Positions 1-64,000 of a DNA stretch of 64,000 nucleotides are shown one piece after another. Positions within the stretch are counted from its first letter, which is position 1, and every line of letters starts with the position of its first letter. Source of the DNA: Verrucomicrobiota bacterium. Its GTDB lineage: Bacteria; Verrucomicrobiota; Verrucomicrobiia; Limisphaerales; UBA9464. Where the stretch lies: NCBI GenBank assembly GCA_017309115.1, contig JAFLEF010000009.1:1-64000 (forward strand), given 5' to 3'. A program made the translations under genes and the position numbers. The notes beneath the pieces were generated by a model. That model worked only from the letters and a program-made list of their open reading frames with translations. It did no database searches and had not been told where the DNA came from.

Positions 1-289
1 CGGACAAAGGTCCCCCTAGCACCTGTTCGTAGCTCATGATGCCCCCCACCCAGTTCGCCGTGGGAGGCGTCGGGCCTCCGCCATAGTCCCAGTTGCGGGG
101 GAGGCGACCGGTGTCGTCGGCGTAGAGCTGCCAAGCGAGGTGGAGCTGACGCTGGTTATTCACGCATGGGATGTTTCGGGCCTGCTGCCGCGCCCGGGCT
201 AGGGCGGGCAGCAGCAGGGCGGCCAACACCGCGATGATCGCGATGACCATCAGCAGCTCAATGAGCGTAAATCCCCGGCGCTGATCCAT
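1..289 (-). CDS. Pseudopilin-like protein, 3' part beyond window edge
   Basis: The N-terminal 96 residues of a prepilin-type protein run off the left edge of the window. The start ATG (complement of 287-289) is followed by MDQRR and then the prepilin peptidase site G|FTLIE and a hydrophobic helix ending [14 protein letters not shown]. Such proteins are cleaved and N-methylated by a type IV prepilin peptidase and form pseudopili or type II secretion-like filaments. Its first 68 residues match the downstream neighbour (378-1181) almost exactly, including the motif NWDYG. After that the two diverge moderately ([10 protein letters not shown] here, [10 protein letters not shown] there). The leader DNA is also shared, so the pair is a tandem duplication. 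No stop codon occurs in the visible part, and I see no sign that it is broken. Confidence 0.85.
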
Positions 290-330
290 GGTTAGCCCCC
301 ACCTGCCCCTTATCGAGGCCTCAGCAGGAA

Positions 331-346
331 GGCACGTGTCGTGCCA
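331..346 (-). promoter_or_regulatory. Putative sigma-54-like promoter or palindromic operator of pseudopilin copy 1
   Basis: On the minus strand the sequence is TGGCACGACACGTGCC, which has the GG-N10-GC spacing of a -24/-12 (RpoN) promoter, consensus TGGCACG-N4-TTGCW. It lies about 41 bases upstream of the start codon, which fits a short leader. The core is also a perfect dyad, GGCACG-ACA-CGTGCC, so a dimeric repressor site is a real alternative. The same motif sits at the same place in front of the second copy. Confidence 0.45.
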
Positions 347-377
347 GCTTTGGTCTCACCCTCGTGAGGAGACTCAA

Positions 378-1181
378 TTACTTTGGGGCATAGGCATGGT
401 CATGGAGCCAAGCGGCGTCTGGATTGTTGGGTTGGTGCAGTCCCCAGATGTAATCCCGGGTGACCGGAACCAAGGTCCGTTCGTCCACCCAGCGGCGTCG
501 TTCGACATGTCCGTCGGCAAATCCGAAGTTCACTCCCCGTTGATGCCGGCTAGCAGGGACCTCATTCCAACCGACTCGGTCGTCGCCGGGATTGCCGACC
601 AAAAAGAACCCGTCCTCCACGCTGTCTTCATGCTCTTCAATGAACACGAAGGTTCTCGCCGGGCCTGGGAACAAAAACTCATCAGACTTAAAATAATGAT
701 GGAGTTGAGGGTAAAATCTGGACGATTCCCCGACCGAACCGTTCATCGCGTAGCTGCGCACGCGGGGCACCTTGCGACCGCCGCGAAGGGCGTAGGAGGC
801 ATCGGACGGACACTTGAACAACCCGGGCGAACGGGCGTAGCGGGCCAACTGGGTCCGTTCAGTGTCCGCCAGCAGGACGGTGTTGGTCGCATCGGACAAA
901 GGTCCCGAGAGCACCCGTTCGTAGCTCATACTGCCCATCACCCAATTGGCGGTGGGCAGCGCCAAGCCCGACCCATAGTCCCAGTTACGGGGGAGGCGAC
1001 CGGTGTCGTCGGCGTAGAGTTGCCAGGCGAGGTGGAGCTGACGCTGGTTGTTCACGCACGGGATGTTTCGGGCCTGCTGCCGCGCCCGGGCTAGGGCGGG
1101 CAGCAGCAGGGCAGCCAACACCGCGATGATCGCGATGACCACCAGCAGCTCAATGAGCGTAAATCCCCGGCGCTGATCCAT
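378..1181 (-). CDS. Prepilin-type protein with H-X9-DG C-terminal motif
   Basis: A complete pseudopilin of 267 residues. Residues 1-5 (MDQRR) are the short leader. The cleavage site G|FTLIELL and a helix to about residue 35 form the conserved pilin N terminus. Near the C terminus the sequence [17 protein letters not shown] fits the H-X9-DG motif found in pseudopilin families that are greatly expanded in Planctomycetes and Verrucomicrobia. The middle ([17 protein letters not shown]) resembles the globular domain of those families. I start at 1181 and not at the longer in-frame start at 1262, because the prepilin leader must be short and because the upstream copy shares exactly this start. Function is inferred from family: filament or surface export component, membrane-inserted before assembly. 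Confidence 0.88.
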
Positions 1182-1222
1182 GGTTAGCCCCCACCCGCTC
1201 CTTATCGAGGCGTCAGCAGGAA

Positions 1223-1238
1223 TGCACGTGTCGTGCCA
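1223..1238 (-). promoter_or_regulatory. Putative sigma-54-like promoter or operator of pseudopilin copy 2
   Basis: The minus strand reads TGGCACGACACGTGCA, again GG-N10-GC, differing from copy 1 only in the last base, which improves the fit to the -12 box (TGCA). It sits 41 bases upstream of the start codon. The dyad GGCACG-ACA-CGTGC(A) is slightly weaker than in copy 1. Confidence 0.45.
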
Positions 1239-1412
1239 GCTTTGGTCCCATAACCCACTCAAATCCGCTTCGGGTCCCCTGGTCAGGCCAGCGAACTTGA
1301 AGGCGATGCTTGACCGTCTGGTGGGGGGTTACCTAGTTTCCCGCCTCTTTGCCAGTAACGGACGAACCCGTCCGCCTGGTGCATTTGAATGTCGGTTGAA
1401 AGGAACAGAATC

Positions 1413-2762
1413 GTGAACGTTTCCGTCGAAAATTTGGGCCCGTGCAAAAAACTGCTGCGCGTGGAAGTGCCGCCCGACCAGGTGGATGTTGCCTTTGACG
1501 AAGTCATTGGCCTGTACCAACGGCAGGCTCAGCTCCCCGGATTCCGTGCGGGCAAGGCGCCCAAGCACCTCGTGGTCAAAAATTTCGAAGGCAAGATCAA
1601 GGAAGAGGTCCGCCGCAAGTTGTTCGAGGACTCGTACCGCAAAGCCTCGCAGGACCAGAATTTGCGCGTGATCGCCACCTTCGGCGTCGAGGAGCAGTCG
1701 TTCGGCCGCGGCTTGCCCTTCGGCTACACGGTGACCCTGGAACACGCGCCGGAATTCCAGACGCCCAACTACAAGGGATTGACCGCCCGTCGGGAAGTCG
1801 CTGTGGCCGGTGACGTCGAGGTCGAACGCGCGATCAACATCCTCCGGGAACAGCACGTGAAGTACAACGACGTGCAGCGCGCCGTCCAATCGGGCGACGT
1901 CGCGGTGGTCAACTACACCGGCACCTGCGAAGGACGCCCGCTCACCGACTTCAATCCGACCGCCAAGGGGCTCACCGAGAAGCAGGGCATGTGGATGTTG
2001 GTGCAGGAGAATTCCTTCATCCCCGGTTTCACCGAACAACTGGTCGGCGCCAATGTCGGCGACAAGCGCTCGGTCAAGGTCACTTTCCCGGCGGACTTCG
2101 TGATCAAAGAGGTCGCGACCAAGGAAGGCGTGTTCGAAGTCGAGGTCACCGGGGTCAAGGAGAAGGTCCTGCCCGAGGTGAACGATGCCTTCGCCCAGGA
2201 ATTCGGCGCGGCGAATGTCGATGAACTCAAGCAGGGCGTGCAGCGCGACTTGCAGAATGAGCTGAACTTCCGCGTGAAGCGGAACGTGCGGGATCAGTTG
2301 CTGAAGCACCTGCTCGGTCAGGTCACCTTTGACCTGCCCGAAAGTGTGGTCTCCAGCGAGACCCGTCAGCTGGTGTACAACATCGTCAACGAGAACCAGC
2401 AGCGCGGCGTGGCCAAGGAAGTCATCGAAGCGCGGAAGAATGAGATCTTTCAGAGCGCGCAGACCAGCGCTCTCGATCGCGTGAAGGCCGCCTTCATCCT
2501 GAATCGCATCGCCGAGACGGAGAAGATCACCATCACCGAGAAGGAAGTGACCCAGCGCGTGCTCGCGATGGCGGAACAGAACAACCTGACTCCGGAGAAG
2601 ATGGTCAAGACCCTCCAGGAACGGAATGCGTTCCCGGAGATCCAGCAGGACATTCTGACCGGCAAGGTGCTCGACTGGTTGGAGCTCAATGCCCAGATCG
2701 AAGAGGTTCCGGCGGGATCTACTGCTGCCGCTCCCGCGCCGGCCGAAGCTCCGGCCGCCTAA
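1413..2762 (+). CDS. tig: Trigger factor, ribosome-associated chaperone and prolyl isomerase
   Basis: Trigger factor binds at the ribosomal exit tunnel and folds nascent chains in the cytoplasm. The protein has about 449 residues, close to the usual length. The N-terminal ribosome-binding domain carries the signature LPGFRAGKAPKHLV. An FKBP-type prolyl isomerase domain follows in the middle, then a helical C-terminal chaperone domain and a low-complexity Ala/Pro tail (AAAPAPAEAPAA). I prefer the GTG start at 1413, preceded by AAAGGAA, because the family begins with a sequence like MNVSVENLGPC. An ATG at 1389 would add eight residues without a clear ribosome binding site. The gene stands alone here: no clpP or clpX follows, and a strong terminator lies just downstream. 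Confidence 0.96.
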   Translation: MNVSVENLGPCKKLLRVEVPPDQVDVAFDEVIGLYQRQAQLPGFRAGKAPKHLVVKNFEGKIKEEVRRKLFEDSYRKASQDQNLRVIATFGVEEQSFGRGLPFGYTVTLEHAPEFQTPNYKGLTARREVAVAGDVEVERAINILREQHVKYNDVQRAVQSGDVAVVNYTGTCEGRPLTDFNPTAKGLTEKQGMWMLVQENSFIPGFTEQLVGANVGDKRSVKVTFPADFVIKEVATKEGVFEVEVTGVKEKVLPEVNDAFAQEFGAANVDELKQGVQRDLQNELNFRVKRNVRDQLLKHLLGQVTFDLPESVVSSETRQLVYNIVNENQQRGVAKEVIEARKNEIFQSAQTSALDRVKAAFILNRIAETEKITITEKEVTQRVLAMAEQNNLTPEKMVKTLQERNAFPEIQQDILTGKVLDWLELNAQIEEVPAGSTAAAPAPAEAPAA

Positions 2763-2785
2763 TTCGGTCGCTGAATCCGCAAACG

Positions 2786-2826
2786 AAAACGGCCCGCGGC
2801 GTGACTCGCCGCGGGCCGTTTTGTTT
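2786..2826 (+). terminator. Intrinsic terminator of tig
   Basis: A perfect 16-base-pair stem, arms AAAACGGCCCGCGGCG and CGCCGCGGGCCGTTTT, with a four-base loop and followed by TGTTTT. It sits 24 bases after the tig stop codon and may act in both directions toward the convergent gene. Confidence 0.92.
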
Positions 2827-2828
2827 TA

Positions 2829-2950
2829 GCTGAGAGCTGAGAGCTGAGAGACGAGAGGGTAGGGCGAGGCTCCGTCCGAGCCGTTGGCGTCCCGGCGAAT
2901 GACGCGTCGGGAGTCCACCAACGTACGGCTCCGCAGAGCGTCGCCCTACC
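2829..2950. repeat. Heptamer array (GCTGAGA)x3 plus palindromic repeat R1
   Basis: 2829-2850 holds three tandem GCTGAGA units. 2859-2950 is a 92-base element whose ends are inverted: GGTAGGGCGAGGCTC at the left, GAGCGTCGCCCTACC at the right. Related R1 copies occur at 7050-7140 and 9849-9940, with shorter ones at 15531-15557, 24420-24469, 29385-29410 and 36668-36690. It separates tig from the convergent gene. Confidence 0.85.
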
Positions 2951-2997
2951 GGGTGTGCTTGGCTTTTTCTTACCCCTTACCCGTTGAATCAGCCGCC

Positions 2998-5028
2998 TCA
3001 CGGCTGCCGCAGACGGTAGAAGCCGTTGGCGGTCGGGGTGAGACGGACGACCCATTGGTCGCCTTCCACCACCGGCGCAACGTTGACCGGTTGCCAGTTT
3101 GCTTCGCCCAGCGCCGGAAGGGATTCCAGCAAGGCGTCGGGAATGGCGGCGGGCCAGCGGAGTTCAAGCGTCGCATTGGCGCCCAGTCCAGCCGTCAGGG
3201 TGGGGGCGATGAGCGGCTTGCAGGCCGCGAGTTCGTTCACGCCCGCCTTGGGTCCGCAGGGACGGATCACCGCATAGCGCACGCGGCTGACAAAGATTTT
3301 GTCGCTGAGCACGAAGCGGGCAGCCGCTTGCGGACCCTGATTCACGCCCAGGAACTTCATGTCGGGAATCTCCCAGTAGGCTTCCTTCCAGGTGTCGGTG
3401 CCTTCGAGAGTGATGTAGGCGCTGTCCGGAACGAACTTCAGCGTCGTGATGCCGTTGGCTTCGGTCTGATACACCTCGGGCTTGAACCGTGCTCCGGCGA
3501 GGGCCGGGTCATCGTAGTACGTGACGCAGATGGCCAGGTTGGCGGCGGGCTGGCTGGACGGTCCGAAGACCTGATCCGTGATGGCGAAGTTGAGGTATTG
3601 ATGGGTGAAGCCAACGGGACCGTCATCACGAGCCGGCCGGATGGCGTTGCGCCGATCGGAGGCCGGACCGGCCTCCGCTTCAATCATCACCTGATCACCC
3701 CCGCTGGAACCGAGGTCGAGGCCCTGTTTGAGTCCTTGTTTGAGATCGAGTTCGGCGTAGTTGCCATAGGTGTCCGTGCAGATGCTCGGATCAGCGAAGC
3801 AATCGGCGAGCGGATCCTGTCCGGCGAGCGGATGGGTTCCGGTGCGCAGGACGGCGAGGTCGAAGCGGGAGACGAAGACTTGGCCGTTCTCGGAGACGAA
3901 CCTCGGTCCGGCCGTGAGCGCGCCCGCATTGACGCCCTTGAGACTCACCGCAGGAACGATCCAGGAGCGCTTGATCCACTCTCCGGTGCCGGTGAGGACC
4001 TGCCGTTGTTCGGCCGGGTAGAAGCCGATGCCGCCGAGGCTATCGGTGGCGTATGCTTCGGGTCCGAACCGCACGTCGAGTCCGGCGAAGGCCGGATCGT
4101 CGTAGAACTCCACACATACTTTGACCGCGCGCGGGTCGTTGCAGGGTTGGCCCAGATAATTGTCGAGAATGCCGAAGTTCAGCAGAGAGCCATTGGGGCG
4201 CACCGCCCGACGTTTGTCCGTAGCGGGTCCGACCTGATCTTCAAACGTGACCGTTTGATCGCCGTCATTGATCACCACCAGGTGGTTGGTGACGCCGGCC
4301 CGGAGATCGAGTCCGACCAGGTTGGTGTTGGGTTCGGGATCACAGGAGTCGGCCGGGGCGAAGAGATTGATGGCTTCGGGTTCGCCGAACGCTCCCTGGG
4401 GTCCGAAGGCGATGGCCCGGATGATCAGGTTGGGCACCTGTTCCAGACGAATCGTGCCGCCGTTGACGCCGCCGCTGGAGGTGTCGCCCTGCGCGCCCTC
4501 TGGCACCGAGCCGACGAAGCGGGTGCCATCGGCGCGCTGACCGTTGGGAATGCGGAACAGAATCCAGTTCCACTTCTTATTGCGGGCCTCGACCGCGACC
4601 GAGCCGCCCACCGGGGCGGTCAATTCCGGGAGGGTGCCGAGGAGGAAGTTAAAGTTACGCGGCGATCCATCGAGATTGAACAAGGCGTCATCCCCGTAGG
4701 CCTGGACGAGAATGTCGATGGTTTCATCGTCGGCCCATTCCCCGAACGAGGAATCGGCCACGTTGAAATAGTTGCCGAGCGCCTTGACACCGCTGAAGCC
4801 ACCAATGGTGATATCGCCGGTGATCTGATCACCACCGCTGAGGACCCTTAGATCCGGAGTCCACGTTTCCGAGGGTGCGGCGAGGGCGTCGCCGGTGACG
4901 TAATAGTGGACGACTTTGTCAGCCTGTCGCGTGGACGGCCAATCGGTGGGACTGGAAGGTCCGGTCTGAGCGAGAGCCCAGAGCGAACTGACGCCGCCCA
5001 GCAAGGCCGCGAAGAGAGTTCGATTCAT
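2998..5028 (-). CDS. Exported protein with two tandem related modules
   Basis: Function not recognised. The protein has 676 residues and begins with a Sec signal peptide (MNRTLFAALLGGVSSLWALAQ). Roughly residues 227-408 and 409-595 are two diverged copies of one module. Both contain a stretch like GPATDKRRAVRP / GPASDRRNAIRP, then VCVEFYDDPAFAG / ICVTYYDDPALAG, and both end in FVSRFDLAVLR / FVSRVRYAVIR. The last 65 residues match a tail module shared with other exported proteins here and end in FYRLRQP. It is probably periplasmic or surface-attached; the modules could be carbohydrate-binding jelly rolls, but that is a guess. I start at 5028, not the longer 5091, because the signal peptide begins there. 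It is transcribed divergently from the sigma factor gene. Confidence 0.8.
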   Translation of the reverse strand: MNRTLFAALLGGVSSLWALAQTGPSSPTDWPSTRQADKVVHYYVTGDALAAPSETWTPDLRVLSGGDQITGDITIGGFSGVKALGNYFNVADSSFGEWADDETIDILVQAYGDDALFNLDGSPRNFNFLLGTLPELTAPVGGSVAVEARNKKWNWILFRIPNGQRADGTRFVGSVPEGAQGDTSSGGVNGGTIRLEQVPNLIIRAIAFGPQGAFGEPEAINLFAPADSCDPEPNTNLVGLDLRAGVTNHLVVINDGDQTVTFEDQVGPATDKRRAVRPNGSLLNFGILDNYLGQPCNDPRAVKVCVEFYDDPAFAGLDVRFGPEAYATDSLGGIGFYPAEQRQVLTGTGEWIKRSWIVPAVSLKGVNAGALTAGPRFVSENGQVFVSRFDLAVLRTGTHPLAGQDPLADCFADPSICTDTYGNYAELDLKQGLKQGLDLGSSGGDQVMIEAEAGPASDRRNAIRPARDDGPVGFTHQYLNFAITDQVFGPSSQPAANLAICVTYYDDPALAGARFKPEVYQTEANGITTLKFVPDSAYITLEGTDTWKEAYWEIPDMKFLGVNQGPQAAARFVLSDKIFVSRVRYAVIRPCGPKAGVNELAACKPLIAPTLTAGLGANATLELRWPAAIPDALLESLPALGEANWQPVNVAPVVEGDQWVVRLTPTANGFYRLRQP

Positions 5029-5289
5029 GGTTGATATGGTTGCCGTTCCCAGCGACGACACGGCGCTCCGGGTCAGGGCGGAGGTCATCACGACGGAAAG
5101 GAGTACGCCTTCAGACCTCTTTGGACCCGAGTGGTTTCAATCTAAATGCGGGTCGGTCTTACTTTTCCGGTTCCGGGTCGCTGGCTTCCGTCCGTGCGGG
5201 ACGTCGGGTTCGGAGGACGGTCGCAGTATCGATTGGAGATTCCCCAAGTTTCCTGTCACCTCCGGTCGGCAATCCACCACGGGCAGGCA

Positions 5290-6885
5290 ATGAGGACGGT
5301 CCGAATCAAGGAACAAAGCTCCGACCAAGAGTTGCTCGAGCAGAGTCGGTCGGGAGATCGCGAAGCGTACGGTGAATTGGTCCGACGCCATCAGAATCTG
5401 GTGTGCGGACTGGCGTTTGCCCATTGCGGCGATCGGATGCGGAGTGAGGACTTGGCGCAGGAAACCTTCGTGGCTGGTTGGCGTCAGTTGCCCCAGCTCC
5501 GGGATCCCAGCCGCTTCAAGAGTTGGCTGTGCGGCATGGTTCGCTTGCGCGCTGCCGGTGCGCGGCGGGAAGCCCGACGAGATCCGACCGCCGGAGCGGA
5601 ATCCTGGGAGGATTGCGCGGAAGCATCCGGGACTGCCTCGACTCCGGCGGCTGAAGTGGTGGCGGCGGAAGAGGGTCGGATGGTGTGGAAGGCCCTGGCC
5701 GAATTGCCCGAGACGTATCGCGAACCGCTGGTTTTGTTTTATCGGGACGGACAATCCGTGGCTCGGGTGGCGCAACACCTCGAGCTTTCGGAGGACGCCA
5801 TCAAGCAACGTCTTGCCCGAGGACGGGAGCTCTTGCGGGGAAGGCTGTCCACCTTGGCCGAAGAGATCCTGGGACGTTCCGGACCCAATCCTGCCTTCAG
5901 TGGCCTGGTGCTGGCGGCGTTACCATTGTCGCTGCCTTCGACCGGTGCAGCGGCGTTGGCGACGGGAAGTGCGGACCAATCCTGGGCGGCGGTGGGCGGA
6001 GGAGCGTGGTTGACCGTTCTTGGGCCGGTATTGGGCTTGCTTGGAGCCTGGGTGGGCATTCGGGCGTCCTTGCAGAATGCCGGATCTGAAGCGGAGCGAC
6101 GTTTGGTGAAACAGTTGTTGGTGACCTGCGCGGTTTTGCTGATCGCCTCAGGCAGCGGGTTGGTGGGGCTCTTCTGGCTGGGGCGAATCCACTGGGGTTG
6201 GAGCCTGGGTCAGTGGGCGGTGGCGGTGGGGGGCTGGTCGCTCTTGGCGATGACTGTATTTCTCGCGGTGGGCATTCGCTGGGAACGTCGCCGTCGGCAC
6301 TTGGTTGCCGTCGAAGAGCGTTCAGGAATGCGGTCAACCGCCCGTCCGGCGGTCCTTTGGCGATATCAATCGAGGCGCCGGTGGTTGGGCTGGCCGCTGG
6401 TGGATGTGCACGTGGGCGGTTCGCGTCGCGGGGTCGCCCGCGGATGGCTGGCCATCGGAGATCTGGCCCTGGGAGGGGTGGCGTTCGGAGGCGTGGCCGT
6501 CGGGGGAATCGCCGTGGGAGGAGTGGCGCTGGGTGGTATTGCTGTGGGCGGGGCCGCGGCGGGTCTTCTGGCCGTGGGTGGAATGGCGTTGGGTTGGGGT
6601 GCGGTGGGTGGACTGGCAGTCGGAGGACTGGCCTTCGGTGGCGCGGCCCTCGCCGTGAAGGCCGCCAGCGGCGGAATGGCCCTGGCCCAGGAAGTGGCCG
6701 TGGGCGGCTGGGCTCAGGCCGCGCATGCCAATGATGCTTGGGCCCGGGAGTGGGTCGCCCAGTCCGGGTTCTTTCGAACCGCCAAAGTGGTCGTCCGCTG
6801 GCTTCCCTTGCTCTCGGTGTTGCCGATGTTGCTGCCGCTTTGGATGACGCGAATGGCGCGCCGATCCAAGGAGCGTTCGGCTTGA
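5290..6885 (+). CDS. ECF sigma factor fused to a membrane domain with pentad repeats
   Basis: Residues about 12-90 form sigma-70 region 2 (DQELLEQSRSGDREAYGELV, then EDLAQETFVAGW). Residues about 130-180 form region 4 with its helix-turn-helix (LPETYREPLVLFYRDG, then VAQHLELSEDAIKQRLARG). So the N terminus should direct RNA polymerase to specific promoters. The remaining 350 residues are unusual for a sigma factor. They hold several hydrophobic segments (around LTVLGPVLGLLGAWVGI, LLIASGSGLVGLFWL and WSLLAMTVFLAVGI), then twelve pentads of the type xAxGG at residues 392-451, then a last hydrophobic helix before a basic tail. This suggests a sigma factor tethered to the membrane, perhaps autoregulated without a separate anti-sigma factor. 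No anti-sigma gene is adjacent. I start at 5290; upstream in-frame sequence to 5146 looks non-coding. Confidence 0.82.
   Translation: MRTVRIKEQSSDQELLEQSRSGDREAYGELVRRHQNLVCGLAFAHCGDRMRSEDLAQETFVAGWRQLPQLRDPSRFKSWLCGMVRLRAAGARREARRDPTAGAESWEDCAEASGTASTPAAEVVAAEEGRMVWKALAELPETYREPLVLFYRDGQSVARVAQHLELSEDAIKQRLARGRELLRGRLSTLAEEILGRSGPNPAFSGLVLAALPLSLPSTGAAALATGSADQSWAAVGGGAWLTVLGPVLGLLGAWVGIRASLQNAGSEAERRLVKQLLVTCAVLLIASGSGLVGLFWLGRIHWGWSLGQWAVAVGGWSLLAMTVFLAVGIRWERRRRHLVAVEERSGMRSTARPAVLWRYQSRRRWLGWPLVDVHVGGSRRGVARGWLAIGDLALGGVAFGGVAVGGIAVGGVALGGIAVGGAAAGLLAVGGMALGWGAVGGLAVGGLAFGGAALAVKAASGGMALAQEVAVGGWAQAAHANDAWAREWVAQSGFFRTAKVVVRWLPLLSVLPMLLPLWMTRMARRSKERSA
6463..6642 (+). repeat. Twelve in-frame 15-base repeats encoding xAxGG pentads
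   Basis: Each unit encodes five residues, such as LALGG, VAFGG, VAVGG and IAVGG, with only small departures (AAAGL, MALGW). The codons vary at third positions, so the pattern is kept at protein level and is not simply recent DNA slippage. A thirteenth degenerate unit follows. Confidence 0.85.
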
Positions 6886-7222
6886 TTGGACGACGAGATT
6901 CTCCTGAGTCACGAATGGCACAAAACCACGGAAGGGGAAACGAGATGAAATCGGGAGCGCTGGCGTCTCGCCGGCCAGTATGAGGACGCGTGAGGCGAAC
7001 CGGTTGAGAGCTGAGAGCTGAACGGTCGGAACGGGGAAGCGGCAAGTGTGGTAGGGCGACACTCTGGAGCCGTTAGTGAGTGTACTGGTGACGCCTCTAT
7101 TCGCCGGGACGCGTACGGCTCCGCGGAGCGTCGCCCCACCGGCTCGGCTCCCGCACTCTCCAAAGTTTCTCCGTGGCCGTTCCAGGATTGGCTGGAGTCC
7201 GGCCGAGGCGTAGCCTGTTGTC
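6886..7222. repeat. Intergenic repeat cluster (R3, heptamers, R1)
   Basis: No gene seen. 6953-6975 is the R3 element GGGAGCGCTGGCGTCTCGCC..., which occurs in the opposite orientation at 10157-10180 and 15660-15683. 7003-7023 has the heptamers GTTGAGA, GCTGAGA and GCTGAAC. 7050-7140 is an R1 copy beginning GGTAGGGCGAC and ending GAGCGTCGCCCCACC. The promoter of the next gene must lie in the last 80 bases. Confidence 0.75.
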
Positions 7223-8497
7223 ATGGTGCGAGCGTGGATGCAGGCAAGTGGGGCGCTGATCGGTGCGGCCTTGAGCTGGATGCAGCTGATGGCAGCTCCG
7301 GACTGGCCGGAGTTTCGGGGACCGACAGGCCAGGGCATTTCCACGGCGACTTCGGTTCCGCTGCAGTGGTCGGCGAACAGCAACGTGGTGTGGAAGGTAG
7401 AAGTGCCGGGCGAGGGCTGGTCGTCGCCGGTGCTTTCCCAGGGCGAGTTGTATCTCACGACCGCGGTTACGCCCTCCAGCGGTGGCGTGCAGCTGCGGGC
7501 GTTGTCGTTTGCGGCCGAGACCGGGAAGCTGCGCTGGGACACGGAAGTGTTCCTCGAGCCGGGGACGGGCGGCGGGATGCATCAGAAGAACTCCAAGGCG
7601 AGTCCGACGCCGGTGGTGTCAGGGGATTGGGTGTACGTTCACTTTGGACATTTGGGCACGGCCGGTTTGGATCGCGCCGGGAAAGTTCACTGGCGGCAAT
7701 CCGAGTTGAAGTATTCCCCGGTGCACGGCAATGGCGGTTCTCCGATTTTGGCGGATGGCGTGCTGTTCTTCAGTTGCGACGGCGGCTCGGGTCCCTTTGC
7801 GGTGGCGCTCGATCCGGAGACGGGGGCGATCCGCTGGCGGGTGGACCGGGAGACGGCGGCGGCCAAAAAGTTTTCCTTCAGTACGGCCCTCTTTCTCACC
7901 AACGGCACCCGCAAGGAAATCATCAGCCCGGGGAGCGGGGCGGTCTTCTCCTACGATCCGGCGACCGGGCGCGAGTGGTGGCGGGTGGCATATGGCAACG
8001 GTTATTCCGTGGTGCCCCGTCCGGTGTTTGCGCACGGCCTGATTTTTGTGGGAACAGGATATGATCGCGCGAGTCTGCTGGCGATTCGTCCCGGAGGTGA
8101 AGGCGATCTGACTGAGTCCAACATTGTCTGGCAGACCGCGCGCAGTGCGCCGAACACGCCGTCTGTGGTGGTGGTGGGCGAACTGATCTTCTTCGTGTCC
8201 GACGGGGGAATTGCCACGTGTGCCGATGCCCGGACCGGAAGGGTCCACTGGAACGAGCGCTTGGAAGGAGATTATTCCGCCTCGCCGGTGTGGGCGGAGG
8301 ATCGTGTGTACTTTTTCAACGAAGCGGGACTGTGCACGGTGGTTCGGTCGGCGCCGAAGTTCGAGGTGCTGGCGAAGAACGATCTGGGTGAGCGTTTGTT
8401 GGCGAGTCCGGCGGTGACGGACGGAGCGTGGTTTATCCGGACGAAGAGTCATTTGTTCCGGATCGGTTCTCCGGCCCCAGTTCGCGGCGCAGAATAA
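7223..8497 (+). CDS. Exported PQQ-like beta-propeller repeat protein
   Basis: A 424-residue protein with a hydrophobic leader (about residues 1-24, ending LMAAP) and a mature start DWPEFRGPTGQGIS, typical of outer-membrane or periplasmic PQQ-like propellers that are abundant in Verrucomicrobia and Planctomycetes. Propeller blades are marked by recurring patterns such as VVWKVEVPGEGWSSPVL, LRWDTEVFLE, IRWRVDRET and VHWNERLEGDYSASPVW. These proteins bear a BamB-like fold and normally lack a PQQ cofactor; their substrate is unknown. Its 3' end overlaps the convergent acetyltransferase gene by 65 bases. Confidence 0.88.
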   Translation: MVRAWMQASGALIGAALSWMQLMAAPDWPEFRGPTGQGISTATSVPLQWSANSNVVWKVEVPGEGWSSPVLSQGELYLTTAVTPSSGGVQLRALSFAAETGKLRWDTEVFLEPGTGGGMHQKNSKASPTPVVSGDWVYVHFGHLGTAGLDRAGKVHWRQSELKYSPVHGNGGSPILADGVLFFSCDGGSGPFAVALDPETGAIRWRVDRETAAAKKFSFSTALFLTNGTRKEIISPGSGAVFSYDPATGREWWRVAYGNGYSVVPRPVFAHGLIFVGTGYDRASLLAIRPGGEGDLTESNIVWQTARSAPNTPSVVVVGELIFFVSDGGIATCADARTGRVHWNERLEGDYSASPVWAEDRVYFFNEAGLCTVVRSAPKFEVLAKNDLGERLLASPAVTDGAWFIRTKSHLFRIGSPAPVRGAE

Positions 8498-8978
8498 AGT
8501 CGTCCATGACGAAGCCGGCCCCGATTTCGGTGACTTGCGCCTCCACCAAGCGGAACCCTGCTCGTTCGTAAGCGCGCAGCGCGCGGGTGTTCCGGCGATT
8601 GACGCGCAGTTCCAAGGCGGTGGCTCCGAGTTCGCGAACGGACTGGAACACGTGTTGGAGGGCCTGTCGCCCCTGACCCTGACCTTGGAGTTCCGGCAAC
8701 AGGTACAGCTTGTTCAGGAATGCGGCGGCCGAGCGTTGGGAAGGGTCCCATTCCCAGGCGAGGTATCCGACGGGTCGTTCGGAGAGGCGCAGGATTTCAT
8801 AATGCACGCCCCGCTCGATTTCCGCCTCGAGTTTATGGGGGGCGTACATCCAATCGAGCATGTAGCGGATCTGCTCCGGCGGGATCATTTCAATATAGGA
8901 CTCGTGCCAGATTCGTTCGGCGAGGTCCCGAAGGAGGAGCACGTCAGCGGCGGAAGCGGGCTGGAAGGTTAGGGGCAT
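8433..8978 (-). CDS. GNAT family N-acetyltransferase
   Basis: A 181-residue cytoplasmic acetyltransferase of the GNAT fold. The acetyl-CoA binding motif A is visible as LNKLYLLPELQGQGQGRQAL (pattern Q/RxxGxG/A). Motif B follows as LELRVNRRNTRALRAYERAGF, also characteristic. The substrate cannot be told; similar proteins are often annotated as RimI-like or of unknown specificity. The C terminus (GPENRSGTNDSSSG) lies in the region overlapping the convergent gene and looks like read-over sequence rather than part of the fold. Confidence 0.9.
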   Translation of the reverse strand: MPLTFQPASAADVLLLRDLAERIWHESYIEMIPPEQIRYMLDWMYAPHKLEAEIERGVHYEILRLSERPVGYLAWEWDPSQRSAAAFLNKLYLLPELQGQGQGRQALQHVFQSVRELGATALELRVNRRNTRALRAYERAGFRLVEAQVTEIGAGFVMDDFILRRELGPENRSGTNDSSSG

Positions 8979-9510
8979 GTGAGAAACGGAGGGCGAAGAT
9001 CGACGATTTGGCTTAAAAATTCCGGTTTAATTTCTGGACACTATCGTCTGTTTCGCGGAATAGGGAATAGTTCCCCCGCGGACTTTGCAGGGAGATGACG
9101 AACGGAAACGGTCGGCATCTTGAAGTGAAGTGGTGAGGAACCCAACAACCCATAACCCGTCTTCCGAACGTTGTAGACTACCTACATCAACCGACCATCC
9201 ATACCCATATCCTGATTTAATATCCCAACCCATTTTTGTCGTCCACGGATCGGCCAAGTTGCTTGGTTGATTGGCTGATTCCAGCCGTGAGACGACAGCT
9301 TTGGAGGAGGGGCGCGGCAACTTCGCTCACCCGGCAACAGCTCCAACGGCCGGGCGGATGATCATTATACAGCCACGGTGGGGACTAGGCTAGATCGTCC
9401 AACGCGGACCGCCTCTGAGCGGTCTGCACCTGTGCGAATCGTGCTCCTCCTCCCTTTCTTTCGGAAGGACGAGGAGTGGACACTTTGGGGTCTGCGGGCA
9501 TCCTCTCCGG
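8979..9510. other. Intergenic region without convincing gene
   Basis: This 532-base stretch is more AT-rich than its surroundings. A minus-strand open frame at 9027-9320 has no recognisable protein features. A small hairpin, ACCGC-CTCTGA-GCGGT, lies near 9408-9423, and a purine/pyrimidine-rich imperfect hairpin near 9444-9477. I see no repeat-family member here, unlike most other gaps of this size in the window. Confidence 0.5.
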
Positions 9511-9807
9511 GTGCAGCCGGTGCAGTTGACTCCCATTGGTTCAGAACTCGCCCTCAAGTGGTCGAACGGTGAAGAGACCTTCATTCCGTTGGAGACGCTT
9601 CGGAAAAGGTGTCCCTGTGCTTCCTGTCAGGGGGAGACGGATGTGCTGGGGGCGGTGCATCGTCCGCCGCAAAAACCTTACGGTCCAGGGGCATTCCAAA
9701 TGGTTCAGTACTCCCTGGTGGGCGGTTACGGATTTCAGCCCCGGTGGGCGGATGGACACGGCACCGGCATCTATTCCTGGGACTACCTGCGCCGGTTGGC
9801 GGCCTGA
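9511..9807 (+). CDS. DUF971 protein (gamma-butyrobetaine hydroxylase N-terminal-like)
   Basis: A stand-alone 98-residue DUF971 domain. Recognisable elements are LKWSNGEETFIPLETLRKRCPCASC, with the CPCASC cysteines often implicated in metal binding, and the C-terminal pattern GGYGFQPRWADGHGTGIYSWDYLR. In other bacteria the domain occurs alone, or fused to Mrp/ApbC-type proteins, and its role is not settled. The start is GTG at 9511. A heptamer array starts four bases after the stop codon. Confidence 0.9.
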   Translation: MQPVQLTPIGSELALKWSNGEETFIPLETLRKRCPCASCQGETDVLGAVHRPPQKPYGPGAFQMVQYSLVGGYGFQPRWADGHGTGIYSWDYLRRLAA

Positions 9808-9811
9808 TTTA

Positions 9812-10180
9812 GCTGAGAGCTGAGAGCTGAGAGCTGAGAGGTCGGAAGGGTAGGGCGAGGCTTCCGCCGAGCCGTTCGCGTCCCGGCGAATGACGCGGGA
9901 GGAGTTCACGAGCGTACGGCTCCGCGGAGCGTCGCCCACCGGGCCATATGGAGTGCGGTAGCCATGCAAGCCATGCTACCGCTTTCCCATTCCCCTGGCG
10001 CGGGTGGCGGGGTGACGGATGATTCGCTGCTGGGGCCTCGCCCGTGGGAAAGCGGTAGCTACGCAGGCTTCGCTACCGCACTCCAAAGGCTCCGCGGAGC
10101 GTTGCGCCATCGGGCCCGCCCGCGCCGCGTATGGAGTGTTGCCGCGTGAGAAACGAGCCGGCGAGACGCCAGCGCTCCCA
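9812..10180. repeat. Composite repeat block upstream of the CotH gene
   Basis: In order: four GCTGAGA heptamers (9812-9839), a full R1 palindrome (9849-9940), an R2 element with the hairpin GCGGTAGCCATG...GCTACCGC (9947-9982), an inverted R2-like hairpin (10052-10084), an R1 fragment (10088-10109) and R3 (10157-10180, GCCGGCGAGACGCCAGCGCT). The block between 15485 and 15683, on the other side of the next gene, has the same kinds of element in the same order. No gene seen. Confidence 0.8.
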
Positions 10181-10248
10181 GAAATGCTCCGACTTGAGAG
10201 GTTGCTGGTCGGCCCGGGGTCTGCTCACTTTGCCGGTCGAACCACCGT

Positions 10249-13200
10249 ATGATGTCTCCCCTTCGGTCCCGTCTCGCCTGGCTGTGGCTGCTGCTGCTCG
10301 CCGGGTTGTTGCCTGCCCAAGCCCAGTTGGTGATCAATGAGTTCCTGGCCAGCAACAACCGCAACCTGGCCGATCGCGACGGCGAGTTCTCGGATTGGAT
10401 TGAACTGAGAAACACCGGGACGACCGTGCTGAATTTGGCGGGATGGACGTTGACCGATGATCCCAACCAGCCGACGCGCTGGACCCTGCCGGCCACCAAT
10501 CTCAGCGCGGGGGCATATCTGCTGGTGTTTGCTTCGGGCAAGGATCGCGCGGTGGCTGGGGCGGAGTTGCACGCCAACTTCAGTCTCAACGCGGGCGGCG
10601 AGTACCTGGCCCTCTTCGCCCCCGAGGCGAACCAGCCGGCCAGCGAGTTCGCCCCAGAGTATCCAGCACAGCAGACCGATATCTCCTATGGAATCAGTGA
10701 CGGTCAGCTCCGGTTTTTCAATCCTCCGACACCCCGGGCAGCAAACGGAGCGGGCTTCGCCGACTTCGTGGCCGACACCAAGTTCAGTCACGATCGCGGA
10801 TTTTACGATCAGGCGTTTGATCTGATCATCACCTGCGCCACGCCGGGAGCGACCATTCGCTACACCACCAATGGTGCGCCCCCGACCGCGACGACCGGCG
10901 TGATCTATTCCGGTCCTCTGTCGATTTCGACGACCCAGGTGATTCGCGCTGCCGCGTTCAAGGCCGGACTGCAAACGTCGGGAGTCGACACCCAGACCTA
11001 TCTGTTTCCGGCGGAGATTTTCAAACAGTCCGCCAATGGTCAGGCGCCACCCGGTTGGCCAACCTCCTGGGGCAACAACGTTGTGGATTACGGCATGGAT
11101 CCCGACGTCGTGAATTCGGCGACCTACCGGAATGAACTTCGCCAGGCTCTCTTTGCCCTGCCGTCCTTTGTTTTGGTGACCGACCTGAAGCATCTGTTCG
11201 ATCCGGCCACGGGAATTTATTCCAACCCCGGCAACGACGGTCGGGAATGGGAGCGTCCGGCCTCGGTGGAACTGATCCGGCCGGATGGTGAGGAAGGATT
11301 TCAGGTCAATTGTGGGGTCCGAATTCGCGGCGGCTTTTCCCGCAGTGGTGACAATCCCAAGCACGCTCTCCGACTGTTCTTTCGCCAGGAATATGGCGAC
11401 GCCAAATTGCGGTATCCGCTCTTTGGCAATGACGGCGCTGACACCTTCGACGCCATCGATCTGCGCACGTTTCAGAACTACTCGTGGAGTTTTCAGGGCG
11501 ACAACCGAGGGGTGTTCTTTCGGGACCAGTTCTCCCGCGACGCGCAGCTGGATTTGGGGCATCAGGCGGAACGCGGAGATTACTATCACCTATTCATCAA
11601 CGGCCAGTATTGGGGCATCTACAACACCTGCGAGCGTCCGGAGGCCAGCTACGGGGAAACCTATTTCGGCGGTAACAAGGAGGACTTCGACGTGATCAAG
11701 GTCGAGGCCGGCCCCTACGAGATCAATGCCACCGACGGCAATCTCAGCGCTTGGAACAGTCTGTATTCCGCTCTGCGGACAACGCCGGTGACCACTGAGA
11801 CGTTTCTGCGTCTGCAGGGGCTCAATCCGGATGGAACGGTCAATCCGTCGTACCCGCCGCTGATCGATGTGGACAACCTCATCGACTACCAGTTGGTGAT
11901 CTTTTTTGGCGGCAATCTCGACGCGCCCATTTCGTGGTTCCTGGGCGAAAACTCCCCCAATAATTTCTACGGAATGCGGGATCGCACGGGACGTTCGGGC
12001 GGCTTCAAGTTCTTTGCGCACGACGCCGAGCACACCCTGTTGAATGTGGACGAGAACCGCACGGGTCCGTTTCCGGCGGGCAGCTCCAGCGTCAACAAGA
12101 GCAATCCGCAGTACTTCTTCCAGCGTCTCGCCACCAATCCGGAGTTCCGACTGCGGGTGGCCGATCGGGCCCAGCGGGCGTTTGCCAACAATGGTCCGCT
12201 TACCCCGGCGGCAAATCGAGCCCGAGTGGCACGCCGGACCAATGAGATCTACTCCGCGGTGGTGTTGGAATCCGCCCGCTGGGGTGACTCCAAGCGGTCC
12301 ACACCGTTTACCCGCAACACGGAATGGCTCACCGAGGTGAACCGGATTCAATCCAGCTACTTCAGTCAGCGCACCACGACGGTGCTGAATCAGCTTCGCA
12401 CCCAAGGCTGGTACCCCTCTGTCGGTGCCCCGACCTTCAGTCAGTTTGGCGGACCGTTTGCCACCGGGGCGCAACTCGCGCTCAGCGGCGGGGGCACGAT
12501 TTATTTCACCACCGATGGAACCGATCCCCGGCTGCCCGGAGGGGAAGTGGCTCCGGGTGCGCGAACGTATGTTCTGCCGGTGACCCTGACCGAGAACACC
12601 ACGGTGAAAGCGCGCGTTCGCTCGGGAACCACCTGGAGCGCCCTGACCGCGGCGGACTTTCAATTGATCCAAACCTGGACCGACGTGGCGGTGACGGAAC
12701 TGATGTACCATCCGCCGGATCTCGGCGCGGTAAACGGGGACGACCTGGAGTTTTTGGAACTCAAGAATGTGGGGTCGGAGGAGCGGGATCTCGGCGGGTT
12801 GAGCTTCACCAACGGCATTCGCTACACCTTCCCAGCGGGCACCCGTCTAGCGCCCGGAAAGATGCTGGTGTTGGCGAGTCAGGAAGCAGCCTTCACTAAT
12901 CGGTATCCGGGCGTGAAGCCGTTCGGCATTTATGCCGGCAAACTGGCCAATGGAGGCGAACGGTTGACGTTGATTCATGCAGCGGGCGCGGTGCTGATGG
13001 ACTTCGCCTGGAGCGACGAGGCGCCCTGGCCGACGGCGGCCGATGGGGATGGTTTTTCGTTGGTCTGGCGTGATCCCAATCGCAATCCGAATCCCAATGA
13101 GGCGGGCACGTGGCGCGCTTCGGCCCAGTTGGGGGGCTCACCAGGTTTGGATGATCCGAACAGCCAGGTGGCGCCAGTGGTGGTCAATGAAGTCCTGGCT

Positions 13201-15459
13201 CACACGGATCTGCCGGCGGTGGATTCCATCGAGCTCTTCAATCCCACGGCAGAGCCGGTCTCGGTGGCGGGTTGGTATCTGACCGACGATCGCTCGGTGC
13301 CCAAGAAGTTCCGGATTCCGGCAGGCGTTACCATTCCGGCGGGCGGTTATGGTGTGGTGACCGAATTGCAGTTCAACGAGGCCGGGGCGGCACTTCCGTT
13401 CGCGTTGAGTTCCCACGGGGACGAGGTCTACCTGTTCAGCGCCGATGCCGCCGGCAACCTGACCGGACACAGCGACGGCTTTGGATTTGGGGCGTCAGCC
13501 AACGGCGTGAGTTTTGGTCGGTACACCAACTCGGTGGGTGAAGTTCAATTCCCGGCCCAACTCGCAGTCACCTTGGGCACGGTCAATTCCGGTCCGCGGG
13601 TGGGTCCGCTGGTGATCAACGAATTCAGTTATCGGCCCTTCTCGGGCGACGTGGAGTTCGTGGAGGTGAAAAACATCTCCGGATCCCCGCTGCTGTTGTT
13701 TGATCCGTTGGTGCCGACGAATCGTTGGCGTGTGGGCGGTTTCGACGTGGTCTTCCCGGAGGGTGCCCAGTTGCCGCCGAATGGACTGGCGGTGGTGACG
13801 GCCGGCGATCCGGGCTTGTTCCGTCAGCGCTGGAGTATTCCTGACAGCGTTCCGGTGTGGGGACCGGCGGTGGGCAATCTGAATGACACCGGCGAACGTC
13901 TGGAACTGCTTCGTCCGGATTCGCCGGATACCGTTACCAATCAAGGTCAGGTGACGGTGATCATTCCGGAAGTCGCGGTGGAGTCGGTTCGTTACGCGGC
14001 GCAGTTGCCCTGGCCGGGGATTGGGACCTCGGGTGCCTCGCTGGAACGAATCCGGCCCGATCAATATGGTGACGACCCCGTTCAGTGGCGGGCGGCCACG
14101 GCCGGTCCGTCACCCGGGCTGGAGAATTCCGTGAACCGCGCTCCGCGGGTCTTCGCCGGGGAGGATCAACAGTCGGTGGTGGATCGGTATCCGCATCAGG
14201 TGTCGTTGCTCGCTTCGGCCACCGATGATGGCCAGCCGGGAGGGGCGCTGCAGTATCAGTGGACCCAGGTGGACGGTCCCACGGGCGTGGTGTTCACCAC
14301 GCCGCAGTCGGCCGCGACCGGGGCGCAGATGCCCGGTCAGGGATTGTATCGCCTTCGGGTCACGGTTTCGGATGGTGAACGTTCGGCGACCGATGACGTT
14401 TTGATCCAGTCCAGCCGTTCCACGGGGGAAGCGACCTTTGTCTCGGCGGGTTCGGTCTGGCGGTATGTGGATTCGGGTCAGGATCTGGGCACAGCTTGGC
14501 GGGCGCCTGACTTCAATGACTCCGGTTGGAAATCCGGTCGGGCCCAATTGGGCTATGGCGATGGCGACGAAGTGACCGTGATTGGGTTCGGACCCGACGG
14601 GAACAACAAATACATCACCACCTACTTCCGGTTGGCGTTTGATCTGTCCGACGTGGCCGGCATTACCGAACTCACTTTGCGTCTGATGCGTGACGACGGG
14701 GCGGTTGTGTATTTGAACGGAACGGAAGTATCCCGGAGCAATCTCCCGGAAACCACCATTGGGTTCCGGACCCCGGCCATCAACGCCGCCGGAGGCGCGG
14801 ACGAATCCAATTTCTTCGAGTTTCCGATCGATCGGGGGGCGTTGCGGGAAGGGCGCAATGTTCTGGCGGTGGAATTGCATCAGAATGCGGGGACGTCCTC
14901 CGACACGAGTTTCGATTTGGCTCTGGTGGGGCGACGGCTGCCGGGCAATGTCGGCCCGACGGCGGATGCCGGCGTGGATCGGACCGTGGCGGCGGGAGCA
15001 TGGACCCTGATGTCAGGTCTGTTCACCGAGGACGGACTGCCGCTGCCGCCGGGGGCGCCGGTGTTTGCTTGGAGTCAGGTGAGCGGACCCGCCTCGGCGA
15101 CGCTGACGCAGGCGGCCACGCCGCAAGCTCGGGTGTGGTTTTCCACGCCGGGGGATTACGTGTTCCGCTTTGTCGTTCGGGACGGACTTCTGGAAGCAGC
15201 GGATGAAGTTCGCCTCACGGTGACGCCTGATCTCTCCGTGCCGCCGGCGGTGGTTCTCGTGCAGAATCCCCCGGGGTTCCGCTTCACGACCGAGGAAGGG
15301 CGCAGCTATTCGGTGGTCTGGCGGGCACATCTGGAGTCGGGCAACTGGACCAAGGAACGCGATGTGCCGGCGGGAACCGGCGGTCGGGTGATCGACTTGA
15401 CCTACGACCTCACAGAGCCCCAGCGGTTTTATCAGGTGGTCTCCCCGGCGATTCCCTGA
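10249..15459 (+). CDS. Giant exported CotH kinase / lamin-tail-domain protein
   Basis: A 1736-residue mosaic with a signal peptide (to about residue 26). Visible modules: lamin-tail domain (27-130, LVINEFLASN, DWIELRNTG); chitobiase C-terminal-like domain (184-252, GATIRYTTNGAPPTATT); CotH kinase-like domain (about 350-670) with GVRIRGGFSR, FFGGNLDAP and FKFFAHDAEHTL; a second chitobiase-type domain (about 747-800, TIYFTTDGTDPR); three more lamin-tail domains (about 812-900, 973-1050, 1119-1200); a PKD/Ig-like domain (1294-1385, LQYQWTQVDGP); a jelly-roll-like segment (1394-1564); another PKD-like domain; and the shared FYRL-type tail (FYQVV). Spore-coat CotH is a protein kinase; in exported giants like this the activity is unproven. 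It is probably cell-surface or secreted. Repeat blocks flank it on both sides. Confidence 0.9.
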   Translation: MMSPLRSRLAWLWLLLLAGLLPAQAQLVINEFLASNNRNLADRDGEFSDWIELRNTGTTVLNLAGWTLTDDPNQPTRWTLPATNLSAGAYLLVFASGKDRAVAGAELHANFSLNAGGEYLALFAPEANQPASEFAPEYPAQQTDISYGISDGQLRFFNPPTPRAANGAGFADFVADTKFSHDRGFYDQAFDLIITCATPGATIRYTTNGAPPTATTGVIYSGPLSISTTQVIRAAAFKAGLQTSGVDTQTYLFPAEIFKQSANGQAPPGWPTSWGNNVVDYGMDPDVVNSATYRNELRQALFALPSFVLVTDLKHLFDPATGIYSNPGNDGREWERPASVELIRPDGEEGFQVNCGVRIRGGFSRSGDNPKHALRLFFRQEYGDAKLRYPLFGNDGADTFDAIDLRTFQNYSWSFQGDNRGVFFRDQFSRDAQLDLGHQAERGDYYHLFINGQYWGIYNTCERPEASYGETYFGGNKEDFDVIKVEAGPYEINATDGNLSAWNSLYSALRTTPVTTETFLRLQGLNPDGTVNPSYPPLIDVDNLIDYQLVIFFGGNLDAPISWFLGENSPNNFYGMRDRTGRSGGFKFFAHDAEHTLLNVDENRTGPFPAGSSSVNKSNPQYFFQRLATNPEFRLRVADRAQRAFANNGPLTPAANRARVARRTNEIYSAVVLESARWGDSKRSTPFTRNTEWLTEVNRIQSSYFSQRTTTVLNQLRTQGWYPSVGAPTFSQFGGPFATGAQLALSGGGTIYFTTDGTDPRLPGGEVAPGARTYVLPVTLTENTTVKARVRSGTTWSALTAADFQLIQTWTDVAVTELMYHPPDLGAVNGDDLEFLELKNVGSEERDLGGLSFTNGIRYTFPAGTRLAPGKMLVLASQEAAFTNRYPGVKPFGIYAGKLANGGERLTLIHAAGAVLMDFAWSDEAPWPTAADGDGFSLVWRDPNRNPNPNEAGTWRASAQLGGSPGLDDPNSQVAPVVVNEVLAHTDLPAVDSIELFNPTAEPVSVAGWYLTDDRSVPKKFRIPAGVTIPAGGYGVVTELQFNEAGAALPFALSSHGDEVYLFSADAAGNLTGHSDGFGFGASANGVSFGRYTNSVGEVQFPAQLAVTLGTVNSGPRVGPLVINEFSYRPFSGDVEFVEVKNISGSPLLLFDPLVPTNRWRVGGFDVVFPEGAQLPPNGLAVVTAGDPGLFRQRWSIPDSVPVWGPAVGNLNDTGERLELLRPDSPDTVTNQGQVTVIIPEVAVESVRYAAQLPWPGIGTSGASLERIRPDQYGDDPVQWRAATAGPSPGLENSVNRAPRVFAGEDQQSVVDRYPHQVSLLASATDDGQPGGALQYQWTQVDGPTGVVFTTPQSAATGAQMPGQGLYRLRVTVSDGERSATDDVLIQSSRSTGEATFVSAGSVWRYVDSGQDLGTAWRAPDFNDSGWKSGRAQLGYGDGDEVTVIGFGPDGNNKYITTYFRLAFDLSDVAGITELTLRLMRDDGAVVYLNGTEVSRSNLPETTIGFRTPAINAAGGADESNFFEFPIDRGALREGRNVLAVELHQNAGTSSDTSFDLALVGRRLPGNVGPTADAGVDRTVAAGAWTLMSGLFTEDGLPLPPGAPVFAWSQVSGPASATLTQAATPQARVWFSTPGDYVFRFVVRDGLLEAADEVRLTVTPDLSVPPAVVLVQNPPGFRFTTEEGRSYSVVWRAHLESGNWTKERDVPAGTGGRVIDLTYDLTEPQRFYQVVSPAIP

Positions 15460-15484
15460 TCAAAGCCGAGCCTCTGGAGAGAAA

Positions 15485-15683
15485 GTTGAGTTGAGAGCTG
15501 TGAGCTGAGAAGTCGCAAGGGATGGGAAGAGGGCGAGGCTCCGCGGGGCCTCGCCCCACCGGGGCACGCGAGCCTATGGAGTGCGGTTGCCAAGCTTGCC
15601 ATGATACCGCACTCCCATTTTCCCCGGGGCGGGTGGAGTGGTGACGGGTGAGAGAACACGCCGGCGAGACGCCAGCGCTCCCA
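15485..15683. repeat. Composite repeat block downstream of the CotH gene
   Basis: Degenerate heptamers (15485-15510), a short perfect R1-like palindrome GGGCGAGGC...GCCTCGCCC (15531-15557), an R2 hairpin unit (15575-15615, GGAGTGCGGT...ACCGCACTCC) and R3 (15660-15683). From 15575 to 15650 it aligns well with 9947-10018 upstream of the CotH gene. No gene seen. Confidence 0.8.
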
Positions 15684-15757
15684 GGAAGCGGTGGCAAAAC
15701 GCTGGCTTCGACCGATGACCTCGGTATCGTCAGCCGGTCTCGGGGAATTCGCTTCTG

Positions 15758-17683
15758 ATGTCATTCTGCCGCTCCAGGTTGATCGTGTTTCTGTGGGTCT
15801 TGGCCGGCGGGCTACTGTGTTTGCGGGCGGAGGACGTGGTCTTTCCGGATGACGCGGGCGTGATCAATTTGAAGCAGGCCCCTTATTTCGCACGGGGGGA
15901 TGGTCTCACGGATGATACGGCAGCATTGCAGCAGGCTTTGATCGAAAACGGCGGGCGGAACCGAATTCTGTATCTGCCCAAGGGAACGTATCGGATCTCC
16001 GCCACGCTTCGTTGGCCGGTGGTGGATCCGGGCAAGTTCCGGGGTCGGACGATTCTGCAGGGCGAAAATCGGGAACAAACGGTGATCCAATTGCTGGACT
16101 ACACCCCGAATTTCGCCAATGCCGGCCGGCCGCAGCCGATGATCTGGACCGGGGTCAAAGGGGACGGGTATCTGCGGAACGCGATTCACAATCTGACGGT
16201 GCACACTGGGATGGGGAATCCTGGGGCGATCGGAATTCAGTTCCTGGCCAACAAGCAGGGTGGGGTGACGGACGTCGACATCATTGCCGGCGGCGACGGC
16301 TCGGGTTCGACGGGCCTGGATTTGTCGCACAGCGAGACCATTGGCCCGCTGTGGGTGAATCGGGTTCGGGTGCGCGGCTTTGACACGGGCATTCGGGCGG
16401 CCAATCCAGTATTCTCCCTCACCTTGGAGGATGTGGAAGTGACCGGTCAGAAACTGGCCGGGCTCCGCAACAGTGCGCAGGTCCTGACCCTGCGGAATTT
16501 TCGCAGCACCAACGCGGGGCCAGCCGTGCAGAGCACCGATCCGGTGGGATTCATCACCCTTTTGGATTCCGTATTCCAGGGTTTGCCTTCGAAACGGAAT
16601 AGTCCGGCGGTGATCAACCGGGGCATCCTGGTCGCTCGTAATCTATCCACTCCGGGTTACACCAATGCGATCGAGAACCGATCCGGCCATGGCGATGGTG
16701 CGCCAGGGCCTCTGGTGCAGGAGTATCAGTCGCACGACATTTTCACCCTGTTTCCCGCTCCTCCGTTCTCGCTCAATCTGCCGGTGGAGGAGACTCCGCA
16801 GGCGCCGTGGGATGACCTGTCCCAGTGGGCTAGTCCGCTGAAATGGGGCGGTAAGCCGGACGATTTGGCTGATGATTCCGAGGCCTTGCAAAAGGCCATA
16901 GATTCCGGGGCCACGACCATTTATCTGCCGAATGGGGAGTGGGTCTTGAAAACGCCGGTGGAGGTTCGTGGCCAGGTGCGCCGGATTCTGGGAACCGAGG
17001 CGAAACTCTCGGTGTCGACTCCCCCCGGACAGCCGCCCTTGGTGATCGGCACCAATGCGGCACCGACCGTCTGGTTCGAGCGGTTGGAGGTCGAGGGATT
17101 GAAGAGCGCCTTGGTGCAGTTGACGGCGGAGCGTCGGTTGGTGTTCCGCCATTGCACGAGCGTGAGTTTGGATTGGAAAGCCAAGGGCAGCGTGTTCTTG
17201 GAGGATGTTTCCAGCGCGTTAACGTGGGAATTGGGACCGGGACAGTTCCTGTGGGCCCGCCAGTGGCATCAGGGCGTGCAGGGACTCAAGCTGGCCAACC
17301 GGGGCGGCACCGCCTGGCTGATGGGCTATTCCACCGAGCGACCGGGAATTCTGGCGACGACGACCGCCGGCGGGAAGACGGAGATCCTGGGCGGACTGTG
17401 CCTCGCCAATGGTGGGCTCAAGTCGATGCCGATGTTCCGCATCGAGGACGCCTCGGCGAGTATCATCATCGCGGAAGCTTCCTTCACCAGCACCCCCTAC
17501 CAGACCATTGTCGAGGAGACCCGGAAGGGTTCCGTGAAACGCATGTCCAACTATGGCCTCTCCGGCGATCAACCATTGCCGCAACGAGTCGGCGGCATTG
17601 CGATTCCGCTCTTTACCGGATATTACGGGGTGGGAGCGGTGGAACCCAAATCCAACCTCCCCAAACCCAAAACCTCCCGTTGA
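15758..17683 (+). CDS. Exported pectate-lyase-3-like parallel beta-helix protein
   Basis: A 641-residue protein with a signal peptide (ending LLCLRAED). The first module (about 27-350) opens with the hallmark of the pectate lyase superfamily protein 3 / GH28-like fold, YFARGDGLTDDTAALQQAL, followed by YLPKGTYRIS. A second, shorter copy occurs near residue 365 (KWGGKPDDLADDSEALQKAI and IYLPNGEWVLKTP). So it has two right-handed beta-helix halves, probably acting on or binding a polysaccharide in the periplasm or outside. The substrate cannot be inferred. The ROK kinase starts eight bases after its stop, so the two are likely co-transcribed, which fits a sugar-utilisation role. Confidence 0.87.
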   Translation: MSFCRSRLIVFLWVLAGGLLCLRAEDVVFPDDAGVINLKQAPYFARGDGLTDDTAALQQALIENGGRNRILYLPKGTYRISATLRWPVVDPGKFRGRTILQGENREQTVIQLLDYTPNFANAGRPQPMIWTGVKGDGYLRNAIHNLTVHTGMGNPGAIGIQFLANKQGGVTDVDIIAGGDGSGSTGLDLSHSETIGPLWVNRVRVRGFDTGIRAANPVFSLTLEDVEVTGQKLAGLRNSAQVLTLRNFRSTNAGPAVQSTDPVGFITLLDSVFQGLPSKRNSPAVINRGILVARNLSTPGYTNAIENRSGHGDGAPGPLVQEYQSHDIFTLFPAPPFSLNLPVEETPQAPWDDLSQWASPLKWGGKPDDLADDSEALQKAIDSGATTIYLPNGEWVLKTPVEVRGQVRRILGTEAKLSVSTPPGQPPLVIGTNAAPTVWFERLEVEGLKSALVQLTAERRLVFRHCTSVSLDWKAKGSVFLEDVSSALTWELGPGQFLWARQWHQGVQGLKLANRGGTAWLMGYSTERPGILATTTAGGKTEILGGLCLANGGLKSMPMFRIEDASASIIIAEASFTSTPYQTIVEETRKGSVKRMSNYGLSGDQPLPQRVGGIAIPLFTGYYGVGAVEPKSNLPKPKTSR

Positions 17684-17691
17684 TTTCTGCC

Positions 17692-18672
17692 ATGGCTGAA
17701 GCTGCAAAATCTGACCTGTTTGTCGGTGTGGACTTGGGCGGTACCAAGATCCTGGCGGGGGTTTTCAGCCCGCAATTGAAACTGCTGCAGACCGCCAAGC
17801 TCAGCACCAAATCGAGCCGAGGTTTTGCCGCAGTGGTGGACCGGGTGGCACGCTGTGTTCGGGATGCCGTCGACGAGGCCGACATGAATCTCAAGCAGGT
17901 TCGCGCCATCGGCATTGGCGCGCCGGGTGCCATCGAGCCGGAGACCGGTGAGGTGATCTTTGCGCCGAATCTGCAATGGAAGGACGCGCCGCTGAAAAAG
18001 GAGCTCGAGAAACAACTCGAGATTCCCGTGTTCGTGGAGAATGACTGCAACGCCTGTGCCCTCGGAGTTCAGGAAGTCGAACTGAAGGGGCGCACCCGCA
18101 ATTTGCTCGGGATTTTTCTCGGCACCGGAATCGGGGGTGGCCTGATCATCGACGGTCGGGTCTACCGGGGGTTTAATGGCACTGCGGGCGAACTGGGGCA
18201 CATGGTCATTCAAGTGGGGGGACCCAAATGCGGTTGTGGCAACAACGGCTGCTTCGAAGCCCTGGCCAGCCGGACGGCGTTGTTCCGTGAGATTCAGACC
18301 CGGGTGAAGGCCGGCGAGAAAACCATTCTAACGGATCTCCTCGGCGGGGAACTGGACGACCTCAAAAGCGGCGATCTACGCAAGGCGATCCGCAAAGGGG
18401 ATAAGTTGGTGGAGAAAGTGGTGGAGGGCGCCGCCGAATACACCGGAATCGCCGTGGCCAATCTGATCAATATTCTCAACCCTGAGGTGGTGGTGCTCGG
18501 CGGGGGAGTAATCGACGCGCTGGAAGACGAGATGATGTCGATCATTGTCGAGACGGCCCTCGACTACGCCATGCCCGGGACGACCAAGGGAATCGAGATT
18601 CTAGCCTCCAAACTGGGCGACAATGCCGGCATCACTGGCGGTGCCGTGCTGGCCCGGCAACGGGCCAAGTGA
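17692..18672 (+). CDS. ROK family sugar kinase (glucokinase-like)
   Basis: A 326-residue cytoplasmic kinase that would phosphorylate glucose or a related sugar. The phosphate-binding loop is DLGGTK (residues 14-19). ENDCNA (around 117-122) contains the catalytic aspartate. GTGIGGGLI is the adenosine/phosphate-2 motif, and CGCGNNGCFEA (from about 181) is the ROK zinc-binding cysteine cluster. Start ATG at 17692. It follows the beta-helix protein by eight bases, which implies an operon. The long open frame extending upstream to 16939 is an out-of-frame shadow of that gene. Glucokinase is likely, but ROK proteins also act on fructose, N-acetylmannosamine or allose. Confidence 0.93.
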   Translation: MAEAAKSDLFVGVDLGGTKILAGVFSPQLKLLQTAKLSTKSSRGFAAVVDRVARCVRDAVDEADMNLKQVRAIGIGAPGAIEPETGEVIFAPNLQWKDAPLKKELEKQLEIPVFVENDCNACALGVQEVELKGRTRNLLGIFLGTGIGGGLIIDGRVYRGFNGTAGELGHMVIQVGGPKCGCGNNGCFEALASRTALFREIQTRVKAGEKTILTDLLGGELDDLKSGDLRKAIRKGDKLVEKVVEGAAEYTGIAVANLINILNPEVVVLGGGVIDALEDEMMSIIVETALDYAMPGTTKGIEILASKLGDNAGITGGAVLARQRAK

Positions 18673-18745
18673 CCCGCCGCGCCACTCGCCCCTGCGGCTC
18701 AGGGTAATCCAGTCAGTCAGCGCGTCGTTCCCTCCGCGGCTACGT

Positions 18746-19345
18746 TCACCACGATTCCAAGGCGCTTCGCAGCGCCTCCACGGGCAGCCCAATTACGTTG
18801 CTGCGGGAACCTTCCACCGTCGCCACCAGCCGATGACCTTCCTCCTGGAGCGCGTACGATCCCGCCTTGTCGAGGACATGGACCCGTTCCAGATACGCCT
18901 CGATGTCGTCCGGACCAAGGGAGTGGAACCGGACATAGGTGACCTCGGAGAAGAGCTTCATTCGGGCGCGGTTGACTTGAACCAGGCAAACACCGGTGAT
19001 GACCCGGTGAATCTGTCCCGAAAGTCGGCTCAGCATCTGCCGGGCTTCAGCGAGATCAGCCGGTTTGGAAAGCGCCTCGTCGCCCAAAAACACCAGGGTG
19101 TCGGCTCCCACCACCAGATGATCGGGGAACCGTTCGCTGATCGAAAACGCCTTGCGCTGAGCATTGACTTCGCAAAGCCGGCGAGCGCCCAGGGAGGAAT
19201 CTGTTAGCTCCGTGGCATAGCTCGGCGAAACGCGAAAGCCCGGGAGCAGTTCGCGGAGCAGATCCACGCGACGGCTCGACTGCGAGGCGAGGATTACCGG
19301 CGGCAACGGCTCGGTTCGGTTGAGCGAGAGAGACGGAGGGTTCAT
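18746..19345 (-). CDS. maf: Maf-like nucleoside triphosphate pyrophosphatase
   Basis: A 199-residue Maf/YceF-type house-cleaning enzyme that hydrolyses non-canonical or selected nucleoside triphosphates to monophosphates. The family start ILASQSSRRVDLLREL (phosphate-binding SxSxRR) is present, as are VVGADTLVFLGDEALSKP (catalytic ADT) and DKAGSYALQEEG (family DKAGAYGIQ). SNVIGLPVEAL is the conserved C-terminal motif. Its start codon overlaps the stop codon of the upstream MFS/spermidine-synthase gene (ATGA), so the two are translationally coupled. Confidence 0.93.
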   Translation of the reverse strand: MNPPSLSLNRTEPLPPVILASQSSRRVDLLRELLPGFRVSPSYATELTDSSLGARRLCEVNAQRKAFSISERFPDHLVVGADTLVFLGDEALSKPADLAEARQMLSRLSGQIHRVITGVCLVQVNRARMKLFSEVTYVRFHSLGPDDIEAYLERVHVLDKAGSYALQEEGHRLVATVEGSRSNVIGLPVEALRSALESW

Positions 19346-22300
19346 GGCTGTTCGGCGTCGAGGCTTCCCGGCGGAGCGGCCTTAGGCAGGATGCGGCGGG
19401 CGTGATGTTCGAGAAAAGGCTCACGAACGGCGGAATCCTCGCCCACAAACTCGCGTCGGACAGCCTCCTGAATCAGTTGATGGGCCGTTTTCCAATCTTC
19501 CCGTTGTTCCAACGTGAGGAGCATGCGGGCGATCACCAGGCGGGGTGCCCGCTGATCCAGGCTGAAATCATACGGGCCGTTGTCTGTGGAATCGGTGGCG
19601 AACGCCTTGAGTGCCATGGCGAAGAACTGGGGCTCATCCCCGCGATCCCAGAGGACTTCTGCCAAGCGGGCCCGATGCACCCGGCGGTTTTGGGTATCCA
19701 GTTCGATTAAGCGTCGAAGCGTAAGTTCGAGATCATCCGAGGGCGGTAGGTAGTGGGCGGACCGCCGGGCCCGGTAAGAGTTCATGAGTGCGGTGCTCAG
19801 AGGACGCAGCATGCTGACATCCCCGCGGGCAATCGCTTCCGGACGTCCGGGAAGACCAATCTCCACCAGCGCGGAGGCATCTGGTGACGCCAAGCTCCGT
19901 TCCAGGGCAGCGAGTAGTCGGGCCGGTTCGGGCTGGCCGGGTTCGGTCTCGAGCCACAGGCGCAGTTGGGAGCGGAAGACCTCGGGGTCCGGAAGGGAAG
20001 ATGCCCGGAACAGTTCGGCGGCGCCCCGCAGTTCGTTGGTGGTCATCCGGCGGCTGGTCAGATGCGGGCCAATCAGGCCCCGGGGCCGCGGATTGCGACC
20101 TTCCGAGATCAGGAAAATTTTGTCGGCTTCCTCCCGGGAGAAGAAAGCGCGCTGGGCGGCGTACTCCAGCACCGGCCGGAAATCGCTGTGCACCGGTGTG
20201 GACGGATCAGGGACGAACAGACCTTCGCCGAATGGAATCAGTTCCAGGTTCAGGAAGGAGGTGAGATCCCGGACGCCGATACGTTCCATGTCGCCGCGGA
20301 CGAGCGGGTCGTTAAACCGCCGGGCGATGGAAGCGAGGTCGGGCTTAAAGGGTTGCACTGAGCCCACCAGGACTAGGTCCCGACCGCCCGGTTGCCAGAT
20401 GCCCACATACGGAAACACCGAGCTGAAGGTATTCACCACCAGGTCCACGGTTCGGTCGTCGGTTTCGTAGACCTGCAGCCACTGCGCCGCCAGTCCACCG
20501 GGCTTCAGTCGGTCGCGAACGTTGAGATAGAATTCGTGACTGAACACCGCCGCCACGCCGGCCATCCAGGGGTTGGACGGTTCGGTGATGATGACGTCGT
20601 ACTGACGCCGGGTGGTTTGCAGAAACGTTTTGGCGTCCTCCAGGGTGAGGACGGTGCGGGGATCGTCGAGGGCCCGGTCGTTGAACGGATTGAAGAACTT
20701 TCGGGTGGCCTCGGCGACTTCTGGGGAGATCTCCACGACGTCCACGCGTTGCACCCCGGAATGGCGCAAGGCCGAGCCGACGGTCATGCCGCTGCCGAGC
20801 CCGACGATCAGAACCTCCGAGGATTCCGGCTTGAGCACCAAAGGCACATGCGCGAGCAGGGCCTGGGTGGCCAGGTCGCCGACGGAGGTGGCGTCGGTCT
20901 TGCCGTTGACGCGGAGCATCAGGTTTTCCCGACCGTCCGCGAGCGGCGCGGCCATGATGGCCACCGTGGATCCGGCGCCGTCCCGGTGGTACCGCAGATC
21001 CACGCTGTCCACTTGAGCGCGGTATTGGGCGAGGGTGGTGGGAGGCGTCTTGGCTCGCCACAAACCGAGGGCAAAGGCGCGCTGCCAGCGCGGTCCCAGC
21101 ACCGAGGCACTCCAGAACCCGGCGATCAGCACCACGGCGGCCGCGGTCCAGGGCCGCCAATCCCGCCGGCCGGCTCCGAACAAGACCGCCAGTCCGATCA
21201 GCGCGTTGAGCGCGATGCCCAGAACGAAGGTGTGGGCGAGGCCGAAGGCGGGGAGGAAGTAGAGGCCGGTGAGAATCGCGCCGAGGACGGTGCCCAGGGT
21301 GTTGACCGCAAAGACGCGTCCGACGGAACGGCCGGTTCGGGCGAGCTCCGCTGTCGCCACCCGACTGGCCAATGGCAGGGTTGTTCCCAAACAAACCGCC
21401 GGAATGAACATCACGCCGAAACAGACCAGCGCCTGCATCAGTTCGTAGAGCGGATAGGCCGCCTGACTACGGTTCAGCAGCCCCGCGAGTCGGGCGAACC
21501 ACCAGGGCAACAGGTCATAGAACCAAAGCGACGCGAAGAGGGTTCCGGCCAGAGCCAATTCGGCCAGACCGAAGGCCGTCAGCGTGTGGGCCTGCCGTTT
21601 CCAGCGGTAGACCAACCACCCACCCGTGGCGATGCCGCTGATAAACGTGGCGAGCATGAGCGAGTACGCGTGCGTGCTCGAACCCAGAGCCAGTGCCAGC
21701 AATCGGGTCCAGGCGACCTCATACAGCATGGCCACGAAGCCCGACACGCTGATCGCCACGAGTGCGAGGCGCAGCTGCCGGGGAGTAAATTCCTCGACCG
21801 TTTCGATCCGGAGCGGAGGTGTGGTGGCGGGGGCGGTGGGGAATCCTTCCTGAGTCGCGCGGCTGGCGCCCAGGGCGATCAGACCCACGATAAGGCTCAT
21901 TGCCGCGCCGAGATAAAGGGTCACTTCCAGACCCAGATTCGGAATCCACCACCAGTCGGCGAGGATTACGCCGGCCACGGCGCCACTGCTGTTGATCGCG
22001 TACAGCGCCGCCACCTTACCGCGGAGTTCCGCCAGGGATCGTGTCACGTAGCGGGTCAGTGCCGGCAACGTGGCGCCCATGAGGACGGTCGGCAGCAGGA
22101 TCGTGATGCTCGCGAAGAAGAATTGGATCGCCAGTCGGAAGAGGCCGGTGGGTGACCACATTCGAACCAATCCGAGAAAGGCCGAATGAACCAGGTCGTA
22201 GTAGAATGGAAAGAGTACGGCAAACACGCCGATGCCGAGTTCCAGACCCGCGTAGAAAAGCAGAGGTCGGGGCAACCGATCGACCACTGACCCCAGCCAG

Positions 22301-22482
22301 GCATTGCCCAGAGCGAGACCGCCCATGAAGGCGGCGAGCACTGCAATCACCGCGTAGCTGGTGTGTCCCAGGAAAAGCGCGAGATATCGGGTCCACACGA
22401 CCTGATACACCAGGCCGGCGACACCCGAGACGAAGAAGGTGGCCAGAATTAGCGCGAATAGCCCTCGCGCGCGGAAGTTCAC
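19342..22482 (-). CDS. Fused MFS-type membrane protein and spermidine synthase-like domain
   Basis: A 1046-residue protein. Residues about 1-430 hold around 12 membrane helices in two similar halves (VSGVAGLVYQVVWTRYLALF; VSGFVAMLYEVAWTRLLALA). Residues about 540-740 form a spermidine-synthase-like Rossmann domain: VLIVGLGSGMTVG is the nucleotide/SAM loop, VDVVEISPEV the acidic loop, and YDVIITEPSNPWMAG the DxxxxDxSDP equivalent with glutamate replacing the key aspartate. The last 300 residues are helical and unassigned. Such fusions are widespread in bacteria; aminopropyl transfer has not been shown for them, and a role in exporting or modifying polyamines is inferred only. Start is GTG at 22482. 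It is coupled to maf by a four-base overlap. Confidence 0.88.
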   Translation of the reverse strand: MNFRARGLFALILATFFVSGVAGLVYQVVWTRYLALFLGHTSYAVIAVLAAFMGGLALGNAWLGSVVDRLPRPLLFYAGLELGIGVFAVLFPFYYDLVHSAFLGLVRMWSPTGLFRLAIQFFFASITILLPTVLMGATLPALTRYVTRSLAELRGKVAALYAINSSGAVAGVILADWWWIPNLGLEVTLYLGAAMSLIVGLIALGASRATQEGFPTAPATTPPLRIETVEEFTPRQLRLALVAISVSGFVAMLYEVAWTRLLALALGSSTHAYSLMLATFISGIATGGWLVYRWKRQAHTLTAFGLAELALAGTLFASLWFYDLLPWWFARLAGLLNRSQAAYPLYELMQALVCFGVMFIPAVCLGTTLPLASRVATAELARTGRSVGRVFAVNTLGTVLGAILTGLYFLPAFGLAHTFVLGIALNALIGLAVLFGAGRRDWRPWTAAAVVLIAGFWSASVLGPRWQRAFALGLWRAKTPPTTLAQYRAQVDSVDLRYHRDGAGSTVAIMAAPLADGRENLMLRVNGKTDATSVGDLATQALLAHVPLVLKPESSEVLIVGLGSGMTVGSALRHSGVQRVDVVEISPEVAEATRKFFNPFNDRALDDPRTVLTLEDAKTFLQTTRRQYDVIITEPSNPWMAGVAAVFSHEFYLNVRDRLKPGGLAAQWLQVYETDDRTVDLVVNTFSSVFPYVGIWQPGGRDLVLVGSVQPFKPDLASIARRFNDPLVRGDMERIGVRDLTSFLNLELIPFGEGLFVPDPSTPVHSDFRPVLEYAAQRAFFSREEADKIFLISEGRNPRPRGLIGPHLTSRRMTTNELRGAAELFRASSLPDPEVFRSQLRLWLETEPGQPEPARLLAALERSLASPDASALVEIGLPGRPEAIARGDVSMLRPLSTALMNSYRARRSAHYLPPSDDLELTLRRLIELDTQNRRVHRARLAEVLWDRGDEPQFFAMALKAFATDSTDNGPYDFSLDQRAPRLVIARMLLTLEQREDWKTAHQLIQEAVRREFVGEDSAVREPFLEHHARRILPKAAPPGSLDAEQP

Positions 22483-22568
22483 CTGCGGAACCTATCGGCC
22501 GGTGCGAACCGACTCAACCCCGCAGGACGGACTTGCTCTCGATCCGCATCCGCTCTCACTTTTCCGCC

Positions 22569-22832
22569 ATGACGCGTCAGCAAGTGTTGGATCTCTATTT
22601 CATGGACGCTCGCTGCAAACTCATCGAGATCGCCGCCTTTCTCGATCGGGTGGAGCGGGGAACGGGCGAAGCCGATTTTCGACTGACGGCTTTTCGGACA
22701 GCGCTTCAGCACTTGCACGACGGTGAAACCAGTCGGGCCGAAGGCGTCCTGAAATCGCTGAGCGATCCGACCCTGGAGCCCATTCCCCAAGCCCATGGCA
22801 AGGGCGCGGTGGGTGCCTGGCCGGGAGCGTGA
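22569..22832 (+). CDS. Small conserved-looking protein of unknown function
   Basis: An 87-residue protein starting at ATG 22569: MTRQQVLDLYFMDARCKLIE, then AAFLDRVERG, then a helical stretch rich in Glu, Arg and Leu. It has no signal peptide or membrane segment. It ends immediately before the stop codon of the convergent DUF1501 gene, with no bases between, and is divergent from the MFS fusion gene, sharing an 86-base promoter region. Good codon structure and a plausible helical-bundle sequence make it likely real; I do not recognise the family. Confidence 0.7.
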   Translation: MTRQQVLDLYFMDARCKLIEIAAFLDRVERGTGEADFRLTAFRTALQHLHDGETSRAEGVLKSLSDPTLEPIPQAHGKGAVGAWPGA

Positions 22833-24242
22833 TCAGGCCATGATGTCGCGGACCACCCGGCCATGAACATCGGTCAGCCGGAAATCGCGTCCGGCATGGC
22901 GATAGGTCAGGGCCTCATGATCGACGCCCAACAGGGCCAGCAAGGTCGCGTGCAGATCGTGGACATGCATTTTCTCGTCCACGCAGTAGAACCCGTAGTC
23001 GTCGGTCACCCCGTAACTGAACCCGGCGCGCACCCCGCCACCCGCCAGCCACATAGTGAACGCGTGCGGATGATGGTCCCGACCGTCCTTGCCTTGGAGC
23101 GTGGGAGTTCGACCGAATTCGCCGCCCCACATCACCAGGGTGTCCTCGAGCAGCCCTCGTGATTTCAGGTCGCGGAGCAGTCCCGCAATCGGCCGATCTA
23201 CCTCGGAGGCCAGGCGTCCGTGATCCTTGGTGAGATCGTCGTGCTGATCCCAATAGCCATGGGTCACCTGAACGAAGCGCACCCCGCGTTCGCTAAACCG
23301 CCGGGCCAGCAGACACTGCCGCGCGAACGAAGCAGTCCGAGGATCGTCCAGTCCGTAGAGTCGCCGCGTGGCCGCCGACTCGCCGTCGAGACTCATGATC
23401 TCGGGCGCTTCGGTTTGCATGCGGAAGGCCAGTTCGAAGGATTCGATGCGTGCCTCCAAGGCGGGATCGCTGCCGGTCGCAGCGAGATGATCCCGATTGA
23501 GTTCGCCGAGGAGATCGAGTTGGGCGCGTTGCAGGACCGTGTTTTCGTTGGGATCGTGCAGGTAATTGATCGTCGCCTTCTCCACCGGCATGCCCCCGCC
23601 GATAGGTGTTCCCTGATGCACGGCGGGCAGGAAGGCACTCGACCAATTGCCCACGCCGCCGTGGCCCAGAGTGGGATTGATCGTGAGGAAGCTCGGCAGA
23701 TTCTGATTCTCGGTGCCCAGACCGTAGGAGATCCAGGAGCCCATGCTGGGCCGGACGAAGGTGTCGGAACCCGTGTGCAGCTTCAGCAGCGCTCCGCCGT
23801 GCGCCTCGTTGGTCCCGTGAATGGACTTCAGGAAGCACAGGTCATCGGCGCAGGCGCCGACGTTGGGAAACAGGTCGCTGACCATGGCGCCGGATTCCCC
23901 GTAGGGCCGGAATTCCCAGGGCGATTTGCGCAGATTGGAGGTCTGGGCGAACTGGATGCGAGGCTTGGCGAAGGGCAGCGGTTGGCCGGTATCGCGAATC
24001 AGCAGCGGCTTGTAGTCGAAGGTGTCCACATGCGACGGGCCGCCGTGCATGAAGAGGAAAATGATGCGCTTGGCCCGGGGCCGGAACAGCGGCGCGTGTG
24101 GGGCGAGCGGGTTCAATCCGGAGTTCGCGGAAGCGGAGCCCAACGAAGCCCAAAGACCCGCCAGGGCGATCTGCCCAAAGCCGGCGCCACACTGCCGCAG
24201 CATCTGGCGTCGGCTGACAGGAGGTGGCAGAGCGTGCGGCAT
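22833..24242 (-). CDS. DUF1501 protein with twin-arginine signal
   Basis: A DUF1501 protein of about 469 residues, with a sulfatase/alkaline-phosphatase-like fold. The N terminus SRRQMLRQCGAGFGQIALAG is a Tat signal, implying export in folded form. Family motifs: RAKRIIFLFMHGGPSHVDTFDYKP (metal-binding region), FLKSIHGTNEAHGGA and LVMWGGEFGRTP. An upstream GTG at 24272 would add ten residues; I prefer the ATG, which places the RR motif closer to the N terminus. DUF1501 genes usually sit next to a DUF1549/DUF1553 cytochrome gene; this one has none, unlike the pair at 32171-36569. Its role is unknown. Confidence 0.9.
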   Translation of the reverse strand: MPHALPPPVSRRQMLRQCGAGFGQIALAGLWASLGSASANSGLNPLAPHAPLFRPRAKRIIFLFMHGGPSHVDTFDYKPLLIRDTGQPLPFAKPRIQFAQTSNLRKSPWEFRPYGESGAMVSDLFPNVGACADDLCFLKSIHGTNEAHGGALLKLHTGSDTFVRPSMGSWISYGLGTENQNLPSFLTINPTLGHGGVGNWSSAFLPAVHQGTPIGGGMPVEKATINYLHDPNENTVLQRAQLDLLGELNRDHLAATGSDPALEARIESFELAFRMQTEAPEIMSLDGESAATRRLYGLDDPRTASFARQCLLARRFSERGVRFVQVTHGYWDQHDDLTKDHGRLASEVDRPIAGLLRDLKSRGLLEDTLVMWGGEFGRTPTLQGKDGRDHHPHAFTMWLAGGGVRAGFSYGVTDDYGFYCVDEKMHVHDLHATLLALLGVDHEALTYRHAGRDFRLTDVHGRVVRDIMA

Positions 24243-24307
24243 ACGACTGGTCGTCTCTGACGAATCCAACACCCGTTCGATTCAGGCGGGAAGGGGAATG
24301 GGGGGAA

Positions 24308-24469
24308 GCTGAGAGCTGAGAGCTGAGAGCTGAGAGGCAAAGCGGTAAGCGGTAAGCGCGGGAGCGCGGGAGCCTGCTTGTCGCTCAACTCTCAACTTCC
24401 AACCCTCAACTGGCTTTTCGGTAGGGCGAGGTTCCACCGAGCCGTTCGTGTGGCCTTCGCGGAGCGTTT
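24308..24469. repeat. Heptamer arrays and R1 half element
   Basis: 24308-24335 has four GCTGAGA units. 24342-24355 has two GCGGTAA units, followed by two octamers GCGCGGGA (24356-24371). 24384-24412 has the opposite-strand form (TCTCAAC/CTCAACT). 24420-24469 is the left half of R1 (GGTAGGGCGAGG, then CGGAGCGTT). The rest of the gap to 24622 shows nothing I can name. Confidence 0.75.
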
Positions 24470-24622
24470 GGACTGCGCCCGCCCTCTGGCGCTTTTGGGG
24501 TGCGTAGAGGACGGTGAGGTTAGGGCGCTCCGGGGTCGAAACGATCCCCCAAACTCTCGTCCCCGCGAATGCCCGTCTCTCCAGGCCTGTTCAACCAAGG
24601 GGGGCGCGTTGAAGTTGCCGTC

Positions 24623-24931
24623 TTACTTCGGGCTAGATGCGGCCGGCTCCGTGTGTTGAAAGAGTCGTCCCATAATAGGAAGTTCTCCCAAAACGGGCAC
24701 CGAACGCACTTGCTGTGGCCCGTGGCCTGATGTCTTCCATTGGAACAAACGACCTGCCAGTGGCAATTCCGAGAGGAAGGGGACGGCAAAGCGCTCCGGC
24801 TGCGGCACTGTGAACAGCCGGCCGACGTGAGGAATGTCCCGGAGAACAGGAACTGAATTTGGGGACTCAGGTCCGCCCATTGCGGTGGAGGCGAGTCCCA
24901 GTGCGAATAGTAACGTGGCTGTTGTTTTCAT
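24623..24931 (-). CDS. Small exported protein with three secretin-signature-like motifs
   Basis: A 102-residue protein with a clear signal peptide (MKTTATLLFALGLASTAMGG). The mature part of about 80 residues is mostly three copies of one motif: VPVLRDIPHVGRLF, VPFLSELPLAGRLF and VPVLGELPIMGRLF, spaced by roughly 20-25 residues. This closely resembles the signature in the secretin domain of GspD/PilQ-type outer-membrane channels (family pattern VPxLGDIPxLGxLF), where it occurs once. Here the rest of the secretin is missing, so it cannot form a channel alone. It might bind a secretin ring, act as a pilotin-like or plug peptide, or be an unrelated repeat that converged. It stands alone, flanked by repeats upstream of the DUF1501 gene and by a degraded region. 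Confidence 0.72.
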   Translation of the reverse strand: MKTTATLLFALGLASTAMGGPESPNSVPVLRDIPHVGRLFTVPQPERFAVPFLSELPLAGRLFQWKTSGHGPQQVRSVPVLGELPIMGRLFQHTEPAASSPK

Positions 24932-25501
24932 TGTGTTTGGTATGGCTGATTAACGGCGCAAATCGTCACGAGTGCGTCCGGCAACGACTCAAGCTCTGTG
25001 ATGCGCCTCGGCGCTTTCACTGGAGCAGCCCGAACGAAGCCGCTAGGCGGCGAAGCTGGGGTTGGAACGGGAATCGTCGTTGGGCGGTATCTGAGTGCTT
25101 ACTTGGCCTGAGACTATCGGCTGAAGACGTTATGAGAAGTTCCAAGTCGAAGGATCTTGGACAAAGTGAGACGCGAGGCCAACGCCGCCAGACGGGCTTG
25201 CCGCCAGCCGCAGCAGAAGAGTGCCCCGAAGGTAACCTCAGGCGTGCCAAACCGTCTTTGAACCCTCCGCCCTTTCCCTTGCCGGCCGCAGCCATCCCCC
25301 CTCTTCACGTTGGAGACTTACAGCCTTCCGCCAGACCGTCCTCCCCCAAGCGTTCAATGGAGAACTGGCACGAGCGGAGGTGTTCGGCTAAATTCATCTC
25401 GTCTCGAATTGAAGTTCGAGCACTTTGACAAGTTGCGGGCGCATCTGGCAGCTGGGCCGGGCGGGATGTCATCCGATGAGTAGTCCCGCTCTCCAACAAA
25501 T
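24932..25501. other. Degenerate accessory region without intact gene
   Basis: No convincing gene in 570 bases. A plus-strand open frame (24859-25428) antisense to the small exported gene has no protein-like features. 25263-25335 is a direct repeat of 25936-26008 (see there). The sequence probably holds remains of the genes that once preceded the DUF4411 fragment. Confidence 0.5.
25263..25335. repeat. 73-base direct repeat, left copy
   Basis: It begins CCCTCCGCCC and continues TTGCCGGCC, CTCTTCACGTT, GGAGACTT, and ends CCGCCAGA. It matches 25936-26008 at roughly four of five positions by eye. The two copies bracket the DUF4411 fragment. Confidence 0.7.
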
Positions 25502-25756
25502 TTGTTCGCCGAAGCGCAGCCGATTCAGAACCAGTTCGCCGGCTTGCGAGACCCCAAGGCTGAATACGAAGAGGCGGATGCATACGTCATCGCGTTGGCG
25601 AAATTGCGTGGCGGGATTGTGGTGACTCAGGAAACGCCCGCGGCCGAGAAGCGGAATCCGAAGCGCACGCATTTCATTCCGGATGTTTGCCGGGAGTTGG
25701 GTATTGCGTGCATCAGCCTAATCGGCTTGATGCGCCGCGAGGGTTGGAAGTTTTGA
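25502..25756 (+). pseudogene. 3' fragment of a DUF4411 PIN-like toxin gene
   Basis: Only the C-terminal half of the family is present. EADAYVIALAK, GGIVVTQETPA, the pattern PKRTHFIPDVCRELGI and a tail INLxxLMRREGWKF-like stretch (ISLIGLMRREGWKF here) fit DUF4411, PIN-fold proteins usually encoded beside an XRE/ImmA-IrrE type partner. The upstream in-frame sequence meets a stop codon at 25481-25483, and no start or N-terminal PIN motif (catalytic aspartate near residue 5) is found. So the gene has lost its 5' half and is probably inactive. Its former partner is not recognisable upstream. This points to a decayed toxin-antitoxin or defence locus. Confidence 0.68.
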
Positions 25757-25935
25757 TTCTTGGTGGCTAAAGGTTAAAGAGCAAAGAGCGCCCCAATCGC
25801 CCTCGTCCAGAGTCCAAAAGCATTGGCACCACTGTAACATCCTACGGGGTGACGACATGTCCTACGGCCATTCCCAATTGGCGATTGGCGTCCATTCGTG
25901 TCCATTCGCGGTGGGCCTGAATGGTTCCGTCTGAG

Positions 25936-26008
25936 CCCTCCGCCCTTACCCCTTGCCGGCCTTCGCCATTCCCCTCTTCGCGTTCGAGACTTGCCGCCTA
26001 CCGCCAGA
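25936..26008. repeat. 73-base direct repeat, right copy
   Basis: It begins CCCTCCGCCC, continues TTGCCGGCC, CTCTTCGCGTT, CGAGACTT, and ends CCGCCAGA. It lies 673 bases from the left copy at 25263-25335 in the same orientation. Confidence 0.7.
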
Positions 26009-26050
26009 TTCCAGAAACTGCCGCCAATCAGACGGTTCAAACCGGAACAG

Positions 26051-26115
26051 ATGCGCGACCTAACTCCAGAACAACAGGCTCGGCAGCAGATCGACGCCCA
26101 ACTCCAGGCCTGCGG
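26051..26115 (+). pseudogene. Possible N-terminal scrap of a type I restriction R subunit
   Basis: An ATG opens MRDLTPEQQARQQIDAQLQ followed by ACG. This resembles the very start of many HsdR proteins (pattern TPEQxARxxIDxxLxxAGW). The similarity stops after about 22 residues and nothing of the nuclease or helicase follows. The fragment is short, so the assignment is tentative. Confidence 0.4.
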
Positions 26116-26213
26116 GACGGGCGTTATCTCCATTTGCTCGCTGAATCGAGCGACGACCCGCCAGTTCAGCCTCCAACAGATCAACACGTGAGAAATAACG
26201 AAAACTGCAACCG

Positions 26214-26250
26214 AGTGTCACCCAGCATTTGACCAACCCGACGTGACACT
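26214..26250. promoter_or_regulatory. Perfect inverted repeat upstream of the DUF5131 operon
   Basis: AGTGTCAC (26214-26221) and GTGACACT (26243-26250) are perfect 8-base arms separated by 21 bases, centred about 43 bases before the ATG of the first gene. The centre-to-centre distance of 29 bases is a little under three helical turns. This fits an operator for a dimeric or DNA-looping regulator; no regulator gene is adjacent. Confidence 0.5.
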
Positions 26251-26274
26251 TTCAGGGCCAACAAACGCCTCATC

Positions 26275-27057
26275 ATGAGCGACAATTCTAAGATCGAATG
26301 GACGGATGCCACGTGGAATCCAGTACGCGGCTGTACGAAGGTCAGCCCTGGCTGTTCGCATTGCTATGCCGAGACGTTCGCAGAGCGGTTTCGAGGCGTT
26401 CCCGATCACCCCTTCGAGTTCGGTTTCGATCTGCGGCTTGTGCCGGAGAAGCTGGGCGACCCGCTTCGCTGGTCCAAGCCCAAGAAGATTTTCGTCAACT
26501 CGATGAGCGACCTTTTCCACGAGGGCGTTTCCGACGAATACATCGAAAAAATCTGCCGGGTGATGTTGGCGGCGAACTGGCACACCTACCAAATTCTCAC
26601 CAAGCGGGCCGACCGGATGGCGGCACTGCTGCAAGGCAAGTTGCGTAAAGCGGCAAATGCGGCGCACATCTGGTGGGGCGTGAGCGTGGAGAATCGCAAA
26701 CACGGGTTGCCGCGCATTGAGAAACTGCGGAGCGCCAAGCCAACGGTGGCTTTTCTCTCGGTTGAACCACTGCTGGAAGATCTGGGTACTTTTAACCTTC
26801 ACGGAATTCAATGGGTGATTGTGGGTGGAGAGAGCGGCCCTGGTGCGCGGCCAATGGAAGCCGAGTGGGTGCGGAACATTCGCGATCAATGCCAGAAGGC
26901 TGGCTCAGCGTTCTTTTTCAAACAATGGGGTGGCGTTCGCAAGAGCGAGACGGGACGGAGGCTCGACGGAAGGACATACGATGAATTTCCGGAGCCTTCC
27001 ATCTCTCCGAATCCGTCATCTGCAGACTTGCTGGCGCTTAGGGAGGAGTTTGCCTAA
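26275..27057 (+). CDS. DUF5131 / phage Gp37-Gp68 family three-cysteine protein
   Basis: A 260-residue protein. The N terminus SKIEWTDATWNPVRGCTKVS, then PGCSHCYAE, contains Cys20, Cys27 and Cys30. This three-cysteine cluster defines the family and resembles a radical-SAM-type iron-sulfur site. Other family motifs are KPKKIFVNSMSDLFHE, WHTYQILTKRADRM, IWWGVSVEN, FLSVEPLLEDL, WVIVGGESGPGARPM and FFFKQWGG. Homologues occur in phages and in bacterial defence-rich regions; the reaction is unknown, though chemistry on nucleic acid is plausible. It is the first gene of a tight operon: three bases separate its stop from the TcmP start. TcmP-type proteins are named as partners of three-Cys-motif proteins. 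Confidence 0.9.
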   Translation: MSDNSKIEWTDATWNPVRGCTKVSPGCSHCYAETFAERFRGVPDHPFEFGFDLRLVPEKLGDPLRWSKPKKIFVNSMSDLFHEGVSDEYIEKICRVMLAANWHTYQILTKRADRMAALLQGKLRKAANAAHIWWGVSVENRKHGLPRIEKLRSAKPTVAFLSVEPLLEDLGTFNLHGIQWVIVGGESGPGARPMEAEWVRNIRDQCQKAGSAFFFKQWGGVRKSETGRRLDGRTYDEFPEPSISPNPSSADLLALREEFA

Positions 27058-27060
27058 CAA

Positions 27061-28143
27061 ATGCATGCGAACGATTTTCACGAAAAGCCGTTCGACGAAG
27101 GAACGCTAACCAAGCTCAGGATTTTTGAGCTCTACGCACGCGAATGGCTTCCAGTCTTTCTCTCCGCAGAGAGGCCTCGGCTGCCTAAAATTCATCTATT
27201 CGACTTTTTCGCCGGACCAGGTACGGACTCGTCAGGTCAGCTAGGTAGCCCACTTCGATTGCTGCGACAGTTAAAGCACTATCAAGAACGCGGAGGATTG
27301 AAGAGGGCCTGCGTTGAAGTTCACCTGTTTGACGAATCGAAAGAAAAGACAAGCCAGCTGAAGGAGAACATCGCTACCCATGGCCTGCAGTTGCCAGACT
27401 TAACGTTCGACGTAAGGCCGCTCGCCTTCAGCCAAGCATTCCGGAACTGCGAGAGAATTTTGGAGGACCCGGAGGCAGCCAAGCTGGTGTTCATAGATCA
27501 GTTTGGTGTGGACCATGTGACCCCGGCGGTGTTTCGCACCCTCGTTAGCTCTCCAATCTGCGATTTCCTGTTCTTCCTTTCATCCTCAACGCTCTATCGA
27601 TTTCATGATATCCCAGCAATTAAACAGAAAATTGCGCGCCCAGATGATTACTTCCACGTACACCGCGCGGCGCTTGATTACTATCGAAGTCTCCTGCCTT
27701 CCGGGATGAGGTACTTCCTCGCTCCGTTTTCCATCAAGAAAGGCGCAAACATTTATGGCCTCATTTTCGGATCCGCTCATCCGCTTGGGATCGACAAATT
27801 CCTTCAGGTGGCTTGGCAAAGCGACGAAATCAGCGGGGAAGCTGATTTCGATATAAATCGTGAAAACATCCGCCCCGGCGAGATGCTGCTGGCTTTTGAG
27901 GAAATGCGACCGAGCAAGATTTCCGCGTTTGACCGCGAACTTGAACATTTGTTACGCGCTGGTCTTCTGGTCGATGAATTTGACGTGATGCAGGTCTGCT
28001 TTGAACACGGTGTGAAACGGCAACATGCGGAACCTGTCATGGCAAAGCTGAAACGAGAAGGCGTTATTGACTTGGATTTCAGAGTCCCTGACGTCCGGAG
28101 ATCTTTGCCAAGGCCTATTCGCCACCATCGCCGAGGACCTTAA
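27061..28143 (+). CDS. Three-Cys-motif partner protein TcmP-like
   Basis: A 360-residue protein. The N-terminal half has Rossmann methyltransferase-like landmarks: HLFDFFAGPG (residues 45-54, similar to the SAM-binding loop), VEVHLFDESKEK (about 86-96, acidic end of strand 2) and KLVFIDQFGVDHVTP (about 141-155, where a catalytic motif would sit). The C-terminal third looks like a winged-helix or other helical domain. TcmP-like proteins are regularly found next to DUF5131 proteins; their activity is not established. Methyl transfer or SAM binding is my inference. Bases and codons are visibly more AT-rich than in neighbours, a sign of horizontal transfer. The Mrr gene follows after 12 bases. 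Confidence 0.85.
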   Translation: MHANDFHEKPFDEGTLTKLRIFELYAREWLPVFLSAERPRLPKIHLFDFFAGPGTDSSGQLGSPLRLLRQLKHYQERGGLKRACVEVHLFDESKEKTSQLKENIATHGLQLPDLTFDVRPLAFSQAFRNCERILEDPEAAKLVFIDQFGVDHVTPAVFRTLVSSPICDFLFFLSSSTLYRFHDIPAIKQKIARPDDYFHVHRAALDYYRSLLPSGMRYFLAPFSIKKGANIYGLIFGSAHPLGIDKFLQVAWQSDEISGEADFDINRENIRPGEMLLAFEEMRPSKISAFDRELEHLLRAGLLVDEFDVMQVCFEHGVKRQHAEPVMAKLKREGVIDLDFRVPDVRRSLPRPIRHHRRGP

Positions 28144-28155
28144 GCGATAACTGCC

Positions 28156-29064
28156 ATGCCTGTTCCGGAATTTGAAGAGATCAAAGCGCCCCTCCTCCAA
28201 TACTTCGCCGACGGCCAACCGCACCGGATGGCCGACACGTTTGAGGCGCTGGGAGATCATTTTGGCCTGAGCCCCGAGGAGCGTTCGGAACTGCTGCCGA
28301 GTGGAACCCAGGCGCGATGGCACAATCGAGCCAGCTGGGCCTGCTACGATCTTTACCGGGCCGGTCTTCTGGATCGGCCGCGTCGAGGGACCTATCAGAT
28401 CACTCCACTCGGTCGGGAGATTGCGGCGCAAAAACCGTCGATGATTGATCGAGATTACTTGATGAAGTTTGAGAGCTTTCGAAAGTGGCTCGAGAAACGG
28501 GTGGACCCGGTGGTTGCTCCCGTTGTTCCCCCGGATCCCACACAGAATCCTCCCATTGAAATCATCGAGCGAGCCCACCGGCATCTGACCGAACGCCTCC
28601 GCTCCGAGATCCTTCAATTGGTCTCGAAGATGAATCCCATTCGTTTCGAGCGGCTCGTCTTGGATCTCCTCCTGGCAATGGGCTACGGCGGATCGCGCGA
28701 GGAGGCGGCGCAGATGACCAAGACCTCCAACGACGAAGGCATCGACGGCGTGATCAACGAGGACCGCCTGGGCTTGGACGTCATCTATATCCAGGCGAAA
28801 CGGTGGCAGAACACCGTCGGCAGGAAGGAGATTCAAAGCTTCGTCGGGGCCTTGGCCGGACAACAGGCGACCAAGGGCATTTTCATCACCACGAGCGACT
28901 TCGCCAATACGGCCACAGAGTATGTCCGCAAACTGCAATCCAAGGTCATCCTTATCAACGGCGATCGGCTGGCTTACCTCATGATCCGCCACGACATCGG
29001 AGTGTCGAAGGAGCACTCATTCGAGATCAAACGCATCGATAGTGACTACTTTGAGGAGGAGTAG
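28156..29064 (+). CDS. Mrr-type restriction endonuclease
   Basis: A 302-residue protein with two domains. Residues 1-95 are an Mrr N-terminal winged helix (PEFEEIKAPLLQYFADGQPH, WACYDLYRAGLLDRPRRGTY, then ITPLGRE). Residues about 150-285 are the PD-(D/E)xK nuclease: FERLVLDLLLAMGYGG, NDEGIDGVI (acidic residues at 193-197) and DVIYIQAKRW, with the QAK (213-215) typical of Mrr. GIFITTSDFANTATEYV is the usual follow-on helix. Mrr enzymes cut methylated or otherwise modified DNA in the cytoplasm. Here it is the third gene of the DUF5131-TcmP operon, which suggests that the cassette modifies and cuts, or senses and cuts, DNA. No key residue is missing. Confidence 0.92.
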   Translation: MPVPEFEEIKAPLLQYFADGQPHRMADTFEALGDHFGLSPEERSELLPSGTQARWHNRASWACYDLYRAGLLDRPRRGTYQITPLGREIAAQKPSMIDRDYLMKFESFRKWLEKRVDPVVAPVVPPDPTQNPPIEIIERAHRHLTERLRSEILQLVSKMNPIRFERLVLDLLLAMGYGGSREEAAQMTKTSNDEGIDGVINEDRLGLDVIYIQAKRWQNTVGRKEIQSFVGALAGQQATKGIFITTSDFANTATEYVRKLQSKVILINGDRLAYLMIRHDIGVSKEHSFEIKRIDSDYFEEE

Positions 29065-29452
29065 TTCTCGAAAGTCTCGCCGGGAGATGTGCGTGGGCTG
29101 TGTGGCGAGCCGGACCAGGAGCTGCATGCTGCATCTCCGGGAGTATTTCGTTGTCTCTTGCAGAGGCGCTGAGACGCGGAGTAGAGAGATACTTGGGGAA
29201 AGTTGAGCGTTGAGAGAAAGGCCTGCAACAGGTCAGGCCGCTAGACATTCTTTATTCCTGATTGCCCCATTCGTGCTTCTTTTGTGCCGATTCGTGGTTT
29301 AATTCGGTGTTTGCGGGTGGTTCGGGAGGCTTCGCTGGGGCGGAGGCGTTGGGGGGAATTGGCGCGGCGCGACTCCACCCGGGAACGGCTCCGCGGAGCG
29401 TCGCCCCACCATAGGGAAAGTTGTTAGTTGAGAGTTGAGAGGTTGGGGAGGG
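29065..29452. repeat. Intergenic region with heptamers and an R1 half element
   Basis: No gene. 29202-29215 has GTTGAGC and GTTGAGA. 29385-29410 is the right half of R1 (ACGGCTCCGCGGAGCGTCGCC). 29420-29440 has GTTGTTA and two GTTGAGA units, followed by GGGGAGGG touching the ATG at 29453. A long-loop inverted repeat, CCGGGAGATG and CATCTCCGGG, lies near 29080-29145 just after the Mrr gene and could help end transcription. Confidence 0.65.
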
Positions 29453-31876
29453 ATGGCGTCCTATGGCGGGACGATGTCCAAAGGCTCGGCCAGTAGCTCC
29501 GTTTTCCGGTCGTCGCGGCGGCGATGGGTAGGGAGTCTGCTGTGGTTTTTGGGGACGTTGCTGGTGCTGGTATTGCTGGTTGCGGCGGGGGTGGGAATTT
29601 GGGTGTTTCGGTATCGGCAGATTGTCTCGGCGGCGCCGGGGGGATTGAAGCCGAAGGTTGAGCCCGGGGAATTGGGGCGCTGGGTGAATCCGTTTATCGG
29701 GACGGGCGGGTATCCGTGGGTGTGCGGGCATAACTTTCCGGGCGCGATGGTGCCGTTTGGGATGGTGCGGCTAGGGCCGGAGACGGTTTCGCTGGGGTTC
29801 GCGAAACGGGGCCTTAACACATCCGGATACTTCTACGGCGATGAACGAATCCTGGGCTTCAGTCACACCCGCCTCAATGGCACTGGCGCCACGGACGGCG
29901 GACATGTGCTGGTGACGCCCGGGAATCGCTCGCTGGAGCCGCAGGAGTTTCGCCGGGGGCATTCCCTTCGGTTTTCCCATCACGAGGAGGTCGCCTCGCC
30001 GGGATACTATGCGGTGCGGCTACCGGAAATCGGGGCGCTGACGGAACTCACGGCCACAACCCGGGTCGGAATGCATCGGTACACGTTCGATCCGGGGGTG
30101 ACGCCGCATCTAGTCTTTGACGTCATGAATGCGCTGGGCGGACGTCGCTCGGACGAAGGCCGGGTGCAGGTGCGTTCCGATCTCCGGGAACTCTCCGGGT
30201 CCGTGCGCACCTTCGGGACCTTCGCGAGCCGATACGGGGGCATCCGAGTGTTTTTTGTGGCGCGACTGAGTACGCCGGCGGCCTCCGTCGTCCTCTGGCG
30301 TGATGGGAAACGACAGCCGGGCGAATCCGTTTCCGAAGGCTTGGAGGTCGCCGCGGAACTGGCGTTTCCCAAGGCCACCAAGCCCCACGAAATCACGCTG
30401 CAGGTGGGCTTGTCCTACGTGAGTCTGGAGAATGCTCGGGCCAATCTGGAGGCCGAAGGCGAAGGGCGCACGTTCGAGCAGATCGCGGCGTCGGCGCGTC
30501 AGGAATGGGAGGAGCGGTTGGCCACCATTCGGGTGGATGGCGGGACGGACACGCAGCGGCGCATTTTCTACACGGCCCTGTTTCGGGTGTTCCAGATGCC
30601 CACGGTGGTACAGGACGCCAATGGTGACTACCTCGGATTTGACCGTCAGGTTCATCAGGCGGTGGGCTTCCGGTACTTCACCGACCTCTCGCTGTGGGAC
30701 ACGTTTCGAACGGTGCATCCGCTCTTCACGCTGATCGCCCCGCAGGATCAGCGGGACATGGTGGTGTCGCTGATCCGGATGTTGGAGCAGGGCGGTTGGC
30801 TGCCGCGCTGGCCGTCGGGAAATGGCTACTCCAATTCGATGTTGGGCACGCCGGCGGACATCGTCGTGGCCGAGACCTATCTGAAAGGGATTCGGGACTT
30901 CGACATTCAGAAGGCCTACGAGGCCATGCGGCGCACGGCGCTGGAACCGACTCCAACGGGGTCGGCATTCTCGGGTCGGGAAGGCGTGGAGGACATTTTG
31001 AAGTTTGGTTACGCGCCGTCGGATCGCATGGATGAGTCGGTGGCGCGCACCTTGGAATTCGGCTGGTCGGATCACGCGCTCTCACTGCTCGCCGAGGCGT
31101 TGGGCCGAACCAACGATGCGGCGCTCTTCCGGAGTCATTCGCAGTTTTACCGGAATCTGTGGAACACCAACACGCAGTACTTCCAGCCGCGGACGTCGGC
31201 GGGAACGTTCGTGGAGCCGTTCGATCCGCTGCTACTCACGTACCTCGACTGGGACGGGCGTCAGACCAAGGACTACGTGGAAGGCAGCCCGCTGCAATGG
31301 CGTTGGGCGGTGCCGTATGACGCGCCGGGACTCATCTCGCTGTTTCGCAGTCGGGAAGAATTCGTGACGGAACTGGATCAGTTCTTCGCGTTGTCGCATC
31401 CAGGGCGCGGACGTTGGACGCCTGGGCCGTACTACTGGCATGGGAATCAGCCCGACTTGGCGTCGGCCTATCTGTTCAATGACGCGGGCCGGCCGGATCT
31501 GACCCAGAAATGGGTCCGCTGGATTCTCGAGCACAAGTACGGCGACGGCTACGAGGGGTTGGACGGTAATGACGACGGCGGGACGCTCTCGGCGTGGTAC
31601 GTGTGGAGTGCGCTGGGGCTGTATCCGGTGGCCGGCACGGATCGGTATCAGTTGGGCGTTCCGCTGTTTCCCCGCGCGGAGATCGCTTTGGGCGAGGGCA
31701 AGCTGGTCGTTCTGATCGAGCCGGAGGGCCCCACCCATTCCTCCGTGCGCCGGGTGTGGTGGAATGATGAGCCGCTGGACCGTACCTGGATTCGCCACGA
31801 GGAACTGGCTCGCGGCGGCACGCTCCGCTTCGAAGTGGGGCCGCCGTTGGCAGATGAAGTGGGGGCGGAGAGGTAA
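29453..31876 (+). CDS. GH92 family glycosidase (alpha-mannosidase-like), membrane-anchored
   Basis: A protein of about 807 residues. An N-terminal membrane helix follows a basic stretch (RRRWVGSLLWFLGTLLVLVL), so it is probably anchored with the enzyme outside the cytoplasm. GH92 landmarks: WVNPFIGTGG, GHNFPGAMVPFGMVRLGP, FSHTRLNGTGATDGG, YFTDLSLWDTFRTVHPLF, the active-site stretch GLDGNDDGGTLSAWYVWSALGLYPVAG, and GWLPRWPSGNGYSNSMLGTP. The family removes alpha-mannose units from glycans or glycoproteins by a calcium-dependent inverting mechanism. The start is uncertain: ATG at 29453 has a purine-rich GGGGAGGG directly in front, and ATG at 29474 would also leave the anchor intact. The TAA stop lies inside the first unit of a heptamer array. 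Confidence 0.93.
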   Translation: MASYGGTMSKGSASSSVFRSSRRRWVGSLLWFLGTLLVLVLLVAAGVGIWVFRYRQIVSAAPGGLKPKVEPGELGRWVNPFIGTGGYPWVCGHNFPGAMVPFGMVRLGPETVSLGFAKRGLNTSGYFYGDERILGFSHTRLNGTGATDGGHVLVTPGNRSLEPQEFRRGHSLRFSHHEEVASPGYYAVRLPEIGALTELTATTRVGMHRYTFDPGVTPHLVFDVMNALGGRRSDEGRVQVRSDLRELSGSVRTFGTFASRYGGIRVFFVARLSTPAASVVLWRDGKRQPGESVSEGLEVAAELAFPKATKPHEITLQVGLSYVSLENARANLEAEGEGRTFEQIAASARQEWEERLATIRVDGGTDTQRRIFYTALFRVFQMPTVVQDANGDYLGFDRQVHQAVGFRYFTDLSLWDTFRTVHPLFTLIAPQDQRDMVVSLIRMLEQGGWLPRWPSGNGYSNSMLGTPADIVVAETYLKGIRDFDIQKAYEAMRRTALEPTPTGSAFSGREGVEDILKFGYAPSDRMDESVARTLEFGWSDHALSLLAEALGRTNDAALFRSHSQFYRNLWNTNTQYFQPRTSAGTFVEPFDPLLLTYLDWDGRQTKDYVEGSPLQWRWAVPYDAPGLISLFRSREEFVTELDQFFALSHPGRGRWTPGPYYWHGNQPDLASAYLFNDAGRPDLTQKWVRWILEHKYGDGYEGLDGNDDGGTLSAWYVWSALGLYPVAGTDRYQLGVPLFPRAEIALGEGKLVVLIEPEGPTHSSVRRVWWNDEPLDRTWIRHEELARGGTLRFEVGPPLADEVGAER

Positions 31877-31939
31877 GAGGTAAGGGGTAAGGGGTAAGGG
31901 GTAAGCGGGAAGCGGGAAGCGGGAAGCGGGAAGCGGGAG
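31870..31939 (+). repeat. Ten-unit heptamer array overlapping the GH92 stop codon
   Basis: Exact period of 7: GAGGTAA x2, GGGGTAA x3, GCGGGAA x4, GCGGGAG x1. The first unit supplies the TAA stop of the GH92 gene. The unit changes in blocks, as expected from slippage or unequal exchange of variant units. Confidence 0.95.
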
Positions 31940-31946
31940 GATTGGG

Positions 31947-32170
31947 GCGGTAGTAGCTGCCGGAGCCTCGCTTGTGGGAAAGCGGTAGAAAGTCTACCGC
32001 AGACCATACTTACTTATTGGCTGAGAGCTGAGAGAGAAAATGCCGTCAGATGGCTTAGTCACCCCAGGCTCCCCCTCACCCCTTCTCCTGGTCTTCTTCC
32101 TGTTTTCCGGCTTTCCAGATTCGTTCTTCTCCGCGTCTCGACCTCTCTGCGGAAGAATCTTCCAGGGCGC
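31947..32170. repeat. R2-like hairpins and heptamers before the DUF1501 pair
   Basis: 31982-32000 is a perfect hairpin, GCGGTAGA-AAG-TCTACCGC. 31964-31987 (GCCTCGCTTGTGGGAAAGCGG...) matches 10035-10058 with few changes. 32020-32033 has two GCTGAGA units. From 32040 to 32170 I see nothing else, and no gene. Confidence 0.7.
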
Positions 32171-33655
32171 TCAGGCGATGACCCCGCGGATCACTTCGCT
32201 GCCGGGTTTGGTCACGTTGGTCAGTCGCATGTTCACGCCGGAAACCGGATAGGTGAACTTCAGATGATCGAAGCCCATCAGGGCGAGCACGGTGGCGTGG
32301 AAGTCGTGAACCGACACGCGGTCCACGACGGATTGATACCCGAACTCATCGGTTTCGCCGTAGCTGAAGCCCCGACGAACACCGCCACCCGCCATCCAAA
32401 TGGTGAACGCCCCGGGATTGTGATCCCGACCGACGAATTCCATTTCCATGCCGCTGCGATTTTCGCGCATGGGGGTTCGTCCGAATTCGCCGCCCCAGAC
32501 GATGAGCGTTTCGTCGAGCAAACCGCGTTGTCGCAGATCGAGAATGAGCGCGGCTAGGGCGCGGTCAACGCTTTGGCACTTGCCCTTGAAGCCGTGGTTG
32601 AGGGCTTCCGATTCGCCAGCGCCGTGGGAATCCCAACCCCAATCAAACAACTGGATGTAGCGCACCCCGCGTTCGGCCAGTCGGCGCGCCAGCAGACAGT
32701 TGTTGGCGAAGGATTCCTTGCCGGGTTCGGTGCCGTACAACTGATGAATCGCGGCGGGTTCCCGGGTGATGTCGAAGGCGTCGCTGGCATCCACCTGCAT
32801 TCGGAACGCCAGTTCGTACTGAGCGAGCCGGGTCAGCGTCTCGGGATCACCGACGTCGCGGGCGGTTTGCTCATTGATCTCCTGAATGGCATCCAGAGTC
32901 CGGCGGCGCAGACCGCGGGTGACGCCGGCGGGATTGGACAGGAACAAAACCGGATCGCCTTGGGAGCGGCACTGCACCCCTTGGTACACCGAGGGAAGAA
33001 AGCCGGAACCCCAGACCGACTTGCCGGCATCGGGATTCTTGCCGCCACTGGTGAGCACGATGAAGCCGGGGAGATTCTGATTGTCCGATCCGAGACCGTA
33101 CGTGGCCCAGGCTCCGGCACTGGCGGCACCGGGATTCTGCGAACCGGTATGCATCAGCAACTGGGCGGGGCCATGGTTGAACTGATCGGTGTACATCGAC
33201 TTGATGAAGCACACCTCGTCCACCACGGAGGCGAAGTGTGGCATTCGATCAGAGACCCATTGCCCGCTCTGGCCGTGCTGCTGGAAGGCGAATTGGGGAC
33301 CGAGCATTTTCGGCACGCCCTGAATGAAGGCGAACTGCTTGCCGGCGATGAGCGAGGCCGGGCATTCCTGACCGTCGAGGCGTTTCAGCTCGGGCTTGTA
33401 GTCGAAGAGTTCGAGCTGACTCGGCGAACCGGCCATGTGCAGGTAGATGATCCGTTTGGCCCGGCCGGGCAAGGGCGGCGCGGCGGGAGCGAGCGGGCGG
33501 GTCACGTCCTTGGCGGGACCGGTGGCGCCCCAGGCCCGGCCGGCCGTCGAGGCCAGCCACAAGGCGCCCAGACCACTGGCGCAATCGCGCAGAAAATGCC
33601 TTCGGGTGCGCTGCAGCAGTTGTTCGTGACGGAGGTAGGAGTCGAGCGGATTCAT
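32171..33655 (-). CDS. DUF1501 protein paired with DUF1549/DUF1553 gene
   Basis: A 494-residue DUF1501 protein. A Tat-like signal (RRHFLRDCASGLGALWLAS) starts about residue 18. Family motifs: RAKRIIYLHMAGSPSQLELFDYKP, FIKSMYTDQFNHGPAQLLMHTG, SWxTYGLGSDNQNLP-like (AWATYGLGSDNQNLPGF), LIVWGGEFGRTP, GRDHNPGAFTIWMAGGG and RGFSYGETDEFG. Unlike the orphan copy at 22833-24242, it lies directly after its usual partner (33675-36569, 19 bases upstream), in the order expected for an operon. The pair is common in Planctomycetes and Verrucomicrobia; a role in handling complex, perhaps sulfated, polysaccharides has been suggested on genomic grounds only. Confidence 0.93.
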   Translation of the reverse strand: MNPLDSYLRHEQLLQRTRRHFLRDCASGLGALWLASTAGRAWGATGPAKDVTRPLAPAAPPLPGRAKRIIYLHMAGSPSQLELFDYKPELKRLDGQECPASLIAGKQFAFIQGVPKMLGPQFAFQQHGQSGQWVSDRMPHFASVVDEVCFIKSMYTDQFNHGPAQLLMHTGSQNPGAASAGAWATYGLGSDNQNLPGFIVLTSGGKNPDAGKSVWGSGFLPSVYQGVQCRSQGDPVLFLSNPAGVTRGLRRRTLDAIQEINEQTARDVGDPETLTRLAQYELAFRMQVDASDAFDITREPAAIHQLYGTEPGKESFANNCLLARRLAERGVRYIQLFDWGWDSHGAGESEALNHGFKGKCQSVDRALAALILDLRQRGLLDETLIVWGGEFGRTPMRENRSGMEMEFVGRDHNPGAFTIWMAGGGVRRGFSYGETDEFGYQSVVDRVSVHDFHATVLALMGFDHLKFTYPVSGVNMRLTNVTKPGSEVIRGVIA

Positions 33656-33674
33656 GGCGACGTCGGAAAGCGGT

Positions 33675-36569
<2,895 letters not shown>

Positions 36570-36872
36570 GGGTGAACCTTTGCGCGGACCCTGGGGTCTC
36601 GCCAGATCTTTTCCCAGCGGGCCCCACGAATGGGGGATTGTAGCGAGCGATCGGTCCCTCGTCCCAGCGGTGGGGCGACGCTCCGCGGAGTCGTAACGAG
36701 GTGGCCTTCCGCCGCGCGGCCGAACGGACGCTTAGACCACTGGTTGGGCCGGTTGTCGGGCTCTGGTGGAGAGGGTTGTTTGAGGTTCTTTTTACCAAAG
36801 TCCAGTAGGCGCTGGTCGGGGCCAGGGATACGGTGTCGTCGTAGAAAGTCATTCTGCGCCATCCTTCTCCCT
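36570..36872. other. Divergent promoter region with R1 fragment
   Basis: A 303-base gap between divergent genes. 36668-36690 is an R1 fragment (CGGTGGGGCGACGCTCCGCG). I see no other repeat, RNA gene or clear promoter. Confidence 0.6.
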
Positions 36873-37571
36873 ATGAATCCTACCCGACTTTTCTCCCGGC
36901 TGTTGTTCGTTGCGTTGCTGGCCCTTCCGGCCGCCGCCCAGCAACCCTCGGCCGCCGAGCGAGCCGCCCTGCTGAAGGCCAACCTCGCCGCCAGTCAGAT
37001 GGTGCTCCGTCAGTACGAGTGGATTGAGACCACCGTGGTGAGCCTGAAGGGGGAAGAGAAGTCGCGGAAGCAGGAGAAGTGTTACTATGGGGCGGACGGT
37101 CAGTTGACCAAGGTCGAGATCATGGAGTCGCCGGAACCGGAGAAGCGCCGGGGCCTGCGCGGTCGGATTGCCGAGCGCAAGAAGGAGGAATTGACCGACA
37201 CCATGAAAAAGGCGGTCGGGCTGGTGAAGACCTACGTGCCGCCGGATCCCGCGCGAATCCAGGCCGCGAAGGATTCTGGCAAAATGTCCTTGGATGTCGT
37301 TGAGCCCGGCAAACGCGCTCGGTTGGTGTTTCGTGATTACGAGAAGCCCGGAGACTCCCTGAGCGTTGAGGTGGATCTGACGACCAACAAGCCGCTGGGT
37401 CTGGCGGTGGCCACCTATCTGGAGAAGGCTTCCGACAAGGTTTCCCTGGCGGTCAAGATGGGTCAGCTGAATGACGGAACCACCTTTCCTTCGACCATCA
37501 ATCTGCAGATCCCGGGGGACAACCTCGCGGTGGACGTGACCAACAGCGGCTACCGCAAGATGTCCCAGTAA
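36873..37571 (+). CDS. Small exported protein of unknown function
   Basis: A 232-residue protein with a signal peptide (MNPTRLFSRLLFVALLALPAAAQ). The mature part starts with a helix (AAERAALLKANLAASQMVLRQ), then a beta-rich region with YEWIETTVVSLKGEEKSRK and CYYGADGQLTKVEI, and ends GDNLAVDVTNSGYRKMSQ. The pattern resembles a family of periplasmic proteins with an outer-membrane lipoprotein carrier-like half-barrel, but the match is weak and I do not name it. Start ATG at 36873; the open frame further upstream has no signal. It stands alone. Confidence 0.78.
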   Translation: MNPTRLFSRLLFVALLALPAAAQQPSAAERAALLKANLAASQMVLRQYEWIETTVVSLKGEEKSRKQEKCYYGADGQLTKVEIMESPEPEKRRGLRGRIAERKKEELTDTMKKAVGLVKTYVPPDPARIQAAKDSGKMSLDVVEPGKRARLVFRDYEKPGDSLSVEVDLTTNKPLGLAVATYLEKASDKVSLAVKMGQLNDGTTFPSTINLQIPGDNLAVDVTNSGYRKMSQ

Positions 37572-37597
37572 ACCTCGGGTTTATCCAATTCGGTGAG

Positions 37598-38068
37598 TCA
37601 GGGCGCAGCGAACGGGTTCCAGCGGCGTACGACTTTGGTGAGTTCGTTTCGGCGCAGCCAGAGGATGACCAGACTGGATCCCCACACGGTGACTGCCAGC
37701 GCGAACAGGAGTCCCCCGTCGTTGTGCACAACTAGGCCCAGCCGGGTCAGATGGCTGAAAATGGCTCCCGTCATCAAACCGAGGGCTAGAACGGCTCCGT
37801 AGACCGCGAATCGCCGGTGAAGCAGCAGCACCACGGCGATGGCTTCCAAGCCGCCCGTGGCGAAGCGTCCCCACGGTTCCACTCCCAGCGTGGAGAAGAT
37901 GAACTTGGACTCGGGCGCCCCGGTGAATTTGAAGAACAGCGTTTGTCCCAGGATGACTGCGGCCAGGAGTTGGAAGGTCCAAGTCACGGCCCGGTGGCGG
38001 GGGCAGGACGCGGGACAGAGCGCAGCAGAGTTGGAGTTGGGGTGGGGCGACGCGAGAGGGCAATCCAT
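37598..38068 (-). CDS. DoxX-like small membrane protein
   Basis: A 156-residue protein with four likely membrane helices (FQLLAAVILGQTLFFKFTG, FATGGLEAIAVVLLL, VYGAVLALGLMTGAIFSHL, LLFALAVTVWGSSLVILWL). The first helix with FKFTGxPES and the second with GGLE resemble the DoxX/DUF4870-type membrane family; proteins of this kind are linked loosely to electron transport or redox stress. No partner is adjacent. Start ATG at 38068; an earlier in-frame start in the same direction is less likely. Confidence 0.75.
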   Translation of the reverse strand: MDCPLASPHPNSNSAALCPASCPRHRAVTWTFQLLAAVILGQTLFFKFTGAPESKFIFSTLGVEPWGRFATGGLEAIAVVLLLHRRFAVYGAVLALGLMTGAIFSHLTRLGLVVHNDGGLLFALAVTVWGSSLVILWLRRNELTKVVRRWNPFAAP

Positions 38069-38172
38069 CGTGAGAATTGGGTCGGTGGAGGGAGGTTAGC
38101 CTTACGTTCAGAAGTCGGTCGCCCTTTTCATTTTGCATTTCCCCACCACTCTCGGGATTTGTCGCACATCAA

Positions 38173-40596
38173 ATGAGCTTCGGACGTGGCAGGGCATCGC
38201 GGGATCAATCGGGGGCAGGGCGCGTTTGGAGTCACCAGGGTTGGCTGCTGGCGTGGATCTGCGGATTGCTCTTGGTCTGGGGGGCGTCGGGAGTCTCGAT
38301 TCGGGCGGCGGATGCACCGGTACAATTCCTGACGGTGCCGTCGGTGGTTGCCGTGTGGCCCGGTTCTGGAGGGATGTTCCTGAATCTGGAGATCCAGGGC
38401 AGCGATTCTTCCGCGTACGATTGGCAGCTTTCTCGGGAGGGAACTCAATGGGAGTCGGTCCTGCCGGGTTCCTTCAGCCGGTTTGAGAATCTCGCCGGCA
38501 ACACGGTCATCAGCCTGCACACAGATCCGTTCCCTCAGTCGTGGTATGGCAGTTGGTTGAGACTCGTTGCCATCAATGGTGTGGGCGTCTTTCCCAGTTC
38601 TCCAATGCGAATTGCGTCGTTGGGTTCCCTGCCGTTGGAGGCCTGGAAGGAGCAGACCGTCGTGGTGCCTCCGGGAAGACCTACCTCGTGGCAGACGGCG
38701 GCTCCGGCCCCTGGGCAAACCTCGGCACTCGAGACCCACGTCTCGCCGGATCCCGGAATGAACCAGTTTGTCTTTCAGTGGCGGCTGGATCCGGGCGAAG
38801 GCGATCTGACTCTGGAACTGTGGTTGGACCAGACGCTCGTTCGCTCGTATCGGGGCACGGGTGAATGGCGGGAGGAACGGGTGCTGGTGACACCCGGATT
38901 CAGTCAACGGCTCCACTGGCGGGTACGGTCCATGTTATCGGTTTCGTCCGGGCGTCGCGCCCAGGTGGACCCGCAGGGCTGGCAGATGCCGCGCTTTCGC
39001 GTGGTGCGCGAGGCGGTGGGAGGCGGGATCCAGCTGACCCCGGATCAGGCGGATTTCGCCCCGGGGACCGTGGTCGAAGCCCGGGCGACCCCGGCGGCAG
39101 GATACGAGTTTGTGGATTGGCAGGCGCCGGGAGTTTTCGGATCCGCCAGTCCGTTATCGCTGACTCTGACGGACGAACTGGCGCTGACGGCCCGCTTTGC
39201 CCCGGTGTTTGCCGATTCCGAGCTGAGCCCAGAGGGACTCAAGTTCACCCGGGGAGGTTCGGTGAACTGGCATCTGCAATCGGAGGTGATCCGTCCTGGC
39301 CGTTTCGTGGCGTTGCGCAGTCGGGGTGGAGGCTGGATTGAGACCCGGGTGACGGGCCCGGGCACGGTGCTGTGGTGGCAGCGGTTGCGGGGCGATGGAA
39401 CCTTGGCCTTGGAATTGAACGGGATTCCGGCCAGCGGTGCGGGACCCTTGGACGAATGGCTACCGGGAGTGCTGGTGGTGCCGGCGGGCGAACAGGTGGT
39501 GCGTTGGAGTTACCAGAATGTTCGGGACGGGGAAGCATTCCTGGACGACGTCGTCTTCCGACCCGGGCTGACTGAGCCGCGGTTGCTGCGCGTCACGGCG
39601 GATGAAGGGCGGGTCGAGATGGATCCTGACCGACGGGCCTATGAGCGAGGGGAACGCGTCACCCTCACTGCGCAGCCGGAAACGGGGCGGGAGTTCACGG
39701 GTTGGGGTGGAGCGGCCGGCGGGTTCGAAAACCCCTTGGCGGTGGATCTGTTTGAGGATCGTTCCGTGGTGGCGTACTTCGCCCGGGCTTTTGAGCCGGA
39801 GTTGTTGGGTTCAGCGGGACTGGAATTTCGTCGGGGCGGTAGCGGGCGGTGGGCGTTGCAGGATCAAGTGCGGCCAGCCGGTGGTACCTGGGCAGCTCGC
39901 AGTCCGCGGCTGCCGGACAATGGAATCGGTTGGATCGAAACCACGATTCTGACCCCGGGCACCCTCACCTATTGGCGGAAGGTGTCTTCGGAAGCTGGTC
40001 GGGACGTCCTACGGGTGACCCGAAATGGCTCGGTGTTGGAGGAAGTTTCCGGAGAGTCGGAGTGGACACCGGTTACGCTGGAGATTCCGGCGGAAGGTCA
40101 GGTGATTCGCTGGGAGTACCGCAAGGACAGCGGGTTGGTGGAGGGCATGGACGCGGCGTTCCTGGCTGGAGTGGTCTTTACGCCGCGGGGATTTGCGGAG
40201 TGGCCGGTCCTGGCCAGTCTGCCGACAGACCGTCGCGGACCCGAGGATCGGAACGGTCCGTTGAATCTTCCCAATCTACTGGCGTATGCCCTGGGGGTGG
40301 ATCCGCAGGTGGCCGGTCCGGCTGATGTCCTGCACGTGCGGTCGGGGGACCCGGCCACCGGTCGGTTGGAAATCGCGTTCCGCAGGTCCAAGTCGGCGCC
40401 GGGGGTCCGATTGACGGTGCAGGGAACGTCGGACTGGGAATCCGGCGCCTGGTCAGACCTGCCGGTGTTGCGCGAGAGCCGGACCGATCTGGGCGGCACT
40501 GAGGGCGTGGAGCTGACGGTGGAAGGAAGTTCGGGAGGGTCGTACTGGCTGCGGTTGCTGGCGGTGCCGGTAGCAAACGTCCCGCGTAGCCAGTGA
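38173..40596 (+). CDS. Exported protein with duplicated InlB-like/jelly-roll modules
   Basis: An 807-residue protein with an N-terminal signal (WLLAWICGLLLVWGASGVSIRAA). Residues about 280-470 and 470-675 are two copies of a combined unit: first a divergent InlB-type B repeat (FAPGTVVEARATPAAGYEFVDW; YERGERVTLTAQPETGREFTGW), then a beta-rich module (LKFTRGGSVNWHLQSE; LEFRRGGSGRWALQDQ) ending DDVVFRPG or AGVVFTPRG. The C terminus after about residue 690 is the tail module shared with other exported proteins here (SYWLRLL at the FYRL position). It probably acts at the cell surface. The start is ATG 38173. A tRNA terminator on the other strand follows. Confidence 0.82.
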   Translation: MSFGRGRASRDQSGAGRVWSHQGWLLAWICGLLLVWGASGVSIRAADAPVQFLTVPSVVAVWPGSGGMFLNLEIQGSDSSAYDWQLSREGTQWESVLPGSFSRFENLAGNTVISLHTDPFPQSWYGSWLRLVAINGVGVFPSSPMRIASLGSLPLEAWKEQTVVVPPGRPTSWQTAAPAPGQTSALETHVSPDPGMNQFVFQWRLDPGEGDLTLELWLDQTLVRSYRGTGEWREERVLVTPGFSQRLHWRVRSMLSVSSGRRAQVDPQGWQMPRFRVVREAVGGGIQLTPDQADFAPGTVVEARATPAAGYEFVDWQAPGVFGSASPLSLTLTDELALTARFAPVFADSELSPEGLKFTRGGSVNWHLQSEVIRPGRFVALRSRGGGWIETRVTGPGTVLWWQRLRGDGTLALELNGIPASGAGPLDEWLPGVLVVPAGEQVVRWSYQNVRDGEAFLDDVVFRPGLTEPRLLRVTADEGRVEMDPDRRAYERGERVTLTAQPETGREFTGWGGAAGGFENPLAVDLFEDRSVVAYFARAFEPELLGSAGLEFRRGGSGRWALQDQVRPAGGTWAARSPRLPDNGIGWIETTILTPGTLTYWRKVSSEAGRDVLRVTRNGSVLEEVSGESEWTPVTLEIPAEGQVIRWEYRKDSGLVEGMDAAFLAGVVFTPRGFAEWPVLASLPTDRRGPEDRNGPLNLPNLLAYALGVDPQVAGPADVLHVRSGDPATGRLEIAFRRSKSAPGVRLTVQGTSDWESGAWSDLPVLRESRTDLGGTEGVELTVEGSSGGSYWLRLLAVPVANVPRSQ

Positions 40597-40614
40597 AGGA
40601 AGCGGAGCGGGAAG

Positions 40615-40641
40615 AAAAAATCCCAACTCCAATGGTTGGGA
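40615..40641 (-). terminator. Intrinsic terminator downstream of tRNA-Phe
   Basis: On the minus strand the stem TCCCAAC / GTTGGGA (7 base pairs, 7-base loop) is followed by TTTTTT. It lies six bases beyond the tRNA CCA end. Confidence 0.88.
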
Positions 40642-40646
40642 AGGAA

Positions 40647-40722
<76 letters not shown>

Positions 40723-40956
40723 CCAAAACGCGGGGCGGAATAGAGCCAAGCACCGGGCGTAGTGGCAAGGGGTTTTTCCAAAAGCGAGGGATGAAGTTTT
40801 GGGAGGCGGTGCGGGGTTGGGCCCTTGAAGGAGACGGGAGCTTTTGTTTCTCGGGCCATCTAGCCGGGAAAACGAGGCTCCAGTGGCCCCAGTTTCGGGG
40901 ATCCTAGCCACTTGCCGCTGGCCCGTCCGGGTCACGGTGCCTAGCCTCGCGGCCCG

Positions 40957-42114
40957 ATGAATCTGACCACCTTTTCGTTCCCCACACGGACCCGCTACGG
41001 CGCCGGGGCGGTCCGGGAATTGCCGGAAGCCATGGCCCAGTTAGGGATCAAGCGTCCCTTGGTGGTCACGGATGCTGGTCTGGCCAAGACCGAGGCGTTC
41101 CAGAAGCTGACCCAAGTTCTGGGGGCGGCGGGCCGGGATCGGGACTGGTTTGTCTTTGCCGAGGTACATCCCAATCCGATCGAGGAGGATGTCGTGCGTC
41201 CCGCGGCGCTCTTCCGGGAAAAGGGCTGTGACGGCGTGATCGCCATCGGCGGGGGCAGTCCGCTGGATGCCGGCAAGGCCGCGCGGTTGCTGGCCAAGCA
41301 TCCGGGATTTCCCTTGGTGAAGTTTTACGAACAGGCTGCGGATTGGACCGGTCTGGCGCCGTTCATCGCCATTCCCACCACCGCGGGAACCGGCAGTGAA
41401 GTGGGACGGAGTTCGGTCATCACGCTCGATGCCACCCAGCGAAAGGCCGTGCTGTTTCATCCGGAGTTGTTGGCCAAGCTCGTGATTCTGGATCCGGAGC
41501 TAACCACCGGATTGCCGCCCAAGTTGACTGCCGCGACCGGAGCCGACGCGCTGACCCACTGCATCGAGAGTTACACGTGTCCGGTGTTCCATCCGATGTG
41601 CGACGGCATCGCGCTGGAAGGAGTTCGCTTGTGTGTGGAGGCGTTGCCGGTGGCGTATCGGGACGGTCAGAATCTGGACGCCCGTGGCAAAATGCTGGTC
41701 GCGGCGGCGATGGGCGCAGTGGCGTTCCAAAAGGATTTGGGAGCGGTCCATTCATTGGCGCATCCGCTGTCGACGCTTTGCGGCATGCACCATGGTCTGG
41801 CCAACGCGCTGTGTCTGGTGGCGGTAATGAACTTCAATGCCCGCCGGAAGCCGGGCCTGTATCGCCGCGTCGGAATTGCCTGCGGCCTGAATGTGGTGGG
41901 CGGGAGCGACGGTGAAGCGGACTGCCACACCATCGAATTCGTCGCCCAGTTCCTGGCTGGTCTGGGACTGAACACCAAACTGCGCGAGCATGGCGTGAAG
42001 GCGGAGCAGTTGGATGCCTTGGCTGCGCAGGCTTGGGAGGATCCGTGTCATCGCACCAATGCCGTGCCAGTGACCCAGGCCGATCTGCGCGCGCTGTATC
42101 AGGAATGCTGGTGA
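40957..42114 (+). CDS. Iron-containing alcohol dehydrogenase
   Basis: A 385-residue group III alcohol dehydrogenase. The N-terminal NAD(P) domain has VIAIGGGSPLDAGKAARLLA. PTTAGTGSEVGRSSVIT is typical of the linker, and GADALTHCIESY with GAVHSLAHPLSTLCGMHHGLANA carries the metal-ligand aspartate and histidines. Such enzymes oxidise alcohols or reduce aldehydes in the cytoplasm; substrate specificity cannot be read. The permease downstream is in the same direction with a 60-base gap, so co-transcription is possible. Confidence 0.94.
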   Translation: MNLTTFSFPTRTRYGAGAVRELPEAMAQLGIKRPLVVTDAGLAKTEAFQKLTQVLGAAGRDRDWFVFAEVHPNPIEEDVVRPAALFREKGCDGVIAIGGGSPLDAGKAARLLAKHPGFPLVKFYEQAADWTGLAPFIAIPTTAGTGSEVGRSSVITLDATQRKAVLFHPELLAKLVILDPELTTGLPPKLTAATGADALTHCIESYTCPVFHPMCDGIALEGVRLCVEALPVAYRDGQNLDARGKMLVAAAMGAVAFQKDLGAVHSLAHPLSTLCGMHHGLANALCLVAVMNFNARRKPGLYRRVGIACGLNVVGGSDGEADCHTIEFVAQFLAGLGLNTKLREHGVKAEQLDALAAQAWEDPCHRTNAVPVTQADLRALYQECW

Positions 42115-42174
42115 ACCGCTGGACCGGGTCGGGGGTTGGAACTCTCGGAACGTCCTGGCTTGTCCTCCTTCCCG

Positions 42175-43638
42175 ATGGCTCACGATCCCACTCCGATGGA
42201 GAGCGATGAAGCGCTCCTGAAGCAGCTGGGCTACGAGCAGGAGTTGTCCCGGCGGATGAGCGGGTTTTCGAACTTCGCCATTTCGCTGTCGATCATTTGC
42301 ATCCTGGCCGGCGGGATCACTTCGTTCCACGTCGGTCTGGCCAGCGCGGGCGGGGCCAGCATTGGCCTGGGCTGGCCGCTCGTGTGTTTGTTCTCGCTGG
42401 CGGTGGCCCTGACGATGGGTCAGATCGCCTCCGCCTTTCCGACCGCGGGCGGACTGTACCACTGGGGTAGTTTGCTCGGGGGACGCGCCTGTGGTTGGGC
42501 CACAGCGTGGTTCAATCTGGCCGGGTTGGTGACCGTCCTCGCGGCGATCAACGCCGGTACCTTCGACTTTGCTGTGGCCACTTTTGGCTGGCCGACGGGG
42601 GCGAATCCCGCGTTGGTCAAGACCCTCGCGGTGGTGGTCATGACGCTGTCCCAGGCCCTGTTGAATCACTATGGAATCCGGCTGACCACTCGGCTCACTG
42701 ACTTCAGCGGCTGGTTGATCCTGGTGGTCGCGATCGTGCTGACGGTCGCCCTGCTGCTGACGATCCGTCAGTTTGAATGGTCTCGGTTGTGGACCTTCAC
42801 CAACTTCAGTGGACTTCCGGAAGCGGGTCCAATCTTCCCACGTCAGGAGAGTCTGCCCTGGCTGTTCTGTCTGGGGTTCCTGTTTCCGGCGTACACCATT
42901 ACGGGATTCGACGCGTCGGCCCACACCTCTGAAGAGACGATGGAAGCCGCCCGGAATGTGCCCCGGGGAATTGTGCGGTCGGTGATCGTTTCGGCGGTGT
43001 TCGGCTGGTTCATGATTGTGGCGTTGCTGCTGGCCATTCCGGATCTGCGCACGGGAGCGGAGCAGGGGTCGGCGGTCGTTCCTTGGACGATGAAGCAGGC
43101 ATTGCCGGCGGGATTGGCCTGGGTGTTGTTGGCGGCGATTGTGGCGGCGCAATACCTGTGCGGCTTGGCGGCGTTGACCTCGGCGTCCCGAATGACGTTT
43201 GCCTTTGCCCGGGACGGCGGGTTGCCGGTCTCGGGTTGGCTGCGGCAGGTGGATCGGCGGACTCAATCACCGTCGGTGGCGGTGTGGACCTCGGCGGTGA
43301 TTTCGGCTCTGCTGATTGTGTTGCTCCGCTACGAAACCATCGCGGCGATCGGAACGGTGTTTTTGTATTTGTCCTACGTCTTGCCGGTGGCGGCGGGTTT
43401 TTTGGCCTACGGTGGGCGTTGGCGGAAGTTTGGCCCCTGGCAACTGGGCGCAGCGTACCGTCCGCTGGCCTTGGTGGCCGTGCTGGGTTGCCTGTTCCTC
43501 TTGGTCATCGGGGTGCAGCCGCCCAATCACCAAGCCGTTCCGATTTTGGGCGGGACCGCGTTGTTGATGATCGCCGTGTGGTTCGGACTGGAGCGGCGGC
43601 GCTTCCGCGGACCGCCGGTTAGGTTGGGGGATAGTTGA
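42175..43638 (+). CDS. APC-type amino acid permease (GABA-permease-like)
   Basis: A 487-residue inner membrane transporter with about 12 helices. The N terminus LKQLGYEQELSRRMSGFSNFAISLSIICILAGG is the family signature (YxxELxRxxxxFxxFAxSFS). GQIASAFPTAGGLYHWGSLLGG (helix 3) and ITGFDASAHTSEETMEAARNVPRGI are further APC motifs. The subgroup resembles GABA or choline permeases. Start at ATG 42175; ATG 42196 is also possible. The stop codon TGA falls inside the first unit of a GTTGAGA array. Confidence 0.9.
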   Translation: MAHDPTPMESDEALLKQLGYEQELSRRMSGFSNFAISLSIICILAGGITSFHVGLASAGGASIGLGWPLVCLFSLAVALTMGQIASAFPTAGGLYHWGSLLGGRACGWATAWFNLAGLVTVLAAINAGTFDFAVATFGWPTGANPALVKTLAVVVMTLSQALLNHYGIRLTTRLTDFSGWLILVVAIVLTVALLLTIRQFEWSRLWTFTNFSGLPEAGPIFPRQESLPWLFCLGFLFPAYTITGFDASAHTSEETMEAARNVPRGIVRSVIVSAVFGWFMIVALLLAIPDLRTGAEQGSAVVPWTMKQALPAGLAWVLLAAIVAAQYLCGLAALTSASRMTFAFARDGGLPVSGWLRQVDRRTQSPSVAVWTSAVISALLIVLLRYETIAAIGTVFLYLSYVLPVAAGFLAYGGRWRKFGPWQLGAAYRPLALVAVLGCLFLLVIGVQPPNHQAVPILGGTALLMIAVWFGLERRRFRGPPVRLGDS

Positions 43639-43661
43639 GAGTTGAAAGTTGAGAGTTGAGA
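43634..43661 (+). repeat. GTTGAGA heptamer array overlapping the permease stop
   Basis: Four units: GTTGAGA, GTTGAAA, GTTGAGA, GTTGAGA. The TGA at 43636-43638 of the first unit is the permease stop codon. Single further units occur near 43709 and 43758. Confidence 0.9.
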
Positions 43662-43786
43662 GAAAAAACTTGGAATTCAGCACGTTAGAAGTGTCACCGG
43701 TTTGTGGGTGGTTGAGAGCAGTGGACAGGTACGCATTGGATCCACAAACCTGCTGGGTGAGAGCTGAGCCGGATCGAAGCAGTTGG

Positions 43787-43943
43787 AACCGCAGATTGGA
43801 CACAGATTAACGCAGATTTCTTTTCGGTTGTTGTGGCGAATTCGGTGTTGAGGGGAGCGATGACAGAGCAGTTAGGGGGGCAAAAAGGGGCGTTCTTTCT
43901 CGCCCCAAAAAATCTGCGTTCAATCTGTGATTAATCTGCGGTT
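43787..43943. repeat. Long imperfect inverted repeat (GCAGATT type)
   Basis: The left arm 43787-43819 (AACCGCAGATTGGACACAGA...) and the right arm 43909-43943 (...TGTGATTAATCTGCGGTT) pair over about 33 bases with few mismatches around a 90-base centre. Each arm has three short direct units ending CAGATT. The centre holds a small hairpin, GGGGCG...CGCCCC. No gene seen in the gap 43639-43995. Confidence 0.8.
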
Positions 43944-43995
43944 CACCTCCCTGTTATTCGCGGGGTTGAGGAGGCGAGGCGTACCCGAGGCGGAA

Positions 43996-44565
43996 TCAGG
44001 TGGTGGCGAAGACTTGGGCTCGTTCGGTTGGAGTGAGGGGGCGCCAGGTTCCGGGAGCGAGGTTGCCGAGGGAGAAGTCGCCGATCTGAACGCGCAGCAG
44101 GCGGAGCGTGGGATGTCCGATCGCGGCGGTCATCCGGCGAACCTGACGGTTCTTCCCTTCCACCAGTTCGAGTGCGATCCAGCAGTCGGGAACATTCTTC
44201 CGGACCCGAATTGGCGGCGTTCGGTCGGCGATCACGGGCTGGGGATCCAGGCGGGTGATGCGGCAGGGTCGGGTGCGATGGTTCTGGATCACAACACCTG
44301 CCGCCAGCCGCGCAAGCGAGTCGTCCGAGGGGAGACGTTCCACCTGGGCCCAATAGGTCCGGCGATGGCCGTGATCTGGGTCGAGCAGGCGAGAGTTCAG
44401 ACCAGGCTCGTCACTGAGTAGAAGGAGACCCTCGGAATCGGCGTCCAAACGTCCGAGCGCATAGACCCGGGGTGGGAATCCGAACTCGGCCAGAGTGCGG
44501 TTGGGGGAGCCATCCGTCGTGAACTGCGACAGCACTCCGTAAGGTTTGTGAAAGGCCAGCAACAC
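43996..44565 (-). CDS. rluE: rRNA pseudouridine synthase, RluE type
   Basis: A 189-residue RsuA/RluB/E-family enzyme that isomerises uridine to pseudouridine in rRNA; RluE acts on 23S rRNA. Motif II with the catalytic aspartate is GRLDADSEGLLLLS. The family start FHKPYGVLSQFT lacks the S4 domain of RluB or RsuA, which together with the length favours RluE. VEGKNRQVRRMTAAIGHPTLRL is motif III. It starts nine bases downstream of the cyclase gene stop in the same direction, so the two may be co-transcribed, though no functional link is evident. Confidence 0.9.
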   Translation of the reverse strand: MLLAFHKPYGVLSQFTTDGSPNRTLAEFGFPPRVYALGRLDADSEGLLLLSDEPGLNSRLLDPDHGHRRTYWAQVERLPSDDSLARLAAGVVIQNHRTRPCRITRLDPQPVIADRTPPIRVRKNVPDCWIALELVEGKNRQVRRMTAAIGHPTLRLLRVQIGDFSLGNLAPGTWRPLTPTERAQVFATT

Positions 44566-44574
44566 CGGGTCAGG

Positions 44575-46743
44575 CTATTTCGTGGTCATGCGGCGGATGA
44601 CTTCTGATTCGCCCGAGGCGGCCGAGTTCTCCTGAATGAACTCGCACTGGGCGGCGGCCACGCCGTCGTGGGGAAACTCGTTCAGGATGGTCTGATACAG
44701 GGCGAGGCTTTCCGTCCAGCGTCCTTGCTCACAGGCGAGAAACGCGGTGGTGGTCAGATCGGCGAGCCGTTGGGCGGTTTCATTGGGTTCGGATTCCAGT
44801 CCGAGAAGTTCGTACACCACGAAGCCGCGTTGACTCCCCTTTACCGCCACCCGGGCCACCGGACGAGTGAGCAGGGTGTCACCGGCGGCCATGCGGGTGT
44901 CTTCGGACAGCAGAATCCGGGTGCCGAAAGCGCGGTTCAACGATTCCAAGCGGGAGGCTATGTTCACCGGTTCCCCCACTGCGGTGTAGTTCATGCGTGT
45001 GTCGGAACCGATGTTGCCGACAATGACCGAGCCGGTGTTGAGTCCGATGCGGGTGGGAAAGGGCACTTCGCCTTGGCTGGTCCAACGGGCGTTCAGGTCG
45101 TCGAGCTTCTGCTGCAGACGCCACGCGGCCACGCACGCGGCAAGGGCGTGTTGAGCATTGGGTTGGGGCGCGCCCCAGAACGCCATGACGCCGTCACCAA
45201 TGAACTTGTCGACGGTGCCCTGGTTTTCCTGAATCACCGTGCTGACCTCGGCGAGGTAGCGGCCCAGGTGTTCCACCAGTTTTTGGGCGGACATCGTTTC
45301 TGCGAGCCGGGTGAAGTTGACGACATCGGAAAACAGTATGGTCAGGCGCGCGCTTTGTCCGCCCAAGGCGGCTTCGGTACCGCTGGTGACGAGACTATTC
45401 ACCAAGTCGGCCGGAACATATTTTCGAAAGGAGCGCAGGCTGGTTCGGGCGTCGTCGAGGGATTGCTCCAGTTGGCGTACTTCGCGAATGGAACTGAGCA
45501 CCCGAGGTTGGGTGTCGAATTGGAGCTGACTGAGCGCTCGAGCGTCTTGACTGAGCTGCTGCAAGGGTTCGGCGATGCGACGGGCGACGGCAAAGGTGAC
45601 AATGAGGGCAATCAGCAGGAAGGCGACTGCGACGGCGGCGGCCCAGTGCAGGTTCCGTTCCACGTCGCTCGCCACTTCCGAAAGCGGCATCATCATCAGG
45701 AGAATCCATCCATTGGGATCGTCTGGACGCTCCAGTCGGCGGAAAGAGCCGAGGTAACGGGTGTCGTCGCTGTTGAACTCCCGGCCGTAATCGCCGAGGC
45801 TGAGTTGTCCCGCCGCGTAGCGGGGATCGGCGATCAAGGATTTGAAGTAGGAGGTTAGGACGGGCTCGAGCGGAGCGTTGGTGGAGGCGGTCTGACCCAC
45901 CCAGCTGGCATCGGGATGCCCGAGCACGCGAATCACCCCGTTGGTGGCGGTCCGCTCGACGATAGCTACGTAACCCGGGACCTGGTGGTCCAGTTTGAGC
46001 AGATAGCTGTTCAATTCCCGGAGAGAGAGACTCGAGCCCATTAAGGCCTTGATTTCACCTGAAGGGTTGCGAACGGGGACGACATAACGGATGGCCCAGC
46101 CAGTGGCTCCTGCGGGGTCCTGCCAGCGGTAGGCCGCGGACCAAGCGGGCCGATTGCGGGCCTTGGCTTCGCGGAATCCATAGCCTTCCAAGATGCTCTG
46201 GGGTTCTGTGGTGGACGTGTACCGGGCCAGTCGGTTCGTTCCATCCCACAGCCAGGATTCGACCGCCAGAGTGACAGCATCGCGTTGGGTACCGTGTCGG
46301 ATCCAAATCTGATTGTTGGTCTGGCGCTCGGCTTGGACAAACTCGCCGGAGGGAACCAGAACGTACGTCAGACGGGCCAAAGAAGGCTGAATCGAGAGGG
46401 ATTCGGCGAGAGATACGCCGGCTTCGGCCAGATTGGTCGACGCCACCCAGGACCCGAGCATAGGCCCGGCTTGCCGGCTTTGTTCCACCGCTCGCTGGAG
46501 CAGGATTTGGATGTTGGCGTCAACCTGGCCCAGGGTCTGTTCGGCAATGGTATGCGTCAGATCCCGGATATTGCGGGAACCGAAGAACGTACTGAGACCA
46601 ATCAGGACGAATACCGTTCCGCCCAGCAGCAGCATGAGCATACCCGTGAGCAGAGCCCGGAAACTGATCGGGTATTTGCGCGCGGATTTGGGCACCGCGG
46701 TTAGCGTAAAGTGAGCTGGGTTGAGGCTCCATTCAGAAACCAC
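44575..46743 (-). CDS. Membrane class III adenylate/guanylate cyclase with sensor domain
   Basis: A 722-residue protein. A first membrane helix (LLTGMLMLLLGGTVFVLIGL) is followed by a long extracytoplasmic region (about 60-360) that looks like a Cache-type sensor (IRYVVPVRNPSGEIKALMG). A second helix (VAVAFLLIALIVTFAVA) and a HAMP-like linker follow, then the class III cyclase domain (about 455-690): ILFSDVVNFTRL and KFIGDGVMAFWGAP carry the two metal aspartates, MNYTAVGEPVNIASRLE the transition-state Asn and Arg. It should make cyclic nucleotide in response to an external signal. GTG at 46743 is the upstream start; a later GTG (46695) is possible. The upstream gap is highly structured. Confidence 0.9.
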   Translation of the reverse strand: MVSEWSLNPAHFTLTAVPKSARKYPISFRALLTGMLMLLLGGTVFVLIGLSTFFGSRNIRDLTHTIAEQTLGQVDANIQILLQRAVEQSRQAGPMLGSWVASTNLAEAGVSLAESLSIQPSLARLTYVLVPSGEFVQAERQTNNQIWIRHGTQRDAVTLAVESWLWDGTNRLARYTSTTEPQSILEGYGFREAKARNRPAWSAAYRWQDPAGATGWAIRYVVPVRNPSGEIKALMGSSLSLRELNSYLLKLDHQVPGYVAIVERTATNGVIRVLGHPDASWVGQTASTNAPLEPVLTSYFKSLIADPRYAAGQLSLGDYGREFNSDDTRYLGSFRRLERPDDPNGWILLMMMPLSEVASDVERNLHWAAAVAVAFLLIALIVTFAVARRIAEPLQQLSQDARALSQLQFDTQPRVLSSIREVRQLEQSLDDARTSLRSFRKYVPADLVNSLVTSGTEAALGGQSARLTILFSDVVNFTRLAETMSAQKLVEHLGRYLAEVSTVIQENQGTVDKFIGDGVMAFWGAPQPNAQHALAACVAAWRLQQKLDDLNARWTSQGEVPFPTRIGLNTGSVIVGNIGSDTRMNYTAVGEPVNIASRLESLNRAFGTRILLSEDTRMAAGDTLLTRPVARVAVKGSQRGFVVYELLGLESEPNETAQRLADLTTTAFLACEQGRWTESLALYQTILNEFPHDGVAAAQCEFIQENSAASGESEVIRRMTTK

Positions 46744-47221
46744 GAAACCCCGGAGCGCCCGGGATTGAGGGAACAGGGAACCAGAGTCGAAGACCCCGGT
46801 TCCCCTCCCTCAGCCCACCGAGTGTTCCTCCGGAGCTGACCGGAAACCACAAACCGCGAGAGAAGCAGCGACTCTCGTCGGCCATTCCGGGTCATTTCGG
46901 TCAGGGAGAGCTGACGCGAAACGCTGGGTACCCGAGACGGCAAAATCAGCCACGGAGGGAACGGTTGGATGGGGATACCCCAGGGTTGGCGGGTTGGCCA
47001 AAGCCTGAGGGTGAAATGATTTCCATTAACGGTAACTGGACCTTTGGTTTGAAGATTCTGCGGGTTTTGAGCCGCTTTGTTTTCCTTTCTTGAGATCAGG
47101 AGATGCAGATCCCGAGCCGTTTGCAGTCCTGGGAAACTTGGGGGTCGACGTCGAGGACCGGGAATCGCCAATCTCCACTCTCTCGTTTTGTCGGAAACGG
47201 TCCCGGTCTAGTCTGCGACGC
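46744..47221. other. Structured intergenic region before the cyclase gene
   Basis: No convincing gene. Between 46766 and 46812 lies a bulged hairpin (arms TGAGGGA...GGGAACC and GGTTCCCC...TCCCTCA). A pair CTGACCGGAAA / TTTCGGTCAG spans 46838 to about 46905, and a short GTCA-GGGAGAGC-TGAC hairpin follows. On the minus strand these would form the leader of the cyclase mRNA. A minus-strand open frame (46701-47171) lacks protein features. Confidence 0.45.
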
Positions 47222-48082
47222 GTGAGTGATTACGAGTTTCGCTTCGGAGGACTGGCCCGGCTGTATGGTGCGGCCGGGCTGGATCGCCTTCGGCGGGCCC
47301 ACGTGGCGGTCATTGGGATTGGAGGCGTGGGGTCGTGGGTGGTTGAGGCCCTGGCCCGCTCCGGAGTGGGGGCCCTGACCTTGATTGATCTGGATGAGGT
47401 CTGCGTGAGCAATGTGAATCGGCAACTACCGGCGCTGGAAGGAACCATTGGGCGGTCCAAGGCCGAGGTGATGGCCGAGCGATTTCTAGAGATCCAACCG
47501 GAGGGCCGGGTTCAGGCGGTCCTTGAGTTCTTCACCGAGACTTCGGCCGAGACTTTGTTGGCGACCTTTCAAGCGGCGGGCGGGAGCTGGGTGATTGATG
47601 CCATTGATGCTTCGGCCAACAAATGTCGTATCATCCAGGGCTGTCGGCGCCGGGGTTTGCCGGTGCTGGTTTGTGGGGCGGCCGGCGGTCGGGTGGATCC
47701 GACCCGGATTCAGGTGGTGGATCTGGCCCAAGTGACTCACGACCGGTTGTTGAGTGATGTGCGCAAACGGCTGCGGCGGGATCCCGAGTTTACCGGCCGG
47801 GGGAAGGACTGGGGAATTCCGGCGGTGTATTCCCCGGAGATCCCAGTGGTTCAACAGGCGGATGGTCAGGTGTGTCAGGTGACCGAGGCCGTGATGGAAC
47901 CGGGGGAAACCCCGCGCCTGAACTGTCAGCAAGGCTTCGGTTCGGCGGCCTTTGTCACGGGTGGCTTTGGTCTGGCGGCGGCAGGCTATGTGGTTGGCCA
48001 GTTGGCGCGCGGGGAGTTGCCGAAACCTCCGGCATCCAATGACGGCGCGATTTCTGAAACCGGAACCGGCGTCGCCGGGTGA
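47222..48082 (+). CDS. tcdA: tRNA threonylcarbamoyladenosine dehydratase (ThiF/E1-like)
   Basis: A 286-residue E1-like enzyme that cyclises t6A to ct6A in tRNAs, using ATP. FRFGGLARLYGAAGLDRL is the family N terminus, VAVIGIGGVGSWVVEALARSG the nucleotide-binding loop, LIDLDEVCVSNVNRQLPAL the next ATP-binding segment (D, N and R residues), and DAIDASANKCRII the usual central region. Start is GTG at 47222; longer open frame upstream lacks family similarity. The next gene begins seven bases after the stop, so the two are likely co-transcribed. Confidence 0.92.
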   Translation: MSDYEFRFGGLARLYGAAGLDRLRRAHVAVIGIGGVGSWVVEALARSGVGALTLIDLDEVCVSNVNRQLPALEGTIGRSKAEVMAERFLEIQPEGRVQAVLEFFTETSAETLLATFQAAGGSWVIDAIDASANKCRIIQGCRRRGLPVLVCGAAGGRVDPTRIQVVDLAQVTHDRLLSDVRKRLRRDPEFTGRGKDWGIPAVYSPEIPVVQQADGQVCQVTEAVMEPGETPRLNCQQGFGSAAFVTGGFGLAAAGYVVGQLARGELPKPPASNDGAISETGTGVAG

Positions 48083-48089
48083 GATTCAT

Positions 48090-48875
48090 ATGCCAGCAAT
48101 GCACGAAGTTGAGTTTGAAATCCACGGCAGCGATATGCAGTTCGTGGAGGTGATCCTGGATCCCATGGAGGCCGCCGTCGCTGAGGCCGGTGGCATGATG
48201 TACATGGACCCGGGGATTCAGATGGAAACCATCTTTGGTGACGGTTCGGGTCAGAACAAAGGGTTCCTCGGAGCCCTGCTGGGAGCAGGTCGCCGGGTGT
48301 TCACGGGGGAATCGTTATTCATGACCGTGTTCCAGAATCGGGGTTCCGGAAAACAAAAGGTGGCCTTTGGAGCACCGTATCCGGGGAAAATTGTGCCGGT
48401 CCATCTTTCGGAAATTGGCGGTGAACTCATCGCCCAGAAGGACTCGTTTCTCTGCGCGGCCAAGGGCGTCAACATCGGCATCGCCTTTAACAAACGGATT
48501 GGCACCGGACTTTTTGGTGGCGAGGGATTCATCATGACCCGGTTGACTGGGGATGGCTGGACCTTCATTCACGCGGGCGGAACCTTGTTGGTTCGTGATC
48601 TGGGGCCAGGCGAGACGCTTCGGGTCGACACGGGCTGTGTGGTGGGGTTCCAGCCGAAGGTGGAGTTCGATATTCAGTTTGTGGGCGGAGTGAAGTCGGC
48701 CCTGTTTGGGGGCGAAGGACTGTACTTTGCGACGTTGCGGGGACCCGGTCGAATCTGGCTGCAGTCCCTGCCTTTCAGCCGGATGGCGGATCGGATTGTG
48801 ACCGCCTCGCGTGGAGGTCGGGAAGAGGGTTCAGTGCTGGGAGGTCTGGGCCGGATGTTGGACGGCGACAACTAA
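48090..48875 (+). CDS. AIM24 / TIGR00266 family protein
   Basis: A 261-residue protein of the AIM24 fold (similar to a tryptophan RNA-binding attenuator-like beta barrel). Family stretches: MMYMDPGIQMET, GESLFMTVFQN, PYPGKIVPVHLSE, GGELIAQKDSFLCA, LFGGEGFIMTRLTGDG and FAGGTLLVRDL-like (HAGGTLLVRDL), then FGGEGLYFATLRGPGRIWLQSLP. It is cytoplasmic; the function in bacteria is unknown. It follows tcdA by seven bases. A hairpin just after the stop separates it from the convergent cyclase gene. Confidence 0.92.
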   Translation: MPAMHEVEFEIHGSDMQFVEVILDPMEAAVAEAGGMMYMDPGIQMETIFGDGSGQNKGFLGALLGAGRRVFTGESLFMTVFQNRGSGKQKVAFGAPYPGKIVPVHLSEIGGELIAQKDSFLCAAKGVNIGIAFNKRIGTGLFGGEGFIMTRLTGDGWTFIHAGGTLLVRDLGPGETLRVDTGCVVGFQPKVEFDIQFVGGVKSALFGGEGLYFATLRGPGRIWLQSLPFSRMADRIVTASRGGREEGSVLGGLGRMLDGDN

Positions 48876-48891
48876 AGGACGGACTCGTCGG

Positions 48892-48916
48892 GCTGGGAGA
48901 GAACCTCCCAGCTTTC
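48892..48916. terminator. Probable bidirectional terminator hairpin
   Basis: A perfect 8-base stem GCTGGGAG / CTCCCAGC with loop AGAAC, followed on the plus strand by TTTC. It sits between convergent genes and overlaps the last codons of the minus-strand cyclase. The T run is short, so efficiency is uncertain. Confidence 0.6.
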
Positions 48917-51257
48917 AGGTTGGAGTTCCCGGTTCGGTTTCGGGAGCGGAAGGCGGTGCCATGTGGGGAAGTTCCTTCCAGGGTACTTCGTAGACGGGTA
49001 CGGGATGGCGAAATCCTTTGACGCTGACCGGGTCCAGCGGGAGGCAGCGGATGGCCAATTCTGGCATGAACTCGCGGAGTTCCCGGTAGGTGGTTTCGCC
49101 AATGATGATTCGTCCCCGCCCGGACACCCCTTCGAGCCGGGAAGCGAGATTCACCTCCCGACCAAAGACGGTGTAATTCAAAATGTGCGTGTCGCTGCCC
49201 ATAAGTCCCACGGTCATGTAGCCGGTGTTGATGCCGGATCCGAGCGAGAGTTGGGGCAGCAGGGAAAGCAAGGGTTGGCCGGCGGCCGCGCGTTGCACGT
49301 TCTCGGCTTCGCGTCGTCGGCTTTCGGACTCCCGCTCTTGATTGAGTCGATGCAGGGCCTTTTGCGCTTCGATGGCGGCGCACACGGCATCGACGGCGTG
49401 GCGGGGATTGGCGGTGGGGGCGCCCCAAAAGGCCATCACACAGTCGCCAATGTATTTGTCCAAAGTACCTCGGTGCAGCTTGATTACGTCCGCAATGGTG
49501 GCCAGGTAGGTGTTGACGGTGTGCAGGACCTCGGCGGATTTCTGTTCAAAGTGAGCTTCAGCAGCCGGACCGGTCAGACCGGCTTTGCGCACGAACTCCT
49601 CCGCTTCGTTTTGAGCCCGGTCGGTGAGCTCCGTGAATCCGCGAACGTCGGCGAAGAAGACTGTCATCATCCGGCGAGAACCGGAGAGACCGACTGAATC
49701 ACTCTTGAGGAGTTCCTGGACGACGTTGGGGGAGACGATTTTGGAGAAAATTCCGCGAACTCGCTGACGTTCGGACTGCTCGAAGATGCTGCGGTAGGTG
49801 AGCATCGTGGCGTAGTTCAACGTCAAACCTGCCAGCAGTGGATGGGCGAGTGGAAGCCACCAACGGGCTTGCTGAAACGCCTGATCAGAGAGGAATACCC
49901 AGCCCAACCCCAGAGCCACGACAGCCAGGCCGGCGACAACGGGCCGGAACCGCCAAGCCACAAAGGAGGCCAGCAGCGACAAGACGGCGACTACTGAGTA
50001 ACTGAGCCAGGCGGGTGCCGGCCGAACGAACTGCCCCCGGAGCACGGAGTCGGCGACGTTTAGGTATGTGCTGGGCAGGAAATCGACTTCTGCCAGCGGG
50101 GTGGCGCCGCGGTCGGCAATGTTGTTACCGGTGGCGGTTGAGCCGACGATGACCAGGGCGTTGGTCCATCGATTGGGAGGGGGATTGGTCGGGTTGAGCA
50201 TTCGTTGCTGGGCGTCCGCCAACAACTCGACGAAACCCTGGGTCAGGAAGCTTTCGATATTGGTGCTGGTGACACTCCAATTCACCGGAAACCGGTTGTC
50301 CGACATGACGGGGAGCTCGCGAACACCCTGACCATTGGTACTCGTCAGTCGGATCAGGCCAGGTTGGATTTCGGCGTGATCCAAATCCAGGCCCAGGCGT
50401 AGGGCGGCCAAAACGATTCCCATGTGCCAGACCCGCCGGGGAAGAAAGACTGAGTCGACCTGGGTGGCGCCTTGCGGGAGTGGGATTTTGGCGGATCCGT
50501 CGGGATTGACAGGCCAGTAAACCGGTTCGTCGTTTTCGATCGACCTCAGTTCAATGGCGTTCGTCGTCACTCGCATGACCCGGAGGTCTTGCCGTCGGGC
50601 TCGAAACTCCACCATTGGATGCAGCATCTGGTAGTCGATGAAGGCATCCACCCGACGGGCAGATCCGTCGATGTCCCGGGGAGAGGCGGCTTCTCCTAAC
50701 TCGGCCGCGGCCCGGCGGAAAATGTAGGCAGGGGGAAGATTGGTGTAAGAGGCCAGAATTGCCGGGCCGGAAGCGGTGAGGTGGTGGGCGAAGAAGTCGT
50801 CCGAAGTAACATTGGTGAGCCCTTCGATAGGGACCAGACCATGATCCCGGCGTTCCTCCCCAAACAAGACGTCGAAGGCCACGGCTTCGGCTCCCTGCTG
50901 GTGCAATTCCTCCAACGCCAGACCATAGACATAGCGGGGCCACATCGGGCCGACTGGTCGACCGACCAAATCGCCATAGAGCAGGGCATCGATGCTATGG
51001 TCGTCGATGGCGACCAATCCCAACAGGCTGGAAAAATCCTTGGAATTCTCGGCGGCCCGGCGCGCGCGCCAATCGTAGGTGACCAACTCCAGGCGTTGTA
51101 GGGGATCGTGACTGCGGAGCGACTTGAGGATGGGCGAAGCGTGGGGTCCAGGTTGCCACCGATCCAGACTTCGGCTCAGGGCCAGGGTGAGCAGTGCGAC
51201 TCCGGTGCTGGTCAGGGCAACCAACCATGGCAACAGTTGGTGGGTTCGGAAGCGCAT
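48915..51257 (-). CDS. CHASE2-domain adenylate/guanylate cyclase
   Basis: A 780-residue protein. An N-terminal helix precedes an extracytoplasmic CHASE2 sensor domain (about 40-400; DPLQRLELVTYDWRAR, LVAIDDHSIDAL and VGSTATGNNIADRGATP). Three membrane helices follow (about 405-490). The class III cyclase domain (about 525-765) has TVFFADVRGFTEL and KYIGDCVMAFWGAP with both metal-binding aspartates, and NYTVFGREVNLASRLE. An insert with GLTGPAAEAHFEQKS lies between them. It should produce cyclic nucleotide in response to a periplasmic signal. The upstream FecR gene, in the same direction, is separated by a terminator; CHASE2 cyclase plus FecR neighbours are a recurrent pattern. Confidence 0.92.
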   Translation of the reverse strand: MRFRTHQLLPWLVALTSTGVALLTLALSRSLDRWQPGPHASPILKSLRSHDPLQRLELVTYDWRARRAAENSKDFSSLLGLVAIDDHSIDALLYGDLVGRPVGPMWPRYVYGLALEELHQQGAEAVAFDVLFGEERRDHGLVPIEGLTNVTSDDFFAHHLTASGPAILASYTNLPPAYIFRRAAAELGEAASPRDIDGSARRVDAFIDYQMLHPMVEFRARRQDLRVMRVTTNAIELRSIENDEPVYWPVNPDGSAKIPLPQGATQVDSVFLPRRVWHMGIVLAALRLGLDLDHAEIQPGLIRLTSTNGQGVRELPVMSDNRFPVNWSVTSTNIESFLTQGFVELLADAQQRMLNPTNPPPNRWTNALVIVGSTATGNNIADRGATPLAEVDFLPSTYLNVADSVLRGQFVRPAPAWLSYSVVAVLSLLASFVAWRFRPVVAGLAVVALGLGWVFLSDQAFQQARWWLPLAHPLLAGLTLNYATMLTYRSIFEQSERQRVRGIFSKIVSPNVVQELLKSDSVGLSGSRRMMTVFFADVRGFTELTDRAQNEAEEFVRKAGLTGPAAEAHFEQKSAEVLHTVNTYLATIADVIKLHRGTLDKYIGDCVMAFWGAPTANPRHAVDAVCAAIEAQKALHRLNQERESESRRREAENVQRAAAGQPLLSLLPQLSLGSGINTGYMTVGLMGSDTHILNYTVFGREVNLASRLEGVSGRGRIIIGETTYRELREFMPELAIRCLPLDPVSVKGFRHPVPVYEVPWKELPHMAPPSAPETEPGTPT

Positions 51258-51272
51258 GGGCTAACGATAAAG

Positions 51273-51305
51273 AAAAAACCCGGAGCAACAATGTTGCTCC
51301 GGGTT
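51273..51305 (-). terminator. Intrinsic terminator between fecR-like and cyclase genes
   Basis: On the minus strand the stem AACCCGGAGCA / TGCTCCGGGTT (extendable by a few pairs) is followed by TTTTTT. It lies 40 bases after the FecR stop codon and 16 bases before the cyclase start, so full termination would separate the two, and partial termination would attenuate the cyclase. Confidence 0.9.
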
Positions 51306-51344
51306 GAGAAGAGGTTTGGGAATCAATGTTTGATTCCGGATCGC

Positions 51345-52085
51345 TTACTTAGCTGCCGGCCGGCCAGTGTCGCCACTGTTTCCGCCTTCGGGCGCCGAGG
51401 GAATCGTTCCGGTGCCGTCGGTCGGGGAAACGAAGACTTGAGGTCCAACCGGGATCGGGGGAGCAGTGCCCACGCCCATCACGAAGCTCGGAGCGGTCAC
51501 GTTGCCCGGGATAGGAACGACGCCCGGAATGCTCGGGTCGAACATCTGGCCGGCGCACACATTGTAACGGGCTTCACGACCTGTTTGCGAATCCTTGACG
51601 ATCACGTCCACGCAACCGTCCCAAACCAACACCGCGCCGTTGGCGTAGGTGGTGAACACCGTTCCGCGAATCGCGGCCGTGCTCGTGGGGGTTTGGACGA
51701 CGTACTTGGACTTGCTGGAAAGACGATTGACTTGGGACTGGATCTTACCGGACTTCAAACCCAAGTGGGTGTTGACGACGGTTTCCGGTCCGGCGGTGTC
51801 GACGGTCAGCTCATCAATCGTGAGCGTACTATCTTCCAACACGCGGGTCAGTCCGCCGTTGGCACCGAGGTTGAGCAAAATTTCCGAGGCCGGTCCGGTC
51901 TTAATGATGGTACCAGGCCCCACTTCATCGCCCACCGAAGCGGGCGCTGAACCCAGATAAGCGTTGCCGCTCACCTGAACGACTTTGGCGCGTCCGGCCT
52001 GCGGAGCAGCGACTGCCAAGTTTACGGCCAGCGCCAAAATTGCGCCGACGCACAGCATACGAGAAAAGCGTCCAAAATAGTTCAT
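51345..52085 (-). CDS. FecR-domain exported protein
   Basis: A 246-residue protein with a signal peptide (MLCVGAILALAVNLAVAAPQ). The FecR fold region spans about 35-170: VGDEVGPGTIIKTGPASEILLNLG, then SGKIQSQVNRLSSKSKYVVQ, then TSTAAIRGTVFTTYANG. The C terminus is rich in Pro, Gly and Thr (PIPVGPQVFVSPTDGTGTIP). Without a membrane anchor or cytoplasmic part it is not a FecR-type anti-sigma regulator; it is more likely an external binding protein that reports to the nearby CHASE2 cyclase. Start ATG 52085, at the signal peptide. Confidence 0.9.
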   Translation of the reverse strand: MNYFGRFSRMLCVGAILALAVNLAVAAPQAGRAKVVQVSGNAYLGSAPASVGDEVGPGTIIKTGPASEILLNLGANGGLTRVLEDSTLTIDELTVDTAGPETVVNTHLGLKSGKIQSQVNRLSSKSKYVVQTPTSTAAIRGTVFTTYANGAVLVWDGCVDVIVKDSQTGREARYNVCAGQMFDPSIPGVVPIPGNVTAPSFVMGVGTAPPIPVGPQVFVSPTDGTGTIPSAPEGGNSGDTGRPAAK

Positions 52086-52382
52086 GGGGAAGCCCTTTGG
52101 AGAATGAGTACCAGTTGTTGGCGAGACTAGGCAGGGAGGTCGAAAAGTCAACGCCTTAATTTCCGGCGATTTGCTTCAGCAGACCCTCCTCCCGGTGACC
52201 GGCGCATTAAGCCCCATTTGGCCCCAAACACAAGCAATGTTCCCAACGGATTTTTGCCGACCGTTCGGCGGGAGTCCGAAGGACCGGAAAGTTGAGGCGC
52301 GGGACTAATCAGGTAAGCAATCTGCTCAATCCGCCTGCGCGTAGACAAGTGGCGCAATCCAGTTTAATCCGCTCTCATCAAC

Positions 52383-53051
52383 ATGGCTGCACCCCAAATC
52401 TGGTTCATCACAGGCACCGACACCGGCGTTGGCAAGACGGTCTTGGCCGTCTTGCTCGCCCGGTTGCTGGCGTCCCGACCGGAACCCTACCGCGTGGTGA
52501 AGCCCTTTTGTTCTGGAGGACGATCCGATGCCGAGCAGCTGTTTCGGGCTCAGGGAGCCCAGTTCCCCTTGGATCAAATCAATCCCTGGCATTTTCGCCA
52601 GCCGGTCACCCCTTCGCTCGCCGCGCAGGCGGCGGGAGTCCGGATTACCCAAGAGGACGTATTGCAGTTCCTTCGATCCATCCGACCCGTCCCGGAACGA
52701 CTGGTGATCGAGGGAGCGGGAGGATTGTTGAGTCCCTTGGGGGAGGGCTTCGGAGCTCGGGAATTGATCGTGGCACTAAAAGCAATCCCCTTGGTGGTCT
52801 GCCCCAATCGATTGGGGGCCATCAACCAAGCCCGACTGGTGTTCGCTGCTCTTCCTCCGGGAGCGGCGTCCCGCGCGCGGCTGATCTTAATGGATCCTCC
52901 CCGGCCGGATCACGTGACCCGCAGCAACATCGAGGTCTTGGCTGCCTTTCTGGGGAGAACTCGGATTCATCGCCTTCCTTGGTTCTCGGAAGGGATATGG
53001 GAGCCCTTCGATCGGCACACCAAGGCGCAGTTGGAACGGATAATCTCCTGA
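52383..53051 (+). CDS. bioD: Dethiobiotin synthetase
   Basis: A 222-residue ATP-dependent enzyme that closes the ureido ring of dethiobiotin from diaminopelargonate and CO2. The P-loop is [12 protein letters not shown] (residues 8-19). VKPFCSGG holds the conserved lysine, and [12 protein letters not shown] the Mg/substrate loop. The rest of the biotin genes are absent in this window. A tRNA gene follows 59 bases downstream. Confidence 0.94.
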
Positions 53052-53110
53052 AACCGGGCTTGCGTTCGGAAGTCGCCTCTGCCATCTACCGCGACGCTTT
53101 TTCGGGGAAC

Positions 53111-53186
53111 GGGGTCGTAGCTCAGTTGGTAGAGCGTCTCGTTCGCAATGAGAAGGTCAGGGGTTCGAATCCCCTCGGCTCCACCA
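53111..53186 (+). tRNA. tRNA-Ala (CGC)
   Basis: 76 bases with CCA encoded. Acceptor stem GGGGTCG / CGGCTCC with the G3-U70 pair that identifies alanine tRNAs; D arm GCTC...GAGC; anticodon loop TTCGCAA giving CGC; T arm with GGTTCGAATCC. A G-U pair closes the anticodon stem. Confidence 0.97.
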
Positions 53187-53302
53187 CCCCGAATGTCTCT
53201 CAGATCCGGTCCTTATTCCGCAGGGAATTGTTGTCACTCGGGCGTAACTTTTGCTTCGTCCGCCCGTCTCGTTGGGTAACTTTTCCCCGGATCCAACTGG
53301 CG

Positions 53303-54601
53303 ATGCGATTCCTCTACAACCTCCTGTTCAACATCGGTTTTGCGCTCAGTGCGCCGTTCTACTTTCTCAAGATGAACCGGCGCGGGAATTGGGTGGCCGG
53401 TTTTGGTCAGCGATTCGGTCAGTACGACGGGAAACTCAAGCAGGCGCTAACCAACCGCCGCTCCATCTGGGTTCATGCCGTGAGTGTGGGGGAAGTGAAC
53501 ATTTGCACGCGGTTGGTGGAAGCCTTGGCGGTTCGCTTGCCTCTGCACAAGTTCGTGGTCTCCACCACGACCTCCACGGGAATGGCTGAATTGCAGAAAC
53601 GTCTGCCCTCCGATGTCTCCAAGATCTATTACCCCATCGATCGACGGAAGCACGTCCAGCGAGCCTTGGGGTTTGTGAATCCCGAAGCCATGGTCTTCGT
53701 GGAGGCCGAGATCTGGCCCAACATGATTTGGGGCCTGCAGCGCCGGGGGATTCCTTACTTTCTGGTCAATGCCCGCATTTCCGACCGTTCCTTTCGGGGG
53801 TATCGGCGGGCGGCGTTTCTGTTCCGGGAATTCTTTGCGGGTTTCGCCGGACTCGGCGTTCAAAATGAAGCGGATGCCGAACGGCTTCGCGTCCTGGGCG
53901 CACCGGCCGAGCGAATTCAAGTGGTGGGCAGCCTCAAATTTGACGGAGCGGGGAGCGGCGGGGTGCGGTTGGATGTAGAAGCACTCCTCGCGCAGTTGGG
54001 CGTGCCGCCGACGGCACTGGTTTTGGTGGGAGGCAGCACCCATGCCGGGGAAGAAGCCATCCTGGCCGGCGTCGCGGCCAATCTGCGGAAAAAATACCCG
54101 GACCTCTTTCTGATCCTGGTGCCGCGTCACCATGAACGCGGCGGCGAAGTGGGGCGCGAATTGGAGCGAATGGGAGTGAAGTTCGCCTATCGCAGCGAAA
54201 TCACCCCTTCCACTCGCAAGGCACCGAACTCGATCGAATGCCTGCTCGTCAACACAACCGGCGAACTACGCTTCTTCTACGCTCGGGCCGACGTGGTCTT
54301 CGTCGGGAAGTCGCTCACGGCTGAAGGTGGACAGAATCCCATCGAACCCGCCGCGCTGGGCAAACCCGTCCTCTTTGGACCGCACATGACCAACTTTCCC
54401 CAAGTGGTGCCCCAATTCCTGGCGGAGAAAGGGGCCGTGCAAGTTCAGGATGCCGGTGAACTCGAACGGCAGTTGGACGATCTCTTGGGCAATCCCTCGA
54501 AACGACGGGAATTGGGTCAGCGGGGCGCGGCCATTGTGGCGGCCAATCAGGGCGGTCTGGAAAAGACCGTCCAGATGATCGTGAAGGAACTCGGCGCCTA
54601 A
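53303..54601 (+). CDS. waaA: 3-deoxy-D-manno-octulosonic acid (Kdo) transferase
   Basis: A 432-residue GT30 enzyme of the inner membrane that adds Kdo to lipid A precursor. N-terminal anchor, then WVHAVSVGEV with the catalytic glutamate. TTTSTGMAELQKRL and VFVEAEIWPNMI are further family motifs, as is GGSTHAGEE. The nucleotide-sugar site reads TAEGGQNPIEPAALGKPVLFGPHMTNF. Start ATG 53303; the open frame extends upstream through the tRNA and is non-coding there. It implies a lipopolysaccharide outer membrane. The 3' end overlaps the convergent GH15-like gene by four bases. Confidence 0.95.
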   Translation: MRFLYNLLFNIGFALSAPFYFLKMNRRGNWVAGFGQRFGQYDGKLKQALTNRRSIWVHAVSVGEVNICTRLVEALAVRLPLHKFVVSTTTSTGMAELQKRLPSDVSKIYYPIDRRKHVQRALGFVNPEAMVFVEAEIWPNMIWGLQRRGIPYFLVNARISDRSFRGYRRAAFLFREFFAGFAGLGVQNEADAERLRVLGAPAERIQVVGSLKFDGAGSGGVRLDVEALLAQLGVPPTALVLVGGSTHAGEEAILAGVAANLRKKYPDLFLILVPRHHERGGEVGRELERMGVKFAYRSEITPSTRKAPNSIECLLVNTTGELRFFYARADVVFVGKSLTAEGGQNPIEPAALGKPVLFGPHMTNFPQVVPQFLAEKGAVQVQDAGELERQLDDLLGNPSKRRELGQRGAAIVAANQGGLEKTVQMIVKELGA

Positions 54602-55860
54602 ATCGTGGCATACCCGCCCCGCCGGACCTCGTTGGGCAGGCGAAAGTGTTCGGGATGCTTGTGGGTCAGGTTCAAAATGACCTGGGCGGCGATGATGTGA
54701 AAGCTCTGAGCCCAGGCGAGGGGCGTGTTATGGCCCACCGCTGAGCCGACGTACATTTCGGGAACGTACCCGTCCGGGGTCATGACGGATTCCAGTTGGT
54801 GGAAATAGCCGACCGCCTTGCGGAAGTATTCGGCCCGCTCGCTCCAGTCGAGATACACCGGTTGCTTGTCGATGCGCTGGTCCTTTCCGTGTTCCGCCAG
54901 CTTGGCGTAGGAGATCGCCAGCCAAGCCAGACCCAGGGGCCACTCCGCGCTCTGTCCGGCATGGGGAATCAATCCCTTCCCGCAGTACACATCTCCGGGA
55001 TACCGCCGCACGCCGCGCACCCCCAAAAGATGGTTCTCGATATTGTGGAGCAGGGTCAGCTTGGTCTCGTAGTCCACGATGTTGTACGGCCAGATCAGAC
55101 TCAGCTGGGCCAAGTCGTAGGGACGACTGGCAGACTCCCGGGGCAGGAGCGGGGTCAGCGCGGAATAGCCATCGGCAATCATGCGCTCACTCACGGGAAC
55201 CAGGTGGCTGATGTCGATCTTCTGCCGGTACTTGTAGTCGTAGAAGCCTTGGTCAAACCACATCATCAGCCCGCCCAGAACCGCGCCGAAGCTGCTGGAA
55301 TGCGCTTCCGGACCTTCCTCCCAGACGCCAAAATCGGGCTCGAAGCCCATGTTGAAAATGTAATTCCGGATGTGGCTGATGAGCGTGAAATCCTCGGTAG
55401 TGAAGCGGAATCCGTAGCCCTTTTTGATCAGATCCCCGGTCTTGTACATGAACAGACCGAACACATCGAGCTGATGATGTCCCCAGTCGTCGGTGATCGT
55501 TTCGAGCGTGGTGGGGTGCACCCGGGCCGGCATGAAGCCACCGCGTTGATGCAGCACGTGCGGCTTAACGATCGAAGCCTTGATGATCCGGAGGTGATAC
55601 CGTTTGAAGATGTCCATCACCAACCGGAAGCTCTCGACCATTTTGTCGAAACAACCCAGGTATTCGTTGGCGTAGGTCGCGAACATGATGTCGCGAATCC
55701 AGTACACGTTGTAGGCGTCGCCGGAGCCGTCCTCGGCAGAATAAGGACTGGCAATGTATCCGCCATTCGGCCGGCGGAGCCGCTCCAAAATCTGGTAGGA
55801 GAGGCGGACTCGTTCTTCGATCGGGAGGAGGTGAAAGTGGGCTGTGGATTCGACTTTCAT
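54598..55860 (-). CDS. GH15-like protein (glucoamylase / phosphorylase kinase alpha type)
   Basis: A 420-residue protein with an (alpha/alpha)6 barrel. RRPNGGYIASPYSAEDGSGDAYNVYWIRDIMFA is the usual start of this GH15 branch. DWGHHQLDVFGLFMYKTGDLI and PDFGVWEEGPEAHSSSFGAVLGGL carry the active-site glutamate region, and PYDLAQLSLIWPYNIV is typical of phosphorylase kinase alpha-like members. No signal peptide is seen, so it is cytoplasmic, perhaps acting on glycogen or as a regulator; substrate is not certain. Confidence 0.88.
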   Translation of the reverse strand: MKVESTAHFHLLPIEERVRLSYQILERLRRPNGGYIASPYSAEDGSGDAYNVYWIRDIMFATYANEYLGCFDKMVESFRLVMDIFKRYHLRIIKASIVKPHVLHQRGGFMPARVHPTTLETITDDWGHHQLDVFGLFMYKTGDLIKKGYGFRFTTEDFTLISHIRNYIFNMGFEPDFGVWEEGPEAHSSSFGAVLGGLMMWFDQGFYDYKYRQKIDISHLVPVSERMIADGYSALTPLLPRESASRPYDLAQLSLIWPYNIVDYETKLTLLHNIENHLLGVRGVRRYPGDVYCGKGLIPHAGQSAEWPLGLAWLAISYAKLAEHGKDQRIDKQPVYLDWSERAEYFRKAVGYFHQLESVMTPDGYVPEMYVGSAVGHNTPLAWAQSFHIIAAQVILNLTHKHPEHFRLPNEVRRGGYATI

Positions 55861-55982
55861 GACAGGCAGCTTGGGTCGCGTCGGTCCGGACGCCGGCGGC
55901 GCGCGGACGAAGCGTTGCGAGCGGGCCGGCTTTCGGCCATCACAATTTTGCCTGATTGTGATTCGGAGGTCCCGAGAGAGGC

Positions 55983-57887
55983 TTATTCCGGAGCCATATT
56001 GAGGTACCCGATGAGCATTTCGTCATCGGTTTGCTCGCCAAAGGTCACCCGCGATTGCGGGTTCGGATTCCAGGGATTCCACGGGGAATTGTCGAAGCCG
56101 CCGACGATGCGGATGCGCGTTCCGGCGGGTAGCGACTTGGGTTCCTTGAGCCGAAACAGAGTCTGCCAGGCGAAGTCGTAGCCGGGAACGCTCAGCAAGG
56201 TTTCCTCGGTGCCATCGGGGTATTGGGCCTCAAACCGCATCCGCGCGCCGCGGTAGTGCATGTGTGGACTCATTTCGTAGAGCAGGGAGTTGCGCGGGAT
56301 GACGGTCTCGGCCACGACTTGGTGGTCCCGACTGCCGGGCGGAATCTCAAACTGGGTTTCATAGGCCGCCGTGGTGAGCAACTCCCGCGCAGGAGGCGTG
56401 GCCGCGAAGTACAGGCCGATCTCGGTCTTGTCCGTCGTCGCCCGGCCGTTGGGCGTGTAATGCATCTGGAAGACCAGGTAACTACCGGACTTCATTTGCT
56501 TGCCGGTGCCCGCGGGAAACTCCACGGCCTCGGTGCCAGGGACGTAACCCGCAAAGAATCCGCCCAATCCGCCCTGGACCTGGAGGAAGTCCGACACCGT
56601 TCGGGCCGTGAAGACCAGGCAGTGGTGAACAACCTCCCGGTTGCCCGGACGCACCGTTGCCGCCCGCAGCCAGACATTGGTTTTCAGGGGATTGTTGACG
56701 ATCAGATAGCGGTAGGGGACTTCGCCGTTGGCTGGCAGGGATTGGGTGGCGATGGACAACACCAGATCCGGTTGTCCCAGCGGCCAGGGATTGGCGGGGG
56801 GCGGGGGATTCACCGCCAGAGGGTCGGGTCCGTCTCCTCGGGGCGCCCCGGCATTGAGCCAGTCGATCAGACGGCGGGTCTCCGTCGGGGTCAGGGAAGC
56901 GTCGTTCGCGAAGGCTCCATGGACGGGATCGGCATGCCACGGCGGCATTTTGCCCGAGAGGACCTGACGACGAATGGACGACGTGCGGTCGGCCACGGCG
57001 GCATGGTCGGTCATGGCAAAGGAACCAATGTCGCCTTCGCGGTGGCAGGTCACGCACTTGGCCTGCAAGACCGGGGCAATCTCGGTGGCGTAACTGGCCA
57101 CGCTCACGGGCGGCAGGGGCAGGCTGCTTCCGCGGGGTTTGGCTTCCTGAACCACCACCGGCGCCGCGCTGAGAAACTGGGTCAGCGCCTGTTCGAGATA
57201 GGGCTGATCCACCGTGGCTCCCGGCAACTCGCAGCGGTCGGACAGCGCGCCCCGATAGAAAACCGTGAGGTCAGCCTGGCTGATGGCCACCGTCTCCTGA
57301 ACCGCCCCGGCTCCATAGGTCCGGGCGACGATCTGGGCGGCGTCCTGCAGGACCGGGATTTCGACTCCCTGCGCGGCGGATTCCAGTTCCGCCCGGGAAT
57401 CCGTGGGATTGATCAGCCAGAAGCGGACTCCGCGGGCTTGGAATTGGGTTTGGAGGGGGCGGATGCTCGCCCAGGTGTCGGCGACGTGTTCATTGTCCGT
57501 GAACACCAGGACGACGGCGCTCGCATCGCCTTCCCGGAACAGTTCCCGGCGGACCCCGTCCTGATCCAACAGAGCGAAGTTGGGAACTTGAACCAAGGGA
57601 GTGGGCTCGGCGCGTTCCAGTCGGTAGAACCGCCGACCCCGGGACAGGGAATCTGGATCAAACCACCGGTGTTCCTGGGTCCCAGGTGACAAGCGGAGTA
57701 GAGCCTCCCAGACACCGGGTGTTCCTAAATCGTCGGAAGCCTGGATGACGTAGGATTCTCCGACGGTCGTTCCTTTTACCGTAAGGCGGGGCAGTCCACA
57801 GACCGGGTCCAGGGACGGGGCCATGCTTTGTCCGACGGCCGGCAAAGCCAACCAGATGGCGAGAAGGGCGGGAGTCAGGAATCTCAT
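55983..57887 (-). CDS. Redoxin / cytochrome c / copper-monooxygenase-like fusion, exported
   Basis: A 634-residue protein with a signal peptide (MRFLTPALLAIWLALPAVGQ). Residues about 30-93 are a shared module ending RRFYRLER. About 95-240 are a thioredoxin-like domain (NFALLDQDGVRRELF and VVLVFTDNEH), but without a CxxC pair. At about 275-280 CVTCH is a haem c site in a cytochrome domain. The last 300 residues resemble a copper type II ascorbate-dependent monooxygenase: REVVHHCLVF (about 420), FQMHYTPNG (about 475), SPHMHYRGARMRF (about 542) and the C-terminal FGEQTDDEM carry the expected His and Met copper ligands. It is probably a periplasmic redox enzyme of unknown substrate. Confidence 0.9.
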   Translation of the reverse strand: MRFLTPALLAIWLALPAVGQSMAPSLDPVCGLPRLTVKGTTVGESYVIQASDDLGTPGVWEALLRLSPGTQEHRWFDPDSLSRGRRFYRLERAEPTPLVQVPNFALLDQDGVRRELFREGDASAVVLVFTDNEHVADTWASIRPLQTQFQARGVRFWLINPTDSRAELESAAQGVEIPVLQDAAQIVARTYGAGAVQETVAISQADLTVFYRGALSDRCELPGATVDQPYLEQALTQFLSAAPVVVQEAKPRGSSLPLPPVSVASYATEIAPVLQAKCVTCHREGDIGSFAMTDHAAVADRTSSIRRQVLSGKMPPWHADPVHGAFANDASLTPTETRRLIDWLNAGAPRGDGPDPLAVNPPPPANPWPLGQPDLVLSIATQSLPANGEVPYRYLIVNNPLKTNVWLRAATVRPGNREVVHHCLVFTARTVSDFLQVQGGLGGFFAGYVPGTEAVEFPAGTGKQMKSGSYLVFQMHYTPNGRATTDKTEIGLYFAATPPARELLTTAAYETQFEIPPGSRDHQVVAETVIPRNSLLYEMSPHMHYRGARMRFEAQYPDGTEETLLSVPGYDFAWQTLFRLKEPKSLPAGTRIRIVGGFDNSPWNPWNPNPQSRVTFGEQTDDEMLIGYLNMAPE

Positions 57888-58001
57888 GAAGCGTTCGGAG
57901 ATTAACCAAGCACTGCGGGAAGTTCTACGCTCATTCCAGGAGGAAGCGTGGTTTAGGAAAGCGCATCATTCTGGCTTCGCGGAAACCGGCTGAAAAATTT
58001 T

Positions 58002-58016
58002 CGGTAAGGATTACCG
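58002..58016. promoter_or_regulatory. Inverted repeat CGGTAA-GGA-TTACCG in divergent promoter region
   Basis: A perfect 6-base dyad with 3-base centre, flanked by TTTT and AAAA one base further out on one side. It lies 30 bases before the start of the 1831-residue gene and 115 bases before the divergent monooxygenase-like gene, a plausible operator for either. Confidence 0.45.
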
Positions 58017-58045
58017 CAAAACGGCGCTGTAGGGGTTGGCATGGA

Positions 58046-61000
58046 ATGCCGCTTGTCATGATTCGCCGCCTTTTTGCTTTCGGGATTGTGGTTTTGGCCT
58101 GTGGCGCGTCCTTGCGGGCAGCCGACCTCCGCATCACGCGTATCGTGCCCGAGGGCGGAGACTCTTTCCTCCTGACGCACACTGCGCAGGCGTCTTCGTA
58201 CTATTTGCTCCTCCGCGGCGAACGTTTGGAAGTTGTTGATACCGTCCGTGCTTTGGCGTTGGGGACGACCGGGGAAGGTACTTTGCGTGATTCGTCCGGG
58301 AACGGGTCGGGATTTTTCCGGGTCATGGAAGTGTCCCAGGACACTCCCCTGGACTCCGACAACGATGGTATCGACGACGTTTACGAACTGCGGCGTCCGA
58401 CGGAACTGAATCCTTTGGATTCTGCGGACGCCACGCAGCTTGATCCGCAAGGGGGTGGCCGAACGTATTTGGAGGTTTATCGGCAGGAAGTTTCGGTGCC
58501 CACTCAGATTGCGGAGTCCTTCCCAGCGGATGGCGAGGAAGGTGTGGCGGTCACCCGGGAGACGGTCGTTCGATTCACGCGAGCCCTGGCGGAAGGAACC
58601 TTGATCAGTTCCAGCGTGGTGAATGCCTCGTTTGCCGGACGGCAGATTCTTTCCCGGGCGGAACTTTCCCCGGATCGCTCCCAGGTTTCACTGTTCTTTC
58701 TGGAGAACCTCCCGGCCGGAGCGCGTATTCGGGTTACGGTGGAAGGCGACGCTCTCTTCGATCCCGCCGGGCGGAGGGTGGATGCCGATGGAGACGGAGT
58801 GGCGGGTGGGGTTGGGACCATTGATTTCGACACCTTGGGTGTAACGCCAGTGGGACTCACGGCGGTGGTGGGCCGGGTTTTGGCCAGCGAGCAAGTGGCG
58901 GACGGTCAGGGTGGCTTTGTGGATCGCCCCCTCGCCGGAGTCATCATTACTGTGGATGGCGCCGAGGAATCCTTGCGGACCACGACCGCAGCGGATGGAA
59001 CCTTCAAGCTCCAGCCCGCGCCGGCGGGTCGTTTCTTTGTGCACGTGGATGGTCGCCCGGCGGTGGGCAGCAGTTGGCCCAACGGTGCCTACTATCCGTA
59101 TGTGGGGAAGGCCTGGGAGGCGGTGGCGGGGCGAACCGACAACCGCGCCACTCCCAACGGAGACATTTATCTGCCGTTGATCCCGGCCGGAACCTTGCAG
59201 CCGGTGCAGGCGAATGCCGAAACCAAGATTGAGTTCCCGGCGGAAGTGCTGGCCAAGGATCCTTCTTTAGCCGGAGTGGAAATTCGGGTTCCGGCCAACG
59301 CCTTGTACGACGACAACGGACTTCGCGGGGGGCGGGTGGGTATTTCACCGGTTTCGCCAGATCGTCTGCCGGAACCGCTGCCCGAGGGCCTGAACCTGCC
59401 GTTGGTGATCACCATCCAGACGGATGGCCCCAGGAACTTCAGCCAGCCGGTTCCCGTGCGCTTTCCGAACACGCCGAATCGACTGACGGGCCAACCGTTG
59501 GCGCCGGGAGAAAAGAGCGCGCTCTGGAGTTTCGATCACGACAAGGGGCGGTGGGAGATCGTCGGGCCAATGACGGTGTCGGCGGATGGCAAATTCGTGG
59601 AGACAGACGCGGGAGTTGGTGTGCGGCAGCCTGGCTGGCACGGACAAGATCCGGCGACTGAGGGGAAGGGTCCGAATTCGCCGTGGTGGCAGCTCTGCGG
59701 AGCGACGGATTCGATGGGGGGGAATTTTGATTACAAAGGTTGCATGGGAAACACCGCGGTGGGTGCAGCGGCGGGACTCGGCGGATCATTGACCCTGGAT
59801 GCGATCGGTCGGTTGGTGGGGGCTGGCGGAGGCGTCGGCAAGTACGCTTCCAAGCTCGTCAAGAAGGCGAACAGCACCTGGTTTGGCAGTCCGGCGAAGG
59901 TAGCGGAACGAGCCTTTAAACAGGCCGATTTTTGCAACGCTTGCGCGGAATCATTTAATGATCCCAACGCCAACATTTACGGCTGGGCTCTCCGGGGTGG
60001 ATTCGATGGCTCGAGCGAGCCCCCGGTGATGCTAAGGGGTTTGGTCGAACGTCAGGCGCGAAGCGGCGCGGTGTATGTGAAGCCGCCCTTCGACTTCGGG
60101 GCGTACCTCCGGCGGGTGATCCCGGTGGTGCACGACACCATGCTCAGTCTGACCAATGAGTTGGAGCAGCACTTCATCCTCCAGGATCAAATCGACGCCA
60201 TTCTGAACGGCGCCACGAACGACGCCCAGTTGTCGCCGGCTCAGTTGGCGGCCTTCAACGCCAAGCTGGCGGAACTGGACGCGTTGTTGGAGGGCAAGAC
60301 CGCTCAGGAGTTCTACGGACCGCGCCTCAAAACGTTGGCCGAGGTGGTGACCAAGGTTCCCGAGGAAGTGAAGATTGGTCACTCCGGTCGCGGCTATTAT
60401 CTGCTCGAAGATCTCGAACGCGGTTTGAAACGCCGGGGAAACACCGGGCCCGGAGGCTCCATGGACGGTGTTATTCTAGCAGCGCGACGTTTGTATCAGC
60501 TGTCCCGATATTTCCCGGATGGCAGTTATGGCCAGGTGATCTTCACGTCGTCCGCCACCGGGTTGCCTACCGCGATTCCGCCGGGGGTGGTTCTCGCCGA
60601 TTTCAATGAAGACGCCGACGGCGATGGGGTCACCGATCTGGGTGAATCGGTCGTTGGAACCAACGCTCAAAAGGCCGACACCGACGGCGATGGCGTCAGC
60701 GATGGGGCGGAACTGGCGGCGGGAACCAACCCCCTGGATAATCTGCCGGCGGAGATTGGTCTGCTGGGAGCGGTGGCTCTGAATGGGGGTGCGGCCGGCG
60801 CGGCCGTGGCGCGAGATGTCTGTGTGGAATCCGGCCGGGCCTATGTCGCGATGGGCGACGCGGGAGTCGCCGTGGTGGAGGTCACACGCAGTTCGGACAT
60901 GCGTGTTATCGCCCAGGTCAACACCCCGGGAGTTGCCCAGCGGGTAGCCTGTGCGGGCGACCGCCTGGCCGTGGCGGATGGGAGCGCAGGCTTGGCTATC

Positions 61001-63541
61001 GTGGATCTGAGCGACCCACCGGCGGCGCGAATCATTGCCCAGTTGGGGGTGGGAACGGCTTTGAGCGTCACGATGGCGGACGGAGTGGTTTATGTGGGCA
61101 CGGCCCAGGGAGAAATCGTGACGGTGCATTTGCTGACCGGAACCGAACTGGCCCGGACACCGGTGGGAGCCGCAGTGCACGATCTGGCCTGGCACGGAAC
61201 CACCCTGTTGGCCCTGACGCCGGGGGATCTGGTCGCCTTCGGTAATCAGGAGAGTGATCTCGTCTGGCGGGGCAGTCTGAGCGTTCCCGGATTGGCGGAA
61301 GGAATCACTCAGAGCCGTCGTCTGGCCGTGGGCGGTGACGTGGCCTACCTCACGAGTTATCCAGGCTTCGCCACGGTGAATGTGGCGGATCCGACGGCTT
61401 TGACTCTGATTGCGAATGCGGTGGATCGCGGTCCGAACTCCTTCAAACAGATCCTGCCAACCGGTTCGGGAATAGGCGTGGCCGCGGTGGGAACGAACCC
61501 GCGCGACGATGGTACGCATGACGTCGAGTTGTACGATTTGACGGATCCCACCAACACGACGGCGTTTCTGACCCGTCTGCAGACTCCGGGTATCACCTAT
61601 GCGGTGGCGCTCGATCGGGGCTTGGCCTATGTCGCGGATGGCATGTCCGGGCTGGAAGTGTTGAATTATCTGGCGGCGGATGTGGGTGATCAGCCGCCGC
61701 AAGTCAGTCTGGCGGCCTCGTTCTCGCTCAGTCCGGCCGAAGCCGAGAGCGGCACGTTTGCGGCGCTGCGGGCGGAGGCGTCGGACGACGTGCAGGTGCG
61801 CGAGGTGCACTTCTTTGTTGATGGCGTGCCGGTGGCCATCGATGGGAACTATCCCTACGAGTATCGGTTTCGAATTCCCACACTGAGCGCGACCAAGACC
61901 AACTTCACCGCGGCCGTTCGGGCGTTCGATACCGGCGGTCGGGTGACGGACAGCGGGTTGGTCGTAGTGAAGATTCTTCCCGACCGAACCTCTCCGCGCG
62001 GTCGGGCTGCCCAACCACTGGCGTCCGGATTCGGCTCCAACGTCGAAGAAGTCACCGCGTTCTTTAATGAGCCGATGCAGCCGTCCTCGTTGAACACTTC
62101 GAGCTTCGTTTTGCGCAGTGCGGGTGCGGATCGAATCCTGGGAACCGCGGATGATCCGGCGATCCCGTATTCGGTGGAGTACCTGGTGGATTCCCGCACC
62201 GCGGCCGCCATCCCGGTGAATCCTCTGCCGGCGGGGCGGTATCAGGCGCGATTGCTGCGCTCGATGACGGACCTCGAGGGCAACCCGCTGGAGGAGGAAG
62301 TGGTCTGGGAATTCGAAGCCGTGGTCGGGCTCGACTCGGATGGCGACGGATTGCTAGACGAGTATGAGATCGCTTTCGGACTCGACCCGACCCGGTCGGA
62401 TCAGAACAACAACAGCATCGCGGACGCCGCAGAGGACTTTGACAATGACGGCCTAGTGAACGGCGTGGAAATGCTGTTGGGCACGAATCCACGCAATGCC
62501 CGCACCTTCGACAATATTTCTGACGCTCAGTTGGATCGGGATGGTGACTTCCTGGTGGATGCCCAGGAACTTCGCCGGGGCACGGATCGGACCCGGCCGG
62601 ATACCGATGGCGACGGCTGGAACGACGAGGTGGAAGTCACCACCGGGGCAAATCCACTCGTCGCCAACGCCTTCCTGCCGGGTGGCATCTTTGGCCGCAA
62701 CTCGGCGTTGGCGCTGCGGTTGACCGGGGAACAGTTTGCTTCCGGCCAGACGGATGTGATGCGTCTGGGGGAAGGTCAGGTGATTCAGGTGACGGCGACT
62801 GCGAACGTCCTAAGGCAAGGTGGACCCAACGAACTCGGTCATTCCGTAAATGCCGCTCCGCCCGTGCGCGTGCGTCAGTTCGACCTCGAAGCGACGGATC
62901 TGACGCCGTTCGAACTACCCCGGTTGGGTGCGTTCGTGGTGGAAGCCGAAGACTACAATTTCAATTCCGGTGAAAGTCTCCCCGTGGCGAACCAGATGCC
63001 CTATCTGGGTGGCGCGTACACCAATCGGCCCGCAATCCTAGGTGTCGATTACTTCAATGCCGATGGCGCGGACGACGGTGTGTATCGGCCGGAGATCGGG
63101 CCAAACAATGTTCTGCTGGCGGAACAACGAGAGGGATTGGGAGCGCTGCAACGGCCGGGTTGGCAGGTCACCACCAATTATCGGTTGGCGGCTCCGGCGG
63201 ACGGCGACTGGCAGCAATACACCCGAACCCTTCCGGCTGGTGCGTATTGGGTGTGGGCGGCGATGTCAGCCGATGGCTTTGGCATCAATGCACTCTCGGC
63301 AGCCCTCGATCGGGTGACTGGTGATCCCACCCAACCCAATCCGGCGCTCGCCGATTTGGGTTCCTTCAATGGGGACGGCACCGGCAGTCGGGCCAACAAT
63401 CGGTTGGTCCTGTTGCGGGATTCTCTAGGTGATCCCGCCGTGGTCACGCTGAACGGCGAGCCCACCACCTTTCGGTTTGATCTGTTTCGCGGGGACGTCG
63501 ACTGGCTGGTCTTCGTTCCTGTGACCTCGGCACCTCAGTGA
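58046..63541 (+). CDS. Giant exported multi-domain surface protein
   Basis: An 1831-residue protein with a signal peptide (IRRLFAFGIVVLACGASLRAA). Modules by eye: shared FYRL-type module (26-95, GFFRVME); thrombospondin-3-like calcium repeats (100-125, DSDNDGIDD); SbsA/Big_5-like domain (151-265); transthyretin-like domain (273-340); beta-rich part (380-480); unassigned region with a Gly-rich hydrophobic stretch and a helical part (550-800); more calcium repeats (852-900); LVIVD-type propeller (903-1211); Ig-like domain (1215-1300); second Big_5 domain (1312-1425); a dense cluster of calcium repeats (1428-1560, DSDGDGLLDEYE, DTDGDGWNDEVE); and a CBM6-like C terminus (from about 1630, FVVEAEDYNFNSGE). 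It is probably an adhesin or substrate-binding scaffold. ATG at 58058 is an alternative start. The next gene starts 49 bases after its stop. Confidence 0.9.
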   Translation: MPLVMIRRLFAFGIVVLACGASLRAADLRITRIVPEGGDSFLLTHTAQASSYYLLLRGERLEVVDTVRALALGTTGEGTLRDSSGNGSGFFRVMEVSQDTPLDSDNDGIDDVYELRRPTELNPLDSADATQLDPQGGGRTYLEVYRQEVSVPTQIAESFPADGEEGVAVTRETVVRFTRALAEGTLISSSVVNASFAGRQILSRAELSPDRSQVSLFFLENLPAGARIRVTVEGDALFDPAGRRVDADGDGVAGGVGTIDFDTLGVTPVGLTAVVGRVLASEQVADGQGGFVDRPLAGVIITVDGAEESLRTTTAADGTFKLQPAPAGRFFVHVDGRPAVGSSWPNGAYYPYVGKAWEAVAGRTDNRATPNGDIYLPLIPAGTLQPVQANAETKIEFPAEVLAKDPSLAGVEIRVPANALYDDNGLRGGRVGISPVSPDRLPEPLPEGLNLPLVITIQTDGPRNFSQPVPVRFPNTPNRLTGQPLAPGEKSALWSFDHDKGRWEIVGPMTVSADGKFVETDAGVGVRQPGWHGQDPATEGKGPNSPWWQLCGATDSMGGNFDYKGCMGNTAVGAAAGLGGSLTLDAIGRLVGAGGGVGKYASKLVKKANSTWFGSPAKVAERAFKQADFCNACAESFNDPNANIYGWALRGGFDGSSEPPVMLRGLVERQARSGAVYVKPPFDFGAYLRRVIPVVHDTMLSLTNELEQHFILQDQIDAILNGATNDAQLSPAQLAAFNAKLAELDALLEGKTAQEFYGPRLKTLAEVVTKVPEEVKIGHSGRGYYLLEDLERGLKRRGNTGPGGSMDGVILAARRLYQLSRYFPDGSYGQVIFTSSATGLPTAIPPGVVLADFNEDADGDGVTDLGESVVGTNAQKADTDGDGVSDGAELAAGTNPLDNLPAEIGLLGAVALNGGAAGAAVARDVCVESGRAYVAMGDAGVAVVEVTRSSDMRVIAQVNTPGVAQRVACAGDRLAVADGSAGLAIVDLSDPPAARIIAQLGVGTALSVTMADGVVYVGTAQGEIVTVHLLTGTELARTPVGAAVHDLAWHGTTLLALTPGDLVAFGNQESDLVWRGSLSVPGLAEGITQSRRLAVGGDVAYLTSYPGFATVNVADPTALTLIANAVDRGPNSFKQILPTGSGIGVAAVGTNPRDDGTHDVELYDLTDPTNTTAFLTRLQTPGITYAVALDRGLAYVADGMSGLEVLNYLAADVGDQPPQVSLAASFSLSPAEAESGTFAALRAEASDDVQVREVHFFVDGVPVAIDGNYPYEYRFRIPTLSATKTNFTAAVRAFDTGGRVTDSGLVVVKILPDRTSPRGRAAQPLASGFGSNVEEVTAFFNEPMQPSSLNTSSFVLRSAGADRILGTADDPAIPYSVEYLVDSRTAAAIPVNPLPAGRYQARLLRSMTDLEGNPLEEEVVWEFEAVVGLDSDGDGLLDEYEIAFGLDPTRSDQNNNSIADAAEDFDNDGLVNGVEMLLGTNPRNARTFDNISDAQLDRDGDFLVDAQELRRGTDRTRPDTDGDGWNDEVEVTTGANPLVANAFLPGGIFGRNSALALRLTGEQFASGQTDVMRLGEGQVIQVTATANVLRQGGPNELGHSVNAAPPVRVRQFDLEATDLTPFELPRLGAFVVEAEDYNFNSGESLPVANQMPYLGGAYTNRPAILGVDYFNADGADDGVYRPEIGPNNVLLAEQREGLGALQRPGWQVTTNYRLAAPADGDWQQYTRTLPAGAYWVWAAMSADGFGINALSAALDRVTGDPTQPNPALADLGSFNGDGTGSRANNRLVLLRDSLGDPAVVTLNGEPTTFRFDLFRGDVDWLVFVPVTSAPQ

Positions 63542-63590
63542 TTCTGCCAACCCTCCCTGGATCCGTTTTCAATGCTTCAATTCTCATTCC

Positions 63591-64000
63591 ATGAACTCTC
63601 GTAAATCCTCTCCCCTGCGCGTTCGCTGGCCAGCTTTGCTGGCTGGATTCCTGAGCGCGGCCGCCAGCCTCCTCCAGGCTCAGACCGTCGCGTTCGACTC
63701 CGGCTCGAACGGTTCTCTCGGAGATGTCGTGATCACCAACGACACCCAGATCGTTCTGCCGGCGGACGGCGTCCTCCACTACAAAACGTTTGCCGTGCTG
63801 GATGGTGTGGCGGTGACGTTCATTAAGAACGCCTACAACACGCCGGTGTACCTGCTCTCTCAGGGCGATGTGGTCATCGAAGGACGAATCTTCGTCTCCG
63901 GCGGTGACAGTGCCGGGGACCGCGGACCCGGGCTCGGTGGCCCCGGCGGATTCGATGGTGGACGCCGAGGCGTGGGTGACTTGCCTCCCGGCGACGGCCA
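63591..64000 (+). CDS. Exported protein, 3' part beyond window edge
   Basis: The first 136 residues of an exported protein. ATG at 63591 opens MNSRKSSPLRVRWPALLAG, then a signal peptide core (FLSAAASLLQAQ). The mature start TVAFDSGSNGSLGDVVIT is followed by HYKTFAVLDGVAVTFIKNAYNTPVYLLSQGDVVIEGRIFVSGG, the beginning of a beta-helix-like pattern seen in large surface proteins with Gly-rich loops (GGPGGFDGGRRG). It follows the giant protein gene by 49 bases in the same direction, so both may be exported together. No stop codon appears in the visible part. Confidence 0.82.
   Translation, partial: MNSRKSSPLRVRWPALLAGFLSAAASLLQAQTVAFDSGSNGSLGDVVITNDTQIVLPADGVLHYKTFAVLDGVAVTFIKNAYNTPVYLLSQGDVVIEGRIFVSGGDSAGDRGPGLGGPGGFDGGRRGVGDLPPGDG

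What the first reader, a model, noticed from the sequence alone, without database searches (positions are those of the whole stretch)
26275..29064. DUF5131 + TcmP-like + Mrr operon: candidate undescribed defence system
Three genes, with gaps of 3 and 12 bases, join a three-cysteine (possibly iron-sulfur or radical-SAM-like) DUF5131 protein, its regular partner TcmP with Rossmann/methyltransferase-like motifs, and an intact Mrr-type nuclease with winged-helix domain. A modifier pair plus a modification-dependent nuclease would be a logical self/non-self system: the pair could alter host DNA or RNA, or sense altered nucleic acid, while Mrr cuts. The setting is accessory: remnants of a toxin and perhaps a type I restriction gene lie directly upstream. 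That the two-gene pair is recurrent is family knowledge; that Mrr belongs to it is inference from this locus.
Basis: partly seen in the sequence, partly recalled or inferred. Interest (0 to 1): 0.85.

Follow-up and report, generated by a model that had tools for sequence, protein, structure and literature searches.

The report
Mobile radical-SAM/methyltransferase pair beside restriction gene
Two genes that nearly always travel together, predicted to be a radical enzyme and a methyltransferase-like partner that act on nucleic acid, sit here next to an ordinary restriction-nuclease gene that, as far as could be counted, is a chance neighbour and not a third part of the system.

Summary
DUF5131-TcmP is a real recurrent pair: of 71 related loci, 61 have DUF5131 beside TcmP, 5 another radical-SAM gene, and 4 of the other 5 run off a contig end. 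PADLOC lists it as candidate PDC-M30, unvalidated.

New here: DUF5131 models closest to spore photoproduct lyase with CX6CX2C, and a radical-SAM relative replaces it in some loci. TcmP models closest to the methyltransferase RlmJ, with DQxG for DPPY. DUF5131 copies without TcmP often lie near C5-cytosine methylases. Best reading: a mobile two-enzyme nucleic-acid modification module used in phage conflict, substrate unknown; Mrr is incidental.

The parts
26275..27057 (+). DUF5131 (phage Gp37/Gp68 family; PADLOC PDC-M30B): predicted to work like a spore-photoproduct-lyase-type radical SAM enzyme
26332..26364 (+). CX6CX2C motif (Cys20, Cys27, Cys30), predicted [4Fe-4S] ligands
   Evidence: three Cys in 69 of 69 aligned proteins; aligns with the Cys motif of the alternative radical-SAM partner with a 3-residue insertion
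27061..28143 (+). TcmP (three-Cys-motif partner; PADLOC PDC-M30A): class I SAM-methyltransferase fold plus C-terminal winged-helix-like region
27868..28065 (+). C-terminal helical part of TcmP (about residues 270-335), winged-helix-like, possibly DNA binding
   Evidence: only a sub-threshold match to GMT-wHTH (E 0.049); helices 285-299, 306-315, 320-332 in the model; inference
28156..29064 (+). Mrr-type (type IV) restriction endonuclease, intact; judged an incidental neighbour
   Evidence: PF04471 E 4.6e-38 and PF14338 E 1e-28; PADLOC mREase_IV E 2.2e-86; no Mrr relative in 71 related pair loci
25502..25756 (+). C-terminal remnant of a DUF4411 (PIN-like toxin) gene, its 5' part missing
   Evidence: PF14367 positions 97-159 of 159, E 2.9e-16

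Best explanation
The locus is a mobile two-gene module, DUF5131 plus TcmP, followed by an unrelated type IV restriction gene (Mrr). DUF5131 probably works like a radical-SAM enzyme of the spore-photoproduct-lyase type (from model and profile, not biochemistry): three invariant cysteines would hold a [4Fe-4S] cluster that cleaves SAM to make a 5'-deoxyadenosyl radical. TcmP has a SAM-binding Rossmann fold nearest to the rRNA adenine methyltransferase RlmJ, with DQxG in place of DPPY and a winged-helix-like tail. Inferred: the two act together on a base of DNA or RNA, TcmP binding, methylating or presenting the base and DUF5131 carrying out a radical step on it, and the change serves phage-host conflict (defence by a host, or exclusion by a resident prophage). 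Mrr would work on its own as an ordinary modification-dependent nuclease.
Against: No biochemical or phage data. Foldseek gave no PDB match to DUF5131 at E 0.001 or better; spore photoproduct lyase is first (1.7e-3), but unrelated TIM barrels follow closely (from 7.9e-3). The cysteine motif is not the canonical one. TcmP lacks DPPY, so it may not methylate. PF02384 methylases lie within 10 kb of TcmP in 6 of 29 genomes against 0.75 expected, but only 1 of those 6 (G229) is a DUF5131-type locus, so that enrichment does not speak for the window's type. The immediate-neighbour scan has no control set. A LexA-like site stands upstream of the pair in 3 of 71 loci against 0.43 expected, which favours repair. 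The P. aeruginosa figure is a correlation; the passages I saw show no correction for other systems.
Confidence: 0.5

Rival explanations
1. One reading: a three-gene self/non-self system in which DUF5131-TcmP modifies or senses nucleic acid and Mrr cuts.
For: Gaps of 3 and 12 bases, same strand, no promoter found between TcmP and Mrr; Mrr proteins are modification-dependent nucleases (recalled family knowledge).
Against: No Mrr relative in 71 related loci; only the window among the TcmP genomes of the phylum sample; 0 of 29 Mrr-relative loci with either partner in held flanks of up to 1.5 kb. Third-position G+C differs (TcmP 0.56, Mrr 0.72). One hit against 0.12 expected is not informative because the window was chosen for it.
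Confidence: 0.05
2. A DNA-repair pair: DUF5131 reverses a base lesion as spore photoproduct lyase does, TcmP recognises the lesion or carries the winged helix; not a defence system.
For: Spore photoproduct lyase is the closest solved structure; a LexA gene is divergent to the pair in L046; a site within one mismatch of TGTTC-N4-GAACA (LexA motif of this phylum, recalled, no call) stands upstream of the pair in L040, L041 and, exact, L043: 3 of 71 loci, 0.43 expected (Poisson about 0.01 by hand).
Against: No such site at up to 3 mismatches in the 200 bases upstream of the window's pair, and none within one mismatch in the other 68 loci (2 of the 71 have short upstream stretches); Peptidase_S24 in only 4 of 129 immediate neighbours. 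Placement in a phage immunity region and association with DNA methylases fit modification better.
Confidence: 0.2
3. An RNA-modifying pair (rRNA, tRNA or phage RNA), like the radical-SAM plus methyltransferase steps of wybutosine synthesis (that pathway is recalled).
For: TcmP is closest in fold to RlmJ, with tRNA enzymes Trm1 and TYW4 also high; RlmJ K18 and D164 are essential (PMC3814359 passages) and K18 and D146 are kept in TcmP (that these residues correspond is my inference).
Against: DUF5131 without TcmP goes with C5-cytosine DNA methylases; TcmP has a winged-helix-like tail; small-molecule methyltransferases score as high as Trm1.
Confidence: 0.2
4. TcmP is a non-catalytic SAM- or nucleic-acid-sensing subunit, and DUF5131 is the toxic or modifying effector it controls.
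For: Motif IV is DQxG (Q147 in 70 of 71, P in 1) instead of DPPY; TcmP pairs with two different radical-SAM types.
Against: SAM-site residues D48, G52, G54 are invariant and position 91 is D or E in all 71, as expected of a working cofactor site.
Confidence: 0.2

Closest known systems
PADLOC phage defence candidate PDC-M30 (and PDC-M41, which shares the B subunit family)
   Same: Both proteins of the pair match: PDC-M30A E 2.4e-101 and PDC-M30B E 1.3e-101; DUF5131 matches PDC-M41B equally (E 2.8e-101).
   Different: The window's Mrr matched no PDC-M30 model. No PADLOC model matches the two alternative radical-SAM partners tested, L060 and L079. No mechanism for the candidate was given in anything I saw.
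Radical SAM mobile pair proteins A and B (TIGR04471, TIGR04470) and PA0069-family radical SAM proteins (NF033668)
   Same: DUF5131 is related to A (74.2 bits); the alternative TcmP partner is nearest to PA0069 (77.5, 50 and 84.8 bits) and also matches B (51.3, 38 and 52.3 bits) in L060, L079, L097.
   Different: All far below the curated cut-offs (355 for A, 410 for B, 360 for PA0069).
Spore photoproduct lyase (SplB)
   Different: About 12% identity; CX6CX2C instead of the canonical CX3CX2C.
RlmJ 23S rRNA m6A methyltransferase
   Different: 12% identity; DQxG for DPPY; extra C-terminal region.
Mrr type IV restriction endonuclease
   Same: Mrr_N plus Mrr_cat with D and QxK; PADLOC mREase_IV.
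   Different: Nothing unusual seen; nearest relative in the phylum sample 64% identical, without the pair in its held flanks.

Membership tests
PDC-M30 (PADLOC candidate) | A subunit (TcmP) profile match | tested here: met
   E 2.4e-101
PDC-M30 (PADLOC candidate) | B subunit (DUF5131) profile match, adjacent gene | tested here: met
   E 1.3e-101, 3-base gap
PDC-M30 (PADLOC candidate) | anti-phage activity | not testable with these tools
   needs plating experiments
Radical SAM superfamily (for DUF5131) | barrel fold as in solved radical-SAM enzymes | tested here: met
Radical SAM superfamily (for DUF5131) | canonical CX3CX2C cluster motif | tested here: not met
   CX6CX2C in 68 of 69 by pattern, the 69th not matched by the pattern; three Cys in 69 of 69. 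Other spacings exist in the superfamily (recalled), so I say it works like one and is a divergent relative, not a filed member
Radical SAM superfamily (for DUF5131) | [4Fe-4S] cluster and SAM cleavage | not testable with these tools
   needs purified protein
TIGR04474 TcmP | score above curated cut-off | tested here: met
   126.7 bits against 53
DPPY-type N6-adenine methyltransferase (for TcmP) | class I Rossmann fold with SAM motif I | tested here: met
DPPY-type N6-adenine methyltransferase (for TcmP) | D/N-P-P-Y/F motif IV | tested here: not met
   DQxG: D 71 of 71, Q 70 of 71, G 71 of 71
Mrr type IV restriction endonuclease | Mrr_N winged helix plus Mrr_cat with D and QxK | tested here: met
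Mrr type IV restriction endonuclease | cutting of modified DNA only | not testable with these tools
   needs assay
Three-gene DUF5131-TcmP-Mrr system (reader) | recurrence of Mrr as neighbour of the pair | tested here: not met
   0 of 71 loci, 61 of which hold at least 1 kb 3' of the pair; window only

The most novel reading that the evidence does not exclude
TcmP plus a radical-SAM partner is a mobile base-hypermodification module in which a methyltransferase-like enzyme sets up a base and either of two interchangeable radical-SAM types (DUF5131 with CX6CX2C, or a PA0069/mobile-pair-B-like protein) completes the change; DUF5131 does the same with true C5-cytosine methylases when TcmP is absent. 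This would be a radical-chemistry route to nucleic-acid modification in phage-host conflict, with a wider set of partners than the present candidate PDC-M30 covers.
Probability: 0.3. Interest if true: 0.85.

Novelty: new member of a known kind. Interest (0 to 1): 0.5.

Why it matters
The locus itself is a further PDC-M30 pair beside an ordinary restriction gene. What matters is the likely identity of its two enzymes: if a spore-photoproduct-lyase-like radical enzyme and an RlmJ-like methyltransferase act jointly on nucleic acid, the substrate can be found by one mass-spectrometry comparison, and a defence candidate without a mechanism becomes directly testable. It also removes a false lead: Mrr need not be in the constructs.

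Tried and rejected
Mrr as system component: tested in five ways and rejected. Limits: many genomes are fragmented, so genes on different contigs could be neighbours; only some first-look candidates were scored in some genomes (for example 6 of 12 in G000); the Mrr profile (32 sequences, the window's own in it twice) may miss remote nucleases; one search shows only the first 25 of 139 families, so Pfam was not used to count Mrr.

SOS/LexA idea: suggested by LexA beside L046 and one DNA_pol3_alpha hit among neighbours whose gene I did not identify. The large gene I suspected in L033 is a helicase and that in L038 phosphomannomutase-like. A first look at palindromes in 24 loci did not seem to show a pattern; on checking, a count over 71 loci found a recalled LexA motif upstream in 3 against 0.43 expected, and none in the window. 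So it is kept as a rival, raised from 0.17 to 0.2 for that reason, and is not the main reading.

Sequence searches of solved structures with both profiles gave only chance matches. TcmP by tblastn found nothing in phage records, although a profile finds it in Gordonia phage Jablanski: a limit of single-sequence search. A single-sequence scan of viral contigs found none, the alignment scan 5.

Choices that affect counts: 34 of the listed DUF5131 places (176 bits or more) were taken as full length and the lower-scoring rows dropped; the 7-kb limit and the 10-kb limit were set after seeing the positions (at 4 kb 5 of 16, 0.08 expected; at 10 kb 6 of 16, 0.20 expected); the match in G134 is weak and partial (E 9.6e-9); among 18 TcmP-paired copies 1 (G024) lies within 7 kb of a C5 methylase. 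Match counts used as densities count split matches separately. The 29 genomes are those over the TIGR04474 cut-off; the 4 weaker ones were left out. Two of the 7 alternative partners in the phylum set score low (L026 58 bits, L029 64 bits). One search covered 29 of the 30 genomes named to it (L085 not held), out of 66 loci; its places were not mapped to the loci, and the counts rest.

Literature: DUF5131 in 0 papers; PDC-M30 in 2; TcmP, mobile-pair and Gp37/Gp68 terms; radical SAM with anti-phage and spore photoproduct lyase. The library holds open-licence papers only, so absence is not proof. Papers seen: PMC12445080, PMC10855318, PMC11878078, PMC12429752, PMC10853773 and PMC3814359 as passages; all others as search listings.

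Full report
Observation. The three genes are present at the stated coordinates, intact, on one strand, with gaps of 3 and 12 bases. They are DUF5131 (PF07505), TcmP (TIGR04474) and an Mrr endonuclease with Mrr_N and Mrr_cat. Upstream is a C-terminal remnant of a DUF4411 gene; a type I restriction remnant was not confirmed. G+C is 0.570, 0.513 and 0.576 for the three genes against 0.619 for the window, and third-position G+C 0.67, 0.56 and 0.72: all look acquired, not clearly in one piece. Nearby genes are ordinary chromosomal ones: DUF1501, a spermine-synthase-domain protein, a GH92 glycosidase, PSCyt/PSD1 proteins.

Is the pair real? Yes. In a sample of 387 genomes of the phylum, TcmP occurs in 33 (29 over the cut-off). 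In the 30 loci held, DUF5131 is adjacent in 18, another radical-SAM gene in 7, and 5 have no partner in the held stretch. A scan of genome contigs gave 66 loci and viral contigs 5, by record title from Verrucomicrobia, Bacteroidetes, Spirochaetes, Hydrogenedentota, Armatimonadota and others. Of these 71, 61 have DUF5131 beside TcmP, 5 the other radical-SAM gene, 4 are cut by a contig end and 1 (L087) has no partner. Gene order and strand differ between loci, so the pairing is kept although the arrangement is not. L088 and L099 are copies, and some of the 71 also occur in the phylum sample, so the two sets should not be added. The pair is PADLOC's candidate PDC-M30.

Is Mrr part of it? The evidence is against. 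A single-sequence search and then a profile of 32 Mrr sequences found no match in the 71 loci; 61 of the 71 hold at least 1 kb 3' of the pair. In the 33 TcmP genomes there are 29 Mrr_cat matches, and only the window's lies near TcmP. Relatives of the window's Mrr occur in 86 of 387 genomes, again only the window's near TcmP. None of 29 loci around Mrr relatives holds DUF5131, TcmP or the alternative partner in held flanks of up to 1.5 kb. About 0.12 Mrr genes are expected within 10 kb of TcmP in 29 of these genomes by density, so one, in a window picked for that reason, carries no weight. Fragmented assemblies are a caveat. Short operon-like spacing shows only that Mrr may be read from the same transcript.

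Where the pair goes. Gordonia phage Jablanski has DUF5131 and TcmP convergent between integrases and the immunity repressor. A P. aeruginosa plasmid has integrase-DUF5131-TcmP. Leptospira biflexa p74 has a type ISP restriction gene overlapping TcmP, then DUF5131. A Streptomyces plasmid has the convergent form. Immediate neighbours in the 71 loci include ResIII 5, HSDR_N 4, Methylase_S 3 and Eco57I 3 of 129 genes, without a control set. PF02384 methylases lie within 10 kb of TcmP in 6 of 29 genomes, 0.75 expected, P about 1e-4, but by partner type this is 1 of 18 DUF5131 loci and 5 of the other 11; so restriction linkage is shown for the other loci, not for the window's type. A recalled LexA motif stands upstream in 3 of 71 loci, 0.43 expected, not in the window. 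The window's DUF5131 has tblastn matches in 405 of 72,556 plasmid and 161 of 50,697 phage records.

DUF5131 without TcmP. Of 34 full-length copies in the 387 genomes, 16 are not TcmP-paired. Six of the 16 lie within 7 kb of a C5-cytosine DNA methylase, 0.14 expected, against 1 of 18 paired copies. One of the six is in the window's own genome (L138), with a helicase-like gene of phage families also in the stretch. A Burkholderia plasmid has a cytosine methylase gene overlapping DUF5131 by 4 bases. So DUF5131 often keeps company with a methyltransferase-fold protein either way. I found no statement of this in the papers searched.

Mechanism. Shown: tight pairing, conserved residues, partner replacement, phage and plasmid carriage; predicted with good confidence: the folds. 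Inferred: a [4Fe-4S] radical enzyme, joint action with TcmP on nucleic acid, use in phage-host conflict. The substrate (DNA or RNA), the change made, and whether the effect is protective marking, damage to phage nucleic acid or sensing, are open. I put about one half on the broad reading, 0.2 each on an RNA substrate, on repair and on a non-catalytic TcmP, and 0.05 on the three-gene model; these readings overlap in part.

Verdict. The three-gene system is not supported; the pair is a known but unexplained defence candidate, and the useful result is what its two enzymes probably are.

Noticed in passing
L138 (G000:C24:197000-207000, window's own genome), DUF5131 4508-5506, C5 methylase 6615-7949: A second DUF5131 without TcmP, near a C5-cytosine DNA methylase; the same association is seen in 6 of 16 TcmP-less copies.
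   Followed up: yes
L060, L068, L078, L079, L097 (and L014, L016, L017, L026-L029): DUF5131 is replaced beside TcmP by another radical-SAM protein; the ones tested resemble PA0069 and mobile pair B families (L060, L079, L097) and have no PADLOC model (L060, L079).
   Followed up: yes
L137 3992-5861 (Gordonia phage Jablanski): DUF5131 and TcmP lie convergent between integrases and the immunity repressor, as if part of superinfection exclusion.
   Followed up: partly
L083 and L085 (Flavobacterium/Flavobacteriaceae): Two TcmP-like genes, on opposite strands, flank one DUF5131 gene.
   Followed up: no
L043, L041, L040 upstream of the pair; L046 8467-9135: LexA-like sites (motif recalled; exact in L043) upstream of the pair in three loci and a LexA gene divergent to it in a fourth: possible DNA-damage control in some lineages.
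   Followed up: partly
L042 7817-8953: A reverse transcriptase gene (RVT_1) lies directly upstream of the pair.
   Followed up: no
window 25502-25756: C-terminal remnant of a DUF4411 toxin-like gene.
   Followed up: partly

Follow-up and report, generated by a model that had tools for sequence, protein, structure and literature searches.

A copy of the defence candidate PDC-M30 beside an Mrr-type nuclease gene and remnants of a type I restriction locus in a Verrucomicrobiota bacterium

In the 64,000 nucleotides analysed here from a Verrucomicrobiota bacterium (contig JAFLEF010000009.1, hereafter the window), adjacent genes for a DUF5131 protein and a TcmP protein are followed by an Mrr-type nuclease gene and surrounded by pieces of other genes (Table 1). 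We consider it probable that this pair was embedded in a type I restriction locus and outlived its decay, that Mrr came to adjoin it through deletion of hsdM, and that the two proteins form a two-enzyme modifier of nucleic acid. A preliminary description of this DNA had proposed all three genes as one undescribed defence system; it had reported the three genes with their gaps of 3 and 12 bases, and residues Cys20/27/30 of DUF5131, D48 of TcmP and K215 of Mrr, all of which we recovered. The three open reading frames are intact and lie on the plus strand, and D48 stands in DFFAGPG and K215 in QAK.

The pair is a copy of a known candidate, PADLOC's PDC-M30. By PADLOC's models, TcmP matches M30A (E 2.4e-101) and DUF5131 matches M30B (E 1.3e-101), and the two genes are adjacent; DUF5131 matches PDC-M41B almost equally (E 2.8e-101). 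The PDCs are reportedly defined in a preprint. One source gives them a “guilt-by-embedding” origin (PMC12988326), with which the occurrence of the pair in restriction loci is in keeping. In another, PDC-M30 is present in 32 Pseudomonas aeruginosa strains, 68.8% of them resistant, which is a correlation only (PMC10855318), and a second P. aeruginosa paper also reports it. A literature search for the name “DUF5131” returned nothing, and TcmP, the three-Cys-motif partner, is mentioned in at least three papers. The window shares with PDC-M30 the two adjacent genes and the restriction-locus setting, and the sole difference noted is its Mrr gene after the hsdM deletion.

Table 1. Genes and gene remnants at and upstream of the DUF5131-TcmP pair (positions in the window).
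Feature	Position	Strand	Description
DUF4411 gene, C-terminal remnant	25502..25756	+	N-terminal half missing; PF14367 positions 97-159 of 159, E 2.9e-16
hsdM (type I methylase), N-terminal remnant	25797..25868	+	24 codons; 66.7% identity to L063 HsdM residues 2-25, E 1.3e-6
hsdR (type I restriction subunit), N-terminal remnant	26051..26182	+	44 codons; 40.9% identity to L063 HsdR residues 1-44
DUF5131 protein gene	26275..27057	+	260 aa; predicted radical-SAM-like; PADLOC PDC-M30B
TcmP gene	27061..28143	+	360 aa; predicted class I SAM methyltransferase-like; PADLOC PDC-M30A
hsdM C-terminal remnant	28118..28150	+	FATIAEDLKR and stop; overlaps the tcmP end in another frame; putative deletion scar
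Mrr-type (type IV) restriction endonuclease gene	28156..29064	+	302 aa; Mrr_N and Mrr_cat

The recurrent pair and its neighbours

DUF5131 and TcmP form a recurrent two-gene unit, as had been proposed: they stand together in 92 of 105 loci, nearly all selected via TcmP, with a median gap of 2 bases (3 in the window). The distribution is patchy: of 387 genomes from the phylum, 24 carry the pair, among them that of the window. The two genes also stay together in convergent orientation in plasmids of Streptomyces and Nocardia and in Gordonia phage Fairfaxidum, and two P. aeruginosa plasmids and a phage have an integrase next to the pair. Pieces of hsdM, hsdS or hsdR lie in the loci of 8 of the 21 close relatives, any Hsd, Xre-M78 or DUF4411 homologue in 13 of the 105 loci, and in Leptospira p74 a type ISP enzyme gene overlaps tcmP; the narrow queries used for Bacteroidota pair loci gave no type I gene match. 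DUF5131 also occurs without TcmP, in eight of nine phage regions examined and as a second copy in the window's own genome, so that it can presumably act alone. Viral contigs searched with a single TcmP sequence held no relative, and phages searched with the window TcmP gave no match at 1e-5, a divergent TcmP being present in Fairfaxidum.

Family assignments of the three proteins are clear. DUF5131 matches PF07505 (E 3.4e-97), and TcmP matches TIGR04474 (E 1.5e-36) with 126.7 bits, above the curated cut-off of 53; its closest relatives include proteins 84% and 78% identical to it. Mrr, one of at least 7999 homologues, carries Mrr_N (E 1e-28), Mrr_cat (E 4.6e-38) and the catalytic D...QxK (DEGIDG...QAK), and matches PADLOC mREase_IV over its whole length (E 2.2e-86); we noted no difference from Mrr-type type IV restriction endonucleases. 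GC content at third codon positions is 0.56 in TcmP, 0.67 in DUF5131, 0.72 in Mrr and 0.77-0.80 in five flanking genes. Scanned for a promoter that would serve Mrr by itself, 25700-29500 gave no plus-strand consensus match, a number that chance alone would allow and that speaks neither for nor against such a promoter.

Mrr is not a regular part of the DUF5131-TcmP unit, which runs against the membership first proposed for it. None of the 98 other pair loci (0/92 and 0/6; 93 of them distinct, with flanks of 0 to 8.8 kb) had an Mrr gene beside the pair, in a search that recovered the window Mrr as positive control. In the reverse test, 29 related Mrr genes all lacked both partners within the at most 1.5 kb searched per side, 7 of these loci being shorter, cut by contig ends. 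Flanks of the 92 loci were uneven (at least 5 kb on both sides in 51, at least 1 kb downstream in 83), and with none among 93 distinct pairs, Mrr pairing at a rate of up to about 3% could have gone unseen, the chance expectation itself being small. The preliminary description had named enrichment of nucleases beside such pairs as a check; Mrr is not enriched in this sample. Another nuclease as regular third gene was likewise rejected: Pfam and PADLOC scans of the neighbours gave no single nuclease family recurrent among the best 25 of the 100 to 295 families matched in each scan. These scans covered up to three open reading frames per side of 120 to 1300 aa (113 of 113 in a first set, 132 of 179 in a second) and brought up type I, type IIG and other defence genes, with several restriction genes near pairs.

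The TcmP-Mrr junction and the upstream remnants

The 12 bases between tcmP and the Mrr gene had been read as a sign of an operon; the junction contains the tail of an hsdM gene. When stop codons in the window were ranked with a profile of the HsdM C-terminus, the FATIAEDLKR stop came first of the 1911 scored, at 16.7 against 9.3 for the runner-up. Among 120 natural HsdM proteins, at least 6 terminate in exactly these ten residues. The Mrr gene begins five bases past the FATIAEDLKR stop. The TcmP residues beyond about R351 are an out-of-frame reading through the hsdM tail, so the 3′ end of tcmP is foreign. This hsdM C-terminus does not appear in the preliminary description.

Three close relatives have the start of hsdM directly 3′ of tcmP, at a spacing of -4 or +4 bases: the genes overlap by 4 bases in L065, an hsdM fragment begins 4 bases past tcmP in L053, and in L084 both genes are broken and separated by 4 bases. 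Some relatives have the order hsdR - hsdS - ... - DUF5131 - tcmP - (...) - hsdM. In the window, a deletion joining the end of tcmP to the last part of hsdM would have left ten hsdM codons and the stop, and a separate Mrr-type nuclease gene would now lie 12 bases past tcmP because nearly all of the hsdM between them was removed. The tight spacing thus looks like a deletion scar, a reading well supported by the sequence, and since the junction holds the end of a deleted hsdM, the short gap would be no sign of co-operation. No relative was found with an intact hsdM-Mrr order, and for this reason we infer the state before the deletion. Genomes of the same family were searched for an empty site: the GH92 gene that lies 3′ of Mrr occurs in 8 of 51 genomes, including the window's own, and its surroundings in the other seven gave only paralogue-level matches to window genes (27-39% identity; L169, L170), so that no empty site could be shown.

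The accessory setting that had been noticed upstream, with a toxin remnant and a possible type I remnant, is real and more extensive than described. The DUF4411 remnant, from a PIN-like family that we take to be toxins, is 65.9% identical over 82 residues to residues 76-157 of the DUF4411 protein of relative locus L063 (E 4.6e-33). The N-terminal hsdM remnant agrees at 51 of 72 bases with the hsdM start of L065, the next best place in L065 reaching 33 of 72. The hsdR remnant matches its L063 counterpart with E 2.4e-6 when the first 200 residues are the query and 2.6e-5 when the whole protein is, at 70% identity over the first 20 residues. This set of upstream remnants (hsdM, hsdR, DUF4411) matches the gene set of L063, which carries hsdR, hsdS, DUF5131, tcmP, Xre-M78, DUF4411 and hsdM, all as full-length open reading frames. 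The order in the window (DUF4411, hsdM start, hsdR start, pair, hsdM end) matches none of the relatives examined, so more than one rearrangement would be needed. From the hsdM scar and the upstream remnants together we infer that the pair was embedded in a type I restriction locus and survived when that locus decayed.

Two predicted enzymes

The likeliest identity for DUF5131 is that of a radical-SAM enzyme, with a [4Fe-4S] cluster that would sit on Cys20/27/30. These three cysteines are invariant in 57 of 57 DUF5131 proteins, and the predicted structure (pLDDT 93.1) is a radical-SAM partial TIM barrel, which bears out the radical-SAM likeness first suspected from the cysteines. The best 30 VIA-align matches are radical-SAM enzymes as judged from their titles, a family membership that in part we presume. 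Foldseek matches were weak (best E 7.8e-4, the sole match below 1e-3), as was the match to TIGR04471 (radical SAM; E 1e-20, far under its cut-off), and the PDB held no sequence relative, the one match being at chance level (E 0.55). The predicted fold resembles those of spore photoproduct lyase and viperin at 10-13% identity, whereas the cysteine spacing is C-x6-C-x2-C in DUF5131 and C-x3-C-x2-C in both of those enzymes; DUF5131 lacks the spore photoproduct lyase motif.

TcmP is predicted to be a SAM-dependent methyltransferase of RlmJ/Trm1-like fold with intact SAM-site residues, and both motif residues and fold agree with the methyltransferase likeness proposed earlier. D48, F50, G52, G54, D146 and G149 are present in 69 of 69 sequences, as is D or E at position 91, giving the class I features of motif I, an acidic residue after strand 2 and an Asp at strand 4. 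RlmJ ranked first in VIA-align and was not among the best 50 Foldseek matches; the sequence had no match in the PDB. RlmJ is the 23S rRNA A2030 N6-methyltransferase and Trm1 the tRNA G26 methyltransferase. TcmP differs from both in an extra C-terminal helical part, possibly a winged helix, in its predicted structure. N6-adenine methyltransferases have the motif [DNS]PP[YFW], DPPY in RlmJ, whereas TcmP has DQxG (Q147 in 68 of 69 sequences, P in one) and so lacks the motif of RlmJ-like N6-adenine methyltransferases.

Role of the pair

The likeliest role is that of a two-enzyme, phage-related module acting on nucleic acid, in which DUF5131 and TcmP would jointly alter or process a DNA or RNA base, and which would be carried as an accessory by restriction loci, plasmids and at least one temperate-looking phage. 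A part in defence is suggested by the PADLOC listing and the setting, which make the pair a candidate. Tentatively, it could be a mechanistically new antiviral pair, joining a radical-SAM enzyme of spore-photoproduct-lyase/viperin fold to a methyltransferase so as to install or process an unusual DNA or RNA modification, and riding on type I loci, plasmids and temperate phages.

A DNA-damage repair module, with DUF5131 reversing lesions in the manner of spore photoproduct lyase and no direct role against phages, seems unlikely: a fold match shows no function, and the patchy spread with restriction-locus and mobile settings suits conflict genes better than housekeeping repair. We give rather little credit to the pair as an accessory of type I restriction-modification, for example one that writes or recognises a second modification on behalf of HsdMSR. 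The hsd pieces in close relatives, the 4-base spacings to hsdM and the type ISP gene of p74 speak for it, but around most pairs the flanks that could be searched hold no type I match, integrases adjoin some pairs, and here the pair is full length despite the lost hsd genes. Doubtful, too, is that the pair is plain cargo of a mobile or selfish kind, or a remnant in decay, without present function here; gene remnants lie all around the pair and the tcmP 3′ end is foreign, yet both frames are full length with conserved residues amid fragmentary neighbours, suggesting that selection has acted on the pair. Very improbable is the self/non-self system first proposed, where the pair would alter nucleic acid or sense altered nucleic acid for Mrr to cut, because same-strand, closely spaced, full-length genes and a nuclease of modification-dependent type are set against the empty forward and reverse neighbour counts, the hsdM tail at the junction and an Mrr composition closer to the flanking genes than that of TcmP, although a working partnership may have begun after the deletion.

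On our preferred reading of a pair that outlived its restriction locus, tight operon-like spacing can arise by decay and not by co-operation, and the two can be told apart by checking whether a short spacer holds the last codons of a lost gene. For the family, an unnamed PADLOC candidate becomes a concrete hypothesis, that of a radical-SAM enzyme and a methyltransferase which may act together on nucleic acid, open to nucleoside mass spectrometry and phage plating.

The DUF5131-TcmP pair and its names

The preliminary description had reported three closely packed genes, and these are confirmed as plus-strand open reading frames separated by gaps of 3 bases (DUF5131-TcmP) and 12 bases (TcmP-Mrr), the last encoding an intact Mrr nuclease with both domains present. 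The genome that carries them, G000, comprises 7.5 Mb in 111 contigs.

Features of the window around the DUF5131-TcmP pair, in their order along the contig
Feature	Position	Strand	Details
DUF4411 C-terminal remnant	25502-25756		
hsdM N-terminal remnant	25797-25868		E 1.3e-6
hsdR N-terminal remnant	26051-26182		E 2.4e-6
DUF5131 gene (intact)	26275-27057	+	260 aa; PF07505 E 3.4e-97
TcmP gene (intact)	27061-28143	+	360 aa; TIGR04474 E 1.5e-36
hsdM C-terminal remnant	28118-28150		frame other than that of tcmP; reads FATIAEDLKR-stop
Mrr nuclease gene	28156-29064	+	302 aa; Mrr_N E 1e-28, Mrr_cat E 4.6e-38

TcmP scores 126.7 bits on TIGR04474, against a cut-off of 53. Among the PADLOC models, TcmP matches PDC-M30A (E 2.4e-101) and DUF5131 matches PDC-M30B (E 1.3e-101, with PDC-M41B nearly equal), while the Mrr protein matches mREase_IV over its whole length. 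The pair can therefore no longer be called undescribed, since PADLOC already lists it as the candidate PDC-M30. A GH92 glycosidase gene lies 3′ of Mrr.

The PDC class derives from “guilt-by-embedding” and most of its members are untested (PMC12988326). PDC-M30 is reported in 32 P. aeruginosa strains, 68.8% of them resistant (PMC10855318), strain PA14 holds two copies (PMC11878078), and a Sinorhizobium table enters TcmP (SMa2243) under Hna (SMa2245) (PMC12445080). No experimental work on the pair emerged from our literature search, which did not extend to preprints or most subscription journals.

Mrr and the recurrence of the pair

We compared 105 loci from three sources. Within the window's phylum, Verrucomicrobiota, PDC-M30A was found in 24 of 387 genomes, the window's own included; 19 of the 23 others (four were left out) and a solo DUF5131 locus of the window's genome gave 20 stretches. 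The second set holds the best 80 of 120 genome-contig loci plus two viral-contig loci, and the third three annotated plasmid loci. That the pair recurs is borne out by 92 of the 105 loci, where the two genes lie at most 250 bases apart (median gap 2 bases) in the order DUF5131-TcmP (38), reversed (53) or convergent (1); five of the 92 duplicate another's pair sequence, three being the same contigs taken twice. Several of the 13 loci without the pair are on short contigs or end near TcmP, and two stretches of 18 kb each (L037, L043) hold no DUF5131 although long. In two loci (L041 and L042, genomes G024 and G063) the surroundings of the pair are identical across the 1500 bases compared, reflecting either recent transfer or close kinship. 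In three Pedobacter loci (L107, L110, L114) a convergent, weakly TcmP-like protein (E 3e-7 to 3e-10) overlaps the end of DUF5131.

A profile built from 120 Mrr proteins, which recovers the window's Mrr at E 2e-157, finds no Mrr at E 1e-3 in any of the 105 loci; the catalytic part alone, at E up to 1, gives a single chance-level match (E 0.084), and six more pair loci (five plasmids and a phage) also hold no Mrr, which brings the distinct pairs compared to 93. The reverse search covered 286 genomes of the class, 78 of which gave a match to window-type Mrr; of the 30 best loci, the 29 other than the window carry neither TcmP nor DUF5131 in the flanks compared, 1.5 kb or less per side. Homologues number at least 7999 for window-type Mrr versus 1159 for TcmP. 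Because Mrr is absent from the flanks of 0 to 8.8 kb compared around other pairs, and the pair from those around the 29 other Mrr genes, Mrr is not a regular partner, though it could accompany the pair at a rate below about 3%; the proposed three-gene DUF5131-TcmP-Mrr defence system is not supported.

Plasmids, phages and solo DUF5131

Two P. aeruginosa plasmids have an integrase beside the pair. The two genes converge, but stay adjacent, in plasmids of Streptomyces and Nocardia and in the Gordonia phage Fairfaxidum. In Fairfaxidum (L179, 2992-4933), gp42 is the DUF5131 protein and gp43, which is annotated as a methyltransferase, is a divergent TcmP (E 4e-17); the pair lies between integrase and immunity repressor, an interval where prophage defence genes are frequent. 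On a Phaeobacter piscinae plasmid (L176, 5986-9485), a gene for dGTP triphosphohydrolase begins 38 bases 3′ of the pair; some enzymes of this class are known to act against phages.

DUF5131 is matched in 161 phage records, and TcmP is absent from eight of the nine phage DUF5131 regions examined. In Mycobacterium phage prophi62-2 (L177, 5001-7132), DUF5131 without TcmP overlaps a PAPS-reductase-like gene by one base, and two other phages, TChen (L178) and Typha (L184), carry an HNH endonuclease gene next to DUF5131; such neighbours may hint at the chemistry of DUF5131 when it stands alone. The second DUF5131 of the window's genome, about 70% identical, is also solo (contig G000:C24, about 201684-202388; L051, 8508-9506), and a nearby gene is ParA-like by sequence.

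Restriction genes around the pair

Of 21 close relatives (L052-L069, L072, L076, L084), chosen by a best-segment TcmP identity of 50% or more, eight (L052, L053, L056, L063, L064, L065, L072, L084) carry a whole or partial type I restriction-modification gene within the stretch compared. With narrow queries, a homologue of HsdM (methylase), HsdR (restriction subunit), HsdS (S subunit), Xre-M78 or DUF4411 was found in 13 of the 105 loci. HsdM matches occur in 8 of the 92 pair loci, whose flanks (0 to 8.8 kb) sum to 1.07 Mb. Across the class, 188 genomes contain 271 HsdM_N matches, or, as a rough yardstick taking roughly 4 Mb per genome, about 0.35 per Mb, so that about 0.4 would be expected in 1.07 Mb; the excess is some twenty-fold, of which only the size is meaningful because models and taxa differ between the counts. 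Among other pair neighbours are matches to models of type IIG and MADS methylases, Fic, SLATT_5, OLD/AAA and resolvases, and a Leptospira pair adjoins a type ISP enzyme. In L065, otherwise a type I operon, PRTase-CE and reverse-transcriptase-domain proteins (4319-6953) lie between hsdS and DUF5131.

In the window, the spacer after tcmP is, judged by its sequence, not an ordinary operon spacer. A C-terminus profile, built on 114 members of a set of 120 proteins similar to L063 HsdM, ranks the hsdM tail first among the 1911 stop codons scored in six frames of the window (16.7 vs 9.3 for the next), and EAALEQFATIAEDLKR is the exact C-terminal end of at least 6 of the 120. Beyond about R351, the final few residues of TcmP are read from this tail, and Mrr starts 5 bases past its stop. 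Among relatives, hsdM overlaps the end of tcmP by 4 bases (L065), starts 4 bases after it (L053, with only 153 codons left; L084, with both genes broken) or lies further downstream (L052, L063). The simplest reading is a deletion spanning the 3′ end of tcmP to that of hsdM, which would have pulled Mrr, the gene after hsdM, up against tcmP. No Mrr lies 3′ of hsdM among the loci scanned with the Mrr profile, four of which have sequence beyond hsdM.

The suggested accessory setting upstream is upheld by the DUF4411, hsdM and hsdR remnants, the hsdM N-terminus sharing 51 of 72 bases with L065 (33 at the next best place there). Full-length hsdR, hsdS, DUF5131, tcmP, Xre/M78, DUF4411 and hsdM are found in L063, and this set, minus hsdS and Xre/M78, of which no remnants were found in the window, recurs as fragments around the intact pair. 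The order of the upstream remnants is unmatched in any relative compared, and therefore at least one further rearrangement would have taken place. The proteins flanking the island (22833-24272 and 32171-36569) presumably resemble DUF1501 and planctomycete-type cytochrome families. We regard the pair of the window as a further copy of an already catalogued candidate, surviving after its host restriction locus decayed.
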